The notes under the pieces: generated by a model
Database searches by the model: none
Seen by the model: the letters and a program-made list of their open reading frames with translations, nothing else
What the model was told of the DNA's origin: nothing
NCBI GenBank assembly: GCA_023388355.1
Contig: JAEWGI010000071.1
Coordinates: 62,001 to 126,000, forward strand
Length of the DNA stretch: 64,000 nt
Direction of reading: 5' to 3'
Source: Pseudomonadota bacterium
Lineage (GTDB): Bacteria > Pseudomonadota > Gammaproteobacteria > Xanthomonadales > Xanthomonadaceae
Shown here: positions 1 through 64,000 of the stretch, piece by piece
Layout: the number at the start of each line of letters is the position of its first letter
How positions within the stretch are numbered: the first letter of the stretch is position 1
Made by a program: the position numbers and the translations under genes

Positions 1-1571
1 TCCGGCACGTGGTCGAGCAGTTCGCCCGGCTCCAGGAAGCGGTACAGCGCCGACAGCGAGCGCACTTCGGTAGGCGAGACGCGGCGCAGGATGTGTTCCG
101 GGCCGAGCTGCGACGGATGCTCCAGGCCGGCCGCGCCCAGCATGTCGCGCAGCGCACGCAGGGTGTTCTGGTGGAAGTTGAATACCCGCGCGGCCTTGTC
201 CTCGACGTCGAGCGCGCGCCATCGCGCCGGGTTCTGGGTGGCCACGCCGGTCGGGCACAGGTCGTTGTGGCAGCTGCGCGCCTGGATGCAGCCCAGCGCG
301 AACATGAAGCCGCGCCCTGCGTTGCACCAGTCCGCGCCCATGGCCACGGTGCGCGCGATGTCGAAGGCGCTGGCGATGCGGCCGGCAGCGGCAACCTTCA
401 CCCTGTCGCGCAGGCCGATGCCGACCAGGGTGTTGTGCACCAGCATCAGGCCCTCGTGCATGGGCACGCCGACATGGTTGATGAACTCCAGCGGCGAGGC
501 GCCGGTGCCGCCCTCGGCGCCGTCGACGATGATGAAGTCGGGCGTGATGCCGGTTTCCAGCATCGCCCTGGCCACCCCGAACCACTCCCAGGGGTGGCCG
601 ACCGCCAGCTTGAAGCCGGTCGGCTTGCCGCCGGACAGCTTGCGCAGGCGCGCCACGAATTCAAGCAGCCCGACGGGCGTCGAGAATTCGGAATGCGAGG
701 CCGGCGAGATGCAGTCCACGTACGCCGGCACGCCGCGCGCGGCGGCGATCTCCGCGGTCACCTTGGCCGCAGGCAGCATGCCGCCGTGCCCGGGCTTGGC
801 GCCTTGCGACAGCTTGAGTTCGATCATCCGCACCTTCGGGTCGGCGGCGTTGGCGGCAAAGCGCTCTTCGCTGAAGCGTCCGGCCTCGTCGCGGCAGCCG
901 AAATAGCCCGAGCCGATTTCCCAGACCAGGTCGCCACCGCGCTCGCGGTGGTAGGTCGAGATCGAGCCTTCGCCGGTGTCGTGGTAGAAGTTGCCGCGCC
1001 TGGCACCCTCGTTGAGGGCACGGATCGCGTTGGCCGACAGCGAGCCGAAGCTCATCGCCGAGATGTTGAACACGCTGGCGTCGTAGGACGTGGACTGCGT
1101 GCCGCCCACCAGCACCCGGAAATCGTGCGACGCGGCGTGGGTGGCCTGCAGCGAATGGTTGATCCATTCGTAGCGTACGTGGTACGGATCGTGCTCGCTG
1201 CCGAACGGCACGGTGTCGCGCTCGCTCTTCGAGCGCTGGTAGACCAGGACGCGCTTCTCGCGCGAGAACGGCACCTCGGCCAGGTCGTCCTCGATGAAGT
1301 ACTGGCGGATCTCGGTCCGGACCGACTCGAACAGGTAGCGGAAATGCGCGGTCAGCGGATACAGCCGACGCAAGGTCGAACGGGTCTGCAGCACGTCGAC
1401 CAGGCCCATCAGGGCGAGCGGACCGGACACCGCCACCGCCCACCACCAGGCCGGCGACCACGTCCATGCGAGCACGATGCCCAGCACGGCGATGGCGATA
1501 CAGGCGAACCAGGCGGTACGGCGATGGAACATGGGCACCGGGAGCGGCGCGCCGGGATGGCGCGCGGCCAT
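1..1571 (-). CDS. FMN-binding glutamate synthase-like protein (partial, C-terminus outside window)
   Basis: The reverse strand encodes about 520 residues of a protein with the FMN-binding domain of glutamate synthase. It has an N-terminal membrane-like stretch (WFACIAIAVLGIVLAWTW), then the family blocks AMSFGSLSANAI, EGSISTYH, SQGAKPGHGGMLP and IVDGAEGGTGASP. The cysteine cluster CIQARSCHNDLCPTG matches the 3Fe-4S ligands of glutamate synthase large subunits. Stand-alone proteins of this kind (GltB2-like, roughly 540 aa) lack the amidotransferase domain, and their substrate is uncertain. The ATG at 1571 is taken as the start; a second ATG at 1532 would remove 13 residues. The stop codon lies beyond position 1. 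The family call is firm; the reaction is inferred. Confidence 0.85.
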   Translation of the reverse strand, partial: MAARHPGAPLPVPMFHRRTAWFACIAIAVLGIVLAWTWSPAWWWAVAVSGPLALMGLVDVLQTRSTLRRLYPLTAHFRYLFESVRTEIRQYFIEDDLAEVPFSREKRVLVYQRSKSERDTVPFGSEHDPYHVRYEWINHSLQATHAASHDFRVLVGGTQSTSYDASVFNISAMSFGSLSANAIRALNEGARRGNFYHDTGEGSISTYHRERGGDLVWEIGSGYFGCRDEAGRFSEERFAANAADPKVRMIELKLSQGAKPGHGGMLPAAKVTAEIAAARGVPAYVDCISPASHSEFSTPVGLLEFVARLRKLSGGKPTGFKLAVGHPWEWFGVARAMLETGITPDFIIVDGAEGGTGASPLEFINHVGVPMHEGLMLVHNTLVGIGLRDRVKVAAAGRIASAFDIARTVAMGADWCNAGRGFMFALGCIQARSCHNDLCPTGVATQNPARWRALDVEDKAARVFNFHQNTLRALRDMLGAAGLEHPSQLGPEHILRRVSPTEVRSLSALYRFLEPGELLDHVP

Positions 1572-1633
1572 GATCACACATGGCGGTGATGCGGATGTCC
1601 GTGGATCCGCGCGGGAATACCTTTCCCGGCTCA

Positions 1634-1713
1634 GTAGGAGCGGCTTCAGCCGCGATGGGCAATGCCGGTTACGCGAAACCTGATGGGACAATCGCGGCCG
1701 AAGCCGCTCCCAC
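1634..1713. repeat. REP-like palindrome, family A (complete)
   Basis: Two inverted arms, GTAGGAGCGGCTTCAGCCGC at 1634 and ATCGCGGCCGAAGCCGCTCC at 1691, enclose about 34 bp. Other copies or halves lie at 17112-17134, 39743-39822, 47227 and 47451. It sits between the 5' end of the glutamate synthase-like gene and the 3' end of the tRNA-Leu gene. It resembles the REP/BIME-like elements of Xanthomonadaceae. Confidence 0.8.
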
Positions 1714-1734
1714 AGGAGGAGGCGGTGCGCGGAG

Positions 1735-2042
1735 TGGTGCCCGGGGCCGGACTCGAACCGGCATGACCGCGAGGTCGAGGGATTTTCGTACCACTTCGGC
1801 TTTCGCCGCCGGCCGTGGCCGTTCGTGGTCTGGAGCACGCCTTCACCATGGCGCGATGCGCGCGACAGGTGCCCGCCGTCTGCTCTCTACACCTTCCTTC
1901 GGCGAACCGGAGGCTTGGCTCGGCGTTGGCTCGGACCGGGGTCCAGGGCGTTCACCGAATTTGACGGGTGCCACCCCCGGGGTTTCCCCCGGAGGGCTCA
2001 AATCTTCAAGTCCCTTGTGTCTACCGATTTCACCACCCGGGC
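1735..2042 (-). tRNA. leuZ: tRNA-Leu(UAA) interrupted by a group I intron
   Basis: The 5' exon is 2042-2008 (35 nt) and the 3' exon 1786-1735 (52 nt); together they make an 87-nt tRNA with encoded CCA. The acceptor stem is GCCCGGG/CCCGGGC. The joined anticodon loop reads C-U-U-A-A-A-A, giving anticodon UAA, with the break between U34 and A35. The gene follows tRNA-Gly(GCC) and tRNA-Cys downstream of pgsA, as E. coli leuZ follows glyW-cysT, which independently supports the identity. The exon boundaries are fixed by anticodon-stem pairing (AGGGA/UCCCU). The long variable arm and GGTTCGAGTCC T-arm are intact. Confidence 0.93.
1787..2007 (-). ncRNA. Group I self-splicing intron in tRNA-Leu(UAA), 221 nt, no ORF
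   Basis: On the minus strand the intron starts GAAGATTTGAGCCC after the exon U and ends in G (position 1787), as group I introns do. The internal guide GAGCCCU can pair with exon AGGGACUU (one bulged A), leaving the usual U.G wobble at the 5' splice site (P1). P2 is a GC stem capped by GAAA (about 1981-1997). Core-like segments in order are ATTCGGTGAACGCC, GGTCCGAGCCAACGCCGAGC, CCAAGCC, GGAAGGTGTAGAGAGCAGAC and GTGCTCCAGACCAC; AGAGCA and TGCTC can form P7. These resemble the cyanobacterial/plastid tRNA-Leu intron (for example GAAGGTGCAGAGAC in Anabaena), and the insertion site is identical. There is no room for a homing endonuclease. Confidence 0.9.
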
Positions 2043-2075
2043 GTGGCCGGCGGTGCGTCGCTCCCGCGTCGGGAG

Positions 2076-2149
2076 TGGAGGCCTGGGTCGGAATTGAACC
2101 GGCGTACGCGGATTTGCAGTCCGCTGCATAACCACTCTGCCACCAGGCC
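2076..2149 (-). tRNA. cysT: tRNA-Cys(GCA)
   Basis: A 74-nt cloverleaf with acceptor stem GGCCTGG/CCAGGCC, discriminator U and encoded CCA. The anticodon loop in GCGGACTGCAAATCCGC gives GCA. The T arm is GGTTCAATTCC. It lies between tRNA-Gly and the intron-bearing tRNA-Leu, only 33 bp from the latter, so co-transcription with leuZ is likely. Confidence 0.96.
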
Positions 2150-2192
2150 GGTGACGCTTGCCGCAGGCAACGATACACGCTCGCGGCGCCGA

Positions 2193-2220
2193 TAAACAAA
2201 ACCCCGGCGGTGCCGGGGCC
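2193..2220 (-). terminator. Rho-independent terminator between tRNA-Gly and tRNA-Cys
   Basis: On the minus strand CCCCGGC-ACC-GCCGGGG forms a seven-pair GC stem followed by TTTTGTTT. It would end or attenuate the uvrC-pgsA-tRNA-Gly transcript before tRNA-Cys/tRNA-Leu. A weak promoter-like pair (TTGTTT, 16 bp, TGTATC) lies between this terminator and tRNA-Cys on the same strand, so the last two tRNAs may have their own start. Confidence 0.7.
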
Positions 2221-2245
2221 TTGCTTGAAACTTGAGCGCTGAAAC

Positions 2246-2321
2246 TGGAGCGGGAAACGAGGCTCGAACTCGCGACCTCAACCTTGGCAAGGTTGCGCTC
2301 TACCAACTGAGCTATTCCCGC
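2246..2321 (-). tRNA. glyW: tRNA-Gly(GCC)
   Basis: A 76-nt cloverleaf with acceptor GCGGGAA, anticodon stem CAACC/GGTTG around loop TTGCCAA (anticodon GCC), T arm AGTTCGAGCCT and encoded CCA. Its first ten bases overlap the last codons and TAG stop of pgsA, so the tRNA must be cut out of the pgsA messenger. Confidence 0.96.
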
Positions 2322-2962
2322 GTTGAGCCGCGTATTTTACCGCCCGGCCGTTTGCTGTCAACAGCATTTCGCTCGGCATCGCGCAGTACCGGCCAGGCCG
2401 CGTGCAGATAGGCCAGGCCCGACCACAGGGTCAGCAGGGCGGCGGCGCCCAGCAGCCAGTCGCCGATGTGGAAAACCAGTTCCCCCATCCAGATCTCCGT
2501 GCCCGGCTGGAGCGGGTGGCGGGGATTGATCGAGTACAGCAGGCACGACAGCGCGACCATCTGGGCGATGGTCTTGACCTTGCCGATCGTGGCGACCTTG
2601 ACCGTCGCCCGCTGGCCCAGTTCGGCCATCCACTCGCGCAGCGCCGAGACCGCGATCTCGCGGCCCACGATCACCGCCGCCCAGAACGCCATCCACGGCG
2701 TGGGGTGGCCCTGCACGATCAGGAACAGGGCCACCGCCACCATCAGCTTGTCCGCCACCGGGTCGAGGAACGCGCCGAAGGCCGAATACTGGTGGTAGCG
2801 GCGCGCGATCCAGCCGTCCAGCCAGTCGGTGACGGCGGCCAGGATGAACACGAAGGCGGACGCGAAGTTGGTCCACTGCGAGGGCATGTAGAACACGGCC
2901 ACCAGCACCGGGATCAGCAGGATCCTCAGCAGGGTCAGCCAGGTGGGGACGGTCAACTTCAT
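2312..2962 (-). CDS. pgsA: CDP-diacylglycerol--glycerol-3-phosphate 3-phosphatidyltransferase
   Basis: Makes phosphatidylglycerophosphate, the committed step to phosphatidylglycerol and cardiolipin, in the inner membrane. The CDP-alcohol phosphotransferase motif DG-x2-AR-x8-G-x3-D-x3-D is complete: DWLDGWIARRYHQYSAFG, then AFLDPVADK, at about residues 46-73. Several hydrophobic segments follow. The 216-aa length is slightly above the usual 180-190 because of a charged C-terminal tail. The start overlaps the uvrC stop by 4 bp (ATGA), so the two are translationally coupled. The stop (2314-2312) lies inside the tRNA-Gly gene. The order uvrC-pgsA-glyW matches E. coli. Confidence 0.96.
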   Translation of the reverse strand: MKLTVPTWLTLLRILLIPVLVAVFYMPSQWTNFASAFVFILAAVTDWLDGWIARRYHQYSAFGAFLDPVADKLMVAVALFLIVQGHPTPWMAFWAAVIVGREIAVSALREWMAELGQRATVKVATIGKVKTIAQMVALSCLLYSINPRHPLQPGTEIWMGELVFHIGDWLLGAAALLTLWSGLAYLHAAWPVLRDAERNAVDSKRPGGKIRGSTRE

Positions 2963-4959
2963 TTCGCGCGTGGGAACGGGCCGGGGGGATCGGCTTCCTG
3001 CAGTCCGTGCAGGGTCGCATAGATTCGGCCGGCGAGTGCCTCGTTGATGCCCTCGACCCGTGCGATCTCCTCCACCCCGGCCGCCCTGAGTCCCGGCAGG
3101 CCGCCGAAATGACGCAGCAGGCTTGCGCGCCGGCGCGGGCCGATGCCGGGGATGTCCTCCAGCCGGCTGACGTTGCGCGCCTTCTGGCGGCGGCCGCGGT
3201 GGCCGGTGATGGCGAAGCGGTGGGCCTCGTCGCGCACCTGCTGGATCAGCTGCAGACCGGCCGAATCGGCGCCCGGGCGCAGTTCGCGGCCGTCGGGCAG
3301 CAGCAGCCGCTCATGTCCGGCGCGGCGCTCCTCGCCCTTGGCCACGCCCACGATCAGCACGCCCGGACCGCCCGGCGCGGTGGCGGCCGCGATGTCGAGC
3401 GCGTCGAGCACCGCACGCGCCTGGGCCACCTGCCCTGCCCCGCCGTCGATCAGCAGCAGGTCCGGCAGGACCGCGCCGGGACCGGGCTCGCGCGCCGGCG
3501 CGATCGAAGCGTCCACGCCGGCATCGGGCGGGTCCGCGGACGACGCGGCCGCGGCCTGTTCGCGCGCCTGCGCGGCGCGGCGGAAGCGGCGCGTCAGCGC
3601 CTGCTGCATGGCCGCGTAATCGTCGCCCGGCTCGATCCCGGCGATGTTGTAGCGGCGGTACTGGCTGCGCACCGCGCCCTCGCCGTCGAACACCACGCAC
3701 GAGGCGACGGTGGCCTCGCCCATGGTGTGGCTGATGTCGAAGCATTCGATGCGCGTCGGTGCCTGCGCCAGGCCCAGCAGTTCGCACAGTGAATCCATCC
3801 GCGCCTGCTGCGCGGCCTGGCTGCCCAGCTCGGTCGCCAGCGACAGCTCGGCGTTGCGCCGCGCCAGGTCGACGTAGCCGGCGCGCTCGCCGCGCACGCT
3901 GTGGCGCACCTGCACCCGGCGCCCGCTGGCAGCGGTGAACGCCTCCTCCAGCAGCGGGATGTCCTCGATCGCGCGGTCGAGCACGATCTCGCGCGGTGGC
4001 GGCTGTTCGCCGTAGTACTGGGAGACGAACGCCGCCAGCACCTCGGCTGGATTGTCGCTGCCGTTGGTCTTCGGAAAGAACGCGCGCGTGCCCAGGTTGC
4101 GGCCGTCGCGGAACGCCAGCAGCAGCACGCAGGCGCGCGTGCCCTGCATCGCCACGGCGAGCACGTCGAGTTCGGCGGCGCGGCCGTCGACGTACTGGCG
4201 CGCCTGCAGCGTGCGCACGTTCGCCACCAGGTCGCGCAGGCGCGCGGCCTCCTCGAAATCGAGCCTGGCGCTGGCTGCCTCCATCGCCTCGCCCAGCTCG
4301 CGCGTGAGCTCGTCGCTGCGGCCTTCCAGGAACAGGGTGGCGCGACGCACCGCGTCGGCGTATTCACGCGCCGGCACCAGGCCCACGCAGGGCGCGGTGC
4401 AGCGGCCGATCTGGTGCTGCAGGCACGGTCGCGAACGGTTGCGGAACACGCTGTCTTCGCAGCTGCGCAGCTGGAACAGCTTGTGCATCATGTTCAGCGT
4501 CTCGCGCACCGCGGTCACGCCCGGGTATGGACCGAAGTAGCGCCCCGGGATGCTGCGCGGCCCGCGGTGCAGCGCCAGCCGCGGCCACGGCTCCTGGGTG
4601 ACCAGCACGTAGGGATAGCTCTTGTCGTCGCGAAGCAGCACGTTGTAGCGCGGCCGCAGCGACTTGATCAGCTGGTTCTCCAGCAGCAGCGCCTCGGACT
4701 CGGTGCGGGTGACGGTGACCTCCATGCGCGCGACCTGGGCCAGCATGGCAATCGTCCGCGCAGGCTTGGGGGTGGCGCTGAAATAGGAGGCGACGCGCTT
4801 TTTCAGCGCGCCCGCCTTGCCCACGTACAGCACGCTGCCGTCGCCGGCGATCATGCGGTATACGCCCGGCGCGGTGCTCAAGCCTCGGGCGAAGGCCTTG
4901 CCGTCGAAGGGAGGCGCCCCGGGTGCGCTGGCGCCGGGCGCGGGTGCCTCGTCGGTCAT
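2959..4959 (-). CDS. uvrC: Excinuclease ABC subunit C
   Basis: Performs the dual incision of nucleotide excision repair with UvrAB. The 666-aa product has a GIY-YIG nuclease domain near the N-terminus (PGVYRMIAGDGSVLYVGKAG), a Cys-containing linker (SRPCLQHQIGRCTAPCVG), a UVR region, an RNase H-like C-terminal nuclease (RIECFDISHTMGEATVA; LLIDGGAGQV) and helix-hairpin-helix motifs (LEDIPGIGPRRRASLLRHFG). An upstream in-frame ATG at 5040 exists, but the ATG at 4959 is chosen because it overlaps the preceding stop (ATGA) and gives the normal N-terminus. An acidic/Ala-rich insert near residue 500 is lineage-specific. Confidence 0.97.
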   Translation of the reverse strand: MTDEAPAPGASAPGAPPFDGKAFARGLSTAPGVYRMIAGDGSVLYVGKAGALKKRVASYFSATPKPARTIAMLAQVARMEVTVTRTESEALLLENQLIKSLRPRYNVLLRDDKSYPYVLVTQEPWPRLALHRGPRSIPGRYFGPYPGVTAVRETLNMMHKLFQLRSCEDSVFRNRSRPCLQHQIGRCTAPCVGLVPAREYADAVRRATLFLEGRSDELTRELGEAMEAASARLDFEEAARLRDLVANVRTLQARQYVDGRAAELDVLAVAMQGTRACVLLLAFRDGRNLGTRAFFPKTNGSDNPAEVLAAFVSQYYGEQPPPREIVLDRAIEDIPLLEEAFTAASGRRVQVRHSVRGERAGYVDLARRNAELSLATELGSQAAQQARMDSLCELLGLAQAPTRIECFDISHTMGEATVASCVVFDGEGAVRSQYRRYNIAGIEPGDDYAAMQQALTRRFRRAAQAREQAAAASSADPPDAGVDASIAPAREPGPGAVLPDLLLIDGGAGQVAQARAVLDALDIAAATAPGGPGVLIVGVAKGEERRAGHERLLLPDGRELRPGADSAGLQLIQQVRDEAHRFAITGHRGRRQKARNVSRLEDIPGIGPRRRASLLRHFGGLPGLRAAGVEEIARVEGINEALAGRIYATLHGLQEADPPGPFPRAK

Positions 4960-6380
4960 TCGCCGATCGGGATGTGGCGCAGGGCCCCGGTTCGCGGATC
5001 GAAGCGGAGCACCGCATGGGCATCGGTGTCGGCGATCCACACCGCGCCGGCGGCCACCGCGAGCCCGGCCGACCCGTGCAGGCGCTGCGGCAGCTCCACC
5101 GTGCTCAGCTCGCCACCGCCCAGGCGCAAGCGACGCAGCGCATCATTGCCGGCATCGGCGATCCACAGCACCGGCGAGTCGGGATCGAGCGCGATCGCCA
5201 GCGGCTGCTGCAGCTGCGCCTCGGTGCGCGCGCCGTCGGCGTTGCCGTACTGCCACTGGTCCTGGCCGACCAGGGTGGACACCACCCCGCTGCGCGCGTT
5301 GACGCTGCGGATCGCCGAGCCGGCCGCGTCGCAGACGTACAGCACCTGCTGCACTGCCGCCAGCGCCACCGGTTCGGCGAACGCGGCGCCCACGCCGCTG
5401 CCATCCATCACCGAAAGCCGGCCCGAACCGGCCAGCAGCTCCAGGCCGGGGCTGCCGAGGTCGTACTTCCACAGCCGGTTGTCGCCGGCGGTGGCGATGA
5501 ACAGCGCCGAGCCGCTCAGGGCCACCGCACGCGGCTGGTCGAGCGCCACCGAGCGCGGGTCGCGGATCGCGCCTTCGGCCGGCGTGCCGGCGCGGCCAGC
5601 GCCGCAGATGGTGTCGATGTCGCCGCTGCGCAGTTCGATCCTGCGCACCGCGTGGTTGCCGCTGTCGGCCACGTACAGGGTCTCGCGCCACAGGCACATG
5701 CCGTGCGGGCGGTTGAACGCGGCCAGTTCCATCGGACCGTCGATGAAACCGGGGCCGCCGCTGCCGAACTGGCGCAGCACCCGCCCGGCCTGGTCGCATT
5801 CGAGCACCCGGTGGTGTTCGCTGTCGGCCACGTACAGGCAGTTGCCCGAGACCACCAGGCCGGTCGGGAAGCGCAGCGGCAGCGGCGGTTCGCCGCCACG
5901 GCGCGTTTCGATCGGGTCGGCGACGGGAATGGTCGGCACCAGCTCGCCGGCCAGCGCGCTGATCCTGGCGTCGAGTTCGCGGACCGGGCCATCGCCGACG
6001 ATGCGGTCGCGGATCCGGCCTTCGCCGTCGATCAGGACCACGGTCGGCCAGGCCTCGATGGCGTAGTGCTGCCACAGCGTCCAGTCCGGATCGTGGCCGA
6101 TCGGGAAGTCGTAGCGCTGCCGGTTGAGTCGCTTGGCGATGCGGCGGCCGTCGCGCTCGCTGTCGAACCTGGGCACGTGTACCGCGACCACGTGGACCCG
6201 CTCGCCGTGGCGCGCGCGCAGCCGCGCCAGGTCGGCCAGCCGGTGCTGGCACCAGGCCGAACCGGCGTTGACGAAGGCCAGGGCGCAGACCTTGCCCCGC
6301 AGCTGCGCCATGCGCAGCGGCGCCAGCAGGTTCAGCCATTCCACGCTGGGCGGGAATTCGGGGGCGATGGTCGCGTCCAT
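4956..6380 (-). CDS. Thioredoxin-like / NHL-repeat protein
   Basis: A 474-aa protein with an N-terminal thioredoxin-like domain (about residues 15-150) and an NHL-repeat beta-propeller (about 165-470; repeats such as LYVADSEHHRVLECD, LYVADSGNHAVRRIE and LWIADAGNDALRRL). It resembles the bacterial equivalents of NHLRC2. The redox position reads SAWCQH, so only one cysteine remains of the usual CxxC pair; classical disulfide exchange is unlikely. No signal peptide is evident. ATG at 6380 is used; a TTG at 6398 would overlap the upstream phosphatase gene. It sits between a phosphatase gene and uvrC in a tight minus-strand run. Its biochemical role is not established. Confidence 0.8.
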   Translation of the reverse strand: MDATIAPEFPPSVEWLNLLAPLRMAQLRGKVCALAFVNAGSAWCQHRLADLARLRARHGERVHVVAVHVPRFDSERDGRRIAKRLNRQRYDFPIGHDPDWTLWQHYAIEAWPTVVLIDGEGRIRDRIVGDGPVRELDARISALAGELVPTIPVADPIETRRGGEPPLPLRFPTGLVVSGNCLYVADSEHHRVLECDQAGRVLRQFGSGGPGFIDGPMELAAFNRPHGMCLWRETLYVADSGNHAVRRIELRSGDIDTICGAGRAGTPAEGAIRDPRSVALDQPRAVALSGSALFIATAGDNRLWKYDLGSPGLELLAGSGRLSVMDGSGVGAAFAEPVALAAVQQVLYVCDAAGSAIRSVNARSGVVSTLVGQDQWQYGNADGARTEAQLQQPLAIALDPDSPVLWIADAGNDALRRLRLGGGELSTVELPQRLHGSAGLAVAAGAVWIADTDAHAVLRFDPRTGALRHIPIGE

Positions 6381-6387
6381 GGCGGGA

Positions 6388-6882
6388 TTATGCGTCAATC
6401 GGCAGCGAGCGGTCGGCGAGGCGCCGGGCGATGCGGCGCGCCGCGTCGTCGACCAGGGTCCAGACGTGTTCGAACGCCTCGGGGCCGCCGGTGTACGGGT
6501 CGGGAATCTCCGCGCCCTGCCCCACTCCGGCCCACTCCAGCAGCAGGGCGCTGCGGGCGCTGGCGCCTGCCGGGGCGCGCTCGCGCACGTCGGCCAGGTT
6601 GCTGGCGTCGGCGCACAGCAGCCAGTCGAAATGGTGGTAGTCGGCGCTGCGCAGCTGGCGCGCGCGCAGGTCGCGCAGGTCCACGCCGTGGCGGGCCGCG
6701 TTCCCGATCGTGCGCCGGTCCGGCGGTTGGCCGGCGTGCCAGCCGCCAGTGCCGGCGGAATCGAGTTCGACCCGGTGGCCCAGGCGGGCCTCGTCCAGGC
6801 GCAGGCGCAGCAGTCCCTCCGCCAGCGGCGAGCGGCAGATATTGCCCAGGCAGACGATCAGCAGGCGCAGCGGTTCAGACAC
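6388..6882 (-). CDS. Low molecular weight protein-tyrosine phosphatase
   Basis: The 164-aa cytoplasmic protein carries the P-loop CLGNICRSP (C-x5-R) at the N-terminus and the general-acid loop IPDPYTGG near the C-terminus, both complete, so it should be active. In many bacteria such enzymes dephosphorylate tyrosine kinases of polysaccharide export; no kinase lies nearby, so the substrate is unknown. The start is a GTG at 6882 overlapping the end of kdsB by 8 bp; the longer in-frame ORF upstream is a shadow of kdsB. Confidence 0.92.
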
Positions 6883-7651
6883 GGACAGTCCCCATGATGG
6901 CCTGGGCGCGGACCAGATCCTCGGGGGTGTCCACGCCCTGCGGGAAGGGTTCGGGCGACAGCGCCACCGCGATCGGCAGCCCGGCCTCGAGCACGCGCAG
7001 CTGTTCGAGCGATTCGATCCGCTCCAGCCGCCCCGGCGGCATCGCCGAGAACCGGCGCAGGAAGCCGGCGCGGTAGGCATAGATGCCGATGTGGCGCAGC
7101 CATTCGCCGGCGGCCGCGACTTCGCCCCGGTCCTCGCCCGCGAACCCGTCGCGGTGCCACGGGATCGGCGCGCGGCTGAAGTACAGCGCGTGGCCGGTGT
7201 CGGCCATCACCACCTTGACCGTGTTGGGGTCGAACAGCGCCGCCGGTTCGGCGATCGGTTCGGCCAGGGTCGCCATGCCGGCGCCGCCGGCGGCAAGCAG
7301 CTCCGCCACGCGGCGGATGCCTGCCGCCGGGGCGAAGGGTTCGTCGCCCTGCAGGTTGACCACGATGGTGTCGTCGCTCCAGCCGGCGATGTCGGCGCAT
7401 TCGGCCAGGCGGTCGGTGCCCGACTGGTGGTCGCGCCGAGTCATCGCCACCTGCACGCCGCTGCCTTCGAGCGCGCGCGCGATGCGCTCGTCGTCGGCCG
7501 CCACCCGCACCTCGCGCGCGCCGGCCGCCAGCGCGCGCCGGGCCACGTGCAGCACCAGCGGCTCGCCGCCGAGCAGGCGCAGCGGCTTGCCGGGCAGGCG
7601 CGTGGCGTCATGGCGGGCGGGAATGGCGACGACGAAATCGAGCGGGTCCAT
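6875..7651 (-). CDS. kdsB: 3-deoxy-manno-octulosonate cytidylyltransferase
   Basis: Activates KDO to CMP-KDO for lipopolysaccharide inner core synthesis. The 258-aa length fits the family. The N-terminal nucleotide-binding motif ([15 protein letters not shown]), the central VNLQGDEPF block and [13 protein letters not shown] are present. It lies downstream of lpxK/msbA, separated by a 537-bp repeat-rich spacer, so the lipid A/LPS genes are grouped but perhaps separately transcribed. Confidence 0.97.
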
Positions 7652-7726
7652 GCCCTGATTCTACTTGGGCCGCCCAGTTCCCAGGTTCTTCTCCTCCAAG
7701 GGAGCTGACGCACCCAGGCGCTGCTG

Positions 7727-7915
7727 CCCTGCTCCTTCCCCCGCGTGCGGGGGAAGGTCGGGATGGGGGCGCGCGCCGCAGGCGCGCGTGACGTGGCGCG
7801 GCAACCGGTTTGCCCCCAAACCGTCCGGCCCGGCGCAGCGCGCCGGGCGTCCGGATGGTCCGCGCGGCGGTGCCGCGCAAACGGACCATCCTCACCCCCG
7901 CACGCAGGGGAGGAG
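7727..7915. repeat. Dispersed GC-rich repeat, family B, in the 537-bp kdsB-lpxK spacer
   Basis: Hairpin-forming units CCTTCCCCCGC/GCGGGGGAAGG and a second inverted half (CACCCCCGCACGCAGGGGAG) flank a hairpin of GCGCGCCGCAGGCGCGCG and a further palindrome. Similar units occur at 14630, 16921, 21620, 38766 and 52497. The rest of the spacer (7916-8188) contains no gene that I can support. Confidence 0.75.
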
Positions 7916-8188
7916 CAGCCCCCCGTTGTCACGAATGAACGTCCCCGCGAATGGGAGAGAAACCAATTCCTGCCCCCAGGCGTGCACGCTCGGCGTGGGT
8001 CCGGGCTCATGATCGAAGCGTCGAGGATCGTGGATTCAAGTCGCGTCTGCAGGAGCGACGCCAATAGACGTTCGGGTCGCGATCCAGACCAGGACACCCT
8101 CCCCCCGCTGGATCCGAAGCCGAGCCGCGGCGCGGCCCCCGGACCCGGTGCAAGCCGAAGAACGGACCGCTTTTCCGAAGCCGCGGAA

Positions 8189-9205
8189 TCAGGACTGCGC
8201 CGCAGCCCGCTTCGGACCGAGACGGCCCATCAGGGCCACCCAGAACGCCTCGGGCAGCTGCGCCTCGATGCCGACGCTGGCGTAGCGGTCGGTGGCGAAG
8301 GCGGCGCACTTCACCGCGTCCTTCTCGGTCAGCAGCACCGGCAGGTCGCTGCCGAAGCGCAGATCGTCGGCGCTGTAGCGGTGGTGGTCGGCAAACGCGT
8401 GCGGGACCACGGCGATGCCCTGGCCGCGCAGCATCGAGAAGAACCGCTCCGGCTCGCCGATGCCGGCGACCGCGTGCACGCGCTGGCCGGCGAACGCCGA
8501 CAGCGGCACCGGCCGTCCGCCCGCCATCGGCTGCGCGGGGCCCGGTTCGAACCACATCGGCCATTCGCCGAAGCCCGCCGCCAGGTCGGTTTCCACGCCC
8601 ACGTTGAGCACCCGGAAATCGCAGGAGTCGCCGCGCGCGGGCGGTTCGCGCAGCGGCCCGGCCGGCAGCAGGCGGCCGTTGCCGTAGCGCCTGCGGCCAT
8701 CGATCACCTCGATCTCGATGTCGCGCGCCAGCCGGTAGTGCTGCAGGCCGTCGTCGCAGACCACCACGTCGCAGCCCTCGGCGACCAGTGCTTGCGCCGC
8801 GGCGACGCGATCGCGGTCGACGCGTACGCGCGCGCCGGTGCGCTTGGCCAGCAGCACCGGCTCGTCGCCGCCCAGCGCAGGGTCGGTGCCGGGTTCGACC
8901 CAGCGCGCGGTGGCGGCATCGCTGCGGCCGTAGCCCCGGCTGGCGATGCCGGGATTCCAGCCGGCCGCGCGCAGGCGCTCGACCAGGGCGATGGTCAGCG
9001 GGGTCTTGCCGCTGCCGCCCGCCACCAGGTTGCCGACCACGATCACCGGCCGCGGCACCCGCTGCGCGCGCAGCAGGCCGCGGCGGTAGAGGTCGCGGCG
9101 CACGCGGGCGCCCAGCGCGAACAGCCCCGACAGCGCGCGCGCGTGCAGCGGCACCGGCGCATCGCCATACCAGTAGCGCGGCGGCTGGCCCGGCCTGGCG
9201 CTCAT
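8189..9205 (-). CDS. lpxK: Tetraacyldisaccharide 4'-kinase
   Basis: Phosphorylates the 4' position of the lipid A disaccharide at the inner membrane. The 338-aa product has the family start ([12 protein letters not shown]), a P-loop variant [17 protein letters not shown], the DDGLQHY motif and a C-terminal LLTEKDAVK block. The ATG at 9205 overlaps the msbA stop (ATGA); the long open frame continuing upstream is a shadow of msbA. Coupling to msbA joins the last steps of lipid A synthesis to its export. Confidence 0.97.
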
Positions 9206-10959
9206 GCGTCGCCGCCGTCGCGGAACTGCATCCGGTGCAGGTGCGCATACAGCCCGCCGCGCTCCAGCAGCTGGGCGTGGGTGCCCTGCTCCACCAGCCG
9301 GCCCTGGTCGAGCACCAGCACCTGGTCGGCGTGTTCGATGGTCGACAGGCGGTGCGCGATCACCAGGGTGGTGCGGTCGGGCATCAGCCGGTTGAGCGCC
9401 TCCTGCACCAGGCGCTCGGACTCGGTATCGAGCGCGGCGGTGGCCTCGTCCAGGATCAGGATCGGCGCGTCGCGCAGAATGGCGCGCGCGATCGCCAGGC
9501 GCTGGCGCTGCCCGCCGGAGAGCGTCGCGCCGTTTTCCCCGATCGGCGTGTCCATGCCCTGCGGCAGGCGTTCGATGAACTCCCAGGCGTTCGCCGCCTC
9601 GGCCGCGGCCTGCAGCGCGTCGGGCGCCGCCGGCGCGGCATAGGCGATGTTGGCCGCCACGCTGTCGTCGAACAGCATCACCCGCTGCCCGACCAGCGCG
9701 ATCTGGCGGCGCAGGTCCGACAGCCGGTACTGGTCCAGCGGCACGCCGTCGAGGGTGATCGAGCCCGCGCTGGGCTCGTAGAAGCGCGGCACCAGCCGCA
9801 CCAGGCTGGTCTTGCCGCTGCCCGAACGACCGACGATGGCGGTCACCGTGCCGGGCTTGGCGGTGAAGCTGATGTCCTCCAGCGCGTGGCGGCCGTCGTC
9901 GTCGCGGGCATAGCGCAGCGAGACCCGGTCGAACACCAGTTCGCCGCGCGCGCGCTCCAGCGCGGTGCCGCCGGCATCGCGCTCCTCCTCCGAATCGAGC
10001 ACCGCGAACAGGCGGTCGGCGGCGGCCACGCCGCGCCCGATCACGGCCTGGATGTTGGTGATCCGGCGCAGCGAGGGAATGATGCCCATCATCGCCGTCA
10101 TCAGCTGCACGAACTGGCCCGGGTTCAGGCGCCCGGCCAGCGCCTCGTGCACCGACACCCACACGATCGCCGCCAGCGCCAGCGCGGCCAGGAACTGGAC
10201 CATCGCCGACGCCGCCGCGCGCGTGCTCTCGACCTTCATGTTCAGGCCGAGGATGCGGTTGGCCAGGCCCGAATAGCGCCCCCGCTCGAAGCCCTGCGCG
10301 CCGTACACCTTCACGTCCTGCTGCGCCGCCAGCGACTGTTCGGCGCTGGCCGCCAGCGCGCCCATGCCGTCCTGGATGCCGCGGCTGATACGCCGGTAGC
10401 GGCCGCCCACGTACCACACCAGCACCCCGATCAGGGGCGCGATCAGCACCATCGCCAGGGTGACCTTGGCGCTGGTATAGAGCATCAGCCCGAGCAGGAA
10501 CGCCACCGTCAGGCCATCGGTGAGGATCGCCTTGAGCGCGTCCGAACTGGCCTGGCTGACCTGCTCGGTGTCGAAGTTGAGCCGGCTCACCATCGCCGGC
10601 ACCGACTCGGTGTCGAAGCGCGTGCTCGGCAGGCGCAGGTACTTGCCCAGCATCAGCTCGCGCAGGTCGCGCACCACGCTGCGGCCGACCCGGGCCATGC
10701 CGTAGTCGGTGGCGAAGCCGGCCAGCCCGCGCAGCAGGAACAGGCCGATGATCGCGGCCGGCAGCACCAGCGCCATCTCCGGCTTGGGGTCGACGAAGCC
10801 GTCGTTGGTCAGCGGCTCCATCAGCCATACGAAGGCGGCGCCGGCAATCGCCTCGATCACCATGGCCGCCGCGGCCACCAGCAGGAAGCCCCAGTAGGGA
10901 CGGGCGTGGCCGAGCAGGCGACGGTAGACCGGCCAGGCGCGCTGGTGTTCGGAGCTCAT
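9202..10959 (-). CDS. msbA: Lipid A export ABC transporter, permease/ATPase fusion
   Basis: A 585-aa half-transporter that flips lipid A-core across the inner membrane. The N-terminal transmembrane domain (about residues 15-310, six helices) is followed by a nucleotide-binding domain with Walker [10 protein letters not shown], signature [14 protein letters not shown], Walker [13 protein letters not shown] and the H-loop IAHRLST. It overlaps lpxK and follows exbB-exbD closely, the usual order in Xanthomonadaceae. Confidence 0.97.
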
Positions 10960-10976
10960 CGCGCGTCAGCCGCCGC

Positions 10977-11408
10977 TCATTGCGCGGCCGCGGCCGGCGC
11001 TTCGGGCGCGGTCGCGTTGGCCACCCGGGTGAAGCCGAGCTGGCCAAGCGCGTCGTAGGCGGTGACCACCGCCTGCCACGGCGTGCGCGCGTCGGCGCGC
11101 AGCAGCACGGTGCGCTCGCGGTCGTCGCCGGCCACCTCCACGATGGTGCGCTTGAGCGATTCCACGTCGGTGCGCAGCGCCTCGCGGTCGTCGACGAAAT
11201 AGCGCCCGTCGGCGTTGATCAGCAGGCTCAGCGAACCGGACTGGGTATTGGCCTCGCCGCTCGCCCGCGGCAGCTCGAGCTTGAGCACCGAGCGCGCGTC
11301 GAAGGTGGTGGTGATCACGAAGAAGATGATCAGCACCAGGATCACGTCGATCAGCGGCACCAGGTTGATCTCGGGCACGTCCTCGGCGCGGCGGTCGCGG
11401 ATGCGCAT
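10977..11408 (-). CDS. exbD: ExbD/TolR-family biopolymer transport protein
   Basis: A 143-aa protein with one N-terminal membrane helix carrying the proton-channel aspartate ([17 protein letters not shown]) and a periplasmic domain. With the ExbB protein encoded 4 bp upstream it forms an energy-coupling complex. Its place between comEC and msbA is conserved in Xanthomonadaceae. Whether it serves TonB or another partner cannot be told here; no tonB gene is adjacent. Confidence 0.93.
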
Positions 11409-11412
11409 CGGC

Positions 11413-12075
11413 TCAGTCCTGCTCCGCCTGGGACTCGACGGGGATGGCGGCCACCGCGGCCGCGGCCCGGCGCGCGCGCGGATCGATCACGTCCATCAGC
11501 TGGATCGCCTCGTGCTCCATGTCGACGATGTAGCCGTCGACCCGGGCGCGGAAGTAGCGGTGGAACACCAGCGCCGGCACCGCCACGATCATGCCCGCGG
11601 CCGCGCACACCAGCGCCTTGCCGATGCCGCCGGCGAGCTGGTTGACGTCGCCCACGCCGTGGTCCATCACCCCCAGGAACATCTGGATCATGCCCACCAC
11701 GGTGCCGAACAGGCCCAGCAGCGGGCCGGCACCGGCAATGGTGCCCAGCGCGTTGAGGAAGCGCTCCATCCGGTGGGCGATGTGGCGGCCGACGTCCTCG
11801 ACCCGCTCGCGGATCTCCTCGCGCGGGCGGTGGCGGACGTCCAGCGCGGAGGCGAGCAGCGCGCCGAGCGGCGAGTTGCGACGCAGCGAGTCGATGTGCG
11901 CCGGATCGAGCTTGCCGCGTGCGGCCCAGGCCCGGACCTCCTGCCCCAGCCCCGGCGGCAGCACCGCCTGGCGGCGCAGCGCCCAGAAGCGTTCGACGAT
12001 GATCGCCAGCCCCACGGCCGACAGCAGCAGCAGCGGAATCATCGGCCAGCCGCCGGCCTTCACCAGTTCGAGCAC
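11413..12075 (-). CDS. exbB: MotA/TolQ/ExbB proton channel family protein
   Basis: The 220-aa protein has an N-terminal helix (WPMIPLLLLSAVGLAIIVE) and two further helices in the conserved C-terminal region (AGPLLGLFGTVVGMIQMF and GKALVCAAAGMIVAVPALVFH), typical of ExbB/TolQ. The start is GTG at 12075 with GGAG eight bases upstream. It pairs with the ExbD gene 4 bp downstream as an inner membrane proton channel. Confidence 0.94.
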   Translation of the reverse strand: MLELVKAGGWPMIPLLLLSAVGLAIIVERFWALRRQAVLPPGLGQEVRAWAARGKLDPAHIDSLRRNSPLGALLASALDVRHRPREEIRERVEDVGRHIAHRMERFLNALGTIAGAGPLLGLFGTVVGMIQMFLGVMDHGVGDVNQLAGGIGKALVCAAAGMIVAVPALVFHRYFRARVDGYIVDMEHEAIQLMDVIDPRARRAAAAVAAIPVESQAEQD

Positions 12076-12150
12076 GCACTCCCTCCGGCCCGCGGGCCCG
12101 ACATCGACGGGCGATAGGATATCCCAGCGCCCGATCCGCGCCCCGGCTCC

Positions 12151-14502
12151 TTACGGGCCGCCCCCGGCGCGCCGCGCGGCATCCCACAATCGCGGCTGCT
12201 GGCGGCGCCGCGACTCGACCCGCGTCCCCCCGCGCTGCAGGCGCACCCGCACCGCGCCCTCGTCGGCGCTCAGCGGCACCCGCGCGCCCGCTTCCGCCCA
12301 GCGCTGCACCACCGCCGGCTGCGGATGGCCGAAGCGGTTGCCGTGGCCGGCCGAGACCAGCGCCACGCGCGGCGCGGTGGCCGCGACCAGGGCCGGATCG
12401 GACGAACCGCCGCTGCCGTGGTGCGCCACCAGCACCACCTCGCTGGCGAGTCCGCCGGGATGGTCGTGGACCAGCATGCGCTCGACCACCGCGCCCACGT
12501 CGCCAGCCAGGAGCGCGGCGCCATGGGCCGATTCGATCCGCAGCACGCAGCTCGACTCGTTGCCCATCGCCGGGAAGTACAGATCCGGATGCAGGAACCG
12601 GAAGCGCACGCCGTCGGCCCGCCAGGCGATCCCGGCCAGGCAGGGCGCGGCACCTTCGATCGCGGCTTCGCCCGCGGCGAACACCGGCCCGCCGCCGAAC
12701 CTGCGCCGCAGCGAGGCGTAGCCGCCGGCGTGGTCGGCATCGCCGTGGCTGACGATCACGCCATCGAGCCGGCGCACGCCCAGCGCGTGCAGCGCCGGCA
12801 CCACCACCCGCTCGCCAGCATCGAAGCCATCGGGCACCGCCGGCCCGGCGTCGTACAGGAAGGTGTGGCGGGCGGTGCGCAGCACCACCGCGGTGCCCTG
12901 GCCCACGTCCAGCATCACCAGCTCGACCTCGCCGTGCCGCGGCAGCGAGCGGTCCGGCCACAGCAGCGGAAGCAGCAGCAGCGCGGCCAGCGCCTTGCCC
13001 GGCACGGCCCGCGGCAACAGCAGCCAGAACGCGCCCAGCAGCGCCAGCGGCAGCGCGAACCAGCGCGCCTCGGGCAGCCACCACAGCGCCGCACGCCCGG
13101 CCGCCAGCCATTCGAACAGCGGCCAGGACAGGTCGAAGCTGGCCGCAGCCAGCCGCCAGGCCGGGCCACCCCAGCCCGGCTGCAGGGCTTCCAGCCCGGT
13201 GCCGGCCAGCGCCAGCGGCACCACCACCAGGCTCCACCACGGGATCGCCACCAGGTTGGCCAGCGGCCCGGCCAGCGAGGCCTGGCCGAACAGCGCCGCG
13301 GTCAGCGGCAGCAGCCCGAGCGTTGCCACCCACTGCGCGGTCAGGAATCCGCCCAGCAGCGGCTGGCGGCCGACCCGCGGCAGGCACCACACCAGCCAGG
13401 CCACGCCGGCGAAGCTGAGCCAGAAGCCGGCGGTGAGCGCTGCCAGCGGGTCCACCAGCAGCAGCGCGGTCGCCGCCAGCGCCAGCGAATCGGCTACCCC
13501 CATCGGCCGTCGCCACAGCCGCGCCAGCACCACCATCGCCACCATCAGCACCGTGCGCACGGTGGGCAGGGAGAAGCCGGCGACGGCGGCATATCCCGCC
13601 GCACCCAGCAGCGCGCCGACCGCGGCCGCCTGCGGCCTCGGCACGCGACGGCCGAGGCCGGGCAGCAGCCACCACAACCCGGCGAACAGCAGCGCCGCGA
13701 ACCCGGCCACCAGGCCGACGTGGAAGCCGGAAATCGCGACCAGGTGGGTCAGGCCGGTGGCGCGCAGCGTTTCCCAGTCCGCATCGTCCAATCCGCGCGT
13801 ATCGCCCAGCGCCAGCGCACGTACGAAGCGCGCGGACGGGCTTGCGACCTGCGCATCGATCCGCGCCGCGGTGCGCTCGCGCCAGCCGTCGACGCCGGAA
13901 CCTGCATGCACCCGCAGCACCGGTTCGGCGTCGCGCACGTAGCCGGTGGCGGCGATGCGCGCGGCCAGCATCTGCATCTCGCTGTCGCCGCGACCCGGAT
14001 TACGCAGCCCGCGCGGCGCGCGGAGCCGCAGCGTGAACCGCCAGCGGCTGCCGGCCTCGATGTCGAAGCGCTGCAGCTGCGGCGCCTCGCGATGGTCGTA
14101 CCAGGACAGCCGCAGCAGCCGCCTGCGCAGCGCGGCCGGGATTTCCGCGTCGCGATCCACACGCAGCACGAAGCGGGTGCGGCGCGACTCGTGTTCGGGC
14201 AGTTGCACCACCTGGCCCGATACGGCGAAGTCGCCACGCTCCATCTCCGGCGGCAGCTGGTGCGACAGCGTCCAGCCCGCGTGCAGCCCGAACAGCGCAA
14301 GGCCCAGCGCCAGCGCGCCGGCTGCGCGCCGCCAGTCCGGGAAATGCCACCACGCCCAGGCGCCGATGGCGGCGGGTAGCGCGAGCAGGGCTGCGGGCGG
14401 CAGTGCGGGCATGCGGGAGCAGGCGAGGACGCCAAGGACCAGGCCGGCGGCGACGACGGGGCCGAATGGGGCCAGGGCGGGTTTGGGGTTGCGACCATCC
14501 AT
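12151..14502 (-). CDS. comEC: DNA internalization-related competence protein ComEC/Rec2
   Basis: Inner membrane channel for single-stranded DNA in natural transformation. The 783-aa protein has an N-terminal OB-like domain, a Competence domain of many helices (around TGLTHLVAISGFHVGLVAG to about residue 530) and a C-terminal metallo-beta-lactamase domain with VSHGDADHAGGY and LVAHHGSGGSSD. The open frame extends to 14670, but that extension runs through a dispersed repeat, so the ATG at 14502, preceded by GGAACGG, is chosen. Full length suggests retained competence potential. Confidence 0.94.
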   Translation of the reverse strand: MDGRNPKPALAPFGPVVAAGLVLGVLACSRMPALPPAALLALPAAIGAWAWWHFPDWRRAAGALALGLALFGLHAGWTLSHQLPPEMERGDFAVSGQVVQLPEHESRRTRFVLRVDRDAEIPAALRRRLLRLSWYDHREAPQLQRFDIEAGSRWRFTLRLRAPRGLRNPGRGDSEMQMLAARIAATGYVRDAEPVLRVHAGSGVDGWRERTAARIDAQVASPSARFVRALALGDTRGLDDADWETLRATGLTHLVAISGFHVGLVAGFAALLFAGLWWLLPGLGRRVPRPQAAAVGALLGAAGYAAVAGFSLPTVRTVLMVAMVVLARLWRRPMGVADSLALAATALLLVDPLAALTAGFWLSFAGVAWLVWCLPRVGRQPLLGGFLTAQWVATLGLLPLTAALFGQASLAGPLANLVAIPWWSLVVVPLALAGTGLEALQPGWGGPAWRLAAASFDLSWPLFEWLAAGRAALWWLPEARWFALPLALLGAFWLLLPRAVPGKALAALLLLPLLWPDRSLPRHGEVELVMLDVGQGTAVVLRTARHTFLYDAGPAVPDGFDAGERVVVPALHALGVRRLDGVIVSHGDADHAGGYASLRRRFGGGPVFAAGEAAIEGAAPCLAGIAWRADGVRFRFLHPDLYFPAMGNESSCVLRIESAHGAALLAGDVGAVVERMLVHDHPGGLASEVVLVAHHGSGGSSDPALVAATAPRVALVSAGHGNRFGHPQPAVVQRWAEAGARVPLSADEGAVRVRLQRGGTRVESRRRQQPRLWDAARRAGGGP

Positions 14503-14629
14503 GGTCCGTTCCGCTGCGGGGTGTGGGCAGTGTGGTCTGGGGAACGGTGCCGGGACATCGGGCTGGTTGGTGGGGATGTGTCGGATTAGTCCCACGCGGA
14601 GCGGCTTCGGGTTGGGCGCCTTCGGCGCC

Positions 14630-14797
14630 CCCCACCCCAGCCCTCCCCCGCAGGCGGGGGAGGGAGCCAAGAGCGAGCGTTCGAATTCCCGCTCCCTCCC
14701 CCGCGCGCGAGGGAGGGTTGGCTACCGAGTCCGCAGCACCGTCGGCGATGCGCTCCCTCCCCCGCGCGCGGGGGAGGGTTGGGGTGGGGGCCACCGC
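14630..14797. repeat. Dispersed GC-rich repeat, family B (three hairpin units)
   Basis: Three units of the CTCCCCCGC/GCGGGGGAG hairpin with CCACCCC/GGGGTGG flanks lie in the 387-bp divergent gap between comEC and the FAD oxidoreductase. Promoters for both genes should be in this gap; I cannot assign them with confidence. Confidence 0.75.
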
Positions 14798-14889
14798 CGC
14801 GGATCACTTCACCCCCGCTTCACCCCGCTCCCATCCCCCCACCACCCCACCCCGCCAACCTGCATTCCCCGCACGGACAGCCGTACCCA

Positions 14890-15990
14890 ATGCACCCCGA
14901 CCCCCAATGGGACCTCGTCATCGTCGGCGCCAGCTTCGCCGGTGCCGCCTGCGCGCTGGCGGCGCGCGCAGCGGGGCTGCGCGTATGCGTACTCGAGCGC
15001 AAGCGCGATCCCGGCATCCGCCTGCACACGACCGGGATCATCGTGCGCGAGGCGGCCGAGGACACCGCGCTGGCGCGGATCCCGGCGCCGCTGGTGCGCC
15101 GCATCGAGGGCGTGCGCCTGTATGCGCCAAGCCTGCGCAGCATGGCGCTGCAGCGGCGCGGCTACTACTTCCTGGCCACCGATACCCCCGCCGTGATGCG
15201 CTGGCTGGCGGGCGAGCTGGAGCGCGCCGGGGTGGAGCTGCGGCTGATGCAGTCGTTCACCGACGCCCGGCGCGGGAACGGCGGCTGGCAGGTGGATGGC
15301 CTGGGCGGCTGCCGCTGGCTGGTGGGCGCGGACGGGGCCAAGTCGCGGGTCGCGATGCGCGCGGGCCTCGGCCGCGTGCGCGGGTTCCTGTACGGCGTGG
15401 AGCACGAGTTCGAGGGTGCCAGCCTGGGCGAACCGGAGCGCCTGCACTGCTTCATCGATCGCGCGCTCGCGCCCGGCTACATCGGCTGGGCGGCGCAGAA
15501 CCCGCGCGGGGTGCAGCTGGGGCTGGCGTTCCGCCACCGGGCCGATCGCGCCGGCGTGCCCGACATCGAAGCGTTCCGCGCCCGCGTCGGCGAACGGGTC
15601 GGGCTGGCACCGGACCTTGCGCCCGGCGCCACCCGGGCCGGCCTGATCCCCTGCGGCGGGCCGGTGCGCCCGCTGGCCGCGCCCGGGGTGATCCTGACCG
15701 GCGACGCCGCCGGCATCGTCTCGCCGGTCACCGCCGGCGGCATCCACTCGGCCTGGCGCCACGGCGACGCGGTCGGGCGCGCGATCGCCGCGCACCTGCT
15801 CGAAGGCGGCCCCGACCCGGCGCTCGTGGCCGCGCGCGCCGCGCCCCGCTTCCGCGGCAAGCGGCTGCTGCGCTGGGGTTTCGACCACCTGCAGCGCGAC
15901 TGGCCCTTCGATCGGCTGATGGGCACCGCGCCACTACGCCAGGTGGCCGAGTGGATCTGTTTCCACGCCCGTCCCGGCCGGGCACCATGA
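14890..15990 (+). CDS. FAD-dependent oxidoreductase, geranylgeranyl reductase-like
   Basis: The 366-aa protein begins with a Rossmann FAD motif (DLVIVGASFAGAACALAARAAG), has a central LVGADGAKSRV block and the second FAD motif VILTGDAAGIVSPVTAGGIHSA, the arrangement of the geranylgeranyl reductase/FixC branch of PHBH-type flavoproteins. Its substrate (isoprenoid, lipid or quinone) is not known. The ATG at 14890 starts directly before the FAD motif; the upstream in-frame ATG at 14779 lies in a repeat. It is monocistronic and faces the nitrilase gene. Confidence 0.82.
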   Translation: MHPDPQWDLVIVGASFAGAACALAARAAGLRVCVLERKRDPGIRLHTTGIIVREAAEDTALARIPAPLVRRIEGVRLYAPSLRSMALQRRGYYFLATDTPAVMRWLAGELERAGVELRLMQSFTDARRGNGGWQVDGLGGCRWLVGADGAKSRVAMRAGLGRVRGFLYGVEHEFEGASLGEPERLHCFIDRALAPGYIGWAAQNPRGVQLGLAFRHRADRAGVPDIEAFRARVGERVGLAPDLAPGATRAGLIPCGGPVRPLAAPGVILTGDAAGIVSPVTAGGIHSAWRHGDAVGRAIAAHLLEGGPDPALVAARAAPRFRGKRLLRWGFDHLQRDWPFDRLMGTAPLRQVAEWICFHARPGRAP

Positions 15991-16087
15991 CCCTGCCGCC
16001 GCAGCGACGCGGTCCGCAACGGTGTTGCGCCGGCCCACGCGGCGCGTGGAGGTCACCCGCCACGGCCGGGGGCGACGCGGCCGCGCT

Positions 16088-16885
16088 TCAGCGCAGTTCG
16101 AACGCGTCCGCGTCGAGCATCGCCGGGAAGTGCTCGCGGTGGGCGGCCAGTTCGGCCGCCAGCAGGGTCGTGGTCGAGACCACCTCGGCGTCGCTGCATT
16201 CGCTGGACGGGTGGCCGAGGAAGTCGATCACCGCGCTGTCGCCGTCGTAGCGCAGGCCGTTGCCGTCCTCGCCGACGCGGTTGAGTCCGGCGACGTAGCA
16301 CAGGTTCTCGATCGCGCGCGCGCGCAGCAGGGTCTTCCAGGCCTGGGCGCGCGGCGCCGGCCAGTTGGCGATGAAGGTCAGCAGGTCGTAGTCGGACGCA
16401 CCGGGGCGTTCGACGTCGTGGCGGTTGCGCGAGAACACCGGGAAGCGCAGGTCGTAGCAGACCAGCGGGCAGATCCGCCAGCCCTTCCACTCCACCACCA
16501 GGCGCTCGCGCCCGGCGGCGTAGCGCTCGTGCTCGCGCGCGTAGCGGAACAGGTGGCGCTTGTCGTAATGCTGCAGTCCGCCGTCGGGCGTGATCCACAG
16601 CAGGCGGTTGAACACCGCGTCGTCCACGCGCAGCTGCACGCTGCCGCAGACCGCGGCGTCCAGGCGCTGGGCGTGTTCGCGCATCCAGGCCACGGTGGGG
16701 CCGTCCATGGTTTCGGCACGGCCGATGGCCTCGTTCGAGAAGCCGCTGGTGAAGGTTTCCGGCAGCAGCACGACGTCGGTGATGCCGCGCAGGGGGGCGA
16801 TCAGGTCGCCGTAGTACTCGCGGTTGCCGTCCGGGTCGTGCCAGCGGGTGGCGCCCTGGACCAGGGAAATGCGCAGGTTGTCCAT
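16088..16885 (-). CDS. Omega-amidase / nitrilase-family amidohydrolase (YafV/Nit2-like)
   Basis: The 265-aa cytoplasmic protein carries the nitrilase triad: Glu in VVLLPETFTSGFS, Lys in HYDKRHLF and Cys in PLVCYDLRFPVFSR. Closest known relatives are omega-amidases that hydrolyse alpha-ketoglutaramate and alpha-ketosuccinamate. A YbdL-type aminotransferase that could produce such 2-oxoacid amides lies 1.5 kb away on the same strand, separated only by the IS110 element; the two are often neighbours in bacteria as a methionine-salvage pair, so the insertion probably split a former operon. Confidence 0.9.
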   Translation of the reverse strand: MDNLRISLVQGATRWHDPDGNREYYGDLIAPLRGITDVVLLPETFTSGFSNEAIGRAETMDGPTVAWMREHAQRLDAAVCGSVQLRVDDAVFNRLLWITPDGGLQHYDKRHLFRYAREHERYAAGRERLVVEWKGWRICPLVCYDLRFPVFSRNRHDVERPGASDYDLLTFIANWPAPRAQAWKTLLRARAIENLCYVAGLNRVGEDGNGLRYDGDSAVIDFLGHPSSECSDAEVVSTTTLLAAELAAHREHFPAMLDADAFELR

Positions 16886-16920
16886 GCGCAGGAGCCTATA
16901 CGAAGTATGCCCGCATTTGT

Positions 16921-17097
16921 TCCGCCCCTCCCCCGCTGCGCGGAGGGAGGGTCAAGCCGACGCGAGGCTGTTGCTCCGGCTCCTTCCCTCGCTTGCGGGG
17001 GAAGGTTGGGATGGGGGCGCGCGCGAAGCGCGCGATGGGTGCGAGGCGATCTGATACGCCCCCCTCCCAACCTCCCCCCGCAAGCGGAGGGAGGGGC
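16921..17097. repeat. Dispersed GC-rich repeat, family B
   Basis: Inverted CCCCTCCCCC...GGAGGGAGG units and a GCGCGCGAAGCGCGCG hairpin occupy the space between the nitrilase start and the REP half at 17112. No coding sequence is evident. Confidence 0.7.
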
Positions 17098-17159
17098 AAA
17101 AGCCTGGGGGCGGGTCGCGGCTGAAGCCGCTCCTTGTACGTTATCGCTGCCTGGCCATG

Positions 17160-17340
17160 GGGCCGGGTGGTGGGATTTCCCGGGGAAGCCGCACGCTCCC
17201 TGAGGCAGCCTGTGGTCTGACCTCGTTTGTAGAGCGGCTCCCCGCCCCATTCGCGAGCACGGAGAGTGTCACGGGCCGTTGAGCCCGAGTCACAAGGGTG
17301 TGCCGCGAGCATGTGCGGGGTCGGGGAGCCGGGAACGATC
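17160..17340 (+). ncRNA. Candidate IS110 bridge RNA
   Basis: The 5' non-coding end of IS110 elements encodes a bridge RNA whose two loops pair with donor and target DNA. Here AGAGTGTC (17263-17270) repeats the element's right end (18364-18371), and ACAAG (17292-17296) is the complement of the left end CTTGT (17133-17137). Between them CGGGC/GCCCG forms a hairpin, and GCAC (17257)/GTGC (17300) can close the loop: the layout expected for a donor-binding loop. Upstream, CGCTCC (17194-17199) copies the left target flank and CCTGT (17209-17213) complements the right flank ACAGG, a weaker candidate target-binding loop. Exact RNA ends are unknown. Confidence 0.6.
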
Positions 17341-17365
17341 CTACCTCCACCAACGGAGGACGAAC

Positions 17366-18355
17366 ATGGAATATGGTCTGTTGGCCTTCGACGTGGGTGC
17401 GCGCTCGCATGCCTTCGCGGCATGCATCGGCGGCAAGGAGGCGACGGGAACGCTGGACAACACGCCCGAGGCGATCGCACGGTTGCTGGCCCGCCAGCAA
17501 GGGCGCTGTGGCCAGCTTCGGGTGGTGGTGGAGGCCACCGGGATCTACTACCTGGACCTGGCCTTGCAGCTGGTCGGGGCCGGCGTGGAGGTGATGGTGC
17601 TCAACCCCAAGGCCGCGCACCACTTCGCCAAAGCCATGAGCCAGCGCTCCAAGACCGACGCGCTGGATGCGCGGATGCTGCTGGCGTACCTGCAGCGGAT
17701 GGACTTCGTGTCCTGGCAGCCGCCGGCGACGCAGGTGCTGAAACTTCGGCAGTTGGGCCGCCACCTGTGCCGGCTGACCGAGCAGAAGGTGCGGCTGAAG
17801 AACCAGCTCCACGCCCTGCGCAGCACCCGCACCAGCCCGGCGGTGGTGGTCGAAGATGTGCACGACGAGTTGGCGACGCTCGACCGCCGGATCGATCGTC
17901 TGACGGCCGAGGCCTTGGCACGGGTCCGTTCGGACGCTGCCCTGACAGAGCGCTTCGAGGCCCTGGACTCGATCATCGGCGTCGGCCCGGCCAGCGCACT
18001 GGCGCTGATGGCTGAGCTGCTGGTGCTGCCGCGCCAGATGAACAGTCGCGCCTGCGTCTGCCACGCCGGTCTGGATGTGCGCATCCATCGCTCCGGCAGC
18101 AGTGTCGAACTGGCCCCCAGGCTGTCCAAGCACGGCAACAAGTACCTTCGCCGCGCCCTGTACATGCCGGCCATGAGCGCGATCGTCCACGACCCCCACG
18201 CCAAGGCCTTCCGCGACCGCCTGCTGGCCCGTGGCAAGAAGAAGATGCAGGCCATCGCCGCGGTCATGCGCAAGCTCCTGACCGCCGCCTGGGCCCTTAT
18301 CCGCTGCCCCGGTCAATATGACGGCTCCAAGCTCTTCGCCGCCCAAGGGGGTTGA
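17366..18355 (+). CDS. IS110-family transposase (recombinase)
   Basis: A 329-aa protein with an N-terminal DEDD RuvC-like domain (first Asp in LLAFDVGARSHAF, Glu in VVVEATGIYYLD, and the KTDALDARML block) and a C-terminal Transposase_20 domain (FEALDSIIGVGPASALALMAE; GNKYLRRALYMPA) with the catalytic serine region. The ATG at 17366 follows ACGGAGGA by five bases; a longer in-frame start at 17279 would run through the bridge-RNA region and is rejected. No frameshift or stop is visible, so the gene appears functional. Confidence 0.95.
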   Translation: MEYGLLAFDVGARSHAFAACIGGKEATGTLDNTPEAIARLLARQQGRCGQLRVVVEATGIYYLDLALQLVGAGVEVMVLNPKAAHHFAKAMSQRSKTDALDARMLLAYLQRMDFVSWQPPATQVLKLRQLGRHLCRLTEQKVRLKNQLHALRSTRTSPAVVVEDVHDELATLDRRIDRLTAEALARVRSDAALTERFEALDSIIGVGPASALALMAELLVLPRQMNSRACVCHAGLDVRIHRSGSSVELAPRLSKHGNKYLRRALYMPAMSAIVHDPHAKAFRDRLLARGKKKMQAIAAVMRKLLTAAWALIRCPGQYDGSKLFAAQGG

Positions 18356-18370
18356 CCGGGAACAGAGTGT

Positions 18371-19516
18371 CTACAGGTGCTGCAGGCGGTCGATGGCGGC
18401 GTCGAGGGTGGCCTGGTTCTTGGCGAAGCACAGGCGGGCCAGGCGCTGGCCGGCGGGGGGCGAGTCGTAGAACGGCGACAGCGGAATCGCGGCCACGCCC
18501 TTTTCCATCGTCAGCCAGCGGCAGAACGCCGCGTCGTCGAGGTCGCTGACGGCCGAATAGTCGACCAGCTGGAAGTAGCCGCCCGGCACCGGCAGCGGCC
18601 GCAGCCGGGTGCCGGCCAGCTGTTCGGCGAAGCGGTCGCGCTTGGCCTGGTAGAAGGCGCCCAGCCGCTCGTAGTGCGCCGGCTCGTCCCGGAGCATCGC
18701 GGCGAACGCGTACTGGCCGGGCGTGAACGTGCTGAACACGTTGTACTGGTGCACCTTGCGGAACTCCGCCGACAGCGCCGGCGGGGCGATGCAGTAGCCG
18801 ATCTTCCAGCCGGTGCAGTGGTAGGTCTTGCCGAAACTCGAGATCACGAACGCGCGCTCGCGCAGCGCCGGATGGCGCAGCGCCGATTCATGCCGCTGGC
18901 CGTCGAAGACGATGTGCTCGTAGACCTCGTCCGAGAGCAGGAACACGTCGCTGCCTTCGAGGATCGACGCCAGCTCCTCCATGTCCCGGGCCGAGAACAT
19001 CGCGCCGGACGGATTGTGCGGGCTGTTGACCATCAGCATCCGGGTGCGCGGGGTGATCGCCTCGCGCACGCGCTGCCAGTCGGGGGCGAAGCTGGCCGGG
19101 TCGAGCGGCACGTGCACCGCGCGCGCGCCTGCCAGTTCGATCGCCGGTTCGTAGCAGTCGTAGCACGGGTCGAGCACCACCACCTCGTCGCCCGCGCGCA
19201 CCACGGCGTGGATGGCGTTGAAGATCGCCTCGGTCGCGCCGCTGGTGACGGTGATCTCGCTGTCCGGGTCCGGGCGGTGGCCGTAGACCCGCAGGGTCTT
19301 GTCCGCGATCGCCTCGCGCAGCGCCGGCACTCCGGTCATCGGCGCGTACTGGTTGTGGCCTGCGCGCATCGCCCGGTCCAGTTCCTCGACCAGCCGCTCG
19401 GGCACCGGGAAATCCGGGAACCCCTGGCCCAGGTTCACCGCGCCGTGCTCCTGCGCCAGCTGCGACATCACGCTGAAGATGGTGGTGCCGACCTTCGGCA
19501 GCTTGGACTGGATCAT
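18371..19516 (-). CDS. Pyridoxal-phosphate aminotransferase, methionine/glutamine-type (YbdL-like)
   Basis: A 381-aa class I aminotransferase with substrate loop NLGQGFPDFPVPE, ATEAIFNAIHAVV, the NSPHNPSGAMFS block and the PLP lysine motif ISSFGKTYHCTGWKIGY. It resembles E. coli YbdL and kynurenine/glutamine transaminases, which use methionine, glutamine or aromatic donors. Its stop codon TAG (18373-18371) is partly made of the CT duplicated by the IS110 insertion, so the coding sequence survives intact, but anything downstream is now separated. A nitrilase/omega-amidase gene follows beyond the IS. Confidence 0.9.
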   Translation of the reverse strand: MIQSKLPKVGTTIFSVMSQLAQEHGAVNLGQGFPDFPVPERLVEELDRAMRAGHNQYAPMTGVPALREAIADKTLRVYGHRPDPDSEITVTSGATEAIFNAIHAVVRAGDEVVVLDPCYDCYEPAIELAGARAVHVPLDPASFAPDWQRVREAITPRTRMLMVNSPHNPSGAMFSARDMEELASILEGSDVFLLSDEVYEHIVFDGQRHESALRHPALRERAFVISSFGKTYHCTGWKIGYCIAPPALSAEFRKVHQYNVFSTFTPGQYAFAAMLRDEPAHYERLGAFYQAKRDRFAEQLAGTRLRPLPVPGGYFQLVDYSAVSDLDDAAFCRWLTMEKGVAAIPLSPFYDSPPAGQRLARLCFAKNQATLDAAIDRLQHL

Positions 19517-19718
19517 CGAGGCTCACGGCATGTTGGACAGGCCGGCAGTTTACGATCCGGCTGCAATCGGTTACACCTGTCGCAATGTTCCCCCGTCGCA
19601 CGCTTCGCACGGCTCTCCCCCGGCCCGCGGACCAGGCCGGCTGCTGCCCGCGCCTGGGCCGCGCGAACGGCCACGGACACCGCTCCACGCCCTCAGCACG
19701 GCCGCGCTGACCCCCTCG

Positions 19719-20204
19719 ATGCAGGACACCCGGCCCAGGCTCGACGCCGTGAGCGTATCCGGACTGCTGCGCGCCTACGTGGAGGCCGAGTACCGCTGGC
19801 AGCGCGACGGCTCCTGGCACGACATCGTCGTCGGGCTGCCGGCCCCGGGCCTGGAACTGGCCTATCCCGCGGCCACCTCGTTCGGCCTGCTCTCGGCCTG
19901 GAACCCGCATTCGGTCGAGCGCGGCATCGACGACAACCGTCGCGACGACGACCGCCTGCACGAAGCCCTGTCCGCCAGCGGCCACCATTTCCTGCCCGCC
20001 TTCGCCTCGGCCCCCAACCGCACCTGGCGCGAGCCGAGCTGGCTGGTCATGGGCATGGACGCGGCCCCGTTCGACGCGCTTTCGCGCCGCTTCGGCCAGC
20101 TCGGCACGCTGTGGTGGCGGCCCGGCCAGCCGGTGCGCCTGCGCATGGACGCCGCCCAGCCGGAAGACCACCCCGGTGACGCCAGCATCGACTGGCTACA
20201 ATGA
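19719..20204 (+). CDS. DUF3293 domain-containing protein
   Basis: A 161-aa soluble protein. The sequence contains the family block [21 protein letters not shown], followed by [11 protein letters not shown], typical of DUF3293 proteins of unknown function. The ATG at 19719 is chosen because it gives the normal family length. It lies 34 bp upstream of ccmA on the same strand and may share its transcript, although the proteins have no known link. Confidence 0.78.
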
Positions 20205-20238
20205 GCGCGATGGCCGACCGCCGGCCGAAGCGCCCGTG

Positions 20239-20892
20239 ATGCCCGACGCCCCTTCCGCCTCCGCGCCGCTGATCGACGTGCGCGGCCTTGGCTTCGCCCG
20301 CGACGACGTGTCCCTGTTCGGCCCGCTGGATTTCAGCGTCGAGGCCGGCGAGGCGCTGCTGGTGCAGGGCGGCAACGGCGCCGGCAAGACCACCCTGCTG
20401 CGGGTGCTGGCAGGCCTGCTCGACGGCAGCCGCGGCGAAGTGCGGCTGCGCGGCGTGCCCGCGGCGGCTGCGGCCCGCGCCGGCCAGGTGGCCTATCTCG
20501 GCCACCTGCCGGGACTGAAGGCCGACCTGGGCGCGATGGAGAACCTCGAATACCTGTGCGGCCTGCTCGGCCGTCGCGAAGGCGTGGAGATCGAACAGGC
20601 GCTGGCGATCGTCGGCCTGGCCGGCTACGAGGACGCCCCGGCGCGCAACCTGTCGGCCGGCCAGCGCAGGCGCCTGGCGCTGGCGCGGCTGTGGCTGTCG
20701 CCGGCCCAGCTGTGGCTGCTGGACGAACCCTACGCCAACCTCGACCTGCCCGGGATCGAGCTGGTCAACCGGATGGTCCGCGCCCACCTCGACGCCGGCG
20801 GCGGCGCCCTGGTCACCACCCACGGCGCCTATGCCGCGCCGCCGGTGCGCACCCGGCTGCTGCTGCTGGGGCGCCAGGAGGCCGCGGCGTGA
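20239..20892 (+). CDS. ccmA: Cytochrome c biogenesis heme exporter ATPase CcmA
   Basis: The 217-aa ABC ATPase has Walker [12 protein letters not shown], signature [14 protein letters not shown] and Walker [13 protein letters not shown]. With CcmB it powers release of holo-CcmE from the CcmCDE complex. It is the first gene of a complete ccmABCDEFGHI set. The ccmB GTG overlaps its stop. The ATG at 20239 is preferred over an in-frame ATG at 20176. Confidence 0.95.
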
Positions 20893-21578
20893 GCGTCGCC
20901 ACGCCGACCCTGGCCTCGGCCGCCCGCGCCCTGGTCCGGCGCGACCTGCGCCTGCTCTGGCGCCGGCGCGGCGACGCACTGCAGCCGGCGCTGTTCGCGA
21001 TCCTGGTGGTGGTGCTGTTCGCGCTGGCACTGGGCAACGAGCGCGAACTGCTGGCCCGCGCCGCGCCCGGCGTGCTGTGGGTGGCGGTGCTGCTCTCGGG
21101 CCTGCTCGCGCTGGACACCCTGTTCCGCGGCGACGCCGAGGACGGTTCGCTCGAACAGTGGCGGCTGGCCCCGGTGCCGCTGGCCTGGCTGGTGCTGGTG
21201 CGCACCCTGATGCACTGGCTCACCACCGCCGCGCCGCTGCTGCTGGCGGTGCCGCTGCTGACCGAACTGCTGTACCTGCCGCGCCCGCTGTGGCCGGTGC
21301 TGCTGGCCGCGCTGGCGCTGGGCACGCCGCTGCTGAGCCTGATCGGCGCGGTGGTGTCGGCCCTGACCGTGGGCATGCGCCGCGCCGGCGTGCTGCTGGC
21401 GCTGCTGGCGCTGCCGCTGTACGTGCCGGTGCTGGTGTTCGGCGCCGGCAGCGTGGCCCAGGCGGCGCAGGGCCAGGATCCCACGGGCGGACTGCTGCTG
21501 CTGGCCGCAGGGCTGGTGCTGGCGCTGGTGCTTGCACCGGTGGCGGCTGCCGCGGCGATCCGGATCGCCGCGACCTGA
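20889..21578 (+). CDS. ccmB: Heme exporter permease CcmB
   Basis: A 229-aa integral membrane protein with about six helices, beginning [20 protein letters not shown] and containing the conserved [17 protein letters not shown] block. The start is GTG at 20889, overlapping the ccmA stop by 4 bp. The gene is followed by 479 bp of non-coding repeats before ccmC, an unusual gap in this operon. Confidence 0.94.
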
Positions 21579-21619
21579 AGCCACGCGGGTTTCCGGGCGC
21601 CACCTTGTGCTCCTTTCTG

Positions 21620-21893
21620 TGCTCCTTCCCCCGCTTGCGGGGGAAGGCTGGGATGGGGGCGCGCGCCGCAGGCGCGCGTGTAGGGTACGCGGCGACCTGT
21701 GGCCCCCACCCCAGCCCTCCCCCGCACGCGGGGGAGGGAGTGAGACCGGCGCCGCTGTTGCTCTTGCTCCTTCCCCCGCTTGCGGGGGAAGGCCGGGATG
21801 GGGGCGCGCGCCGCAGGCGCGCGTGCGGGGTACGCGGCGACCTGTGGCCCCCACCCCACCCCTCCCCCGCACGCGGGGGAGGGAGCCAGAACG
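21620..21893. repeat. Dispersed GC-rich repeat, family B, two tandem copies inside the ccm operon
   Basis: Two near-identical copies of about 150 bp (about 21610-21755 and 21762-21893) each hold a CCTTCCCCCGC/GCGGGGGAAGG hairpin, a GCGCGCCGCAGGCGCGCGT hairpin, a GTACGCGGCGACCTGTGGCC spacer and a CCTCCCCCGCACGCGGGGGAGG hairpin. They fill the 479-bp gap between ccmB and ccmC. The remaining 160 bp before ccmC show no gene. Confidence 0.85.
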
Positions 21894-22057
21894 CTGCCCG
21901 CGCGGGCAGCAATCGCCGCCATGGGGCATCCTGTCCACCCCGCAAGGCTTGGCCGCGCGGGTCTTGTCTGAAAAAATAGGCCCTTGGCCAGGGATGCCGG
22001 TGCCCTGACCGGCGGCCGGCGGCCCTGCGACCCCCGTTCCCGCGAGCACACGCCCTG

Positions 22058-22819
22058 ATGTCCAACATGCACCCGCTGGTGCGCTGGTTCCACCAGCTCG
22101 GGTCTCCCCCCTACTTCGACCGCTTCGCCGCGCGCTGGGCGCCGTGGGCGTTCGTCGCCGGGCTGCTGACGATGGGCGTGGGCCTGTACGGCGCGCTGTT
22201 CGTGGTCCCGGCCGACTACCAGCAGGGCGACAGCTTCCGCATCCTCTACATCCACGTGCCGGCCGCGTGGATGAGCATGGCGATGTTCGCGCTGATGGCG
22301 TTTTATGGCGCGATCGCCCTGGTGTGGCGGATCAAGCTGTGCGAGATCCTGGCCATGGCCTGCGCGCCGATCGGCGCCGGATTCACCTTCGTCACCCTGG
22401 CCACCGGCAGCATCTGGGGCAAGCCGATGTGGGGCACCTGGTGGGACTGGGACCCGCGCCTGACCTCGCAGCTGGTGCTGCTGTTCCTCTACTTCGGCGT
22501 GATCGGCCTGTACGCGGCGATCGAGGACCGCCGCGCCGCCGCGCGCGCGGCCTCGCTGCTGGCGATCGTGGGCGTGGTGATGCTGCCGATCATCCGCTAC
22601 TCGGTGGTGTGGTGGAACTCGCTGCACCAGGGCCAGACGATCCGCGTGTTCGGCGAGTCGTCGATGGACGCGAGCATGATGCCGCCGCTGCTGTGGATGA
22701 TCGTGGGCACCAAGCTGTGGGCGATCGGCTCGCTGCTGGCGCGCGCGCGCGCCGACAACCTGGCGCGCGAGGCCGGCAAGGACTGGGTGCGGCGCCTGGC
22801 GTCCGGAGCGACGCCATGA
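22058..22819 (+). CDS. ccmC: Heme ABC transporter permease / heme chaperone CcmC
   Basis: A 253-aa inner membrane protein with six helices and the tryptophan-rich WWD signature ([16 protein letters not shown]) that presents heme to CcmE. Conserved histidines lie in [12 protein letters not shown] and [11 protein letters not shown]. It starts the second part of the operon after the repeat gap and overlaps ccmD by 4 bp. Confidence 0.96.
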
Positions 22820-22986
22820 GCTATCTGAACTACGTGGTCGCCGCCTACGCCGTGTTCGGCGCGATGCTGGTTTGGGATTTCGTCGCCCCGCGCATCCGCA
22901 TCGCCCAGGTGCTGCGCGCGGTGCGGCTGCTGGCGCGGCGCGAGGCCGCACGTGGCCAGGTGCAGGAACAGGAGCTGAAACGATGA
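22816..22986 (+). CDS. ccmD: Heme exporter protein CcmD
   Basis: A 56-aa protein with one membrane helix ([20 protein letters not shown]) and a basic tail, typical of CcmD, which stabilises CcmC-CcmE and helps release holo-CcmE. It overlaps ccmC and ccmE by 4 bp on each side (ATGA). Sequence conservation in this family is low, so position in the operon is the main evidence. Confidence 0.9.
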
Positions 22987-23465
22987 ACCCCACCCGCCGC
23001 CGCCGACTCTGGTTCGTGCTCGCCCTGCTCGCCGCCGCCGCCGTGGCCGCGACCCTGGTGGCGTTCGCGCTCCAGCGCAACATCGCCTATCTCTACACGC
23101 CCAACGAAATCCTGTCCGGCAGCGCCGGCCCGGCCGTGTCGTCGGGCGAGGCACGTTTCCGCCTCGGCGGGATGGTCGAGGAGGATTCGTTCCGGCGTGA
23201 GGAGGGTTCGCTGGTCGCACGCTTCCGGGTCACCGATGGCGATGCGCAGATGGAAGTGGTCTACGACAAGATCCTGCCCGACCTGTTCCGCGAGGGCCAG
23301 GCGGTGGTCGCCACCGGCCGCATGCAGGGCGACACCTTCGTGGCCGAGGACGTGCTGGCCAAGCACGACGAGACCTACGTGCCCAAGGAGGTCGCGGACA
23401 AGATGGGCCTGGCGCACGCCAAGCACGACGTCGACGCTGCGCCGCAGACCGAGGCGAAGAAGTGA
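22983..23465 (+). CDS. ccmE: Cytochrome c-type biogenesis heme chaperone CcmE
   Basis: The 160-aa protein has an N-terminal anchor ([21 protein letters not shown]) and a periplasmic OB-fold domain. The heme-attachment motif [10 protein letters not shown] carries the covalent heme histidine (His128) and nearby Tyr132. It receives heme from CcmC and passes it to CcmF. Its stop overlaps the start of a repeat-derived reading frame that runs to the ccmF start. Confidence 0.96.
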
Positions 23466-23518
23466 TGGAACTCTGCGCATTCGGCGAAGTGCCACGCGTA
23501 TTGGCCCTGGCGCCGTCG

Positions 23519-23655
23519 CATTGTCATCTCGAACGAAGTGAGAGATCTGCTCCTTCGGACGCGGGATTTCTCACTGCGTTCGAAATGACAGGCGGGGCCT
23601 TCGAAATGGCAGGCTTGACGCTCGAAATGACAGGCGCGGCGTTCGAAATGACCGA
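23519..23655. repeat. Family C inverted repeat with a 21-bp tandem array between ccmE and ccmF
   Basis: TTGTCATCTCGAACGAAGTG at 23520 and the partly inverse GATTTCTCACTGCGTTCGAA lead into units of TTCGAAATGACAGGCGGGGC repeated with 21-bp period at 23579, 23600, 23621 and 23642 (last copy truncated). The sequence stays open in one frame: a 69-codon frame starts on a GTG/ATG overlapping the ccmE stop (23462/23465) and ends on a TAG sharing one base with the ccmF GTG (23671). This would carry ribosomes across the insertion. I do not regard the product as a real protein. Confidence 0.75.
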
Positions 23656-23670
23656 AAAGGCGCATCGCTA

Positions 23671-25635
23671 GTGCTTGCTGAATTCGGCCAGCTCGCCCTG
23701 CTTCTTGCCCTGCTCGCGGCGCTGCTGCAGGCGGCGTTGCCCTTGGCCGGTGCGGCCGGCAACCGGCCGGCGTGGATGGCGGTGGCGCGGCCGGCGGCGT
23801 ATGCGCAGCTGGGGCTGCTGCTGTTCGCCTACGCGGCGCTGACCGCTTCGTTCGTGCAGCAGGACTTCTCGGTCAAGTACGTGGCCGACAATTCCAACAG
23901 CCTGCTGCCGATGGCCTACCGCTTCACCGCGGTCTGGGGCGCGCACGAAGGCTCGCTGCTGCTGTGGGTGCTGATGCTGGGCGTCTGGAACGCGGCGGTG
24001 GCGCGCTGGTCGCGGCAGCTGCCCGAGGTGGTGGTGGCGCGCGTGCTGGGCGTGATCGGACTAGTGGCGATCGGCTTCCTGTCGTTCATGATCTTCACCT
24101 CCAACCCGTTCGAGCGCCTGCTGCCCTCGCCGCTCGACGGCCACGACCTCAACCCGCTGCTGCAGGATCCGGGCATGATCGTGCACCCGCCCTTCCTGTA
24201 CGTGGGCTACATCGGCTTCGTGGTGCCGTTCGCGTTCGCGGTCGCGGCCCTGCTCGAAGGCCAGGTGGATGCGCGCTGGCAGCGCTGGACGCGGCCGTGG
24301 ACCAACGTGTCTTGGGGCTTCCTCACCATCGGCATCGCGCTGGGTTCGTGGTGGGCCTATTACGAGCTGGGCTGGGGCGGCTGGTGGTTCTGGGACCCGG
24401 TCGAGAACGCGAGCTTCATGCCGTGGCTGGCGGGCGCTGCCCTGATCCACTCGCAGGCGGTGACCGAGAAGCGCGGCAGCTTCGGCGGGTGGACCCTGCT
24501 GCTGGCGATCGCCACCTTCTCGCTGTCGCTGCTGGGCGCGTTCCTGGTGCGTTCGGGCGTGCTCACCAGCGTGCACTCGTTCGCCGCCGATCCCAGCCGC
24601 GGCCTGTTCATCCTCGCCTTCCTCGCCGCGGTGATCGGCGGCGCGCTGACGCTCTACATCCTGCGCGCGCCGAAGCTGCCGCTGGGTCGGCCGTTCGCGC
24701 CGGCCTCGCGCGAAACCCTGCTGCTGGTGAACAACCTGCTGCTGGCCGCGGCCTGCGCGATGGTGCTGCTGGGTACGCTGTATCCGCTGCTGGCCGATGC
24801 GCTGGGCCTGGGCAAGGTGTCGGTGGGGCCACCCTATTTCGGTACCCTGTTCGTGCTGCTGATGGCGCCGCTGGTGCTGCTGGTCCCGTTCGGACCGCTC
24901 ACCCGCTGGCAGCAGGAGCAGCCGTCGAAGCCGCTGGCAATGCTGCTGCCCTGGCTGGGCCTGGCGGCGGTGCTGGGCGTGATCGCCTACTTCATGGCGC
25001 CACAGAGCCCGATCAAGACCGCGGCCGCCGTATTCGGCGCGAGCTGGGTCGCACTGGGCACGCTGCGCTTCGTGTGGAGCCGGCTGCGCGCCAGCGGCCG
25101 CGCGTTCACCCCCGAGATGCTGGGCATGACCCTGGGACATGCCGGCATCGCCGTGTTCCTGGCCGGCGCGCTGCTGGTGGAAGCTCAGAACGTGCAGCAG
25201 GAACTCGCGATGACGCCGGGCCAGACCGCGGAGATCGGCCGCTACAGCTTCCGCTTCGACGGCGTCGAGCGCGTGCAGGGCCCGAACTACATGGCCGACC
25301 GCGGCCTGGTGCAGACCTTCCGCAACGGCGCGCCGCTGGCGCTGCTGCATCCGGAAAAGCGCGCCTACGCCAGCGGCGGCCAGGTGATGACCGATGCCAG
25401 CATCCACGCCGGCCTGTTCGCCGACGTGTTCGTGGCCCTGGGCGAACCGCTGGGTGACGGCGCCTGGTCGGTGCGGCTGCAGGTCAAGCCGTTCCTGCGC
25501 TGGATCTGGGCCGCTGCATTCCTGATGGCGCTGGGCGGCTTCGTCACCGCCACCGACCGGCGCTTCCGGCGCGCGCCGGGCGAGGCGCGTCGTGACCCGG
25601 GCGCCCGGCCCGCCGGCAGCGGAGGAGCGGACTGA
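23671..25635 (+). CDS. ccmF: Heme lyase CcmF
   Basis: A 654-aa membrane protein with about fifteen helices that attaches heme to apocytochrome c together with CcmH/CcmI. The WWD motif GWGGWWFWDPVENASFMPW is at about residues 233-251, with conserved histidines at GAHEGSLLLW, IVHPPFLY, ALIHSQAV and TSVHSF. The start is GTG at 23671, directly joined to the reading frame through the upstream repeat. The ccmG start overlaps its stop by one base. Confidence 0.96.
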   Translation: MLAEFGQLALLLALLAALLQAALPLAGAAGNRPAWMAVARPAAYAQLGLLLFAYAALTASFVQQDFSVKYVADNSNSLLPMAYRFTAVWGAHEGSLLLWVLMLGVWNAAVARWSRQLPEVVVARVLGVIGLVAIGFLSFMIFTSNPFERLLPSPLDGHDLNPLLQDPGMIVHPPFLYVGYIGFVVPFAFAVAALLEGQVDARWQRWTRPWTNVSWGFLTIGIALGSWWAYYELGWGGWWFWDPVENASFMPWLAGAALIHSQAVTEKRGSFGGWTLLLAIATFSLSLLGAFLVRSGVLTSVHSFAADPSRGLFILAFLAAVIGGALTLYILRAPKLPLGRPFAPASRETLLLVNNLLLAAACAMVLLGTLYPLLADALGLGKVSVGPPYFGTLFVLLMAPLVLLVPFGPLTRWQQEQPSKPLAMLLPWLGLAAVLGVIAYFMAPQSPIKTAAAVFGASWVALGTLRFVWSRLRASGRAFTPEMLGMTLGHAGIAVFLAGALLVEAQNVQQELAMTPGQTAEIGRYSFRFDGVERVQGPNYMADRGLVQTFRNGAPLALLHPEKRAYASGGQVMTDASIHAGLFADVFVALGEPLGDGAWSVRLQVKPFLRWIWAAAFLMALGGFVTATDRRFRRAPGEARRDPGARPAGSGGAD

Positions 25636-26192
25636 TGGCCAATCCACGCCACCTCGCGGCCGCAGGGATCGCGATCGTGTTCCTCGGCCTGATCGGACTG
25701 CTGCTGTACGGCGTGCTGGTCTCCGACCGCGCCGACCGCGACGTGCTGCCCTCGCCCCTGATCGGCAAGCCGGCGCCGGAGTTCTCGCTGCCTGTCCTGC
25801 ACGAGCCGGGGCGCCTGCTCGATTCGAGCGAGCTGCGCGGCCAGCCCTACCTGCTCAACGTCTGGGGCAGCTGGTGCCCGGGCTGCCGGGTCGAGCATCC
25901 GGTGATCACCCGTATCGCCGAAACCAAGCGCATCCGCGTGGTCGGCTACAACTGGAAGGACGAGCACAGCGATGCGATGCGCTGGCTGGAGCAGTTCGGC
26001 AATCCCTACTGGCTGGTGCTGGTGGACTACGACGGCCGCAAGGCGATCGACTGGGGCATCTACGGCGCGCCGGAAACCTTTCTGGTCGACGCCGAAGGCA
26101 TCGTGCGCTGGAAGCATGTCGGGCCGATCGACGAGGCCACGATCGAGAGCAGCCTGCTGCCGGCGCTGGACGCGATCGGGGTGCCGCAGTGA
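25635..26192 (+). CDS. ccmG: Periplasmic thiol:disulfide interchange protein CcmG/DsbE
   Basis: A 185-aa membrane-anchored thioredoxin (anchor IAIVFLGLIGLLLYGVLV) with the active site WGSWCPGCRVEHP and the cis-proline region YGAPETFLVD. It keeps the CXXCH cysteines of apocytochrome c reduced. It overlaps ccmF by one base and ccmH by four. Confidence 0.96.
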   Translation: MANPRHLAAAGIAIVFLGLIGLLLYGVLVSDRADRDVLPSPLIGKPAPEFSLPVLHEPGRLLDSSELRGQPYLLNVWGSWCPGCRVEHPVITRIAETKRIRVVGYNWKDEHSDAMRWLEQFGNPYWLVLVDYDGRKAIDWGIYGAPETFLVDAEGIVRWKHVGPIDEATIESSLLPALDAIGVPQ

Positions 26193-26644
26193 GCGCCCGC
26201 GCAACCGTGCCGCTGCGCTGGCTGCTGGTGGCACTGCTGCTGGCGCTGGCCGGAACGGCGCAGGCGCAGGCGGTGCGCGACGCCGCTCCGCTGGAATTCC
26301 GTGACGAGGCCGAGGCGCGCCGCTTCCACGACCTGGTCGCGGAACTGCGCTGCGTGATGTGCCAGAACCAGTCGCTGGCCGATTCCAACGCCCAGATCGC
26401 GCACGACCTGCGGCGCGAAGTGTTCGACCTGATGCGCGAGGGCCGCAGCGACGCCGAGATCCGCGACTACCTGGTCGCGCGCTACGGCGAATTCGTGCTG
26501 TACCGCCCGCGCTTCAGCGGCAAGACCTGGGTGCTGTGGCTGGCGCCGGGCGTACTGCTGCTGGGCGGCGCGCTGGTGGTGGTGCGGATCGTGCGCGCGC
26601 GCAGCCGTCAGCCGCTGGCGGTCGAGGAGGACCAGGAATGGTGA
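26189..26644 (+). CDS. ccmH: Cytochrome c-type biogenesis protein CcmH
   Basis: A 151-aa protein with a signal peptide (WLLVALLLALAGTAQAQ), the redox motif LRCVMCQNQSLADSNA and a C-terminal anchor (TWVLWLAPGVLLLGGALVVV). It takes part in thioreduction and handing apocytochrome to CcmF. The start is GTG at 26189. Here CcmH is the short form, with CcmI encoded separately and overlapping by 7 bp. Confidence 0.95.
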   Translation: MSARATVPLRWLLVALLLALAGTAQAQAVRDAAPLEFRDEAEARRFHDLVAELRCVMCQNQSLADSNAQIAHDLRREVFDLMREGRSDAEIRDYLVARYGEFVLYRPRFSGKTWVLWLAPGVLLLGGALVVVRIVRARSRQPLAVEEDQEW

Positions 26645-27705
26645 GCGGCACGCTGCTGCTGTACGTGGTGCTGGTGCTGGCCTCGCTGCTGGTGGCGGCG
26701 CTGGTGGCGCTGCCGCTGCGCCGCGAATCGCCGCGCCTGTTCGTGGCGGTGCTGCTGGTGGTGCCGGTGATGGCGTTCGCGCTGTACCGCATCGTCGGCA
26801 CGCCGGCGGCACTGGATCCGGATGCGGTGACGGCCGTGGCCGGCGATGCGCCGACGATGGAAGAGGCGATCGCGGAGCTGGAAGCGGCGCTGGAGCGCGA
26901 CCCGGCGCAGCCCGAAGGCTGGCGCCTGCTGGCCCGCGCCCACGCCTCCCTCGGCAACCGCGAGCGCGCGCGCGACGCCTACCTGGCCGCGCTGAAACAG
27001 ATTCCCGACGACCCCGAACTGCTGCTCGAAGCCGCGCAGGCGATGGCCCAGGCCGCACCCGGCAACCGCTTCGACGACGAGGCATTGGCAATGCTGCACA
27101 AGGCGCTGGCGCTCGATCCGGGCAACCAGCGCGCCCGCTGGTTCATCGGCGTGGTCCAGCGCCAGCGCGGCGAAGATGCCGACGCGGTGGCGACCTGGGA
27201 GGCGCTGCTGGCGGACGTCGACCCCGATACCGCAGCCGCACTGCGCACCCAGATCGCGATCGCGCGCGAAGCGGCCGGCATGCCGCCGGCGCCCGATGCC
27301 CCGGCTGCGACCGGACCTGCGACCGCGGCCGACGATGCCGACGGCAGCGCATCCGCCGGAATCCGCGTGCGCGTGCGGCTCGATCCGGACTTCGCCGCAC
27401 GCGTGCGCCTGGACGGCAGCGCGGTGGTGTTCGTGATCGCGCGCGCCGCCGGCGGTCCGCCGATGCCGGTGGCGGTGCAGCGCCACACGCTGGCCGAACT
27501 GCCGCTGGACATCGTGCTCGACGACGGCGACAACCTGATGCCAACCGCCACCCTGTCGTCGCTGCCCGAGGTCGAACTGTTCGCCCGCATTTCCAGCACC
27601 GGCAGCGCAAACCGCGCCGAGGGCGACATCGAATCGCCACTTGCGCGCGTGCGGCTGCCGGCCAACGCGCCAGTCGACCTGGTGCTCGGCGCAGCGCAGC
27701 GCTGA
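26638..27705 (+). CDS. ccmI: Cytochrome c-type biogenesis protein CcmI (TPR)
   Basis: A 355-aa protein with two N-terminal helices, a TPR region (about residues 75-215, for example EGWRLLARAHASLGNRERARDAYLAAL) and a C-terminal periplasmic domain (GIRVRVRLDPDF to the end). It acts as the apocytochrome chaperone of the heme lyase complex. It is the last gene of the operon. The dyad TGCGTTTGCAACGCA lies about 35 bp after the stop but has no T-tract. Confidence 0.92.
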   Translation: MVSGTLLLYVVLVLASLLVAALVALPLRRESPRLFVAVLLVVPVMAFALYRIVGTPAALDPDAVTAVAGDAPTMEEAIAELEAALERDPAQPEGWRLLARAHASLGNRERARDAYLAALKQIPDDPELLLEAAQAMAQAAPGNRFDDEALAMLHKALALDPGNQRARWFIGVVQRQRGEDADAVATWEALLADVDPDTAAALRTQIAIAREAAGMPPAPDAPAATGPATAADDADGSASAGIRVRVRLDPDFAARVRLDGSAVVFVIARAAGGPPMPVAVQRHTLAELPLDIVLDDGDNLMPTATLSSLPEVELFARISSTGSANRAEGDIESPLARVRLPANAPVDLVLGAAQR

Positions 27706-27796
27706 GGCCATCCGCACCGGAGCGTCGCCAGATACTTGCGTTTGCAACGCATCGCCCGCGGTTCATGCACCGGCGCTGCGGCCTTAGAATTCACGC

Positions 27797-28909
27797 ATGA
27801 CCGAGTTCATCCCCCCCGGCACCCGCTGGGTCGACCTGCCCTCCCCCTTCCCGATGAAACGCGGCGGCGCGCTCAGCCAGGCGCGCGTGGCCTACGAAAC
27901 CTGGGGCCGCCCCGATCCTTCCGGCGACAACGCGATCCTGATCCTCACCGGCCTGTCGCCCGACGCGCACGCCGCCAGCCGCGAGGACGATCCAACCCCC
28001 GGCTGGTGGGAAGCGATGCTCGGGCCGGGCAAGCCGATCGACACCGACCGCTGGTTCGTCATCTGCGTCAACCCGCTGGGCAGCTGCAAGGGCTCCACCG
28101 GGCCGGCCTCGATCGACCCCGCCACCGGCGAACCCTATCGCCTGGCCTTTCCCGACGTTTCGATCGAGGACATCGCCGACAGCGCCGCGCACGTGGTGCG
28201 CGCGCTCGGGATCGCGCGCCTGGCCTGCGTGATCGGCAACTCCATGGGCGGCATGACCGCGCTCGCCCTGCTGCACCGGCACCCCGGCATCAGCCGCAGC
28301 CACATCAACATCAGCGGCAGCGCACGCGCCCTGCCGTTCTCGATCGCGGTGCGCTCGCTGCAGCGCGAGGCGATCCGGCTCGACCCCAACTGGGACGAAG
28401 GCCGCTACGACGAATCCACCTACCCCGAATCGGGCATGCGCATCGCGCGCAAGCTGGGCGTGATCACCTACCGCTCGGCGCTGGAGTGGGACGGCCGCTT
28501 CGGCCGCGTGCGGCTGGAGTCCGACCGTCCCGACGAGGACCCCTTCGGCCTCGAATTCCAGGTCGAAAGCTATCTCGAAGGCCACGCGCGCCGCTTCGTG
28601 CGCCGCTACGACCCCAACAGCTACCTCTACCTGAGCCGCTCGCTGGACTGGTTCGACCTGGCCGAATACGCCGGCGGCGACGTGCACGCCGCGCTGGCGC
28701 AGGTACGGGTGGAGCAGGCCCTGGCCATCGGCGCGCGCACCGACATCCTGTTCCCGGTGGAGCAGCAGGAGGAAATCGCCGAAGGCCTCGCCCGCGGCGG
28801 CGCGCAGGCGCAGTTCATCGGCATGGAATCGCCGCAGGGCCACGACGCCTTCCTGGTCGACATGGAGCGCTTCGGGCCTGCTGTGGCGGGGTTCATGGGC
28901 CGGATCTGA
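27797..28909 (+). CDS. metX: Serine O-succinyltransferase (MetX/HAT alpha/beta-hydrolase family)
   Basis: The 370-aa protein has the MetX fold: nucleophile elbow VIGNSMGGMTAL, the oxyanion block NPLGSCKGSTGP, an Asp in TDILFPVEQQ and the catalytic His in SPQGHDAFLVD. The sequence closely resembles the Xanthomonas/Stenotrophomonas proteins characterised as serine O-succinyltransferases (named cysE in some databases), which feed succinylserine into cysteine synthesis. Homoserine acyltransfer, the activity of classical MetX, cannot be excluded from sequence alone. The ATG at 27797 gives the family start TEFIPPGTRW. Confidence 0.88.
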   Translation: MTEFIPPGTRWVDLPSPFPMKRGGALSQARVAYETWGRPDPSGDNAILILTGLSPDAHAASREDDPTPGWWEAMLGPGKPIDTDRWFVICVNPLGSCKGSTGPASIDPATGEPYRLAFPDVSIEDIADSAAHVVRALGIARLACVIGNSMGGMTALALLHRHPGISRSHINISGSARALPFSIAVRSLQREAIRLDPNWDEGRYDESTYPESGMRIARKLGVITYRSALEWDGRFGRVRLESDRPDEDPFGLEFQVESYLEGHARRFVRRYDPNSYLYLSRSLDWFDLAEYAGGDVHAALAQVRVEQALAIGARTDILFPVEQQEEIAEGLARGGAQAQFIGMESPQGHDAFLVDMERFGPAVAGFMGRI

Positions 28910-29009
28910 CCGCGGACGCACGCCGCGCAGTCGTGCCGATGCACCCGCCCGCCGCGCGCCTCCCGCGCCGCATGCGATCATCGCCGACGCCCCCGCACAG
29001 CGAGCCGCC

Positions 29010-29468
29010 ATGTTCCGCGACTTCCTCCTCGCCTCCGCCCACCACCTGCTGCTGTTCGGCCTGATCGCGATGCTGGCGATGCAGTCCGCCCTGCTCTCGC
29101 GTCCGCTCGATGCGGCCGGCCTGCGCCGCCTGGTCGGCATCGACCGCGGCTACGGCGCCACCGCCGGCCTGCTCCTGCTCGCAGGCATCGCCCGCATCGG
29201 CTGGGGCGTCAAGGGCAGCGACTTCTACCTCCAGAACCCCTGGTTCCACGCCAAGTTCGGCGCCTTCGTGCTGGCCGCCCTGCTCTCGATCTGGCCCACC
29301 CTCGCCTTCATCCGCTGGCGGCGCGAGGCCGCCAGCCAGCCCGGCTGGCTGCCGGCCCCCGCGCAGATCGCCCGCGCCCGCGCCGTCGTCCGGATCGAAC
29401 TCGCGCTGATCGCCCTGATCTTCATACTCGCCGCCGGCATGGCCCGCCATGGCACCCTCGGGAGCTGA
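29010..29468 (+). CDS. DUF2214 family membrane protein
   Basis: A 152-aa protein with four predicted helices (LLLFGLIAMLAMQSALLS, GATAGLLLLAGIARIGW, FGAFVLAALLSIWPTLAFI and LALIALIFILAAGMA), matching the size and pattern of DUF2214 inner membrane proteins. Function is unknown. It lies between the serine O-succinyltransferase and a tRNA gene and appears monocistronic. Confidence 0.82.
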   Translation: MFRDFLLASAHHLLLFGLIAMLAMQSALLSRPLDAAGLRRLVGIDRGYGATAGLLLLAGIARIGWGVKGSDFYLQNPWFHAKFGAFVLAALLSIWPTLAFIRWRREAASQPGWLPAPAQIARARAVVRIELALIALIFILAAGMARHGTLGS

Positions 29469-29492
29469 CCCGGGAGCGCGCGGCCCATCCGC

Positions 29493-29498
29493 TATACT
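29493..29498 (+). promoter_or_regulatory. Putative -10 element of tRNA-Leu(CAA)
   Basis: TATACT lies 11 bp before the first base of the tRNA, the spacing expected for a very short leader. No good -35 box is found at 16-18 bp upstream (a CTGACC lies 22 bp away), so confidence is modest. Confidence 0.45.
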
Positions 29499-29508
29499 GC
29501 GCGCCCGC

Positions 29509-29595
29509 GCCGAAGTGGCGGAATCGGTAGACGCAGCGGACTCAAAATCCGCCGCCCTTAAAAGCGTGTGGGTTCGAGTCCCACCTTCGGCACCA
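29509..29595 (+). tRNA. tRNA-Leu(CAA), uninterrupted
   Basis: An 87-nt cloverleaf with acceptor GCCGAAG/CTTCGGC, anticodon stem GCGGA/TCCGC around CTCAAAA (anticodon CAA), a long variable arm and encoded CCA. Unlike the tRNA-Leu(UAA) gene at 1735-2042 it has no intron, a useful internal comparison. Confidence 0.96.
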
Positions 29596-29807
29596 GATGC
29601 GACGCATCGGATCGCGGTAGCCGATCCGGAGCGCGCCCACGGTTATAGTGCAGTCGGCAGGCTTCCCCTTCCCGATCGCGGTATCGAAGCACGATCGGGG
29701 CACGCGATGCCGGGCGTTGCCGCGGTAGAGGGAAGTTTCCTTCCACCCATGCAGGCCGGTTCCGCTTCACCGCAAGGCCTCGTTCTCGCCTCAAGCCGGG
29801 GAAAATC

Positions 29808-30275
29808 ATGCTTGAAACGTCCAGGAAAATCGCAACGCTCGCCCTGCTGGCCATCTCCCTTGCCGCCAGCGCGGGGGAGTGCGACAACGCGTGCCATGAA
29901 CTGAAAGTCGAAGAGTACTTCAACCTGTTGAGTGAAGTTTACAGGGAGGACTCGGAAGAGTCGGATATCGAGCGCCTTTTCTCGATCTTCAGTTCCGACG
30001 TGACCTATGAGCACCTCAACTACGAAGCCAGTTTCAGCCGGGAAGAGTGGAGGAATGCGTTCCTCGATAATCAAAGGCGCGGCGCGTACAGGAACGGGCC
30101 AAACCGGTTCATGAATGTCGAGCAGTACATTCATGGCAAGGGTTATGTTGCGGTTTCCTACAGCCATGTGCTCAGGTCGGAAGATGGATCCCTGTTTCCA
30201 GAAGGGGATCAGAAGCTGCTCGCGCTGTTTGGCATGACCGACGGCAGGATTTCGTCCGTGCAGGAGTACTGGTAG
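29808..30275 (+). CDS. Secreted NTF2-like / SnoaL-like hypothetical protein
   Basis: A 155-aa protein with a signal peptide (IATLALLAISLAASAGE) and two cysteines just after it (CDNAC). The mature part looks like an NTF2-like fold: an N-terminal helix (VEEYFNLLSEVYRE), then ERLFSIFSSDVTYEH and a C-terminal GKGYVAVSYSHVLRSEDG. I do not recognise a specific family. Base composition is clearly more AT-rich than the neighbours and codon use differs (AAA, TTT, GAA), suggesting recent acquisition. The gene starts about 210 bp after tRNA-Leu(CAA), a common integration site, but no attachment repeat was seen. Confidence 0.7.
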   Translation: MLETSRKIATLALLAISLAASAGECDNACHELKVEEYFNLLSEVYREDSEESDIERLFSIFSSDVTYEHLNYEASFSREEWRNAFLDNQRRGAYRNGPNRFMNVEQYIHGKGYVAVSYSHVLRSEDGSLFPEGDQKLLALFGMTDGRISSVQEYW

Positions 30276-30448
30276 CCGCGCCCGGCAAGCGTATTGGCAG
30301 GACGCACAGAACCTCGTGCCACCCATCCTGGAGTACCGCAATGAATTCGACCGGGACCGGATCACATTGCGCTAACGCAGCCGGCGCTACTGGAGCACGG
30401 GTGCGTGGTCCGGTGGCCACGCCCTCCCCTGCCCCGCTGGAGCCACGG

Positions 30449-31771
30449 ATGCGCCTGTTCCTCGCCAGTCTTGCCTGTTGTGCGCTGATGCTTGCCGGCT
30501 GCGACGACGTGTTGGTCGACGCAGCGGAGGCCGAATCCGAAACCGCCGACAGGGCCGAGGCGGCCGCGACATCCCGCATCGCGATGTCGATGCCGGCGCG
30601 CGTGGTGCGGGCGGCTCCGGCTCCGACCGCTACGCCTGCGCCGCAGCCCGCACCGGCACGCGCCGCGCCCCGCGCTGCCGCGGTCGAGCGCGTGACCGGC
30701 GGCCCCGGGCCGCGCCGGCGGGTGATCGAGCCCGATCCGCCCTTCGTCAGCACGCCGGTGGCCAGCTTCGATTCGCCCTGGGCCATGACCTTCCTTCCCG
30801 ACGGCCGCGCCCTGGTGACCGCGAAGGGCGGCGCGCTGCGGCTGGTGAACGTGTCCACCGGCCAGGTCGGCACGGTCACCGGCGTACCGAACGTGGCGGT
30901 GGGCGGCCAGGGCGGGCTGGGCGACGTGATCGTGCATCCGCAATTCGCCAGCAACCGGCGCATCTACCTGAGCTACATCGAGCGCAGCGGCGCGATCTAC
31001 GGCGCGGTGGTGGTGCACGCGCGACTCGACCTGGATTCGGCCGGCGGCGGCAACCTGTCGCAGGTCACGCGCATCTGGGAGCAGGTGCCGAAGGTCAGCG
31101 GCCAGGGGCATTTCAGCCACCGGCTGGCGATCGACTCGGCGCGCAAGCTGTGGATCACCTCGGGCGACCGGCAGAAGTTCGATCCGGCCCAGGACATGGG
31201 AACCAACCTGGGCAAGCTCATCCGCCTCAACGACGATGGCAGCGTGCCGTCCGACAATCCCTTCTTCGCCCAGGGCGGCGTTGCGGCGCAGGTGTGGACC
31301 CTGGGCCATCGCAACGCGCTGGGCATCGCCTTCGACGCCGAGGGCCGGCTTTGGGCGCACGAGATGGGGCCGGAAGGCGGCGACGAGCTCAACCTGATCC
31401 TGCGCGGGCGCAACTACGGCTGGCCGCTGGTCTCCAACGGCAGCCACTACGGCGGCGATCCGATCCCGGACCACGACACCCGTCCCGACCTGGAGGCGCC
31501 GAAGGCCTGGTGGACGCCGGTGATCGCGCCCTCGGGAATGATCATCTATTCGGGCAGCCTGTTCCGCACGTTCGAAGGCAACGCCTTCATCGGCGGCCTG
31601 GCCTCGCAGGCGCTGGTGCGGGTGCGCTTCAACGGCACCCGCGCCAGCGAGTTCCGGCGCTATCCGATGGGTCGGCGCATCCGCGAGGTGGAACAGGGCC
31701 CGGACGGCGCGATCTGGCTGCTGGAGGACGGCGGCGGCGGGCGGTTGCTGAAACTGACCCCGCCGGACTGA
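30449..31771 (+). CDS. PQQ-dependent sugar dehydrogenase-like lipoprotein
   Basis: The ATG at 30449 begins a lipoprotein signal (ASLACCALMLAGC), followed by a low-complexity Ala/Pro linker and a glucose/sorbosone dehydrogenase six-bladed propeller (about residues 105-435). Family blocks are SPWAMTFLPDGRALVTAKGG, GGQGGLGDVIVHP, GHFSHRL, LGHRNALGIAF and EMGPEGGDELNL. It resembles the soluble aldose dehydrogenase YliI, which oxidises aldoses with PQQ. The mature 440-aa protein would sit in the outer membrane or periplasm. An upstream ATG (30341) is in frame but would bury the lipobox. Confidence 0.87.
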   Translation: MRLFLASLACCALMLAGCDDVLVDAAEAESETADRAEAAATSRIAMSMPARVVRAAPAPTATPAPQPAPARAAPRAAAVERVTGGPGPRRRVIEPDPPFVSTPVASFDSPWAMTFLPDGRALVTAKGGALRLVNVSTGQVGTVTGVPNVAVGGQGGLGDVIVHPQFASNRRIYLSYIERSGAIYGAVVVHARLDLDSAGGGNLSQVTRIWEQVPKVSGQGHFSHRLAIDSARKLWITSGDRQKFDPAQDMGTNLGKLIRLNDDGSVPSDNPFFAQGGVAAQVWTLGHRNALGIAFDAEGRLWAHEMGPEGGDELNLILRGRNYGWPLVSNGSHYGGDPIPDHDTRPDLEAPKAWWTPVIAPSGMIIYSGSLFRTFEGNAFIGGLASQALVRVRFNGTRASEFRRYPMGRRIREVEQGPDGAIWLLEDGGGGRLLKLTPPD

Positions 31772-31863
31772 GCCGGCCGCGGCGTTGCCGCTGTCCGTTC
31801 CCGCCGGGCGGGCGCGTTGTCTCGAGCAAGGGCGCGCCCGCGCCGTCCCGTGCAGGCAATGGA

Positions 31864-32952
31864 ATGAAGCGGATCGCGATCTTCTGCGACGGCACCTGGA
31901 ACAGCGCCGACCAGGAAACGAACGGCGAACCCTGCCCCACCAACGTGATCAAGCTGGCGCTGCGCGGCGCGCAACGCGACGGCGCGGTGCGGCAGGTCGC
32001 GTACTACGGCCAGGGCGTGGGCACCGGCGGATCGCTCGACAAGCTCACCGGCGGCGCCTTCGGCAAGGGCCTGGACGACAACCTGTATGCGGCCTACCGC
32101 TTCCTGATGCTCAACTACGAGCCGGGCGACGAGATCTTCCTGTTCGGCTTCAGCCGCGGCGCCTATACCGCGCGCAGCCTGGCCGGCATGGTGCGCAAGT
32201 GCGGGATCCTGCAGCTGCGCCACGCGCTGCGCTACCGCGACGCGATCGCGCTGTACTGCGACGACAGCCATCCAAACGACGCGTTGGCGCAGGACTTCCG
32301 CGGCGAGTGTTCGGTGGTGGGCGCGGAGTCGATCCCGATCCGCTTCATCGGCGTCTGGGACACGGTGGGTTCGCTCGGCATCCCGGTGCGCGGCCTGCGT
32401 GCGCTGACCGCGAGCAAGTACCGGTTCCACGACGTGGAGCTGAGCGGCAGCGTGCAGCACGCCTGCCAGGCGCTGGCGATCGACGAGCGCCGCGCCCCGT
32501 TCGAGGCCGCGCGCTGGGCCCACATCCCCAAGCCCGGGCAGACGGTGGAACAGGTGTGGTTCTGCGGCGTGCACAGCGACGTCGGTGGCGGCTATCCGCT
32601 GCCCGAATCGGGCCTGTCTGACATCGCCCTGAAGTGGATGCGCGACAGGGCGCGCGAGGCAGGCCTGGCGATCGACCCGGTCGTGGACGCCGCCTATCCC
32701 CTGGAGGAAAAAGCGACCGCGAAGCTGCACGTGTCGAAGAAGGGCCTGTACCGGCTCACGCCCGGCAACGACCGCGTGATCGGCCTGGCCGCGGAACCGC
32801 GGCAGCAGCCCGACGGCACCTCCTCGCGCCGCGATCCCACCCAGTCGCTGCATCCCAGCGTGCTTGATCGCTGGGACCGCGACCCCGGCTACCGGCCGCG
32901 CAATCTGCGCGACTATCTGCGCTTGATCGGGAACGCGCGGGCGGATGCCTGA
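31864..32952 (+). CDS. DUF2235 alpha/beta-hydrolase domain protein
   Basis: A 362-aa protein starting KRIAIFCDGTWNSAD, the hallmark of DUF2235, with the nucleophile elbow FGFSRGAYTARSLAG and a VWFCGVHSDVGGGYP block holding the likely catalytic His/Asp. The domain occurs in type VI secretion phospholipase effectors (Tle families) and in house-keeping hydrolases. There are no VgrG, PAAR or immunity genes nearby and no signal peptide, so an effector role is not supported here. It follows the sugar dehydrogenase gene by 92 bp. Confidence 0.82.
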   Translation: MKRIAIFCDGTWNSADQETNGEPCPTNVIKLALRGAQRDGAVRQVAYYGQGVGTGGSLDKLTGGAFGKGLDDNLYAAYRFLMLNYEPGDEIFLFGFSRGAYTARSLAGMVRKCGILQLRHALRYRDAIALYCDDSHPNDALAQDFRGECSVVGAESIPIRFIGVWDTVGSLGIPVRGLRALTASKYRFHDVELSGSVQHACQALAIDERRAPFEAARWAHIPKPGQTVEQVWFCGVHSDVGGGYPLPESGLSDIALKWMRDRAREAGLAIDPVVDAAYPLEEKATAKLHVSKKGLYRLTPGNDRVIGLAAEPRQQPDGTSSRRDPTQSLHPSVLDRWDRDPGYRPRNLRDYLRLIGNARADA

Positions 32953-32999
32953 GGCCGGTAGCGGGGCCACGTCGACACCGGGGAAGGTCTAACAACCAC

Positions 33000-33318
33000 G
33001 TCATTCCCGCGGCTTCCAACAGACGTATGTCTGGTCAAGCGCACTGCTGTCCGGAGAATGCGAGGGGCACCCGCGATCGAGTCATGATTCGGGAGGAAGC
33101 GGCGGAACGAACGGGGAACGGGACTGGATCGCCGGTCCGAAAAACTGTCATTTCGACCGAAGGGAGAAATCTGGCCTTTGGCACGGAGGAAAAGCAGATT
33201 TCTCCCTTCGGTCGAAATGACAGAACAAGGCTCAAGCCCTCGCCGTCGAAGCTGGAATCTTCTCCGGACAGCAGTGCGCTTGACCAGACATGCGTCTGTT
33301 GAAAGCCGCGGGAATGAC
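33000..33318. repeat. Nested double palindrome between convergent genes
   Basis: An outer inverted repeat of about 57 bp (33000-33056 with 33261-33317, about two mismatches) encloses a perfect 28-bp inverted repeat (33145-33172 with 33196-33223) of family C (CTGTCATTTCGACCGAAGGG type). Related sequence recurs at 38905-39027. The region separates the 3' ends of the DUF2235 and extensin-like genes and could act as a bidirectional terminator. It holds no supported gene. Confidence 0.85.
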
Positions 33319-33346
33319 GGACGGGGGTGATCTGCTCAGAACTCTC

Positions 33347-34075
33347 CTACCGACAGATCCGTCCGCCGCCCCGGTCGAAGTGGAAGTGGTCGGCGTGGGC
33401 GGTGTTGTAGTCGGGGCCGAGCACGATGTCGAACCAGTCGCAGGCGCCGTCGCGCACGGCGCGCAGGAAGTCGGCTTCGGGCACCGTGGGCGCGGGTTCG
33501 TCGCCGCCGTTCCAGTCGGCCAGCACGCGGATGCGGCGACCGTCCTCGAGCACGAAGCCGGCGATGTCGAAGGCGTCGGCGGTGGCGTGGCGGCTGCGGC
33601 GCCCGCCCTCGCGTCCGTAGAGGTTGCGGCAGGCATACGAACCAAGGTGTTCGATGCGCGCCACCGGGCTGCCCAGGTGCGTCTGCGCGGCCTGCTGCAG
33701 CGCATGCCGTTCCCACATCGCCAGCGACAGCGCGGAGCGGCAGCTCAGGGAGAACGGGTCGCCCACGGCCACGCTGGTGCGTTCGATGCGGAAGGCGTTG
33801 TCGAAGCCGCAGCCGTCGCCGGTGCTGCGGTCTTCGACCGGCGTGGCCTGCAGCCGCGCATTGGCGAGAACGGTGCGGCAGGCCTGGCGGTCGCCGACGG
33901 CGCGGTCGAGCTTGAAGCGGGTGAGCAGGTTGGGCGGATCGTCGATGCGCAGCGGCGCCCACGGGTTCCAGCGCTCGGGCACCTGCAGGGCGCCCGACCA
34001 CAGCGCCCAGGCGGCGAACGCGACCAGCAGGAGGAACAGCAGGCCGCCGAGCGGGCGGCGGGGTTTGGTCTCCAT
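33347..34075 (-). CDS. Extensin-like C-terminal domain protein
   Basis: A 242-aa protein with an N-terminal membrane segment (LLFLLLVAFAAWALWSGAL) and an extensin-like domain related to M15-type peptidoglycan carboxypeptidases. The motifs SRHATADAFDIAGF and HADHFHFD supply the His/Asp residues expected for zinc binding. Four cysteines (GCGFDN, LSCRSA, SYACRN, GACDW) suggest an exported, disulfide-bonded domain. Role in the cell wall is inferred. Confidence 0.85.
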   Translation of the reverse strand: METKPRRPLGGLLFLLLVAFAAWALWSGALQVPERWNPWAPLRIDDPPNLLTRFKLDRAVGDRQACRTVLANARLQATPVEDRSTGDGCGFDNAFRIERTSVAVGDPFSLSCRSALSLAMWERHALQQAAQTHLGSPVARIEHLGSYACRNLYGREGGRRSRHATADAFDIAGFVLEDGRRIRVLADWNGGDEPAPTVPEADFLRAVRDGACDWFDIVLGPDYNTAHADHFHFDRGGGRICR

Positions 34076-34192
34076 CGCGGGGATTGTCGCGGTGGAGGGC
34101 CGAAGCCTGCGTGAGGGGCGCGACGCGGGAGATTCATCCGGGACCGCGAAGGATCCCGGATGCGCTTCGCCAGTCCGGGCTGCGGACGCCGC

Positions 34193-34537
34193 TCAGACGG
34201 CGGCGATAACCACGATCTCGACCTTCCACTCCGGGCGCGCGAGCTTCGCCTCGACCGTGGCGCGCGCTGGCGCATTGCCCGGCTCCACCCAGGCGTCCCA
34301 GGCGCGGTTCATGCCGGCGAAATCGGCGATGTCGGCAAGGAAGATCTGCGCGCGCAGGATGCGGCCCTTGGCGCTTCCAGCCTGCGCCAGCAGGGCGTCG
34401 ATCGCGGCCAGCACCTCGCGGGTCTGGGTTTCGATGTCGGCGCCGTCGGTTTCGGGCACCTGGCCTGCGAGATAGACCACGCCATTGTGGATGCTGGCTT
34501 CGGACATGCGCGGGCCGGCGTCGATGCGCTGGATCAT
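34193..34537 (-). CDS. RidA family (YjgF/YER057c/UK114) protein
   Basis: A 114-aa protein with the family pattern: HNGVVYLAGQVPET, the IDALLAQAGSAKGRIL helix, and the C-terminal PARATVEAKLARPEWKVEIVVIA with the substrate-binding Arg. Members with this Arg hydrolyse reactive enamine/imine intermediates to ketones. Monocistronic. An internal ATG at 34507 is possible but would cut the first strand. Confidence 0.92.
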   Translation of the reverse strand: MIQRIDAGPRMSEASIHNGVVYLAGQVPETDGADIETQTREVLAAIDALLAQAGSAKGRILRAQIFLADIADFAGMNRAWDAWVEPGNAPARATVEAKLARPEWKVEIVVIAAV

Positions 34538-34690
34538 GTGGGCGTTCCTGGGAATGGGAGGCGCACGATATTCCAGGAGGCCATCCGGGTGGAAGCGTGG
34601 CGGCAGGAATTCCGCCTTGCCAGATCCGGCCGGGATCGCGCCGGCCGGCCCGGCGCCGGAGTTGGACCGGGGCTGGACGCCCCGGGACCG

Positions 34691-35158
34691 TCAGGCCTGC
34701 GCCGCGCGGCCGTTCTGCTTCTCGTCCTCGGTCGCCTCGCGCACGTCCAGCACGCGCACGTCGAAGTGCAGGGTCTGGCCGGCGAGCGGATGGTTGCCGT
34801 CGATGCGCACGCGGTCGTCGGCCACCTCCACCACGGTCACCAGCAGCGGTCCGCGCTCGGTACGGGCCTCGAACTGCATGCCCGGCTCGACCCGCTCGAC
34901 GCCCTTGAACGAATCGCGCGGCAGATCCTGCACCATGCCCTCGTTGCGCACGCCGTAGCCCTCCTCGGGCTTGACGTCGACCTTCAGCGCGTCGCCGGCC
35001 TTGCGCCCGGCCAGGGCTTTTTCCAGGCCAGGAATGATGTTGCCGGCGCCGTGGAAGTAGTGCAGCGGGCGGTCTTCGGACGACTGGTCGATGATCCGGC
35101 CATCGTCGTCGGTCAGGGTGTAGTGGATGCTGGCGATGCAGGCAGCCGTGATCTCCAT
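34691..35158 (-). CDS. slyD: FKBP-type peptidyl-prolyl isomerase, SlyD-like
   Basis: A 155-aa protein with the split FKBP domain (ASIHYTLTDDDGRIIDQS; LHYFHGAGNIIPGLEKALAG) and the inserted IF chaperone domain (PEEGYGVRNEGMVQDLPRDSF), as in SlyD. The C-terminus lacks the long His-rich metal tail of E. coli SlyD, which is common outside enterics. Cytoplasmic folding factor. Confidence 0.93.
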   Translation of the reverse strand: MEITAACIASIHYTLTDDDGRIIDQSSEDRPLHYFHGAGNIIPGLEKALAGRKAGDALKVDVKPEEGYGVRNEGMVQDLPRDSFKGVERVEPGMQFEARTERGPLLVTVVEVADDRVRIDGNHPLAGQTLHFDVRVLDVREATEDEKQNGRAAQA

Positions 35159-35347
35159 GGAGATGCTCCTCGGAAGCGGGGTGAAGGGGGGAATCGCGTC
35201 GGATCGCTAACAGGCACCGGAAGCAGACACGGTGCAGCGACGCCCGGACACCTTAACGACCGGGCGCCCGCGAAGCAAATCGCGCCCGTCGCCGGGGCGG
35301 CGGAAAACCGGGCCTTCAGGTTCCGGATCCCGGGCCGATAACACGGC

Positions 35348-36436
35348 GTGGACAGCTCCAATCCGACCCCGGCGATGGCGAACTACGCGACCGCCGACGA
35401 ACGGCGCGCGCGCGAACTCCAGTTCGTCCGCCGCATCCACCGCATGCGGATGCTTGGCACGGTGCTGTGCGCGCTTCCGATCGCCTCGGTGCTGGAGGAG
35501 CGCGGCGTCGGCCCGGTTGCGTGGCTGCTGATGGCGCTCAACGCGCTGCTGTGGCCGCAGCTGGCGAACCTGTACAGCCGCCGCGCGCGCGATCCTGTGG
35601 CCGCGCAGTTCCGCTGCCTGCTGCTGGATTCGGCCGCGTCCGGCGCGTGGATCGCGGCGATGGGGCTCAGTGCCGCGCCCTCGGCGCTGTTCCTCACCAT
35701 GGCCACCGCCGACAAGATCGCGGCCGGCGGCTGGACCCTGATGCGACGCGCCACGGTCGCCATGGTGCTTGCCTTCCTCGCGGTCTGGAGCCTGATCGGC
35801 TTCCCGTACCAGCCGCTGACCTCGCATCGCACCCTGCTGCTGTGCGGCCCGTTCCTGTTCATCTACGCCGTGTCCCTGAGCCTGGTCACCAACCGCCTGG
35901 GCAAGCGGATCAGGGTCCAGAACCGCGAGCTCGAGCATCGCAACCGCACCGATCCGGCGGTGCAGATGCCCAACCGGCCCTACTTCGAATCGGTGGCGGC
36001 GCAGGAGCTGTCGCACTACCACCACTCGCGGCGTCCGGCCGCGCTGGTGCTGCTGGACGTGGACAACTTCAAGTCGATCAACGACCGCTACGGCCACGTG
36101 ACCGGCGACGCGGTGCTCAAGCGGATCGCCACCCTGCTGCGCGAAAGCGTGCGCGACACCGACCTGCCCGCGCGCTGGGGCGGCGACGAATTCGCGCTGC
36201 TGCTGGTGGACACCACCCTGTCGCGGGCGGCCGAGGTTGCCGAGCGCATCCGCCGCGATGCGGCGGCGCTCCGCTTCGAAGCCGAGCCCGGACTCTCCTG
36301 CGCCCTCAGCATCGGCGTGGCTGCGGCCTCGTCCGAAGTCGCGACGCTCGATGCCTGGGTCCGCGCCGCCGACGCCGCCCTCTACCGCGCCAAGGCCGCC
36401 GGCCGCGACCGGGTGGTGCAGGCGCCGCAGGCGTAG
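35348..36436 (+). CDS. Membrane diguanylate cyclase (MASE2-like sensor + GGDEF)
   Basis: The 362-aa protein has a hydrophobic N-terminal half with about six helices resembling MASE2 (RIHRMRMLGTVLCALPIASVL...), then a GGDEF domain (about residues 195-360). The catalytic motif is intact (ARWGGDEFALLL) and an RxxD inhibitory site lies five residues before it (RDTD), so product feedback is expected. The usual DPLTGLPNRR entry motif is altered to DPAVQMPNRPYF. The start is GTG at 35348, with an alternative ATG at 35375. It is one of three GGDEF genes in this window. Confidence 0.9.
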   Translation: MDSSNPTPAMANYATADERRARELQFVRRIHRMRMLGTVLCALPIASVLEERGVGPVAWLLMALNALLWPQLANLYSRRARDPVAAQFRCLLLDSAASGAWIAAMGLSAAPSALFLTMATADKIAAGGWTLMRRATVAMVLAFLAVWSLIGFPYQPLTSHRTLLLCGPFLFIYAVSLSLVTNRLGKRIRVQNRELEHRNRTDPAVQMPNRPYFESVAAQELSHYHHSRRPAALVLLDVDNFKSINDRYGHVTGDAVLKRIATLLRESVRDTDLPARWGGDEFALLLVDTTLSRAAEVAERIRRDAAALRFEAEPGLSCALSIGVAAASSEVATLDAWVRAADAALYRAKAAGRDRVVQAPQA

Positions 36437-36448
36437 GAGTCCCCGGCC

Positions 36449-37333
36449 CTATCGCCCCCAATCGAACTCCACCAGCACCGGGAAGTGATCCGTCGGCAGC
36501 ACGCCGTCCACCCGTGCATCGACGTGGCGGACTTCACGCGCCCGCAGCCCGCGCGACAGCACCCAGTCGATGCGCCGCTCCGCCTCGCCGCTGAAGCCAT
36601 GGAAGGTGCCCTCCGGACCCTCCCGGCGCGGCGCCTCGTTCCAGGCATCGTCCAGCACCGCGGTAAGCGCGCGATGGGTGGCGCTGCCGGGAACGTCGTT
36701 GAAATCGCCGACCAGCACCACCGGCACGTCCTTCGGCAGGCTGGCGATGTGACGCAGGATCAGCGCCGCACCGCGCTCGCGGGCCGCGCCGTCGCCTTCG
36801 CGGTACGGCAGGTGGATGTCGAGCAGGTACAGGCGCCGGCCGTCGGCGCGTCGTTCGAACAGGCCCCAGCTGAACATGCGCGGGTACGGATGGTCCCAGC
36901 TGATGCTGCCGGGGACATCGGGCGTGTCCGAGAGCCAGACGTGCCCGGAGTCGAGCAGGCGCAGGCGATCGCGGCGGTAGAACACGCCCATGTGCTCGTC
37001 CTCGTCGCCGCCGCGCCGCCCCAGCCCGAACCAGTCGAACTGCGGCAGGCGCGTGGTAAGGAATTCCGCCTGCGCGCGCACCAGCTCCTGGGTGCCGACC
37101 AGGTCCGGGTCGGCGTCCGCAATCACCCGCGCCAGCGCGTCGCGCCGCACTTCCCAGCGCGCCGCGCCCTCGACGTCCACCGGCACCCGGACATTGATCG
37201 ACATCACCCGCAGCGGCGCCGGCGACGGCGCGACCGACGCGCATGCGGCGGGCAGCAGCGCCAGCGCGGCCAGCAGCAGGTGCCGCAGGCCGCCGCGGTG
37301 GCGCGAACCGCGCGGCTTCGATTCAGCCGGCAT
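36449..37333 (-). CDS. Endonuclease/exonuclease/phosphatase family protein, exported
   Basis: The 294-aa protein has an N-terminal hydrophobic export signal (LLLAALALLPAACA, lipobox-like but with Pro at -3) and an EEP domain: MSINVRVP, TQELVRAQ, LDIHLPYREGD, VVLVGDFNDVPGS and TDHFPVLVEF, covering the metal and catalytic residues of DNase I-like phosphodiesterases. The substrate could be nucleic acid, phospholipid or sugar phosphate. Its ATG at 37333 overlaps the acyltransferase gene by 11 bp, implying one operon. Confidence 0.85.
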   Translation of the reverse strand: MPAESKPRGSRHRGGLRHLLLAALALLPAACASVAPSPAPLRVMSINVRVPVDVEGAARWEVRRDALARVIADADPDLVGTQELVRAQAEFLTTRLPQFDWFGLGRRGGDEDEHMGVFYRRDRLRLLDSGHVWLSDTPDVPGSISWDHPYPRMFSWGLFERRADGRRLYLLDIHLPYREGDGAARERGAALILRHIASLPKDVPVVLVGDFNDVPGSATHRALTAVLDDAWNEAPRREGPEGTFHGFSGEAERRIDWVLSRGLRAREVRHVDARVDGVLPTDHFPVLVEFDWGR

Positions 37334-38630
37334 CGGCCGCAGCCGCATCGGGCGCGCCGCCGCGGCTGCGCAGCTGCCACGACGCCAGCAGCACCGCCGG
37401 CAGCGCCAGCACCGCGCCCGGCCAGACGCCCCAGACCAGCGCTACCGCGAGCCCCGCGTACAGCGCGATGCCGCCAACCGCGATGGCCGCGGTGCGCGTG
37501 GCCGCGGGCACGTCGCGCTCGCGCCGCAGTTCGAACCGCACCACGGCCGCGATCACCGGCGCCACCATCAGCAGGCACAGCGCGATCCAGCACGCGCGCC
37601 CCAGCCAGAATCCGGGTTCGCCGGGCAGTCCCGCGTCGATCGGCAGACCAAGGCGCTCGCCCAGCCAGGCCGCCGGCAGTTCGGCAAGCTTGTGCCACAG
37701 GTACAGCGGCATGCCCAGCGCACCCAGCACCGCGATCGCCCGCGCCGGCGCGCGCCCCGCCAGCACGCGCCGCGCCAGCGGTTCGAACGCCAGCACCGCG
37801 CCCACCTGCAGCCACATCACCCCGACCAGGGCGAGCGTGGGCGGCAGCATGTTGTTGCCCGCCAGCGCCACGCCGACCATCGCCACCGGATAGCCGCTGG
37901 CCATCGCCAGCAGCAGCCAGCCCGCTCCCAGCGCCAGGAATCCGATGCCCGCGCCCGCGCCGCCGAAGCGTCCGCGGTTCCAGGCGATGCCCAGCTGCTG
38001 CGGCAACAGCCACACCACCAGCATGTTGAGCCAGGCGATGCCGGCGGGACGCTCGGCCACCAGGCTGCCGAGCCTGGCCAGGTCGGCGGGCGCGGAGACG
38101 CCGGCGCGCAGCACGTCGAGCAGCGCCGCGACCGCCACCAGCGCCACCACGGCGCCGAGGCCGAAACGCTCGTCCAGGCGCAGGCACCACGGCAGCAGGG
38201 CCTGCACCGTGAGCAGCATCAGCAGGAACCACAGATGCACGGTCAGCGACTGGTCGAACAGGCCCAGCAGGCGCCCGCCGGAGGCCAGCGCCACTACCGC
38301 CAGCGCCACCAGCACCGCGATGTAGGTCACCGTCGGCCGCGCCAGCGCCAGCGCCCGCGCCGCCCACCAGCGCGCCGGCCCGGCCACGCCGACCTTGCGC
38401 GCCACGCTGTCGGCGCTGACCGCCGCGGACACGAACACGAACAGCGGCACCACCTGCACCAGCCAGGTGAGCATGGCCGCGCCGTCCCAGGCCGCCAGCA
38501 GATGGTCGGTCTGCACGAGCCGCCCGTCGTGCTTTCGCGGCAGGGTCGCGATCCAGTGCCCGAACACCACCACCAGCAGCGCGCCGGCGCGCAGTGCATC
38601 GGGATAGGGATCGCGCCGGGGCGTGGACAT
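37323..38630 (-). CDS. Membrane acyltransferase (acyltransferase 3 family)
   Basis: A 435-aa protein with about ten helices and the acyltransferase-3 start (DPYPDALRAGALLVVVFGHWI, with the conserved His) and an SLTVHLWFLLML block. Such enzymes acylate polysaccharides, lipids or peptides from the cytoplasmic face. The ATG at 38630 has AGGAG six bases upstream and is preferred over 38720. Co-transcribed with the EEP protein gene. The acceptor is unknown. Confidence 0.88.
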   Translation of the reverse strand: MSTPRRDPYPDALRAGALLVVVFGHWIATLPRKHDGRLVQTDHLLAAWDGAAMLTWLVQVVPLFVFVSAAVSADSVARKVGVAGPARWWAARALALARPTVTYIAVLVALAVVALASGGRLLGLFDQSLTVHLWFLLMLLTVQALLPWCLRLDERFGLGAVVALVAVAALLDVLRAGVSAPADLARLGSLVAERPAGIAWLNMLVVWLLPQQLGIAWNRGRFGGAGAGIGFLALGAGWLLLAMASGYPVAMVGVALAGNNMLPPTLALVGVMWLQVGAVLAFEPLARRVLAGRAPARAIAVLGALGMPLYLWHKLAELPAAWLGERLGLPIDAGLPGEPGFWLGRACWIALCLLMVAPVIAAVVRFELRRERDVPAATRTAAIAVGGIALYAGLAVALVWGVWPGAVLALPAVLLASWQLRSRGGAPDAAAADAG

Positions 38631-38765
38631 CGGTGCTCCTGGTCGGGGATGCGCCATGTTAGCCGGCGGGGCCGGCAGCCACGTCAGCTCGCCTTGGGAG
38701 GTCGTATCTATTACCGCCATGCCCGCTCAGGCGGAGAGCCGGAACTTCAAGCCATTGAAGAAAGG

Positions 38766-39027
38766 TTCTTCTCCCTCCCCCGCTTGCGGGGGAGGGTTGG
38801 GGTGGGGGCAAGCAGGTCGCCGCGCCACGTCACGCGCGCCTGCGGCGCGCGCCCCGCACGCGGGGGAAGGAGCAGGTCTGAAGGAAGGCGCTTGCTTCCT
38901 GCCTGCGCGCACTGCTGTCCGGAGGAATACGGGGGTCCGATCGCGCGCATGGGAGCGTTGGGGTTCGCTTTGCTCACCCCAACCTATGGGCCTGGATTCC
39001 CGCTTTCGCGGGAATGACGGACAGGGG
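38766..39027. repeat. Composite of family B hairpins and the 33-kb palindrome sequence
   Basis: A 415-bp spacer holds a CCTCCCCCGC/GCGGGGGAGG hairpin (about 38775-38800), a GCGCGCCTGCGGCGCGCG hairpin, CGCACTGCTGTCCGGAG (shared with 33040-33056) and ATTCCCGCTTTCGCGGGAATGACGGACAGGG (shared with 33310-33325). No gene is supported. Confidence 0.7.
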
Positions 39028-39045
39028 GATCTGTTCAGTGCTCCC

Positions 39046-39576
39046 CTAAAGCGTCTTCGTCACCTGCGCGCCGCGTCCTGCCAGGAAGTCGGCCGCACGC
39101 GCGTTCTGTTCGGCCGACAGCGCGTGCACCACCACCGTCGAACGACCCTCGTCGATTGCATCCCGGGTGGCGAGGATGTAGCGGTCGTGGTCGGGCCGCA
39201 GCGACACCAGCCCGCCCAGCAGCAGCCCGCCGGTGGAGCCGAAGAACAGCAGCACCAGCACCGAGGCCAGCGGCGACTGCACGATGAACGGCACGCCGCC
39301 CCAGTACAGCACGGCAAACGCCACCAGCCCCAGCACCGCGCCCAGGATTCCCAGCCACAGGTGGGCGACGAGGATCGTGCGCCAGATGCCCCCGCCCTCG
39401 GGCTCGAGCTTGATGTCGACATCGCTCGAGCCGGGCGTGATCAGCTTGACCTGGGGCGGCGCGAGATCGAGTTCGCTGCACAGCGCCGCCGCCGCATCGC
39501 GCGCGGCGCGCCGGTTCGCGAACACCGCCGCGAGCTTGTTGTTGGAGACTTCTCCGGTGACAGGAATGTCGGACAT
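39046..39576 (-). CDS. Hypothetical two-helix membrane protein
   Basis: A 176-aa protein: an N-terminal alpha/beta region (AAVFANRRAARDAAAALCSEL), two hydrophobic helices (VAHLWLGILGAVLGLVAFAVLYW; LASVLVLLFFGSTGGLLLGGLVSL) and a C-terminal region (STVVVHALSAEQNARAADFLAGRG). The terminal halves look like the two parts of a ferredoxin-like fold split by a membrane hairpin, similar in outline to general-stress YtxH/YflT-type sequences. I do not recognise a named family. The ATG at 39576 is chosen over 39732, which would read through unrelated spacer. Confidence 0.72.
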   Translation of the reverse strand: MSDIPVTGEVSNNKLAAVFANRRAARDAAAALCSELDLAPPQVKLITPGSSDVDIKLEPEGGGIWRTILVAHLWLGILGAVLGLVAFAVLYWGGVPFIVQSPLASVLVLLFFGSTGGLLLGGLVSLRPDHDRYILATRDAIDEGRSTVVVHALSAEQNARAADFLAGRGAQVTKTL

Positions 39577-39742
39577 CGCGCAAGTTCCATGCTGCCTGCG
39601 CGATATTCTTCCGCAGCCGCTGTCGCCCCTGCGTGAGGCGGACCCGCCCCCGTTCCTGTTTTCTGCCTTCTGCAGGCGCGACAGCTGCGAACGTCGCGCT
39701 TCCCCACCAACGCCCAACCACCAACCCGCCAACCCATCTTCC

Positions 39743-39822
39743 GCAGGAGCGGCTTCAGCCGCGATCGGGAATCCGATAGCGCGACGGCTGATCGCGACGA
39801 TCGCGGCTTAAGCCGCTCCTGC
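39743..39822. repeat. REP-like palindrome, family A (complete)
   Basis: Arms GCAGGAGCGGCTTCAGCCGC (39743) and TCGCGGCTTAAGCCGCTCCT (39801) enclose GATCGGGAATCC...GATCGCGAC, with internal dyads. It lies between the 5' end of the membrane protein gene and the 3' end of the beta-helix gene; the other sequence in this 283-bp gap shows no gene. Confidence 0.8.
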
Positions 39823-39859
39823 AGATGGTGCGCAACGCGCGCCATCGCCATGCATGTAC

Positions 39860-41731
39860 CTACGGCACCGCAACCGGCGTGGCCGTCGGATACGCGCCCG
39901 CAAGCGCGTCGCCAGTCCAGCCCAGCACCCGCGCCGCTTCGGCCGGAACCGCGCCGGGACGCACGGCCTCGAGCGGACGTGCCAGGTCGAAGTGGCGCAG
40001 GTCGACGCTCCGGAACAGGGTGCCCTGCCACGGGATCAGCGAAACGCCGTTGGCCTCCACTCCCGCGCCCTTGCGGAACGCATCCAGGCTGTCGAAGCGC
40101 GCCAGGCAGTCCGTGCCGCGCACGGGGCTCCAGGTCACCAGTGCGTCCTCGCTCGGCCCGCGCACGTAGACGTTGCCGTCGACCCGCGTCGACATCGGCC
40201 GGGTCAGGGTGCCGCACATCGCGGCCGGCTGGTCGAAGTGCAGCAGCGGCTTTGTGAAGCCCTCCCCGCCCACCAGCAGGTTGCGCTCGAACACGTGGCC
40301 CTCGCGCTCGTCCACGTCGGGGCCGGTAGCCGGATGCCAGGCGAAGTGGTCGGCGGTGGCGCTGCGCTCGTTGCGGTCGAACATCGCCGGCGAGTTGTAG
40401 AAGGTGTTGTGATAGACGCGCGCATCGGAGCTGTTGAGGATGCGGATGCCCTGCTCGTTGTTGGCGAACACGTTGCCAGCCACCACCACGCCCTTGGAAA
40501 TCTCGAAGAAGAACCCGATCAGCGTGCCTTCCACGTAGTTGTTGGCGAACACACCCTCGACGTTGCCCACGTCGTACCACACGCCGTTGGAGTTCGGATG
40601 GTCGATGATCAGGTTGTCGCGCACCACCACGTCGTAGGACTGGTTGAAGATCTTCACCGCCGCCGGAAAGTAGCCGGTGAGCTGCTCGATGTTGTTGCGG
40701 CGGACGATATTGCGCTCCAGCAGCGAACCGGACGATCCGATCAGGTAGATGCCCTCGGTGCCGGTGTCGCTGACCAGCGAATTGCGGATGGTCACGTTGT
40801 CGCCGCGGAAGTAGCCGGCCACGCGCGAGGTGAAGCTGATGGTCACGTGCTCGAGCGTGGTGCCCACCACCTGCTTGCCGTGCTCGCTGCGCGGCGAGAT
40901 GCCCACCGGGTCGTCGGTGGGCTCGTCGTTCGGGCCGGTGGACGGCTTGCGGTCCTCGATGTCGATGGCGCGGAAGGCGTACTGGGTGAAGGTCAGGCCG
41001 CGGATGGTCGGGCCCTTGCCGTCGGACGGCTTGCCGTGCACCTCGCGCGAGGGGCGATGCAGGGCGATGTCGTGCGCGGTGATCTCGATCTCGTGTTCGT
41101 CCGGGTCCACGCCCACGTAGACGTAGCCGTTGTCGTAGTCGATGTAGTAGCCCTCGTCGCCGAGGTCGCCGGCCCAGCCCTGCGACAGCAGCGGACGACC
41201 GTCGACGAACACCATGTCGTTGTTGAAGCGGTGCAGCGGCGTGCGCATGCCCTCGCGCTCCACCCGCCACCAGGCCAGCGGCGTGGCCGGGAACAGGCGA
41301 TCCCACTTCGTGCGCCAGACGTTGTCGCGCAGCTCCTGCCAGTCGCTGGCCACGCGCGTGCCCTTCAGCACCGGGCGTTCGTCGAGGTAGGGCTGCAGGG
41401 TGATGCCCTGGTTGAGCTGCAGGCCGCCGGTGCGGTAGGTGCCGCCGCGCAGCACGATGCTGTCGCCGGTGACCACGCGCGCGATCGCCGACTCGATCGT
41501 GGTCGGCTGGGCCAGCGTCGTGCCCGGGCTTGCGGCAACGCCATCCGGCGCCACGTAGTACACCGTTCCGGTGCCGGGCACCGCGTAGGACTGCGGGATC
41601 GGCCCGTACGGCCCCCCGGACGGCTGGGCCTGCGCCGCCCCGGCCAGCAGCGCGAGCGCAAACAGGCACAGCGGGAACGTGAACGACAGGCGGAAGCGAC
41701 GCACGCGGCGCGCGCAGGGTGGGTTCGGCAT
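39860..41731 (-). CDS. Secreted right-handed parallel beta-helix protein
   Basis: A 623-aa protein with a signal peptide (LCLFALALLAGAAQAQ) and repeated beta-helix coils (for example GDNVTIRNSLVSDTGTEGIY, YDVVVRDNLIIDHPNSNGVW, KGVVVAGNVFANNEQGIRIL), typical of pectate lyase-like polysaccharide lyases or epimerases. The N-terminal YYVAPDG / LRGGTYR segment is the usual entry to such domains. The enzyme class cannot be fixed from sequence. The ATG at 41731 follows GGAGGAATC, a strong ribosome site. A LacI-type operator lies 45 bp upstream, so induction by a sugar is likely. Confidence 0.85.
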   Translation of the reverse strand: MPNPPCARRVRRFRLSFTFPLCLFALALLAGAAQAQPSGGPYGPIPQSYAVPGTGTVYYVAPDGVAASPGTTLAQPTTIESAIARVVTGDSIVLRGGTYRTGGLQLNQGITLQPYLDERPVLKGTRVASDWQELRDNVWRTKWDRLFPATPLAWWRVEREGMRTPLHRFNNDMVFVDGRPLLSQGWAGDLGDEGYYIDYDNGYVYVGVDPDEHEIEITAHDIALHRPSREVHGKPSDGKGPTIRGLTFTQYAFRAIDIEDRKPSTGPNDEPTDDPVGISPRSEHGKQVVGTTLEHVTISFTSRVAGYFRGDNVTIRNSLVSDTGTEGIYLIGSSGSLLERNIVRRNNIEQLTGYFPAAVKIFNQSYDVVVRDNLIIDHPNSNGVWYDVGNVEGVFANNYVEGTLIGFFFEISKGVVVAGNVFANNEQGIRILNSSDARVYHNTFYNSPAMFDRNERSATADHFAWHPATGPDVDEREGHVFERNLLVGGEGFTKPLLHFDQPAAMCGTLTRPMSTRVDGNVYVRGPSEDALVTWSPVRGTDCLARFDSLDAFRKGAGVEANGVSLIPWQGTLFRSVDLRHFDLARPLEAVRPGAVPAEAARVLGWTGDALAGAYPTATPVAVP

Positions 41732-41775
41732 GATTCCTCCGGATGGCAGCGACCGACGCGCGGCGGCGTCGGCGG

Positions 41776-41789
41776 TGTTAGCGCTACCA
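41776..41789. promoter_or_regulatory. Candidate LacI-family operator
   Basis: TGTTAGCGCTACCA is a near-perfect 14-bp dyad centred on GCGC, matching the general LacI/GalR operator pattern. It sits 45 bp before the beta-helix gene start (minus strand) and is the only such site noticed in this window. No LacI-family regulator gene is present here, so the cognate factor must be elsewhere. Confidence 0.5.
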
Positions 41790-41883
41790 GAAGGTAGCAC
41801 CGCGGCGCGCTTGTTGCGACCACGCCCCACCCCGACTCGCCCGGCCGGGCCCGCGGATGGAGGCCGGATCGGCCTGCGCGTCG

Positions 41884-42702
41884 TCAGCGGCTGCGGGAAG
41901 CTGCCGGCGGCACCTTGATCCGCACCCAGGTTGGCGCATGGTCGCTGGCCTTCTCCTGCAGCCGCACCTGGCGGTCCACGCCGGCATCGACCAGGCGCGG
42001 TGCCAACGCGGGATTGAGCAGGATGTGGTCGATGCGCAGGCCGCGGTCGCGCTCGGCGTGGCGGCGGAAATAGTCCCAGAAGGTGTATGGCGCGGCCTCG
42101 TCGCCGAAATGCCGCGCCAGGGCGTCGGTCCAGCCCTGCGCCAGCAGCCTGACGTAGGCCTCGCGCACCTCGGGCTGGATCAGCGCGTCGCGACGCCAAG
42201 CCTTGGGGTCGTAGACGTCGGCATCGGTGGGAATGACGTTGAAGTCGCCCATCAGCACCACCGGGTGCGGCAGGTCCACCAGGCCGGCCGCATGCCGCGC
42301 CAGCCGCGCCATCCAGCGCAGCTTGTAGTCGAACTTCGGCCCGGGCCGGGGATTGCCGTTGGGCAGATACAGCGCCCCGACCACCATGCCGTGCACCGCC
42401 GCTTCCAGGTAGCGGCTCTGGCGGTCGGCGCGTTCGCCCGGCAGCCCGCGGCGGCTTTCCTGCGGGACCACGCCGCGTCCCAGCAGCGCAACGCCGTTCC
42501 ACGAGCGCTGCCCCTGCCAGAGCGCACCGTAGCCGGCCTGCTCGAGTTCGGCGGCGGGGAATGCCTCGTCGGTCGCCTTGAGCTCCTGCAGCGCGACCAC
42601 GTCGGGGCGCTCGCGCTCCAGCCAGTCCAGCAGGTGGCCCAGCCTTGCGCCAATGCCGTTGACGTTGAACGTCGCCAGTTTCAGGTGCCTGCGCGATGCC
42701 AT
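41884..42702 (-). CDS. xthA: Exodeoxyribonuclease III
   Basis: AP endonuclease/3' exonuclease of base excision repair. The 272-aa protein has the family order: LATFNVNGIGARL, DVVALQELKATD, YLPNGNPRPGPKFDYKL, VVLMGDFNVIPTDADVYD, YTFWDYFR, LRIDHILLNP and SDHAPTWVRI, with all metal and catalytic residues visible. It lacks nothing expected for activity. Confidence 0.95.
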   Translation of the reverse strand: MASRRHLKLATFNVNGIGARLGHLLDWLERERPDVVALQELKATDEAFPAAELEQAGYGALWQGQRSWNGVALLGRGVVPQESRRGLPGERADRQSRYLEAAVHGMVVGALYLPNGNPRPGPKFDYKLRWMARLARHAAGLVDLPHPVVLMGDFNVIPTDADVYDPKAWRRDALIQPEVREAYVRLLAQGWTDALARHFGDEAAPYTFWDYFRRHAERDRGLRIDHILLNPALAPRLVDAGVDRQVRLQEKASDHAPTWVRIKVPPAASRSR

Positions 42703-42772
42703 TCGCGCAGCGTAGCCGGGCTCCGGTTCCGGCGGCGTGACCTGCCGCGCGCCGGGCCGGATGGTGGGCCGG

Positions 42773-43240
42773 TCAGGGACGCGTCACCCGCAGGCCCGCG
42801 GCTTCGGCGGCAATCGTGCCGCACTGCGCATCGAACTCCGACGGCGCGCCGGAGACGCCGACGCCGCCTACGGCCACGCCTTCGGTCGTGAACAGCGGCA
42901 CCCCGCCCTCGACGGTCGCGATCATCGGCGCAGTCGGCACGTTCCACGTGCCGGTTTCAAGCGTCGACCGGCGGTAGATCGCGGCCGAGCGGCCTTTCCA
43001 CTGCGCGACCGCAGCGGTGGCCGGCGAGGTCTGGCCACGGGCGAAGCTCAACAGTTCGCCGGACTGGTCGAACACCGCCACCGCGACCGGATGGCCGGCC
43101 TCGCGGGCATGGGCCAGGCAGCGCTCGGTGATGGCGTCGGCGGTGGCGTAGTCCAGGACGGTGGCCGTGACCTGGGCCGACAGCGGCGCGGAGGCGATGG
43201 CGCTGGCGGCGAGGACGAGGGCTGGAAGGATGGTTTTCAT
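42773..43240 (-). CDS. Secreted HbpS/GlcG-like heme-binding domain protein
   Basis: A 155-aa exported protein (signal LPALVLAASAIASAPLSAQ) with the GlcG/HbpS fold: an N-terminal helix DYATADAITERCLAHAREAG, then VAVAVFDQSGELLSFARG and a C-terminal GGVPLFTTEGVAVGGVGVSGAPSEFDAQC. Such proteins bind heme or cobalamin, or act as accessory proteins of dehydrogenases. The ATG at 43240 has AGGAG nearby. It follows the cytochrome c/sugar dehydrogenase gene on the same strand after 62 bp, suggesting a joint periplasmic oxidation unit. Confidence 0.85.
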   Translation of the reverse strand: MKTILPALVLAASAIASAPLSAQVTATVLDYATADAITERCLAHAREAGHPVAVAVFDQSGELLSFARGQTSPATAAVAQWKGRSAAIYRRSTLETGTWNVPTAPMIATVEGGVPLFTTEGVAVGGVGVSGAPSEFDAQCGTIAAEAAGLRVTRP

Positions 43241-43302
43241 CGGGGCTCCTGTGCGGATGCGGTCCGCGTGGCGGGTTGGGGGTTGGTGGTTGGGGCGGGC
43301 GG

Positions 43303-44793
43303 TCAGCGGCGACGTTCCTCCTGCGCGGTGATCCGCAGGATCTGGCCCGGAGCGTCGGTCAGGACGTAGATCGCGCCGTCGGGGCCGACCACCGGTGCGT
43401 ACGGCCGGCCTTCGGTGGTGAGCAGGATTTCCTCGTGCTGCACGCGCTCGCCGTCGAGGGTGAGCAGGCGCAGCTGGCGCGGCGCCAGCCCGGTGACCAG
43501 GGCCTTGCCCTGCCACAGCGGGAACTCGTCGCCCCGATAGAAGGCCAGGCCCGATACGCCGATCGAGGGCCGCCAGAACCAGGCCGGCTGCTCGATGCCC
43601 TCGCCGCGACGGTCGGGAGTGAGCACGGTGCCGTCGTAGTTGATGCCGTGCGAGACCACCGGCCAGCCGTAGTCGCGCCCGCGACGCACGATGTTCAGCT
43701 CGTCGCCGCCGCGCGGGCCGTGTTCGGTGGCCCACAGGCGGCCGGTGCCCGGCTCGAACGCCAGTCCCTGCGGATTGCGGTGGCCGAGGCTGTAGACGCT
43801 GGCAAGCGCATCGGCGCGGCTGCGGAACGGGTTGTCGTCGGGAACGCTGCCGTCGCCGGCGATGCGGTGGACCTTGCCGTGCGGCCGGCCCGGCTCGCGC
43901 GCCAGTTCGGACGCGCCGCGGTCGCCGACGGTCAGGTACAGGCGTGCGTCGTCGTCGAACGCCATGCGTCCGCCGAAATGCCACCAGGCGTCGCCGTAGT
44001 CGGCAGCGGCGGTCTCGAACACCGTCTGCTGGTCGACCCAGGCGTTGCCGCGCAGCCGCCCGCGGACCACCCGGGTCATCGCCACTGATCCTTCCTGTGC
44101 CTCACTCGCCGGCCGCGGATGGCTGTAGCTGAGGTAGATCCAGCCGTTGCGGGCGTGGTCGGGGTCGAGCGCGATGTCGAACAGGCCGGACTGGTTGGTG
44201 CGGTCGTCGTGCACGTGGACCGCGGGTGTGCCCGAGACCGGCTGCGGCTGCAGCACGCCGCGGCGGATCACGCGCAGCCGGCCCGCGCGCTCGCTGACCA
44301 GGATGGTGTCGGCGTCGATGAAGGCCATGGACCACACCGCCTCCAGGCCGTCGGCGAACACCTCTACCCGCAGCGCGTAGTCGAGCGTGTCGTGCACACC
44401 GGGCACGGCGTCGAACGTCCGCTGCGGCGGCTCCGCGGCGGCCTGTTCCTCGTCGTCCGGGTCGGCATCATCGTCCCGGGTGGGAAGATAGGCGGCAAGT
44501 GCGGCGATCTCGTCCGCGGACAGGGTCTGGCCGAACGCCGGCATGCCGCGCGAGACCATGCCGTTGCCGATCACCCGCTCGATGTCGCCGCGGCGGCCGC
44601 CGTAGCGGTAGCTGTCCGGCGCCAGGGGCGGCCCGAGGCCGCTGCCTTCGCGCGCGGCGCCGTGGCAGGAGGCGCAGTTGTCCTGGTAGAGCGCGGCGGC
44701 GTCCTGGGCCGTGGCCGGCGTGGCGATGGCGGCGAGCATGGCGGCGAGCAGTCCGGGCAGCGGCATGCGGACGCGGGGGATGGCTTGGGGCAT
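43303..44793 (-). CDS. Cytochrome c / PQQ-type sugar dehydrogenase fusion
   Basis: A 496-aa exported protein: signal peptide, a class I cytochrome c domain with heme motif CASCHG (about residue 40) and axial Met region GMPAFGQTLS (about 84), an acidic linker (DDDADPDDEEQ), then a glucose/sorbosone dehydrogenase propeller (about 130-490; NQSGLFDIALDP, LGHRNPQGLAF, EHGPRGGDELNI). The fusion would pass electrons from the sugar-oxidising cofactor to the heme. The start at 44793 follows GAGGA. It depends on the ccm system encoded 17 kb away. The upstream in-frame extension is antisense to the next gene. Confidence 0.88.
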   Translation of the reverse strand: MPQAIPRVRMPLPGLLAAMLAAIATPATAQDAAALYQDNCASCHGAAREGSGLGPPLAPDSYRYGGRRGDIERVIGNGMVSRGMPAFGQTLSADEIAALAAYLPTRDDDADPDDEEQAAAEPPQRTFDAVPGVHDTLDYALRVEVFADGLEAVWSMAFIDADTILVSERAGRLRVIRRGVLQPQPVSGTPAVHVHDDRTNQSGLFDIALDPDHARNGWIYLSYSHPRPASEAQEGSVAMTRVVRGRLRGNAWVDQQTVFETAAADYGDAWWHFGGRMAFDDDARLYLTVGDRGASELAREPGRPHGKVHRIAGDGSVPDDNPFRSRADALASVYSLGHRNPQGLAFEPGTGRLWATEHGPRGGDELNIVRRGRDYGWPVVSHGINYDGTVLTPDRRGEGIEQPAWFWRPSIGVSGLAFYRGDEFPLWQGKALVTGLAPRQLRLLTLDGERVQHEEILLTTEGRPYAPVVGPDGAIYVLTDAPGQILRITAQEERRR

Positions 44794-44944
44794 GGAGTCC
44801 TCACGGGCTGGGGCCGCCGGTGACGGCCGTTCGACCCCGCCAGCTGAGCGCATCCGCCCCCGCAGCCGAATGGAGGAACCCTGTGGTTTTGCTATAGATT
44901 CCGTGCACGGCGCATTCTGGCGTCGCCAGGAGTCGATATCCGGG

Positions 44945-47230
44945 GTGAGCGAACACACCGCCATCAGCAAGATCCAGACGCCGCAGGACCAGGCGAACCC
45001 GGGCCCGCCGCACGGCTTCAGCGCCGGCGAGGCGCTGGTCCAGCCCTCGCTGAACCGCATTTCGATCCGCGGACGGGTGGCCCAGGTCGAACCCAAGGTG
45101 ATGCAGGTCCTGCTGATGATGGCCGAGCGGCCGGGCGCGGTGATCGCGCGCGCGAGCTTCCTGGACACGGTGTGGGCCGGCACGGTCGGCGACGATTACC
45201 TGCTCAACCGCGCGATTTCCGAACTGCGCCGGATCCTGGACGACGATCCGCAGTCGCCGCGCTACATCGAGACCATCCGCAAGGGCGGCTACCGCCTGGT
45301 CGCGCCGGTTGCGCCAGCCAGGGTGGCCGCGGCGCTGGCGCCGGCTGCGCAGCCGGACGAGGCGGTGGCACCCGCCGACGCGGACATCGACGCCGACGCG
45401 AGCGCCGAAGCGGGCGATGCGCAGGCCGGCGCCGGCGCGGAGACGGACGCGGCGACGCCGTCCCCTGCCCCACCCACGACCGCGCCTGCCGGATCTCGAC
45501 GCATCCCCCTCGCGATCGCCGCCACGCTGGCCCTGGCGCTGCTGCTGGTGGCCGCCTGGAGGCTGTGGCCAGGCGCAGCATCCGGTCCGGCCGCGGCCTA
45601 CGCGGTGCAGCCGCTGACCAGCTTCGTCGGCCGCGAACTGGAGCCGGCAATCTCGCCCGACGGCAGCCGCGTCGCCTTCCTCTGGGACGACGGCGGCGCG
45701 TTCGACGTCTACGTCAAGGCGGTCGGCAGCGCGGAAGTGCTCAACCTCAGCAGCAGCCCGGTGGACGAGCGCCACCCGCTGTGGACGCCCGACGGTCGCG
45801 CGCTGCTGTTTGCGCGCAGCGGTGGCGACGGCATCTCGATCATGCACGTATCCGCCCTGGGCGGCACCGCGATCCGGGTCTTCCACGATCCGGCGATGCG
45901 CCAGCTGCGCGGCATGAGCCTGTCGCCCGACGGCAGTCACCTGGTCTACGCCGCGCGGGAACGGTCCAATGGCCCCTACCGCCTGCACCTGGCCGGGCTC
46001 GAGGACGGCAGCCGCCGGGCGCTGACCGATCCGGGCAGCGGCGTGCTCGGCGACCTCGACCCGCGCTTCGCCCCGGACGGCCGCTCGATCGTGTTCGCGC
46101 GCGCGGTCAACGAGGTCACCCGCGACCTGCACCGCGTGGCCGTCGACGGCGGCGCAGCGCAACGGCTGACCTTCGACAACCGCAAGATCAACGGCCTGGC
46201 CTGGTCGCCCGACGGCGAGCGGATCCTGTTCACCTCCACCCGCTCCGGGCTGTACGCGCTGTGGTCGCTGGCCCCCGACGGCGGCGACCCGGTGCAGGTC
46301 GCGCTCGGTAACGAGGACGTGCACCAGCCGGCGACCGCGCCCGGGATCGATGCGATCGCGTTCGAGCAATGGATGCACCGCTCGCGCCTGCGCCAGGTCG
46401 ACCTGACCAGCGGCGCGGAGGTCGATCCCGGCCGCCACTTCCGCTCCACGCGCTGGGATTCGAACCCGGCCTGGTCGCCCGACGGCCGGCGCATCGCCTT
46501 CAGCTCCAACCGCGGCGGGCCGCATGCGATCTGGGTCAGCGCCGCCGATGGCGACGGCGCGGTCGAGATCGCGTCCTTCGGCGGCAGTTTCATCGACAAC
46601 CCGGCCTGGTCGCCCGACGGCCGCCGGATCGCGTTCGACGCCAGCCCCGACGGTCGCACCACGATCTACGCGGTCGCCGCCCAGGGAGGCACGCCGCAGC
46701 CGCTGGTCGACGGCCCGGGCGACAATCGCAATCCGGCCTGGTCGCGCGACGGCGCCTGGCTGTACTTCGAATCCAACCGCAGTGGCGGCTGGCGCGTCTA
46801 CGCGCAGCCGGCCGGCGGTGGCGAAGCGGTGGCGGTGACGCCGACGACCGGATGGCATGCGCGCGAATCGGCCGACGGGCGGTTCCTGCTCTACGCCCGG
46901 CCCGACGCGCCGGGGCTGTGGCAACTGCCGCGGCGGGACTGGGCGGCCGGCGGCGGGCCTCCACGCGAGACGCTGCTGGTGGCGGACTTGGATCCGGCCG
47001 ATGCCGGCAACTGGGCCTCGGGCGATGCCGGCGTGTACTACGTGCGCCGGCCGGACGATGCGCCGGTGCTGTCGCTGCATACGCCCGCAGACGGCGCGAC
47101 CGTGGACCTGCTGGAGCTTCCGCCCGGGTTCGAGGGCTGGGGCTTCGACCTGTCGCCCGACCAGTCGCAGTTGCTGTTCTCGGAGCTGACCACCCGCGAA
47201 AGCGACCTGCGCCTGGCGCTGCCGATGTAG
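44945..47230 (+). CDS. ToxR/CadC-type winged-helix regulator with TolB-like beta-propeller
   Basis: The 761-aa protein has an N-terminal OmpR/ToxR winged helix (about residues 25-120; VMQVLLMMAERPGAVIARASF, YIETIRKGGYRLVAPV), an Ala/Asp-rich linker, one membrane helix (about 185-205; LAIAATLALALLLVAAW) and a large periplasmic WD40-like PD40 propeller with repeated NPAWSPDGRRIAF units. This is the one-component membrane-regulator layout, with the propeller as probable sensor. A GTG at 44945 is used. It is divergent from the cytochrome/sugar dehydrogenase gene and is its most likely target. The TAG stop lies in a REP repeat. Confidence 0.88.
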   Translation: MSEHTAISKIQTPQDQANPGPPHGFSAGEALVQPSLNRISIRGRVAQVEPKVMQVLLMMAERPGAVIARASFLDTVWAGTVGDDYLLNRAISELRRILDDDPQSPRYIETIRKGGYRLVAPVAPARVAAALAPAAQPDEAVAPADADIDADASAEAGDAQAGAGAETDAATPSPAPPTTAPAGSRRIPLAIAATLALALLLVAAWRLWPGAASGPAAAYAVQPLTSFVGRELEPAISPDGSRVAFLWDDGGAFDVYVKAVGSAEVLNLSSSPVDERHPLWTPDGRALLFARSGGDGISIMHVSALGGTAIRVFHDPAMRQLRGMSLSPDGSHLVYAARERSNGPYRLHLAGLEDGSRRALTDPGSGVLGDLDPRFAPDGRSIVFARAVNEVTRDLHRVAVDGGAAQRLTFDNRKINGLAWSPDGERILFTSTRSGLYALWSLAPDGGDPVQVALGNEDVHQPATAPGIDAIAFEQWMHRSRLRQVDLTSGAEVDPGRHFRSTRWDSNPAWSPDGRRIAFSSNRGGPHAIWVSAADGDGAVEIASFGGSFIDNPAWSPDGRRIAFDASPDGRTTIYAVAAQGGTPQPLVDGPGDNRNPAWSRDGAWLYFESNRSGGWRVYAQPAGGGEAVAVTPTTGWHARESADGRFLLYARPDAPGLWQLPRRDWAAGGGPPRETLLVADLDPADAGNWASGDAGVYYVRRPDDAPVLSLHTPADGATVDLLELPPGFEGWGFDLSPDQSQLLFSELTTRESDLRLALPM

Positions 47231-47606
47231 GAGCGGCTTCAGCCGCAATTGCCGCATCGGGTGGCACGCAACCCGGGCTGCCGTTCGCGGCTGTTACGGA
47301 TTTGCATTCAATGTTTCAGGTTGTCATCCCGAGCCGTAGGCGAGAGATCTGCGGAAAAGCAGATCTCTCCCTGCGGTCGAGATGACAGGCTGTTCCATAC
47401 GTCTGAACGCAGCGATTGCCGTGTCGCACGGCCCGCAACCCGGGCTGCCGATCGCGGCTGAAGCCTCTCCCACGGAACGGAGATCGGAGCGGCGGATGGG
47501 TATGTTTCATGTTGTCATCCCGAGCCGCAGGCGAGGGATCTGCGGAAAGGCAGATTGACCAGCCTCCGGCTGTTGTGAAGCGCTTCTCCCTGCGGTCGAG
47601 ATGACA
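47227..47606. repeat. Cluster of family A and family C palindromes
   Basis: A 415-bp gap between the regulator and the GGDEF/methyltransferase gene holds GTAGGAGCGGCTTCAGCCGC (47227), two copies of a GCCCGCAACCCGGGCTGCC segment (about 47263 and 47432), an inverted REP arm (47451) and two complete family C palindromes (47322-47387 and 47514-47606), the second carrying an extra 30-bp insertion. No gene is supported. Confidence 0.8.
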
Positions 47607-47645
47607 GTTGCTCTATGCGTCTGAACGCGAATCCGTATGCCGCTC

Positions 47646-50159
47646 CTACGGAACGACGGACGCCGGCACTGCGGGCGGATGCAGTTCGCCCAGCGGCGGG
47701 ATGACGAGGGTGGTGTATTCCTCGTAGTGGGCCTCGGGCAGGTCGCGCAGGGGCAGGCGTTCGATGCGCGGAGTCTCGATCGGCAGGCGCGCGGCTTCGT
47801 ACAGGATCACCTCGTGCTCCGGCGGGTACCAGCGCAGCAGCCGGTCCACCAGCGCCTGCAGTCCCTCGCGCTCGGCGTGGAAGCGCGTGCACGACAGGTC
47901 GCCCGACAGCGCCACCTGCCACAGCAGCACCAGCGCGGACGTGTCGGGAACGCGGTCGTAGTGCAACAAGTGGGTGGCTTCCATCGAATGCACGCCGCGC
48001 CGCCCCGGATCGATGCCCAGGTCGACGTACAGGCAGGCCTCGGCCGACACCCCCGGCTCCATGCGCGCGGCGATCCCCTCCTCGCGCGCCTTGCGCACCA
48101 CCACGTGCGGCACGTCGGCGAACACGCCCGGGTGGCCGTAGAACACCGCGCACACGCGCTTGCCCGCGCGCACCTCGGCCATGATCGCGGCGTCGATCTC
48201 GCGATAGGTCTCGCGCCGGTCCTTGCCCACGGCGTAATGCGCGCCGAGGTTGATCGCATCGGGGCGCATGCTCTGGATCATCGCCAGCGCGAACGGATCG
48301 GTCAGGCAGAACACCACCTGCGCCTCGCGGATCTCCGACAGGCAGCGCTCGCTGACGTGGCGGCCGAACTCGATCCCGCTGCCCACCACCACCAGGCCGC
48401 CGCTATCCCCGGCCCCGGGCGCGGCATCGTCCGCGCATACGGTGCAGTCGCGGCCGGCGTATTTCGCCCGGTACAGCGCCTGGTCGGCCTCGTGGACCAG
48501 CTGTTCGAGGGTATTGGCGTGGTCGTTGGCCTCGCACACCCCGGCGCTGATGCTGAAGTGCACGGTCTGGCCGAACACGCTCACCGCCCCGACCCGCCCG
48601 CGCAGTTTCTGCAGCAGCGCCAGCGCCTGCTCCTGGTCGCCGTCGAGCAGGATGGTGAACTCGTCGCCGCCGCTGCGCCCGGCGATGCCGCGGCCGTCGA
48701 CCACCTCCGTGATCCAGCCGCCGAGCGCGCGCAGCGCGGCGTCGCCCGCCGCGTGGCCGTGGCGATCGTTGACCTCCTTGAAGCGGTCGATGTCGAGCAC
48801 GATCGCGGTGAACGGCCGCTGCTCCCGCTGCGCGCGGTCGAACGCTTCCTCGCCCAGCTTGCGCGCCTGCTGGTAGTTGAGCAGGCGGGTGAGGCTGTCG
48901 TGCTCGGACTGCCAGCGGTAGCGGCGCCTTTCGAGGAACGAGCGCCGCAGCAGCACCACCAGCAGCAGCGCGGTGGCCAGCAGCGCGACCACGCCGGCGA
49001 CCAGCAGCCACTGCCAGCGCCGGGTGGCGGTCACCTGCAGCGCGGCCAGCTCCTTCTCCGCTTCCAGCAACGCGATCTGCTGCTCCTTCATGCGGGTGTC
49101 GAACTCGACCTGCAGGTAGGCCAACTGGCGCTCGCGCGCGGAGCGCTCGGCGGCCTCCGAGGCTGCGGCGGCGGCCTTGAGGTGCTGCACCGCCTGCGCA
49201 AGGTCGCCGCGGCGCTCGGCCAGGCGCGCGGCCAGCGATTCGGTTTCGGCCAACGCCAGGTCTGCTTCGTGCTCACGGTAGTAGCGCAACGCGTCGCTGA
49301 GCAGGTCGCCGGCGTGGTCAAGCTCGCTGTTGGTGTCGATCAGGCACTCGGCCACCACCAGGCTGGCGCTTCGCACGCCCGCCGAGAAACCCGCCGCCTC
49401 GAACTCCGCCAACCCCTCACGCGCCCAGGCCAGCGCTTCCTCCGGCCTGTCCTGCGCGACCAGCATCCTGCCCACGCCGTACTTGGCGTTGGCAAGGAAG
49501 ATGCGGTCGCCGGCCTTTTCGCAGGCGTCGATCTGACGCCGCCGCCAGCGCTCGGCTTCGGCGTAGTCCCGCGCCTGGTCCTCGGCCAACGCCACATCCG
49601 ACAGCGCATGGCAGATCGGCCGCGGGTCGTCGCCGCCCTCGACCATCGCCAGCCCACGCAGCGCCAGTTCACGCGCTTTGGCGGTTTCGCCGACCAGCGA
49701 ATGCAGGTAACTGGCCACGCCCAGGACGCGCGCTGCATCGTCCGGCGCTTCGGGCAGCAGGGCCAGCGCCTGGCTCAGCCAATTGAATGCCGCCGGCCAG
49801 TCCTCGAGGTTTGCGGCAATGCTGGAGGCAGTGGCGTAAGCGTGCAGCTTCAGGCCCGCCGGCATGTCCTCGTGCAGCAGCGCCGAGAGACCGTCGAGCG
49901 CTTCGCGCAGGTGCCCAGCCACGCCCAGGTTGCGCAGGCGCACGTACTCCACGCGCTGGCGCTGCCCCTGGCTGAGCGCGGCCTGCTGCCCGGCGAGCGC
50001 TTCGATCCTGGCGGCCGACTCCCGCCAGTGCTCGGACACCGACAGCCGCTCGATCTCGGCGACCTGCGGTTCCAGTACGTCGTTTGCGTGGACGGTCCCG
50101 AAGGCGAACGCCAGCCCAAGCACTCCTGCCAGCCAGCGTCGGCCCATCCAGTGGCCCAC
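47646..50159 (-). CDS. TPR-membrane-GGDEF protein fused to a borosin-type alpha-N-methyltransferase domain
   Basis: An 837-aa protein. Residues 1-25 are a signal peptide, 30-350 a TPR-like helical region, 335-380 a coiled coil, 382-405 a membrane helix, and 420-575 a GGDEF domain with intact RSGGDEFTILL (497-501) and the DIDRFKEVND metal site. The RxxD inhibitory site is missing (DGRG instead). Residues 585-825 form a tetrapyrrole-methylase-fold domain: GGLVVVGSGIEFGRHV, LTDPFALAMI, RRETYREIDAAIM, VFYGHPGVFADVPH, MEPGVSAEACLYVDLGIDP, MEATHLL and LVLLWQVALSGD. These are the blocks of OphMA/SonM-type peptide backbone N-methyltransferases. The catalytic domains should be cytoplasmic and the TPR part periplasmic. 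The upstream gene encodes a matching precursor-like peptide. Confidence 0.85.
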   Translation of the reverse strand: MGHWMGRRWLAGVLGLAFAFGTVHANDVLEPQVAEIERLSVSEHWRESAARIEALAGQQAALSQGQRQRVEYVRLRNLGVAGHLREALDGLSALLHEDMPAGLKLHAYATASSIAANLEDWPAAFNWLSQALALLPEAPDDAARVLGVASYLHSLVGETAKARELALRGLAMVEGGDDPRPICHALSDVALAEDQARDYAEAERWRRRQIDACEKAGDRIFLANAKYGVGRMLVAQDRPEEALAWAREGLAEFEAAGFSAGVRSASLVVAECLIDTNSELDHAGDLLSDALRYYREHEADLALAETESLAARLAERRGDLAQAVQHLKAAAAASEAAERSARERQLAYLQVEFDTRMKEQQIALLEAEKELAALQVTATRRWQWLLVAGVVALLATALLLVVLLRRSFLERRRYRWQSEHDSLTRLLNYQQARKLGEEAFDRAQREQRPFTAIVLDIDRFKEVNDRHGHAAGDAALRALGGWITEVVDGRGIAGRSGGDEFTILLDGDQEQALALLQKLRGRVGAVSVFGQTVHFSISAGVCEANDHANTLEQLVHEADQALYRAKYAGRDCTVCADDAAPGAGDSGGLVVVGSGIEFGRHVSERCLSEIREAQVVFCLTDPFALAMIQSMRPDAINLGAHYAVGKDRRETYREIDAAIMAEVRAGKRVCAVFYGHPGVFADVPHVVVRKAREEGIAARMEPGVSAEACLYVDLGIDPGRRGVHSMEATHLLHYDRVPDTSALVLLWQVALSGDLSCTRFHAEREGLQALVDRLLRWYPPEHEVILYEAARLPIETPRIERLPLRDLPEAHYEEYTTLVIPPLGELHPPAVPASVVP

Positions 50160-50181
50160 TTCAACCTCGCTCCGGCTGGTC

Positions 50182-50415
50182 CTAGTCCTTGCCGTCCTTG
50201 TCTTCGTAGGTGCGGATGAGGTGGTTGGTGGCGAACTTGCCGTCGGTCAGGCCGGTCAGGCGCTTGATCGCGTCGTAGTCCTTCTCGAGCATGGCCTTGC
50301 GCTCTTCGTCGGACAGGCCGGCCCGCTTCAGCACGGCCTCGGGATCCTTCTCGTACTCCGACGCCAGCGCCGCATCGCTACCGAGCCTGCGCATCAGTTC
50401 AAGCAGTTTCGACAT
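50182..50415 (-). CDS. Candidate split-borosin RiPP precursor peptide (SonA-like)
   Basis: A 77-aa protein. Residues 1-54 form a small helical domain (LLELMRRLGSDAALASEYEK, DPEAVLKRAGLSDEERKAM, DYDAIKRLTG) of the LigA-like type used as the borosin-binding domain in SonA. Residues 55-77 (LTDGKFATNHLIRTYEDKD...) are a polar tail with a short hydrophobic patch (FATNHLIRTY), the expected position of the methylated core. It starts at ATG 50415 after GGGGGAAG and lies 22 bp before the methyltransferase-fusion gene, as expected for a two-gene RiPP operon. Alternatively it is a stand-alone LigA-like domain protein of unknown role. An in-frame ATG at 50523 would add an unrelated N-terminus. Confidence 0.75.
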   Translation of the reverse strand: MSKLLELMRRLGSDAALASEYEKDPEAVLKRAGLSDEERKAMLEKDYDAIKRLTGLTDGKFATNHLIRTYEDKDGKD

Positions 50416-50933
50416 GAGCTTCTTCCCCCAATCAGCCAGACCACGCCACCGCACGGCGGTTCGTAAACGCGCCGTGGGAACCCCGGGACGGGCATCCGGA
50501 ACCGTCCGCATTCCGGACGCCACAAGTGCCGGACCTTAGCACAGGGCGACCCGTCCCGGAGCCGCCCCGGAGCCGCCTCGGACGCCGGCGGCGACGGCGG
50601 TCGCCGCCGGCCGAACCCGGCGAAGCCAGGTTCGTCGCCCAGGCTGGTCATTCCAATGTGGCCGCCCGGCATGCGAAATCGGGTATCGCGCCAGGCCTGC
50701 GGCGCGCCGGACGGCCGGCAGGGACAAGGTGGCGGAAGCCGCATGTTTCCCGTGCATTCGCGCGATCCGCCATCGCCCGACAGGCGCGGCGGCGCGTGTC
50801 GCGCGCCGGTTGCAGCGGATCGCGCGCGGCGGCGGCCCGGTCGACGGCGGCGACGATGTTGGACAGACTGCGGCCAACCCACCACACCGCGTGCCGCCGA
50901 CGCGCACGCCCCATCCGAGGACACATCGACACC
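50416..50933. other. Divergent intergenic region (borosin operon / GH51)
   Basis: A 518-bp region without a supported gene. On the minus strand TGCTAAGGT at about 50540-50532 could be an extended -10 for the precursor operon, followed in its leader by the dyad TCCGGAATGC...GCATCCGGA-like sequence (50497-50520). No -35 box, LacI site or repeat family was recognised. Confidence 0.4.
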
Positions 50934-52472
50934 ATGACCATGCCCGCCTTCCTGCGCGCCAGCGCCTGCGCCCTGCTGCTGTCCGCCGCCACGCCGCTGG
51001 CGCTGGCCGGCACCGTCACCGGCACCGTCCAGGTCGACCGGCCCGGAGCCGTGATCGCGCCCGAGCTCTACGGGCAGTTCATGGAGCAGTTGGGCACCGG
51101 CATCGACGGCGGCATCTGGGTCGGGCCCGACTCGGACATCCCCAACACCCGCGGCTACCGCAACGACGTGCTCGCCGCGCTGAAGGAACTGCAGGTGCCG
51201 GTGCTGCGCTGGCCCGGCGGTTGCTACGCCGACATCTACGACTGGCGCACCGGCATCGGCCCGCGCGACCAGCGTCCGGTCACGCTCAACCGCTGGTGGG
51301 GCAACAAGGAGGAGCACAACGCCTTCGGCACCCACGAGTTCTTCGAGTTCGCCGAACTGCTTGGCGCCAAGACCTTCCTCAACGTCAACGTCGCCACCGG
51401 CTCGCCGCGCGAGGCGATGCAATGGGTCGAGTACATCACCTCGCCCACCAACTCCACCCTGGCGAACGAGCGCCGCCGCAACGGCCGCGAGGAGCCGTGG
51501 AAAATCGACTTCCTCGGCATCGGCAACGAGCCCAACGGCTGCGGCGGCCGCATGCGCGCGGAAACCTTCGCCGACCTCTTCCGCCAGTACGCCGGCTTCA
51601 TGGTCCCGCACGGCGGCGCGATGCTGATCGCCTCCGGCCCCGACGCGACCGACCCGGCGTGGACCCGGACCACGATGGAGCTCGCCGTCGACCACCTGGA
51701 CGCGTTCTCGATGCACTACTACACCCTGCCCACCGGCGACTGGACGAACAAGGGGCCGGCCACCGGCTTCGACGAGTCGCAGTGGCTGGCGACGTTCGAA
51801 CAAACCTACAAGATCGAACCGATGATCCAGGAACAGACGGCGATCATGGACGAGTTCGATCCGGAGGCGGAGAAGGCGCTGGTGATCGGCGAATGGGGCA
51901 CCTGGTACGACCCCACCCCGGGTTCGCCGGGCGGCTGGCTGCAGCAGCAGAACAGCATCCGCGACGGCCTGCTGGCAGCGGCCAACCTCAACATCTTCCA
52001 CCGCAACTCGCGGCGCCTGCGCGCGGCCGGCATCGCCCAGATGGTGAACGTGCTGCAGGCGATGCTGCTCACCGACGGCGCGAAGATGGTGCGCACGCCC
52101 ACCTACCACGCGTTCCGCATGTACCGCCCGTTCCAGGGCGCCACCTGGCTGCCGCTGACGCTCGAATCGCCGGCCTACGGCAGCCTGCGCGCGGTCGACG
52201 GCACCGCCGCGCGCGGCACCGACGGCAAGCTCCACATCGGCCTGGTGAACCTGGATCCGAACAACGCGATGCAGGTGTCGCTGAACCTGCAGGGCGGCAG
52301 CGCCACGCGCGTCGCCGGCGAGCTGCTGACCGCCAACGAGATCGATGCGCACAACACCTTCGATGCGCCGGACACCGTGCGTCCACAGCCGTTCCAGGGC
52401 GCGCGCGTGGCGGACGGCAGGCTCACCGCGACCCTGCCGGCGAAGTCGCTGGTGGTGCTGACGCTGGAATAG
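50934..52472 (+). CDS. Alpha-L-arabinofuranosidase, GH51-like
   Basis: A 512-aa exported enzyme (signal LRASACALLLSAATPLALAG). Family blocks are APELYGQFMEQLG, VPVLRWPGGCYADIYDWRTGIGP, the acid/base Glu in IDFLGIGNEPNGCGG, DAFSMHYY, and the nucleophile Glu in ALVIGEWGTWYD, followed by a beta-sandwich C-terminal domain. It releases arabinose from arabinan/arabinoxylan side chains in the periplasm or outside. The ATG at 50934 begins the signal peptide; the long upstream open frame is not used. Confidence 0.92.
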   Translation: MTMPAFLRASACALLLSAATPLALAGTVTGTVQVDRPGAVIAPELYGQFMEQLGTGIDGGIWVGPDSDIPNTRGYRNDVLAALKELQVPVLRWPGGCYADIYDWRTGIGPRDQRPVTLNRWWGNKEEHNAFGTHEFFEFAELLGAKTFLNVNVATGSPREAMQWVEYITSPTNSTLANERRRNGREEPWKIDFLGIGNEPNGCGGRMRAETFADLFRQYAGFMVPHGGAMLIASGPDATDPAWTRTTMELAVDHLDAFSMHYYTLPTGDWTNKGPATGFDESQWLATFEQTYKIEPMIQEQTAIMDEFDPEAEKALVIGEWGTWYDPTPGSPGGWLQQQNSIRDGLLAAANLNIFHRNSRRLRAAGIAQMVNVLQAMLLTDGAKMVRTPTYHAFRMYRPFQGATWLPLTLESPAYGSLRAVDGTAARGTDGKLHIGLVNLDPNNAMQVSLNLQGGSATRVAGELLTANEIDAHNTFDAPDTVRPQPFQGARVADGRLTATLPAKSLVVLTLE

Positions 52473-52496
52473 GCCGCGGGGTAGATCGTCGCGACG

Positions 52497-52610
52497 GCCT
52501 GACCCCCACCCCGGCCCTCCCCCGCAAGCGGAGGAGGGAGTCGAAGCACACTTCCTTCCCCCGTCTACTCCCTCCCCCGCGTGCGGGGGAGGGTTGGGGT
52601 GGGGGCCGCC
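52497..52610. repeat. Dispersed GC-rich repeat, family B
   Basis: Two hairpin units (CCCTCCCCCGC/GCGGAGGAGGG and CCCTCCCCCGC/GCGGGGGAGGG), with CCCCACCCC and GGGTTGGGGTGGGGG flanks, lie between the convergent GH51 and LD-carboxypeptidase genes, where they could serve as a terminator for both. Confidence 0.8.
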
Positions 52611-52695
52611 GAAGCCGCATAGCCACCCCACCCACGGCACGTATCCAAGCCAAGACCCGCCGATCACCATCGGCCAGCTGCGAAGCGCTACTTCG

Positions 52696-53739
52696 CTATC
52701 CGCCCTGGAACACCGGCGTGAGCATGCGGAAACTGCCGGCATCGGCATCCAGCTCCACCTCGCCGCCGACCGGGACGATGAACTGCTCGCGGATGTGGCC
52801 GATCATCGCGCCCCGGTAGGCGGGGATGCCGAGCGGCAGGATATGGTCGTCGAGGATCTGCGCCAGCGTCAGCGAGCCGTAGCCTTCGCCCGGATCGCAG
52901 TCGCTGCAGTCGCCGAACACGAAGCCGGCGATGCGGTCGAGCGCACCCATCAGCTTGAGCGTGGTGAGCATGCGGTCAATGCGGTAAGGCGCCTCGGCCA
53001 CATCCTCCAGGAACAGGATCGCGCCGTCGAACGCCGGCAGGTAGGGCGAACCGGCGAGCGCGGTGAGCACGGTCAGGTTGCCGCCGAGCAGCCGCCCGCG
53101 CGCCCTGCCGCCGCGCAGGGTGACGGTGCGGTTGCGGCGCGGCACCAGTTCGTCTTCGTCGGCATCGAGCCGGTTCCGGTAATGCATCAGCTCGCGCTCG
53201 AAGAACAGCCGGCGGAACTGGTCGACGTTGAAGCGGTTCCAGCTGCCGTTGCCGATCGGCCCGTGGAAGGTGACCAGGCCGGTCTGGGCCTGGATCGCGC
53301 AGTGCAGCGCGGTGATGTCCGAGTAGCCCAGCAGCACCTTGGGATTGGCGCGGATCGCATCGTAGTCGAGCAGCGGCAGCAGGCGCGCGGCGCCGGAGCC
53401 GCCGCGGGTGCAGACGATGCCGGCCACGTCCGGATCGGCGAAGGCGTCGTCGAGATCCTGCGCGCGCCCGGCATCGGGGCCGGCCAGGTGGCCGCGGCGG
53501 TCGGCGTAGTGGGCGCCGGTGACCACGCGCAGGCCGAGCGCTTCCATCACCTCGCGCGCAAGCTGCAGGTCGAACGGTTCGGCGACCGCCGAGGACGGGC
53601 TGACCAGGGCCACCGTATCGCCCGGCGACAGCGGTCGCGGCAGCAGCCTGGCCGGTGCCGCCGCCCGCGCGGTTGCGAAGCCGGCGAATGGAGCCAGTGC
53701 CGCGATCGCGGCGGCGCCGATGAAGTCTCGCCTGTGCAT
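52696..53739 (-). CDS. LD-carboxypeptidase (peptidase S66), Tat-exported
   Basis: A 347-aa protein of the S66 family, which trims the terminal D-Ala from murein tetrapeptides. The N-terminus has a twin-arginine signal (HRRDFIGAAAIAALAPFAGF), unusual because classical LdcA is cytoplasmic. Family blocks are VALVSPSSA, IVCTRGGSGAARLLPLLD, VLLGYSDITALH (nucleophile Ser region), GRLLGGNLTVLTALAGSP, ILFLEDVAEAPY and IPAYRGAMIGHIREQF (His region). Periplasmic location would put it on intact sacculus or released peptides. Confidence 0.9.
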   Translation of the reverse strand: MHRRDFIGAAAIAALAPFAGFATARAAAPARLLPRPLSPGDTVALVSPSSAVAEPFDLQLAREVMEALGLRVVTGAHYADRRGHLAGPDAGRAQDLDDAFADPDVAGIVCTRGGSGAARLLPLLDYDAIRANPKVLLGYSDITALHCAIQAQTGLVTFHGPIGNGSWNRFNVDQFRRLFFERELMHYRNRLDADEDELVPRRNRTVTLRGGRARGRLLGGNLTVLTALAGSPYLPAFDGAILFLEDVAEAPYRIDRMLTTLKLMGALDRIAGFVFGDCSDCDPGEGYGSLTLAQILDDHILPLGIPAYRGAMIGHIREQFIVPVGGEVELDADAGSFRMLTPVFQGG

Positions 53740-53938
53740 GCCCTGACCTTGTGCAGCGGGCGTCAGAGCGTAGCAACCGCCGGCGCAGGCAACAATGCGC
53801 GCGCAGGCATCCGCCCGGTGGCGCCTGCGGGTGGACTCGATGGGCCGGAAAACGGGAATGATGGCGGCCCGGCTTGCCGGTCGACAGCGATGGAAGGCAG
53901 CGATGGAAGGCATGGAGCGCCGGCGAGAGGCCGCGCTC

Positions 53939-54937
53939 CTATCCGCCGTGCCCTCCCGGATCCGCGGCGAGCACCGTGCGATTGCGCCCGCTGCGCTTGG
54001 CCCGGTACATGGCCATGTCGGCGCGGGTCAGCCACTCGCCCGCCGGTTCACCCGGCCGGTACACGGCCCCGCCGATGGAGATGGTGATCGGGCGTCCGTT
54101 GCAGCGCAGCCCGCGTTCGACCGCGAGGCGCAACTTCTCGGCCGCCGCCCACAGCGCCTCCGCCCCGGCACCCGGCAGCAGCAGTCCGAACTCCTCCCCG
54201 CCAAGGCGCGAGAAGCGGTCGTCTCCACGCATGTTGTCGCGCACGATCTGCGCCAGCTGCACCAGTACCTGGTCGCCGGCCTTGTGGCCAAAGTCGTCGT
54301 TGATGCGCTTGAAGTGGTCGATGTCGAACACCAGCAGGCCCAGCGGGGTCGACTGGCGGCGACTGGTGGCGAGCGCGGCGTCGAATTCGGCGTCCAGCCC
54401 GCGCCGGTTGCTGGCGCCGGTGAGCGGATCGCGCAGGGCCATCGTCTCGAGCTGGGCGCGCTGGCGTTCGGCGCGCGTGGCGAACACGTAGGAGAACAGG
54501 CTCACCACCGCCGCGGTTGCCAGGAAGGCCAGCTTGTGGGCCGCGGTGGCCAGGGCGGCACCGCTGCCGGCCACCGCCAGCGTGGTCAGCGCCGAGATCA
54601 ACAGGGCCGGCCTGCGCCGCACCAGCAGGAAGTTCGCGACCAGCACCGGATACACCCAGAACACGCCCGACAGGCCGGCCAGATGGGCCACCCCGATCAC
54701 GCCGGCCGAATAACTCAGCGCGGCAAACAGCGCCGCGCCACGGCTGCGGTTGGTGAGCCATGCATACAGCGAGGCCGAGCCGATGCAGGCCACGATGAGC
54801 AGGTCGACGGCGGCCACCAGGGGCTGCCCCACGACGTAGCGATAGACCGCGAACGGCGTGATGCCGAGCACCGTGATGGTGCCGAACAGCACCAGGATCG
54901 CGAGATGGAAATTCGACGTCAGCCTGTGTGTCCACAT
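53939..54937 (-). CDS. Membrane diguanylate cyclase (GGDEF)
   Basis: The 332-aa protein has six N-terminal helices (about residues 12-170) and a C-terminal GGDEF domain with DPLTGASNRRGLD, DIDHFKRINDDFGHKAGD and active site SRLGGEEFGLLL. An RxxD inhibitory site is present (RGDD, five residues upstream of the GGEEF motif). The start is ATG at 54937; a longer frame to 55189 lacks family features. Third GGDEF protein in this window, with no adjacent partner. Confidence 0.9.
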   Translation of the reverse strand: MWTHRLTSNFHLAILVLFGTITVLGITPFAVYRYVVGQPLVAAVDLLIVACIGSASLYAWLTNRSRGAALFAALSYSAGVIGVAHLAGLSGVFWVYPVLVANFLLVRRRPALLISALTTLAVAGSGAALATAAHKLAFLATAAVVSLFSYVFATRAERQRAQLETMALRDPLTGASNRRGLDAEFDAALATSRRQSTPLGLLVFDIDHFKRINDDFGHKAGDQVLVQLAQIVRDNMRGDDRFSRLGGEEFGLLLPGAGAEALWAAAEKLRLAVERGLRCNGRPITISIGGAVYRPGEPAGEWLTRADMAMYRAKRSGRNRTVLAADPGGHGG

Positions 54938-55049
54938 CACGCCTCTCCGCCTGGCCCGTCGCGGCCACCTTGTCGATTGTGTCTTGACGCCGAGGGAAGG
55001 CTGGCGAGCCGCCGGATGCAGCGTCCAGCAGCGCGTGTTGGCCGAGGGC

Positions 55050-55235
55050 TTACCAGAGGTGCTGCCCGATGTGCGCCCTGAGCGCCGGACAATTCCCGAT
55101 CCTCGCAGCGTGGGCCCCGGCCATCCGTTCGGCCTGCTGCTCCATCGCATGCGCGTCACGCAGCCAATCGGGCAGGTGTCCGCGTGCATCAGTCACCAAT
55201 GAGTCTCCGGCGCGGGGAGTCGCGATTGTCTGCAT
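55050..55235 (-). pseudogene. Truncated DUF892 (YciE/YciF-like ferritin-like) gene remnant
   Basis: A 61-codon frame with LPDWLRDAHAMEQQAERMAG and NCPALRAHIGQHL, which is the N-terminal helix pair of DUF892 ferritin-like proteins (usually about 160-170 aa). A stop follows immediately (HLW*), and the expected continuation (further helices with metal ligands) is not recognisable in any frame downstream. A disrupted gene is the likeliest reading; a genuine short protein is possible. Confidence 0.5.
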
Positions 55236-55351
55236 CGGCGCGTCAACGTCGCGAGACAGCGGCGCGCGGCCAGCGGCGGGGGCGCCGCAAACGGCCGGGC
55301 GCCGGACGTGCACGGCAAGGCGCACCGCTTCGCCCGACCCGGTCGCCCTGC

Positions 55352-55897
55352 TCAGCGTGCGGCCTTGCGCACGCGTGGCGTGATCGCCACGTTCAGCCGG
55401 TCGCTCATCAGCTGCAGTTCGCCGTCCTGGATCATCGCGGTCAGGCGCATGCTGCGCTCGAGCAGTCCGGTCACCGCGTCGACGTCGGCGGCGGCGATGT
55501 CGATCACGGCGAGGTTGTCCAGGCGCGCCAGCGCATTCGCGGTCCGGTCCCACCAGATGTCCGAGGCGTTGCCGCCGTAGTTCACCACCACCACATCCCG
55601 GGCTCTGGCGCAGGCCTTGCGCACCCGGCTCTCGTCCGGGTGGCCGAGGTCGATCCAGCGCTCGATGTCGCCGGTGTAGTCGCGCTGCCACAGGTCGGGA
55701 TCCTCGGCGGTGCTCAGGCCGCGGCCGAACTCGAGGCGTTCGTCGGCGAACAGGGCGAACGCCAGCAGCCGCACCATCAGCCGCTCCGGGGTTTCGGACG
55801 GATGCCGGGCGAGGCTGAAGACATGGCTTGCGTAGTAGTGCCGGTCCATGTCGCTGACCTGCAGTTCGACCCTGTGGATGGTCGCGTTGGGTGCCAT
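55352..55897 (-). CDS. yaeQ: YaeQ family protein
   Basis: The 181-aa protein starts APNATIHRVELQVSDMDRHYY and contains HPSETPERLMVRLLAFALFA, the hallmarks of YaeQ, a PD-(D/E)XK-fold family of unknown function once proposed to act in transcription antitermination. The ATG at 55897 gives the standard start; an ATG at 55903 would add two residues. Confidence 0.92.
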   Translation of the reverse strand: MAPNATIHRVELQVSDMDRHYYASHVFSLARHPSETPERLMVRLLAFALFADERLEFGRGLSTAEDPDLWQRDYTGDIERWIDLGHPDESRVRKACARARDVVVVNYGGNASDIWWDRTANALARLDNLAVIDIAAADVDAVTGLLERSMRLTAMIQDGELQLMSDRLNVAITPRVRKAAR

Positions 55898-56068
55898 GTG
55901 CATGCCGGTTGCGGAAAGGCGCCATTGTAGTCGCCGCAGCCTTGCGTCATTCCGCCGCGAACCGGCGCACGGGAAAACCGACGCGGGCTGAACGCATGCA
56001 CGCGCACGCCACTGCGGCAGCACATCCCTCACGGCGCAATCATTGGACGCCTGCCAGCATCCGGGGCC

Positions 56069-56926
56069 ATGATGGCAGCTGAAGGAAACGCCCCCGCAGG
56101 GAGCTGGTTCGAGACCCGCCCGGCGCTGGTTCCGACGCCGCGTGCGCGCGATTGGGACATTACCGTGGCCGACGGTCCGGTGCTGGCGACGGCGATCCAC
56201 GACGGCCACGCGCTGCGCCCGTCCCTGCGGCCGCTGATGGCGCTCGACGACGGGCAGCGGCTGCGCGAGGAAGATCCCCTGACCGGGCTTCTGACCGATG
56301 TCGGCGACGTGCGCATCCGGGTTCCGGTATCGCGCTTCGAGGTCGACCTCAACCGCCCGCGCGACGGCGCCGTGTACGCGCGCCCCGAAGACTGCTGGGG
56401 CCTGCGCCTGTGGAATGCGCCGCTGCCCGCGGAAGAGGCCGCGCGCTCGGTCGCCATCTGGGACCGCTTCTACGCCATGGTGGCCGAGCTGGTCGAGCGC
56501 CTGCTCGAGCGCTGGGACACCCTGCTCCTGCTCGACCTGCACAGCTACAACCATCGCCGCGACGGCGCCGACGCGGCGCCCGCCGACGCCGCAGGCAACC
56601 CCGACATCGAGCTGGGCCTGACCACGGTCGCGCCGGGCCGCTGGATGCAGGTGGCCGAACGCTTCGCCCACGTGCTGCGGCAGACGCCCGTGTGCGGCCG
56701 TACCCCGGACGTGCGCGCCAACGTACGCTTCCCCACCGGCGGCCATTTCCCTGAATGGGTGTATGCGCGCTGGGGGCCGCGGGTGTGCACCATCTCGCCC
56801 GAGTACAAGAAGATCTTCATGGACGAGTGGACCGGGCGGGTCGACCTGCCCGCGCTGCGGGCGCTGCACGAGGGCCTGCGCGCGGCGGTCGATGCGATCC
56901 GCCCCGAGTTCCGGAGGATCGCTTGA
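56069..56926 (+). CDS. N-formylglutamate amidohydrolase-family protein
   Basis: A 285-aa protein with the FGase fold: ATAIHDGHALRPSL (metal His), VPVSRFEVDLNRPRDGAVY, LLLLDLHSYNHRRDG and ICR-like core replaced by RFPTGGHFPEWVY. These are HutG/FGase motifs, but no hut genes are near. It overlaps the QEGLA gene (TTG/TGA overlap) which overlaps an ATP-grasp gene; this trio recurs in proteobacteria and its joint function is unknown. Likely role: hydrolysis of an N-acyl or glutamyl peptide bond. Confidence 0.85.
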   Translation: MMAAEGNAPAGSWFETRPALVPTPRARDWDITVADGPVLATAIHDGHALRPSLRPLMALDDGQRLREEDPLTGLLTDVGDVRIRVPVSRFEVDLNRPRDGAVYARPEDCWGLRLWNAPLPAEEAARSVAIWDRFYAMVAELVERLLERWDTLLLLDLHSYNHRRDGADAAPADAAGNPDIELGLTTVAPGRWMQVAERFAHVLRQTPVCGRTPDVRANVRFPTGGHFPEWVYARWGPRVCTISPEYKKIFMDEWTGRVDLPALRALHEGLRAAVDAIRPEFRRIA

Positions 56927-58158
56927 ACGCACGCGCGCTCCCGCTGCCGCTCACGTCACCCGATGCCCGCGCCCTGCCGCCAGTGGCCGCGGACGTCGAC
57001 GCCGCGCTGCTGTCGATCGACACCCAGCTCGACTGGCTGCTCGCGCTCAACCCCCTGGGCACCGACGCGCTGTGGGATGAATTCGAGGCCAGCGGCCGGA
57101 CCACGGTCTCGCCATTGCGCTACGCCGAGCCGGTACTCGACCTGGACGCGATGCGCCGCCGCCTGCTGGCGCTGCCGGTGGACCGGATCGAATCTCCGCT
57201 GCTGGCCGACCTGCTGGCCGAGAAGCAGCGCGATCTCGGCCACACCATCGAACTGGTGCGGCTGCGCGGCACCGGCGCGTTCACCGCGGCGAGCATCGAA
57301 CTGTTCGGCGGGGTCGAGCCGGAGCTGCTGGCGCTGGCGCAGCGCCTGCTCGACGAGGTGGAGCCGGGCGAGCGGCTGGAGGCGGACATCGGCGTCGATG
57401 CGGTGGTGGCCGCGGTCGAGGACGAAGTCGCCTGGTACCGCGAGCGAGCGCCCGACTTCAGCCTGGACGTGATCGTCAACGCCGACATCGGCTCGCTGAT
57501 GATGGTCTCGCACGGACGCCTGTACCTCGATGCCGAACTGCGCCTTCCTCAGGCGCGCCTGCAGCCGCTGGTGCAGCACGAGATCGGCACCCACGTGGTC
57601 ACCCATTACAACGGCGCGCGCCAGCCGCTGCGCCAGCTGTCGGTCGGCCTGGCGCAGTACGATCCGCTGCAGGAGGGCTTGGGCGTGCTGGCCGAGTTCC
57701 TGGTCGGCTACCTGCCGGGCGAGCGCCTGCGCATCCTCGCCGCGCGCGTGCTGGCCGCCGACATGGCGATCCATCGCCAGGACATCCCCGCGATCTTCGC
57801 CTGCCTGCACGACCGGCACGGGTTCGCCACCGACGAGGCCTTCGACATCGCGGTGCGCGCCCTGCGCGGCGGCGGGCTGACCAAGGACGCGGTGTACCTG
57901 CGCGGCCTGTGCGACCTGCTCGCCGACCTGCGCGCGGGCGGCGAGTTCGAAACCCTGTTCGCCGGCAAGTTCGCGCTGCGTCATCGCGCCGCGCTGGCGC
58001 AGCTTGCGGACGAAGGCTGGGTCACTCCGCCGCGCCTGCTGCCGCGCTACGCCAGCGCCGCCGGCTTCCCGGCCGCCCTCGACCGCTGCCGCCGGCTCGA
58101 CATTGGCCAGCTGCACCACGCCCACCCCGCCCCCCTCCCGCTGGAATCGACTGCATGA
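56923..58158 (+). CDS. QEGLA-motif / DUF1704 metallopeptidase-like protein
   Basis: A 411-aa protein of the flavohemoglobin expression-modulating QEGLA family. It contains PLVQHEIGTHVVTHYNG (HExxxH zinc motif), then YDPLQEGLGVLAEFLVGYLPG, where the Glu may be the third ligand. Eukaryotic relatives of DUF1704 (MATCAP) are carboxypeptidases, so peptidase activity is plausible. The start is a TTG at 56923 overlapping the upstream stop by 4 bp, and the stop overlaps the next ATG, so the three genes are translationally coupled. Substrate unknown. Confidence 0.88.
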   Translation: MNARALPLPLTSPDARALPPVAADVDAALLSIDTQLDWLLALNPLGTDALWDEFEASGRTTVSPLRYAEPVLDLDAMRRRLLALPVDRIESPLLADLLAEKQRDLGHTIELVRLRGTGAFTAASIELFGGVEPELLALAQRLLDEVEPGERLEADIGVDAVVAAVEDEVAWYRERAPDFSLDVIVNADIGSLMMVSHGRLYLDAELRLPQARLQPLVQHEIGTHVVTHYNGARQPLRQLSVGLAQYDPLQEGLGVLAEFLVGYLPGERLRILAARVLAADMAIHRQDIPAIFACLHDRHGFATDEAFDIAVRALRGGGLTKDAVYLRGLCDLLADLRAGGEFETLFAGKFALRHRAALAQLADEGWVTPPRLLPRYASAAGFPAALDRCRRLDIGQLHHAHPAPLPLESTA

Positions 58159-59216
58159 GCGACCGCCCCCTGCGCCTGGGTTTCACCGTCAACGACGTCG
58201 CCACCGAACAGGACGACTACACCACCATCCGGCTGGCGCGCACCGCCGCCAGGCTCGGCCATTCGGTCGCGCTGATCGGCCTGGAGGGCTTCATCTACGA
58301 CCCGAGCGGGGTCGTCCACGCCAGGGCGCACCTGCCGCGCGAAACCGACTACGCGGACGATGCCGCGCTGCTGGCCGAGCTCCAGGGCGAGGACGCCCGG
58401 GTGGATCGCATCAACGTCGAGGAGCTGGACGTGCTGATGCTGCGCAGCGATCCGGCCGAGGAAGTGGTCGACCGTCCCTGGGCACCCAACAGCGCGCTGC
58501 TGTTCGCGCAGCTGGTGGTCGCTCGCGGCGTGATCGTGCTCAACGACCCGACCCACCTGACCGACGCGTCCAACAAGACCTACTTCCAGCATTTCCCCGA
58601 AGACGTGCGCCCGGTGACCTGCATCAGCCGCGATGCCGACGCGATCAAGGAGTTCATCTCGGCCCAGGGCGGTCGCGGCGTGATCAAGCCGCTGCAGGGA
58701 TCCGGCGGCCAGGGCGTGTTCGTGGTCAACGGCGACGGCGGCGCGAACGTCAACCAGATGATCGACGCGGTGATCCGCGACGGCTACGCGATCGCCCAGG
58801 AGTACCTGCCCGCCGCGGCCGACGGCGACCTGCGCCTGCTGACCCTCAACGGGCGCCCGCTCCAGGTCGACGGCCGCTACGCCTGCTTCCGCCGCTACAA
58901 CGACAGCGGCGACGCGCGCAGCAACATCAGCGCCGGCGGCAAGGTGGAACTGGCCGAGCCCGACGCCGACGCGCTGCACCTGGCCGAACTGGTGGCGCCG
59001 AAACTGATCCGCGACGGCATGTACCTGGCCGGACTCGACATTGTCGGCGACAAGCTGATGGAGGTGAACGTCGACACGCCCGGCGGCATCAACATGGCCG
59101 AGGAACTGACCGGGGTCGACTTCAGCGGCCACATCGTCGCCGACCTGGCGCGCAAGGTTCGCCTGCGCAACGAGTACCGTGGCAACCTGACCAACGTCGA
59201 GCTGGCGATGCTGTAG
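58155..59216 (+). CDS. Glutathione synthetase-like ATP-grasp ligase
   Basis: A 353-aa protein with ATP-grasp features: LDVLMLRSDP, LNDPTHLTDASNKTYFQHFPE, GGRGVIKPLQGSGGQGVF (ATP loop), AIAQEYLPAAADGDLRLL and LMEVNVDTPGGINMAEEL (metal residues). It resembles GshB but diverges at the N-terminus (LRLGFTVNDVATEQDDYTT). A true glutathione synthetase would normally be elsewhere; in this trio it probably forms a different glutamyl or peptide amide bond. Overlaps the QEGLA gene by ATGA. Confidence 0.88.
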   Translation: MSDRPLRLGFTVNDVATEQDDYTTIRLARTAARLGHSVALIGLEGFIYDPSGVVHARAHLPRETDYADDAALLAELQGEDARVDRINVEELDVLMLRSDPAEEVVDRPWAPNSALLFAQLVVARGVIVLNDPTHLTDASNKTYFQHFPEDVRPVTCISRDADAIKEFISAQGGRGVIKPLQGSGGQGVFVVNGDGGANVNQMIDAVIRDGYAIAQEYLPAAADGDLRLLTLNGRPLQVDGRYACFRRYNDSGDARSNISAGGKVELAEPDADALHLAELVAPKLIRDGMYLAGLDIVGDKLMEVNVDTPGGINMAEELTGVDFSGHIVADLARKVRLRNEYRGNLTNVELAML

Positions 59217-59321
59217 GTCGCGTCGCCCTCGGCGGACGGCAGCGCGGTGCCGGCGTGTCGATTCCGGCGGCCGTGCTGCGTCGTGGAAGCGGAACACCCA
59301 CCAGGCCACACGGAGCCCGCC

Positions 59322-59801
59322 ATGACACCGAAAAACCTCGTCTGCCTCTGGTTCGACGGCACCGCCCACGATGCCGCGACCTTCTACGCCCGCACCTTCC
59401 CCGACAGCCACGTCGACGGCGTGTATCGCGCGCCCGCGGACTTCCCCTCCGGCAAGGCCGGCGACGTGCTCACCGTGCGCTTCTCGGTCCTGGGCATCCC
59501 CTGCCTCGGCCTCAACGGCGGTCCGGCCTTCCCCCACAGCGAGGCGTTCTCGTTCCAGGTAGCCACCGACGACCAGGCCGAAACCGACCGCTACTGGGAC
59601 GCCATCGTCGGCAATGGCGGCGAGGAAAGCGCCTGCGGCTGGTGCCGCGACCGCTGGGGGCTGTCGTGGCAGATCACGCCGCGGGTGCTCACCGATGCGA
59701 TCGCCGATCCGGATCCGGCCGTGGCCGCCCGCGCCTTCCAGGCGATGATGGGCATGCGCAGGATCAGCGTCGCCGCGATCGAGGCCGCGGTCCGGGGCTG
59801 A
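59322..59801 (+). CDS. PhnB-like VOC family protein
   Basis: A 159-aa protein of the 3-demethylubiquinone-methyltransferase-like/PhnB branch of the vicinal oxygen chelate superfamily: LVCLWFDGTAHDAATFYARTF, FSVLGIPCLGLNGGPAF, ESACGWCRDRWGLSWQITP. Despite the database name, methyltransferase activity is not expected of this fold. Function unknown. Confidence 0.88.
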   Translation: MTPKNLVCLWFDGTAHDAATFYARTFPDSHVDGVYRAPADFPSGKAGDVLTVRFSVLGIPCLGLNGGPAFPHSEAFSFQVATDDQAETDRYWDAIVGNGGEESACGWCRDRWGLSWQITPRVLTDAIADPDPAVAARAFQAMMGMRRISVAAIEAAVRG

Positions 59802-59828
59802 TCCGCCGCGGCCGCGGCGCGTTCGCGC

Positions 59829-60197
59829 TCAGCCCTCGACCACCCAGGCCAGGGCGCGGGCGCGCTCGTCGGGCTCGAACACGCGATAGCTCACGAACGG
59901 CAGCAGCGCGCTTTCAACGCGCGTGCCGGCGCGCACCCAGGCCTGGTCGGCCACCACCGCGATGCGGCCGAACCGGCGCAGCTCCTTCATCAGCGGCATC
60001 GCGCGCGCCAGGTGGCCGCCGAAACCGGTCAGCTCCAGGCTGTCGAGCGAGCGCGTCTCGACGAACATGTGCAGCTTCGGATTCCGCGCCAGGGCGCCCT
60101 CGATACAGTCCATCAGCGCGTCCAGGTCTTCGGATGTGATCCGGTCCTGGAGCGTTACCGCGATCACGTCGTCGGCGGACGGGAGGAAGTGGTGCAT
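59829..60197 (-). CDS. SpoIIAA-like STAS/SEC14-fold protein
   Basis: A 122-aa soluble protein starting FLPSADDVIAVTLQDRITSEDLD, with MFVETRSLDSLELTGFGG and a C-terminal AWVRAGTRVESALLPFVSYRVFE, matching the SpoIIAA-like family (STAS fold). Such proteins are found alone in many proteobacteria; no kinase or phosphatase partner is encoded nearby. Divergent from the ABC exporter operon. Confidence 0.83.
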   Translation of the reverse strand: MHHFLPSADDVIAVTLQDRITSEDLDALMDCIEGALARNPKLHMFVETRSLDSLELTGFGGHLARAMPLMKELRRFGRIAVVADQAWVRAGTRVESALLPFVSYRVFEPDERARALAWVVEG

Positions 60198-60341
60198 GGG
60201 CGGCTCCGTCGGAGGGCGTGGCGCGGGATGCTACAGGGCCCGGCGTGGCCTTGGCGTGGACGCCGCGTCGGCACGACGCGATCCGTTGGCGGCATCACCG
60301 GTTTTCAGCCAAGATGCGTGCTTTGGCGGCAGGATCGGACG

Positions 60342-61598
60342 ATGGCTGACGATGTGGCGCGCCGCAGGCGATGGCTGCTGGCGGCAGCGGCAATCGCAGT
60401 GCTGCTGCTGGTGGTCTGGGCCGCGACCCGGCTGCGTGGGCCGCACCTGCCCGGCTACGAGATCGCCAGCGGGCCGCTGGTGCAGAACGTGGTTGCGACC
60501 GGGCGCGTGGCGGCGCCGTCGCGGGTGCTGGTGGGCGCGGAGATCGCCGGCCTGGTGCTCGAACGGCGGGTGATGGACGGCGACCGGGTCGAACCCGGCG
60601 ACGTGCTGGTGGTGCTGCGCGCACGCGACCTGCAGGCCCGCCGCGACGAGGCCCGGGCCGCGCTGGAGGCGCTGCGCACGACCGAGCGCCCCGACGCCCA
60701 GGCGCGCCTGCGCCAGGCGCGCGCCGAGCTGGCCCAGGCCGAACGCGAGCTTGCCCGCCGCCGCGAACTGGGCGAACGCCAGCTGGTATCGCGCGAGAGC
60801 GTGGAGGCGGCCAGCCAGACCGCCATCGCGGCACGTGCGGCTGCCGAACAGGCCCGGCTGGCGGTCGATGCGCTCGATGGCGGCGCTCGCGAGGCGCAGG
60901 CGCGCGAACGCCTCGAGGCTGCGGAGGCCGAGCTTGCGCGCGCGCAGATCCGCGCCACCGTTCCCGGCACCGTGCTGGTGCGCAGCGTCGAGCCGGGCGA
61001 TACCGTGAACCCGGGCGACGTGCTGCTGGAGATCGCCCGCGATGCGCCGGGCGAAGTCCTGGTGGCGCTGGACGAGAAGAACCTCGGCCGGCTCGAACCC
61101 GGGCAGCCGGCCACCTGCATCGCCGACGCGTTCCCGATGCGCCCGTTCGCCGCCAGCGTCTTCCACATCGCGCCCGGCGTGGATCCCACGCGAGGCACGG
61201 TCGACGTGCGCCTGCGCATCGACCCGGCCGCCGACTTCGTGCGGCAGGACATGACCGTCACCGCCACCCTGGTCACCGGCCGCCGCGAGGACGCGCTGGC
61301 CGTGCCCAACGACGCCCTGCTCGACGCCGACATCGGCAGCGACCGTGCCGCCGTGCTGCGCGTGGACGGCGGTCGCGTCGAGCGCGTGCCGGTGCGCCTG
61401 GGCCTGCGCGGCCTGGCGATGAGCGAAGTGCTGGAGGGGCTGTCCGCCGGCGACGAGGTGGTGGCCGCCGGCGCGCTCGCCCGCGACGCGCTGCCGGACG
61501 ACGGCGACCGCGTCCGCCTCCAGCTCCAGCCCGCGCCCGCCTCCACCGCGCAGCCGCGCGAGTCGCGCGACGGCGAGCTGCCGATGCCGTTCGACTGA
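60342..61598 (+). CDS. HlyD/MacA-type periplasmic adaptor of an ABC exporter
   Basis: The 418-aa protein has an N-terminal anchor (WLLAAAAIAVLLLVVWAAT), a barrel-sandwich (lipoyl-like) domain split by a long coiled-coil hairpin (about residues 90-200, AQARLRQARAELAQAERELA), and beta-barrel and membrane-proximal domains (VLVALDEKNLGRLEPGQPA). It should link the inner membrane ABC transporter encoded by the next two genes to the outer membrane. The spacing to the permease gene is 3 bp. Confidence 0.9.
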   Translation: MADDVARRRRWLLAAAAIAVLLLVVWAATRLRGPHLPGYEIASGPLVQNVVATGRVAAPSRVLVGAEIAGLVLERRVMDGDRVEPGDVLVVLRARDLQARRDEARAALEALRTTERPDAQARLRQARAELAQAERELARRRELGERQLVSRESVEAASQTAIAARAAAEQARLAVDALDGGAREAQARERLEAAEAELARAQIRATVPGTVLVRSVEPGDTVNPGDVLLEIARDAPGEVLVALDEKNLGRLEPGQPATCIADAFPMRPFAASVFHIAPGVDPTRGTVDVRLRIDPAADFVRQDMTVTATLVTGRREDALAVPNDALLDADIGSDRAAVLRVDGGRVERVPVRLGLRGLAMSEVLEGLSAGDEVVAAGALARDALPDDGDRVRLQLQPAPASTAQPRESRDGELPMPFD

Positions 61599-61601
61599 AC
61601 G

Positions 61602-63501
<1,900 letters not shown>

Positions 63502-63620
63502 CGCGCCGACCCCGCCGGTAGTGCCGCCGGTCGGAAGCCGCGGGGGCGGCCCGTGCGGCTGTCCGCCGTCGCCGGCTGCCTGCGTAGTAGTCGTCATTGG
63601 CGACCACTCCAGGAGGCAGC

Positions 63621-64000
63621 ATGCGCAGGAACGCACCCCGGCCAGCACCGACGCCAGTGACCGCGCACCCGGCCGGGACCGGTTTGCGCTGGCTGGCGGC
63701 GCTGGCGCTCGCAGCCTCGACCACGGCGGGCGCGCAGCAGTTCACGCCACCACGCCCCGACACGTTCGACGATGTCGCCGCGCCGGCGGAACGGCTTGTG
63801 GTCGCGCTGCCCGAGGAAGTCGTCTTCGACGGCATCGAACTCGATTCCCCCACGCGCGCCGGGATCATCGAGAACATCCGCAAGGCGGACGCGCGCGCCA
63901 TGACCGTCCTGCCCGTCGGCCCGGGCCTGGTCGCGCAGCAGGTGCCCGATGGCAACGTCGTGTTTCCGCTGGACATGGCGACGCTGGCGCAGCAGATCGG
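63621..64000 (+). CDS. Secreted hypothetical protein (partial, 3' end outside window)
   Basis: ATG at 63621 follows AGGAGGC, a strong ribosome site. The first 126 residues show a signal peptide ([19 protein letters not shown]) and a mature start [20 protein letters not shown], then [27 protein letters not shown]. The frame is open to the window end. I do not recognise the family; it is about 120 bp after the ABC exporter but probably separately expressed. Confidence 0.65.

Follow-up and report, generated by a model that had tools for sequence, protein, structure and literature searches.

The locus studied here lies within a stretch of 64,000 nucleotides that was analysed as a whole (the window) and consists of two genes on the minus strand. 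A small ORF encoding a precursor peptide of 77 amino acids (50182 to 50415) is followed, after a gap of 22 bp (50160 to 50181), by an ORF with a GTG start codon that encodes a fusion protein of 837 amino acids (47646 to 50159). This gene pair had been the starting point of the original prediction, and our ORF calls reproduced its coordinates as well as the positions of the motifs YGHPGVF (residues 674-680), PGVSAE (residues 702-707), EATHLL (residues 727-732) and LWQVALSGD (residues 746-754) in the large protein. The ATG assigned as start codon of the 77-residue peptide is internal to the longest ORF of its frame, which begins at 50523 with GTG. No promoter- or terminator-like consensus was found in positions 47300 to 50900, and positions 46500 to 51500 contained no match to a c-di-GMP riboswitch or any other Rfam family up to an E value of 0.1.

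In the fusion protein, Pfam recognised a TPR_12 match, a GGDEF domain (residues 419-571, 48447 to 48905, E = 9e-35) and a TP_methylase domain (residues 589-793, E = 1.1e-17). The TPR sensor domain (residues 26-340, 49140 to 50084) is preceded by a predicted signal peptide (residues 1-25, 50085 to 50159) and followed by a predicted membrane helix (residues 384-405, 48945 to 49010; hydropathy of 3.0 at residues 385-404). All three segments had been proposed before; the TPR part is now backed by Pfam, and the calls of signal peptide and helix are based on sequence and hydropathy. A signal peptide together with a single membrane helix behind the TPR part suggests that the TPR domain is not cytoplasmic, and with this predicted topology it would be located in the periplasm, which it may sense, as had been proposed. 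The GGDEF site, which had been described as intact, reads SGGDEF at residues 496-501 (motif at residues 497-501, 48657 to 48671), and the motif was present in 120 of 121 aligned proteins, the remaining one having GGEEF. An RxxD inhibitory site ahead of the motif is absent. With the intact GG(D/E)EF motif, the protein would be expected to synthesise c-di-GMP. Only a short linker (residues 572-586) separates the GGDEF domain from the methyltransferase domain. In an AlphaFold model of the full 837-residue protein the TPR and GGDEF parts were good and the methyltransferase part was poor; the top Foldseek match of the latter was SonM with an E value of 3.9e-16, but at an rmsd of 14.6. The assignment of this domain therefore rests on its sequence.

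Residues 587-826 (47682 to 48401) form a SonM-type α-N-methyltransferase domain, which matched the PDB sequence of SonM with an E value of 1.5e-72 and an identity of 48% (116 of 240 residues). OphMA-type enzymes were matched at about 1e-39. The SonM residues Y58, R67, Y71 and Y93, whose roles are described in PMC8429565, correspond to Y642, R648, Y652 and Y674 of the fusion protein (48138 to 48236), and their equivalents were kept in all 121 fusion-type sequences. By homology to SonM and SonA, backbone methylation of the precursor core would be expected from this domain.

The 77-residue peptide matched SonA with an E value of 4.9e-8 and the Pfam family LigA with 1.4e-5, the latter barely above the family cut-off. 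The search yielded 268 homologues, the best 120 of which were analysed. In an AlphaFold2 model, residues 1-54 (50254 to 50415) form a leader with the five helices of a borosin binding domain (residues 3-13, 15-23, 25-31, 36-43 and 47-54), which could be superimposed on SonA chain 9ch7_H (TM score on the target of 0.91, rmsd of 1.1, Foldseek E value of 0.026). The comparison with SonA that had been suggested for this peptide thus revealed similarity in sequence and in fold. The tail, residues 56-77 (50185 to 50250), is disordered in the model and was assigned as the predicted core from the model and from conservation. The core is nearly constant across the 121 precursors of the fused kind: G59 and F61 are invariant, and N64 and H65 are found in 120 of the 121. 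From the register of SonA, methylation of the core is expected within residues 62-70.

Taken together, the enzyme domain with its key residues and the separate SonA-type ORF agree with the split borosin that had been proposed. As indicated by its Pfam name, TP_methylase, the C-terminal domain could also be read as a cobalamin-type tetrapyrrole methylase standing next to an unrelated small ORF. We discard this reading as having a vanishingly small probability: precorrin-2 methylase was matched with an E value of 3.4e-4 versus 1.5e-72 for SonM, and the peptide, besides its SonA-like sequence and fold, adjoins the fusion gene in 12 of 13 fused loci. The single exception begins at a contig end. 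A placement among the cobalamin methylases and a lack of the small ORF beside homologous fusion genes had been named as observations that would speak against the prediction, and neither was made.

Proteins of similar length matching the C-terminal part numbered 317, and the domain architecture was read in the best 120 of them. Both GGDEF and TP_methylase were present in all 120, so that an assembly artefact can be dismissed as the source of the fusion. The numbers of homologues and the matches to SonM and SonA are far beyond chance. In a phylogenetic tree the fused proteins formed a single clade nested among operons with the same gene order, in which precursor, TPR-cyclase and methyltransferase are encoded separately; the fusion arose once, from such an operon. 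The sequence closest to SonM in the tree (locus L140) is likewise encoded by a gene of its own, located behind that of a TPR-GGDEF protein. A fusion of the N-methyltransferase to a predicted membrane diguanylate cyclase, as initially proposed, is thus common to the 120 best homologues. The accompanying statement that no borosin of this architecture had been described was not fully supported, as a GGDEF domain is mentioned in the Figure 1 legend of PMC11395268, which deals with borosin architectures already published. The domain in this scheme may be fused or a neighbour, and it may belong to this or to another family; the fusion may therefore already be known. Within the literature searched, this paper was the one in which borosins and GGDEF were both mentioned, and none linked borosins to c-di-GMP.

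The link to the cyclase is wider than the fusion. Of 91 borosin methyltransferase loci sampled from the order to which Luteimonas, the nearest named relative, belongs, 88 had a GGDEF domain encoded on the same strand within 4 kb, compared to about 3% expected; we therefore reject a chance neighbourhood. The arrangement occurs in several layouts, fused and unfused, with cyclase and methyltransferase being separate proteins in most of the loci, and four precursor-cyclase pairs have no methyltransferase in their vicinity. These observations have to be set against the assumption that the cyclase and borosin genes merely share transcription, became fused, and do independent jobs. GGDEF genes are common (18-43 in each of 12 genomes of this kind), and a biochemical link is itself an inference. 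Nevertheless, this assumption appears improbable in view of the frequency and the variety of layouts, the precursor-cyclase pairs lacking a methyltransferase and the co-variation described below. The cyclase gene beside the methyltransferase in nearly all sampled relatives of the order suggests that the peptide is likely a signal, which the sensor would read.

We therefore favour, with a probability of roughly 45%, a device that translates a peptide into a c-di-GMP signal. In it, the C-terminal core of the precursor would receive backbone methyl groups from the methyltransferase domain and would then be freed by proteolysis and exported. The predicted periplasmic TPR domain would bind the freed peptide, and this would set the output of the GGDEF cyclase in one direction or the other. 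Several observations do not fit easily. The link to GGDEF was absent in all seven of the more distant borosin methyltransferase loci. TPR proteins of other function also matched in searches with the TPR domain; the best TPR match lay outside the borosin cluster in 6 of 24 genomes, and such a match was missing in 1 of 25 genomes. No peptidase or exporter recurred among the ORFs of 110 or more amino acids in the fetched stretches of 53 loci; besides the cyclase/methyltransferase family and nine over-long precursor ORFs, no family was found in more than six loci. Release and export are thus without assigned genes. Shewasin A, a pepsin homologue of Shewanella, reportedly matures a borosin precursor (work of Lee in 2024). 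Pepsin-like peptidases (PF00026) were detected in 28 of 398 genomes of the order, 26 of which also contained the methyltransferase, and in five genomes (G050, G082, G128, G255 and G296) the distance to a listed methyltransferase was at most 3 kb. G001, whose locus is of the fused kind, was not among them.

If the sensor reads the peptide, core and sensor might be expected to change together. This was indeed seen in two unfused groups, where the core of the precursor co-varied with the sensor of the cyclase and not with the GGDEF domain or the methyltransferase. Of the 60 layout-II loci, 47 contained a single methyltransferase together with a precursor and, behind it, a cyclase; 44 were analysed, L152, L156 and L164 being left out because their precursors were cut. 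In the fused set, the window's own kind (n = 12), the correlation of core and TPR was absent (r of -0.14) and the core followed the GGDEF domain instead (0.43, p = 0.012); across all 31 layout-I loci the values were 0.08 for TPR (p = 0.15) and 0.29 for GGDEF (p = 0.0005). The analysis was exploratory, with 18 + 8 + 24 partial tests and p values uncorrected for their number, and the ranges of the partial values overlapped in 60-column subsamples. Part of the co-variation may stem from linkage, since the cyclase gene has its 5′ end next to the precursor gene.

The result for the fused set would be in better agreement with a coupling inside the cytoplasm, in which the methyltransferase half, on taking up precursor and SAM, opens or closes the cyclase half, so that c-di-GMP reports the level or the methylation state of the precursor and export is not needed. 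Both domains are expected to be dimeric and are joined by the short linker, no exporter recurs, and SonM-SonA forms dimers of heterodimers whose clamp loops shift on binding, as described in PMC8429565. We consider such a coupling unlikely, given that cyclase and methyltransferase are separate in most loci of the order, that four precursor-cyclase loci lack a nearby methyltransferase, and that the core tracks the sensor in the two unfused sets. About equally unlikely is that the cyclase serves as a switch of the pathway, with the TPR domain sensing an outside cue and a rise in c-di-GMP promoting production or export of a borosin that has another role, for example as an antimicrobial. Sensor-cyclase and biosynthetic genes share one operon-like array, and in locus L127 a 7TMR-DISM sensor replaces the TPR domain, as a switch would allow. 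Such a switch does not predict co-variation of core and sensor, the near constancy of the core is not what would be expected for a weapon, and the search for an Rfam riboswitch in positions 46500 to 51500 was negative up to an E value of 0.1.

The peptide-sensing device, which we continue to prefer, differs from known systems in the combination of its parts. SonM-SonA, the type IV split borosin of Shewanella oneidensis (PMC8429565; PDB 7LTC and others), shares with it the methyltransferase and the five-helix leader, but SonM is a free enzyme whereas the methyltransferase of the window is fused to a TPR-GGDEF protein. In the fungal fused borosins OphMA and dbOphMA, which have a homologous methyltransferase domain, core and enzyme are parts of one polypeptide; in the window the precursor has its own gene and the cyclase is the fused partner. 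We know of no methyltransferase domain or precursor gene associated with membrane diguanylate cyclases such as SiaD, DgcB and PleD, which were among the structural matches and from which the window protein also differs by its missing RxxD site. In TPR receptors of peptide pheromones such as Rap and NprR, the TPR domain is cytoplasmic; that of the window differs by its predicted signal peptide and membrane helix, its output would be c-di-GMP and its peptide a borosin-type precursor.

According to PMC8429565, no final natural product had been tied to split borosins as of 2021. Their conserved tie to sensor-bearing diguanylate cyclases would give them a concrete role, the control of c-di-GMP by a peptide, and would provide TPR-GGDEF sensors with a candidate class of ligands. 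It is conceivable, though rather doubtful at present, that the borosins of this order are in general peptide signals and not weapons, each methylated peptide being the cognate ligand of the membrane cyclase encoded with it, and that in the lineage of the window the production of the signal, its reception and its conversion to c-di-GMP are combined in one polypeptide. The many natural pairs of precursor and sensor, with exchangeable cores, offer material for tests of specificity. If the proposal is true, the locus would represent a circuit in which a ribosomal N-methylated pheromone is wired directly to a second messenger.

The gene pair lies on the minus strand and consists of a 77-aa ORF (50182-50415) and, 22 bp downstream of it, an 837-aa ORF (47646-50159). 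Pfam assigned LigA (1.4e-5) to the 77-aa protein and TPR_12, GGDEF (residues 419-571, 9e-35) and TP_methylase (residues 589-793, 1.1e-17) to the 837-aa fusion protein. When residues 585-837 of the fusion were compared with PDB sequences, SonM, the split-borosin methyltransferase of Shewanella oneidensis, was matched at 1.5e-72, fungal enzymes of the OphMA group at ~1e-39 and a single precorrin methylase at 3.4e-4, while residues 1-57 of the 77-aa protein matched the precursor SonA at 4.9e-8. At the sequence level this comparison settles the families of both proteins as those of the original prediction, a SonM-type enzyme and a SonA-type precursor. The methyltransferase domain shares 116 of 240 aligned residues with SonM. 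According to PMC8429565, SonM mutants at Y58, R67, Y71 and Y93 lose activity or SAM affinity; the corresponding residues of the fusion (Y642, R648, Y652 and Y674) were kept in all 121 sequences of a set comprising the window and 120 listed homologues. The precursor was predicted to form five helices (residues 3-54) followed by a disordered tail, and the structures closest to this model were SonA chains (best TM on target 0.91, rmsd 1.1, 53 columns, E 0.026, prob 1.00).

The TPR-GGDEF-methyltransferase fusion is an established gene. Its C-terminal part matched 317 proteins of similar length, and GGDEF and TP_methylase were both present in all 120 homologues listed of these; the named ones among the 120 were mostly annotated 'diguanylate cyclase', with Luteimonas, Pseudoxanthomonas and Rubrivivax among the sources. 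Of the 121 aligned proteins, 120 have the motif GGDEF and one has GGEEF; columns at least 95% identical made up 64% of the methyltransferase, 45% of the GGDEF domain and 20% of the TPR region. Whole-genome searches of seven genomes revealed eight full methyltransferase domains paired with eight precursors, two of these pairs in Rubrivivax gelatinosus, and a ninth, partial methyltransferase match in genome G007. The precursor adjoined the fusion gene in 12 of 13 fused loci, the exception being L004, whose gene starts at a contig end. The core of the fused-kind precursors is strongly conserved; G59 and F61 were invariant in 121 precursors, and N64 and H65 were present in 120 of the 121. As Rubrivivax gelatinosus does not belong to the Luteimonas-Pseudoxanthomonas group, the two complete precursor-fusion pairs in one of its genomes (L007 and L011) suggest horizontal transfer. 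Downstream of the complete fused pair of L006 there is a partial second methyltransferase-domain copy (7705-8484, ~90 residues, 75% identical).

Upstream of the pair in the window and on the same strand lies a Peptidase S66 (LD-carboxypeptidase) gene (52696-53913), and a second GGDEF gene (53939-55189, minus strand) is located about 4 kb from the pair; in L001, L002 and L003, too, GGDEF genes lie upstream of the fused pair, at a distance of 4-5 kb. An ORF at 44711-47230 (plus strand), encoding a winged-helix DNA-binding domain and WD40-like beta-propeller repeats, overlaps a sugar-dehydrogenase ORF (43303-45183, minus strand), so the start of one or both is probably further in. Five genomes (G050, G082, G128, G255, G296) had pepsin-like (PF00026) peptidase matches at most 3 kb from a borosin methyltransferase.

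A wider sample covered 398 genomes of the order of Luteimonas kalidii, the nearest named relative, and the methyltransferase domain was matched in 204 of them at E <= 1e-10. At 70% identity (L049, L050) it was still fused. At ~50-65% identity it was mostly a separate gene directly 3' of a separate TPR-GGDEF gene, giving the order precursor, cyclase, methyltransferase (layout I) in L051, L053-L062, L064-L068 and L075; in L063 the precursor was placed after the methyltransferase instead. At ~40-54% identity the commonest order was methyltransferase, precursor, TPR-GGDEF (layout II), with a precursor called between the two genes in 18 of 19, 20 of 20 and 10 of 18 loci in three batches. In a third layout (L127:4181-8621, L128-L131, L138, L139; probably also L165), a flavin amine oxidase gene lies between the membrane cyclase gene and the precursor, which is followed by the methyltransferase. 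The oxidase was detected in six of these seven loci, Pfam named a 7TMR-DISM sensor and the amine oxidase in L127 only, and the precursor tails terminate in hydrophobic residues, e.g. MNFIVL.

A FastTree phylogeny built on the methyltransferase domain grouped all 14 fused sequences, the window's among them, in one clade (support 0.92). L052, at a contig end, branched next outside it, followed by L051. Except for one locus, the rest of the clade that encloses them (support 1.0) had the precursor-cyclase-methyltransferase layout. As the domain order of the fusion equals the gene order of these operons, a single gene fusion event is the simplest account of the fused kind.

In a first count, 70 of 72 methyltransferase loci had a GGDEF domain on the same strand at a distance of up to 4 kb, or 69 of 71 order loci after leaving out L098, which came from a class-wide sample; in a second batch the coordinates showed this for 19 of 20 loci. 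In total, 88 of 91 order loci showed this linkage, although these loci are related, several genomes giving two each, and are not independent events. From the GGDEF domain density in 12 order genomes (373 in 48.3 Mb), about 3% would be expected. None was present at seven more distant methyltransferase loci (29-40% identity) drawn from the class-wide sample (369 genomes, 10 with a match). The three exceptions in the order were L052, L166 and L145. The last carries tandem borosin-type methyltransferase domains in a single 540-aa ORF (3327-4949) beside a precursor-like ORF, and no GGDEF gene was found in its 10 kb.

The precursor also occurs with the cyclase. In L132, L134, L135 and L146 it lies directly 5' of a TPR-GGDEF gene, and no methyltransferase was seen in the ~10 kb retrieved for each; these genomes have methyltransferases elsewhere. 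L114 and L121 contain an extra precursor-cyclase pair behind the complete cluster, the second cyclase of L121 running off the stretch. For the TPR part of the window's fusion protein (residues 26-404), the best match in a genome was inside a borosin cluster in 18 of 24 matching genomes and outside it in G058, G102, G111, G146, G180 (near tie) and G185; G307 had no match to this part.

We asked whether precursor distances track those of sensor, GGDEF or methyltransferase, using partial r given the other two. In layout II (44 loci), core-sensor partial r was 0.33 (p 0.0005), with 0.01 for core-GGDEF and 0.06 for core-methyltransferase; the leader also tracked the sensor (0.49). Unfused layout I (19 loci) gave 0.37 (p 0.0005), -0.02 and 0.03, respectively. 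The pattern of both unfused sets survived rate-matched columns and ranks, and in length-matched subsamples the order of means was unchanged, with ranges overlapping at 60 columns and in layout II also at 100. In the fused set (12 loci) core-sensor co-variation was absent (-0.14), and core-GGDEF was 0.43 (p 0.012). All 31 layout-I loci together gave 0.08 (p 0.15) for core-TPR, 0.29 (p 0.0005) for core-GGDEF and 0.17 (p 0.03) for core-methyltransferase. The fused-set test has little power because the core hardly varies there; its result nevertheless speaks against the core as the signal sensed by the TPR domain. Part of the co-variation could come from the precursor's linkage to the 5' end of the cyclase gene; in layout II, however, the methyltransferase gene is a neighbour of the precursor as well, and to its 3' half the precursor showed no comparable tie (0.07).

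The closest studied system to the window's pair is SonM-SonA. The legend of a borosin scheme in PMC11395268 names a GGDEF domain, so the fused architecture, of which the original prediction knew no described example, may already be in print; types V-X of that scheme are attributed in the same source to Imani 2022 and Cho 2022. Within the literature searched, no borosin-c-di-GMP link was found. The novelty, in our view, lies in the linkage over the sampled order loci, in the range of layouts it takes and in the co-variation of core with sensor.
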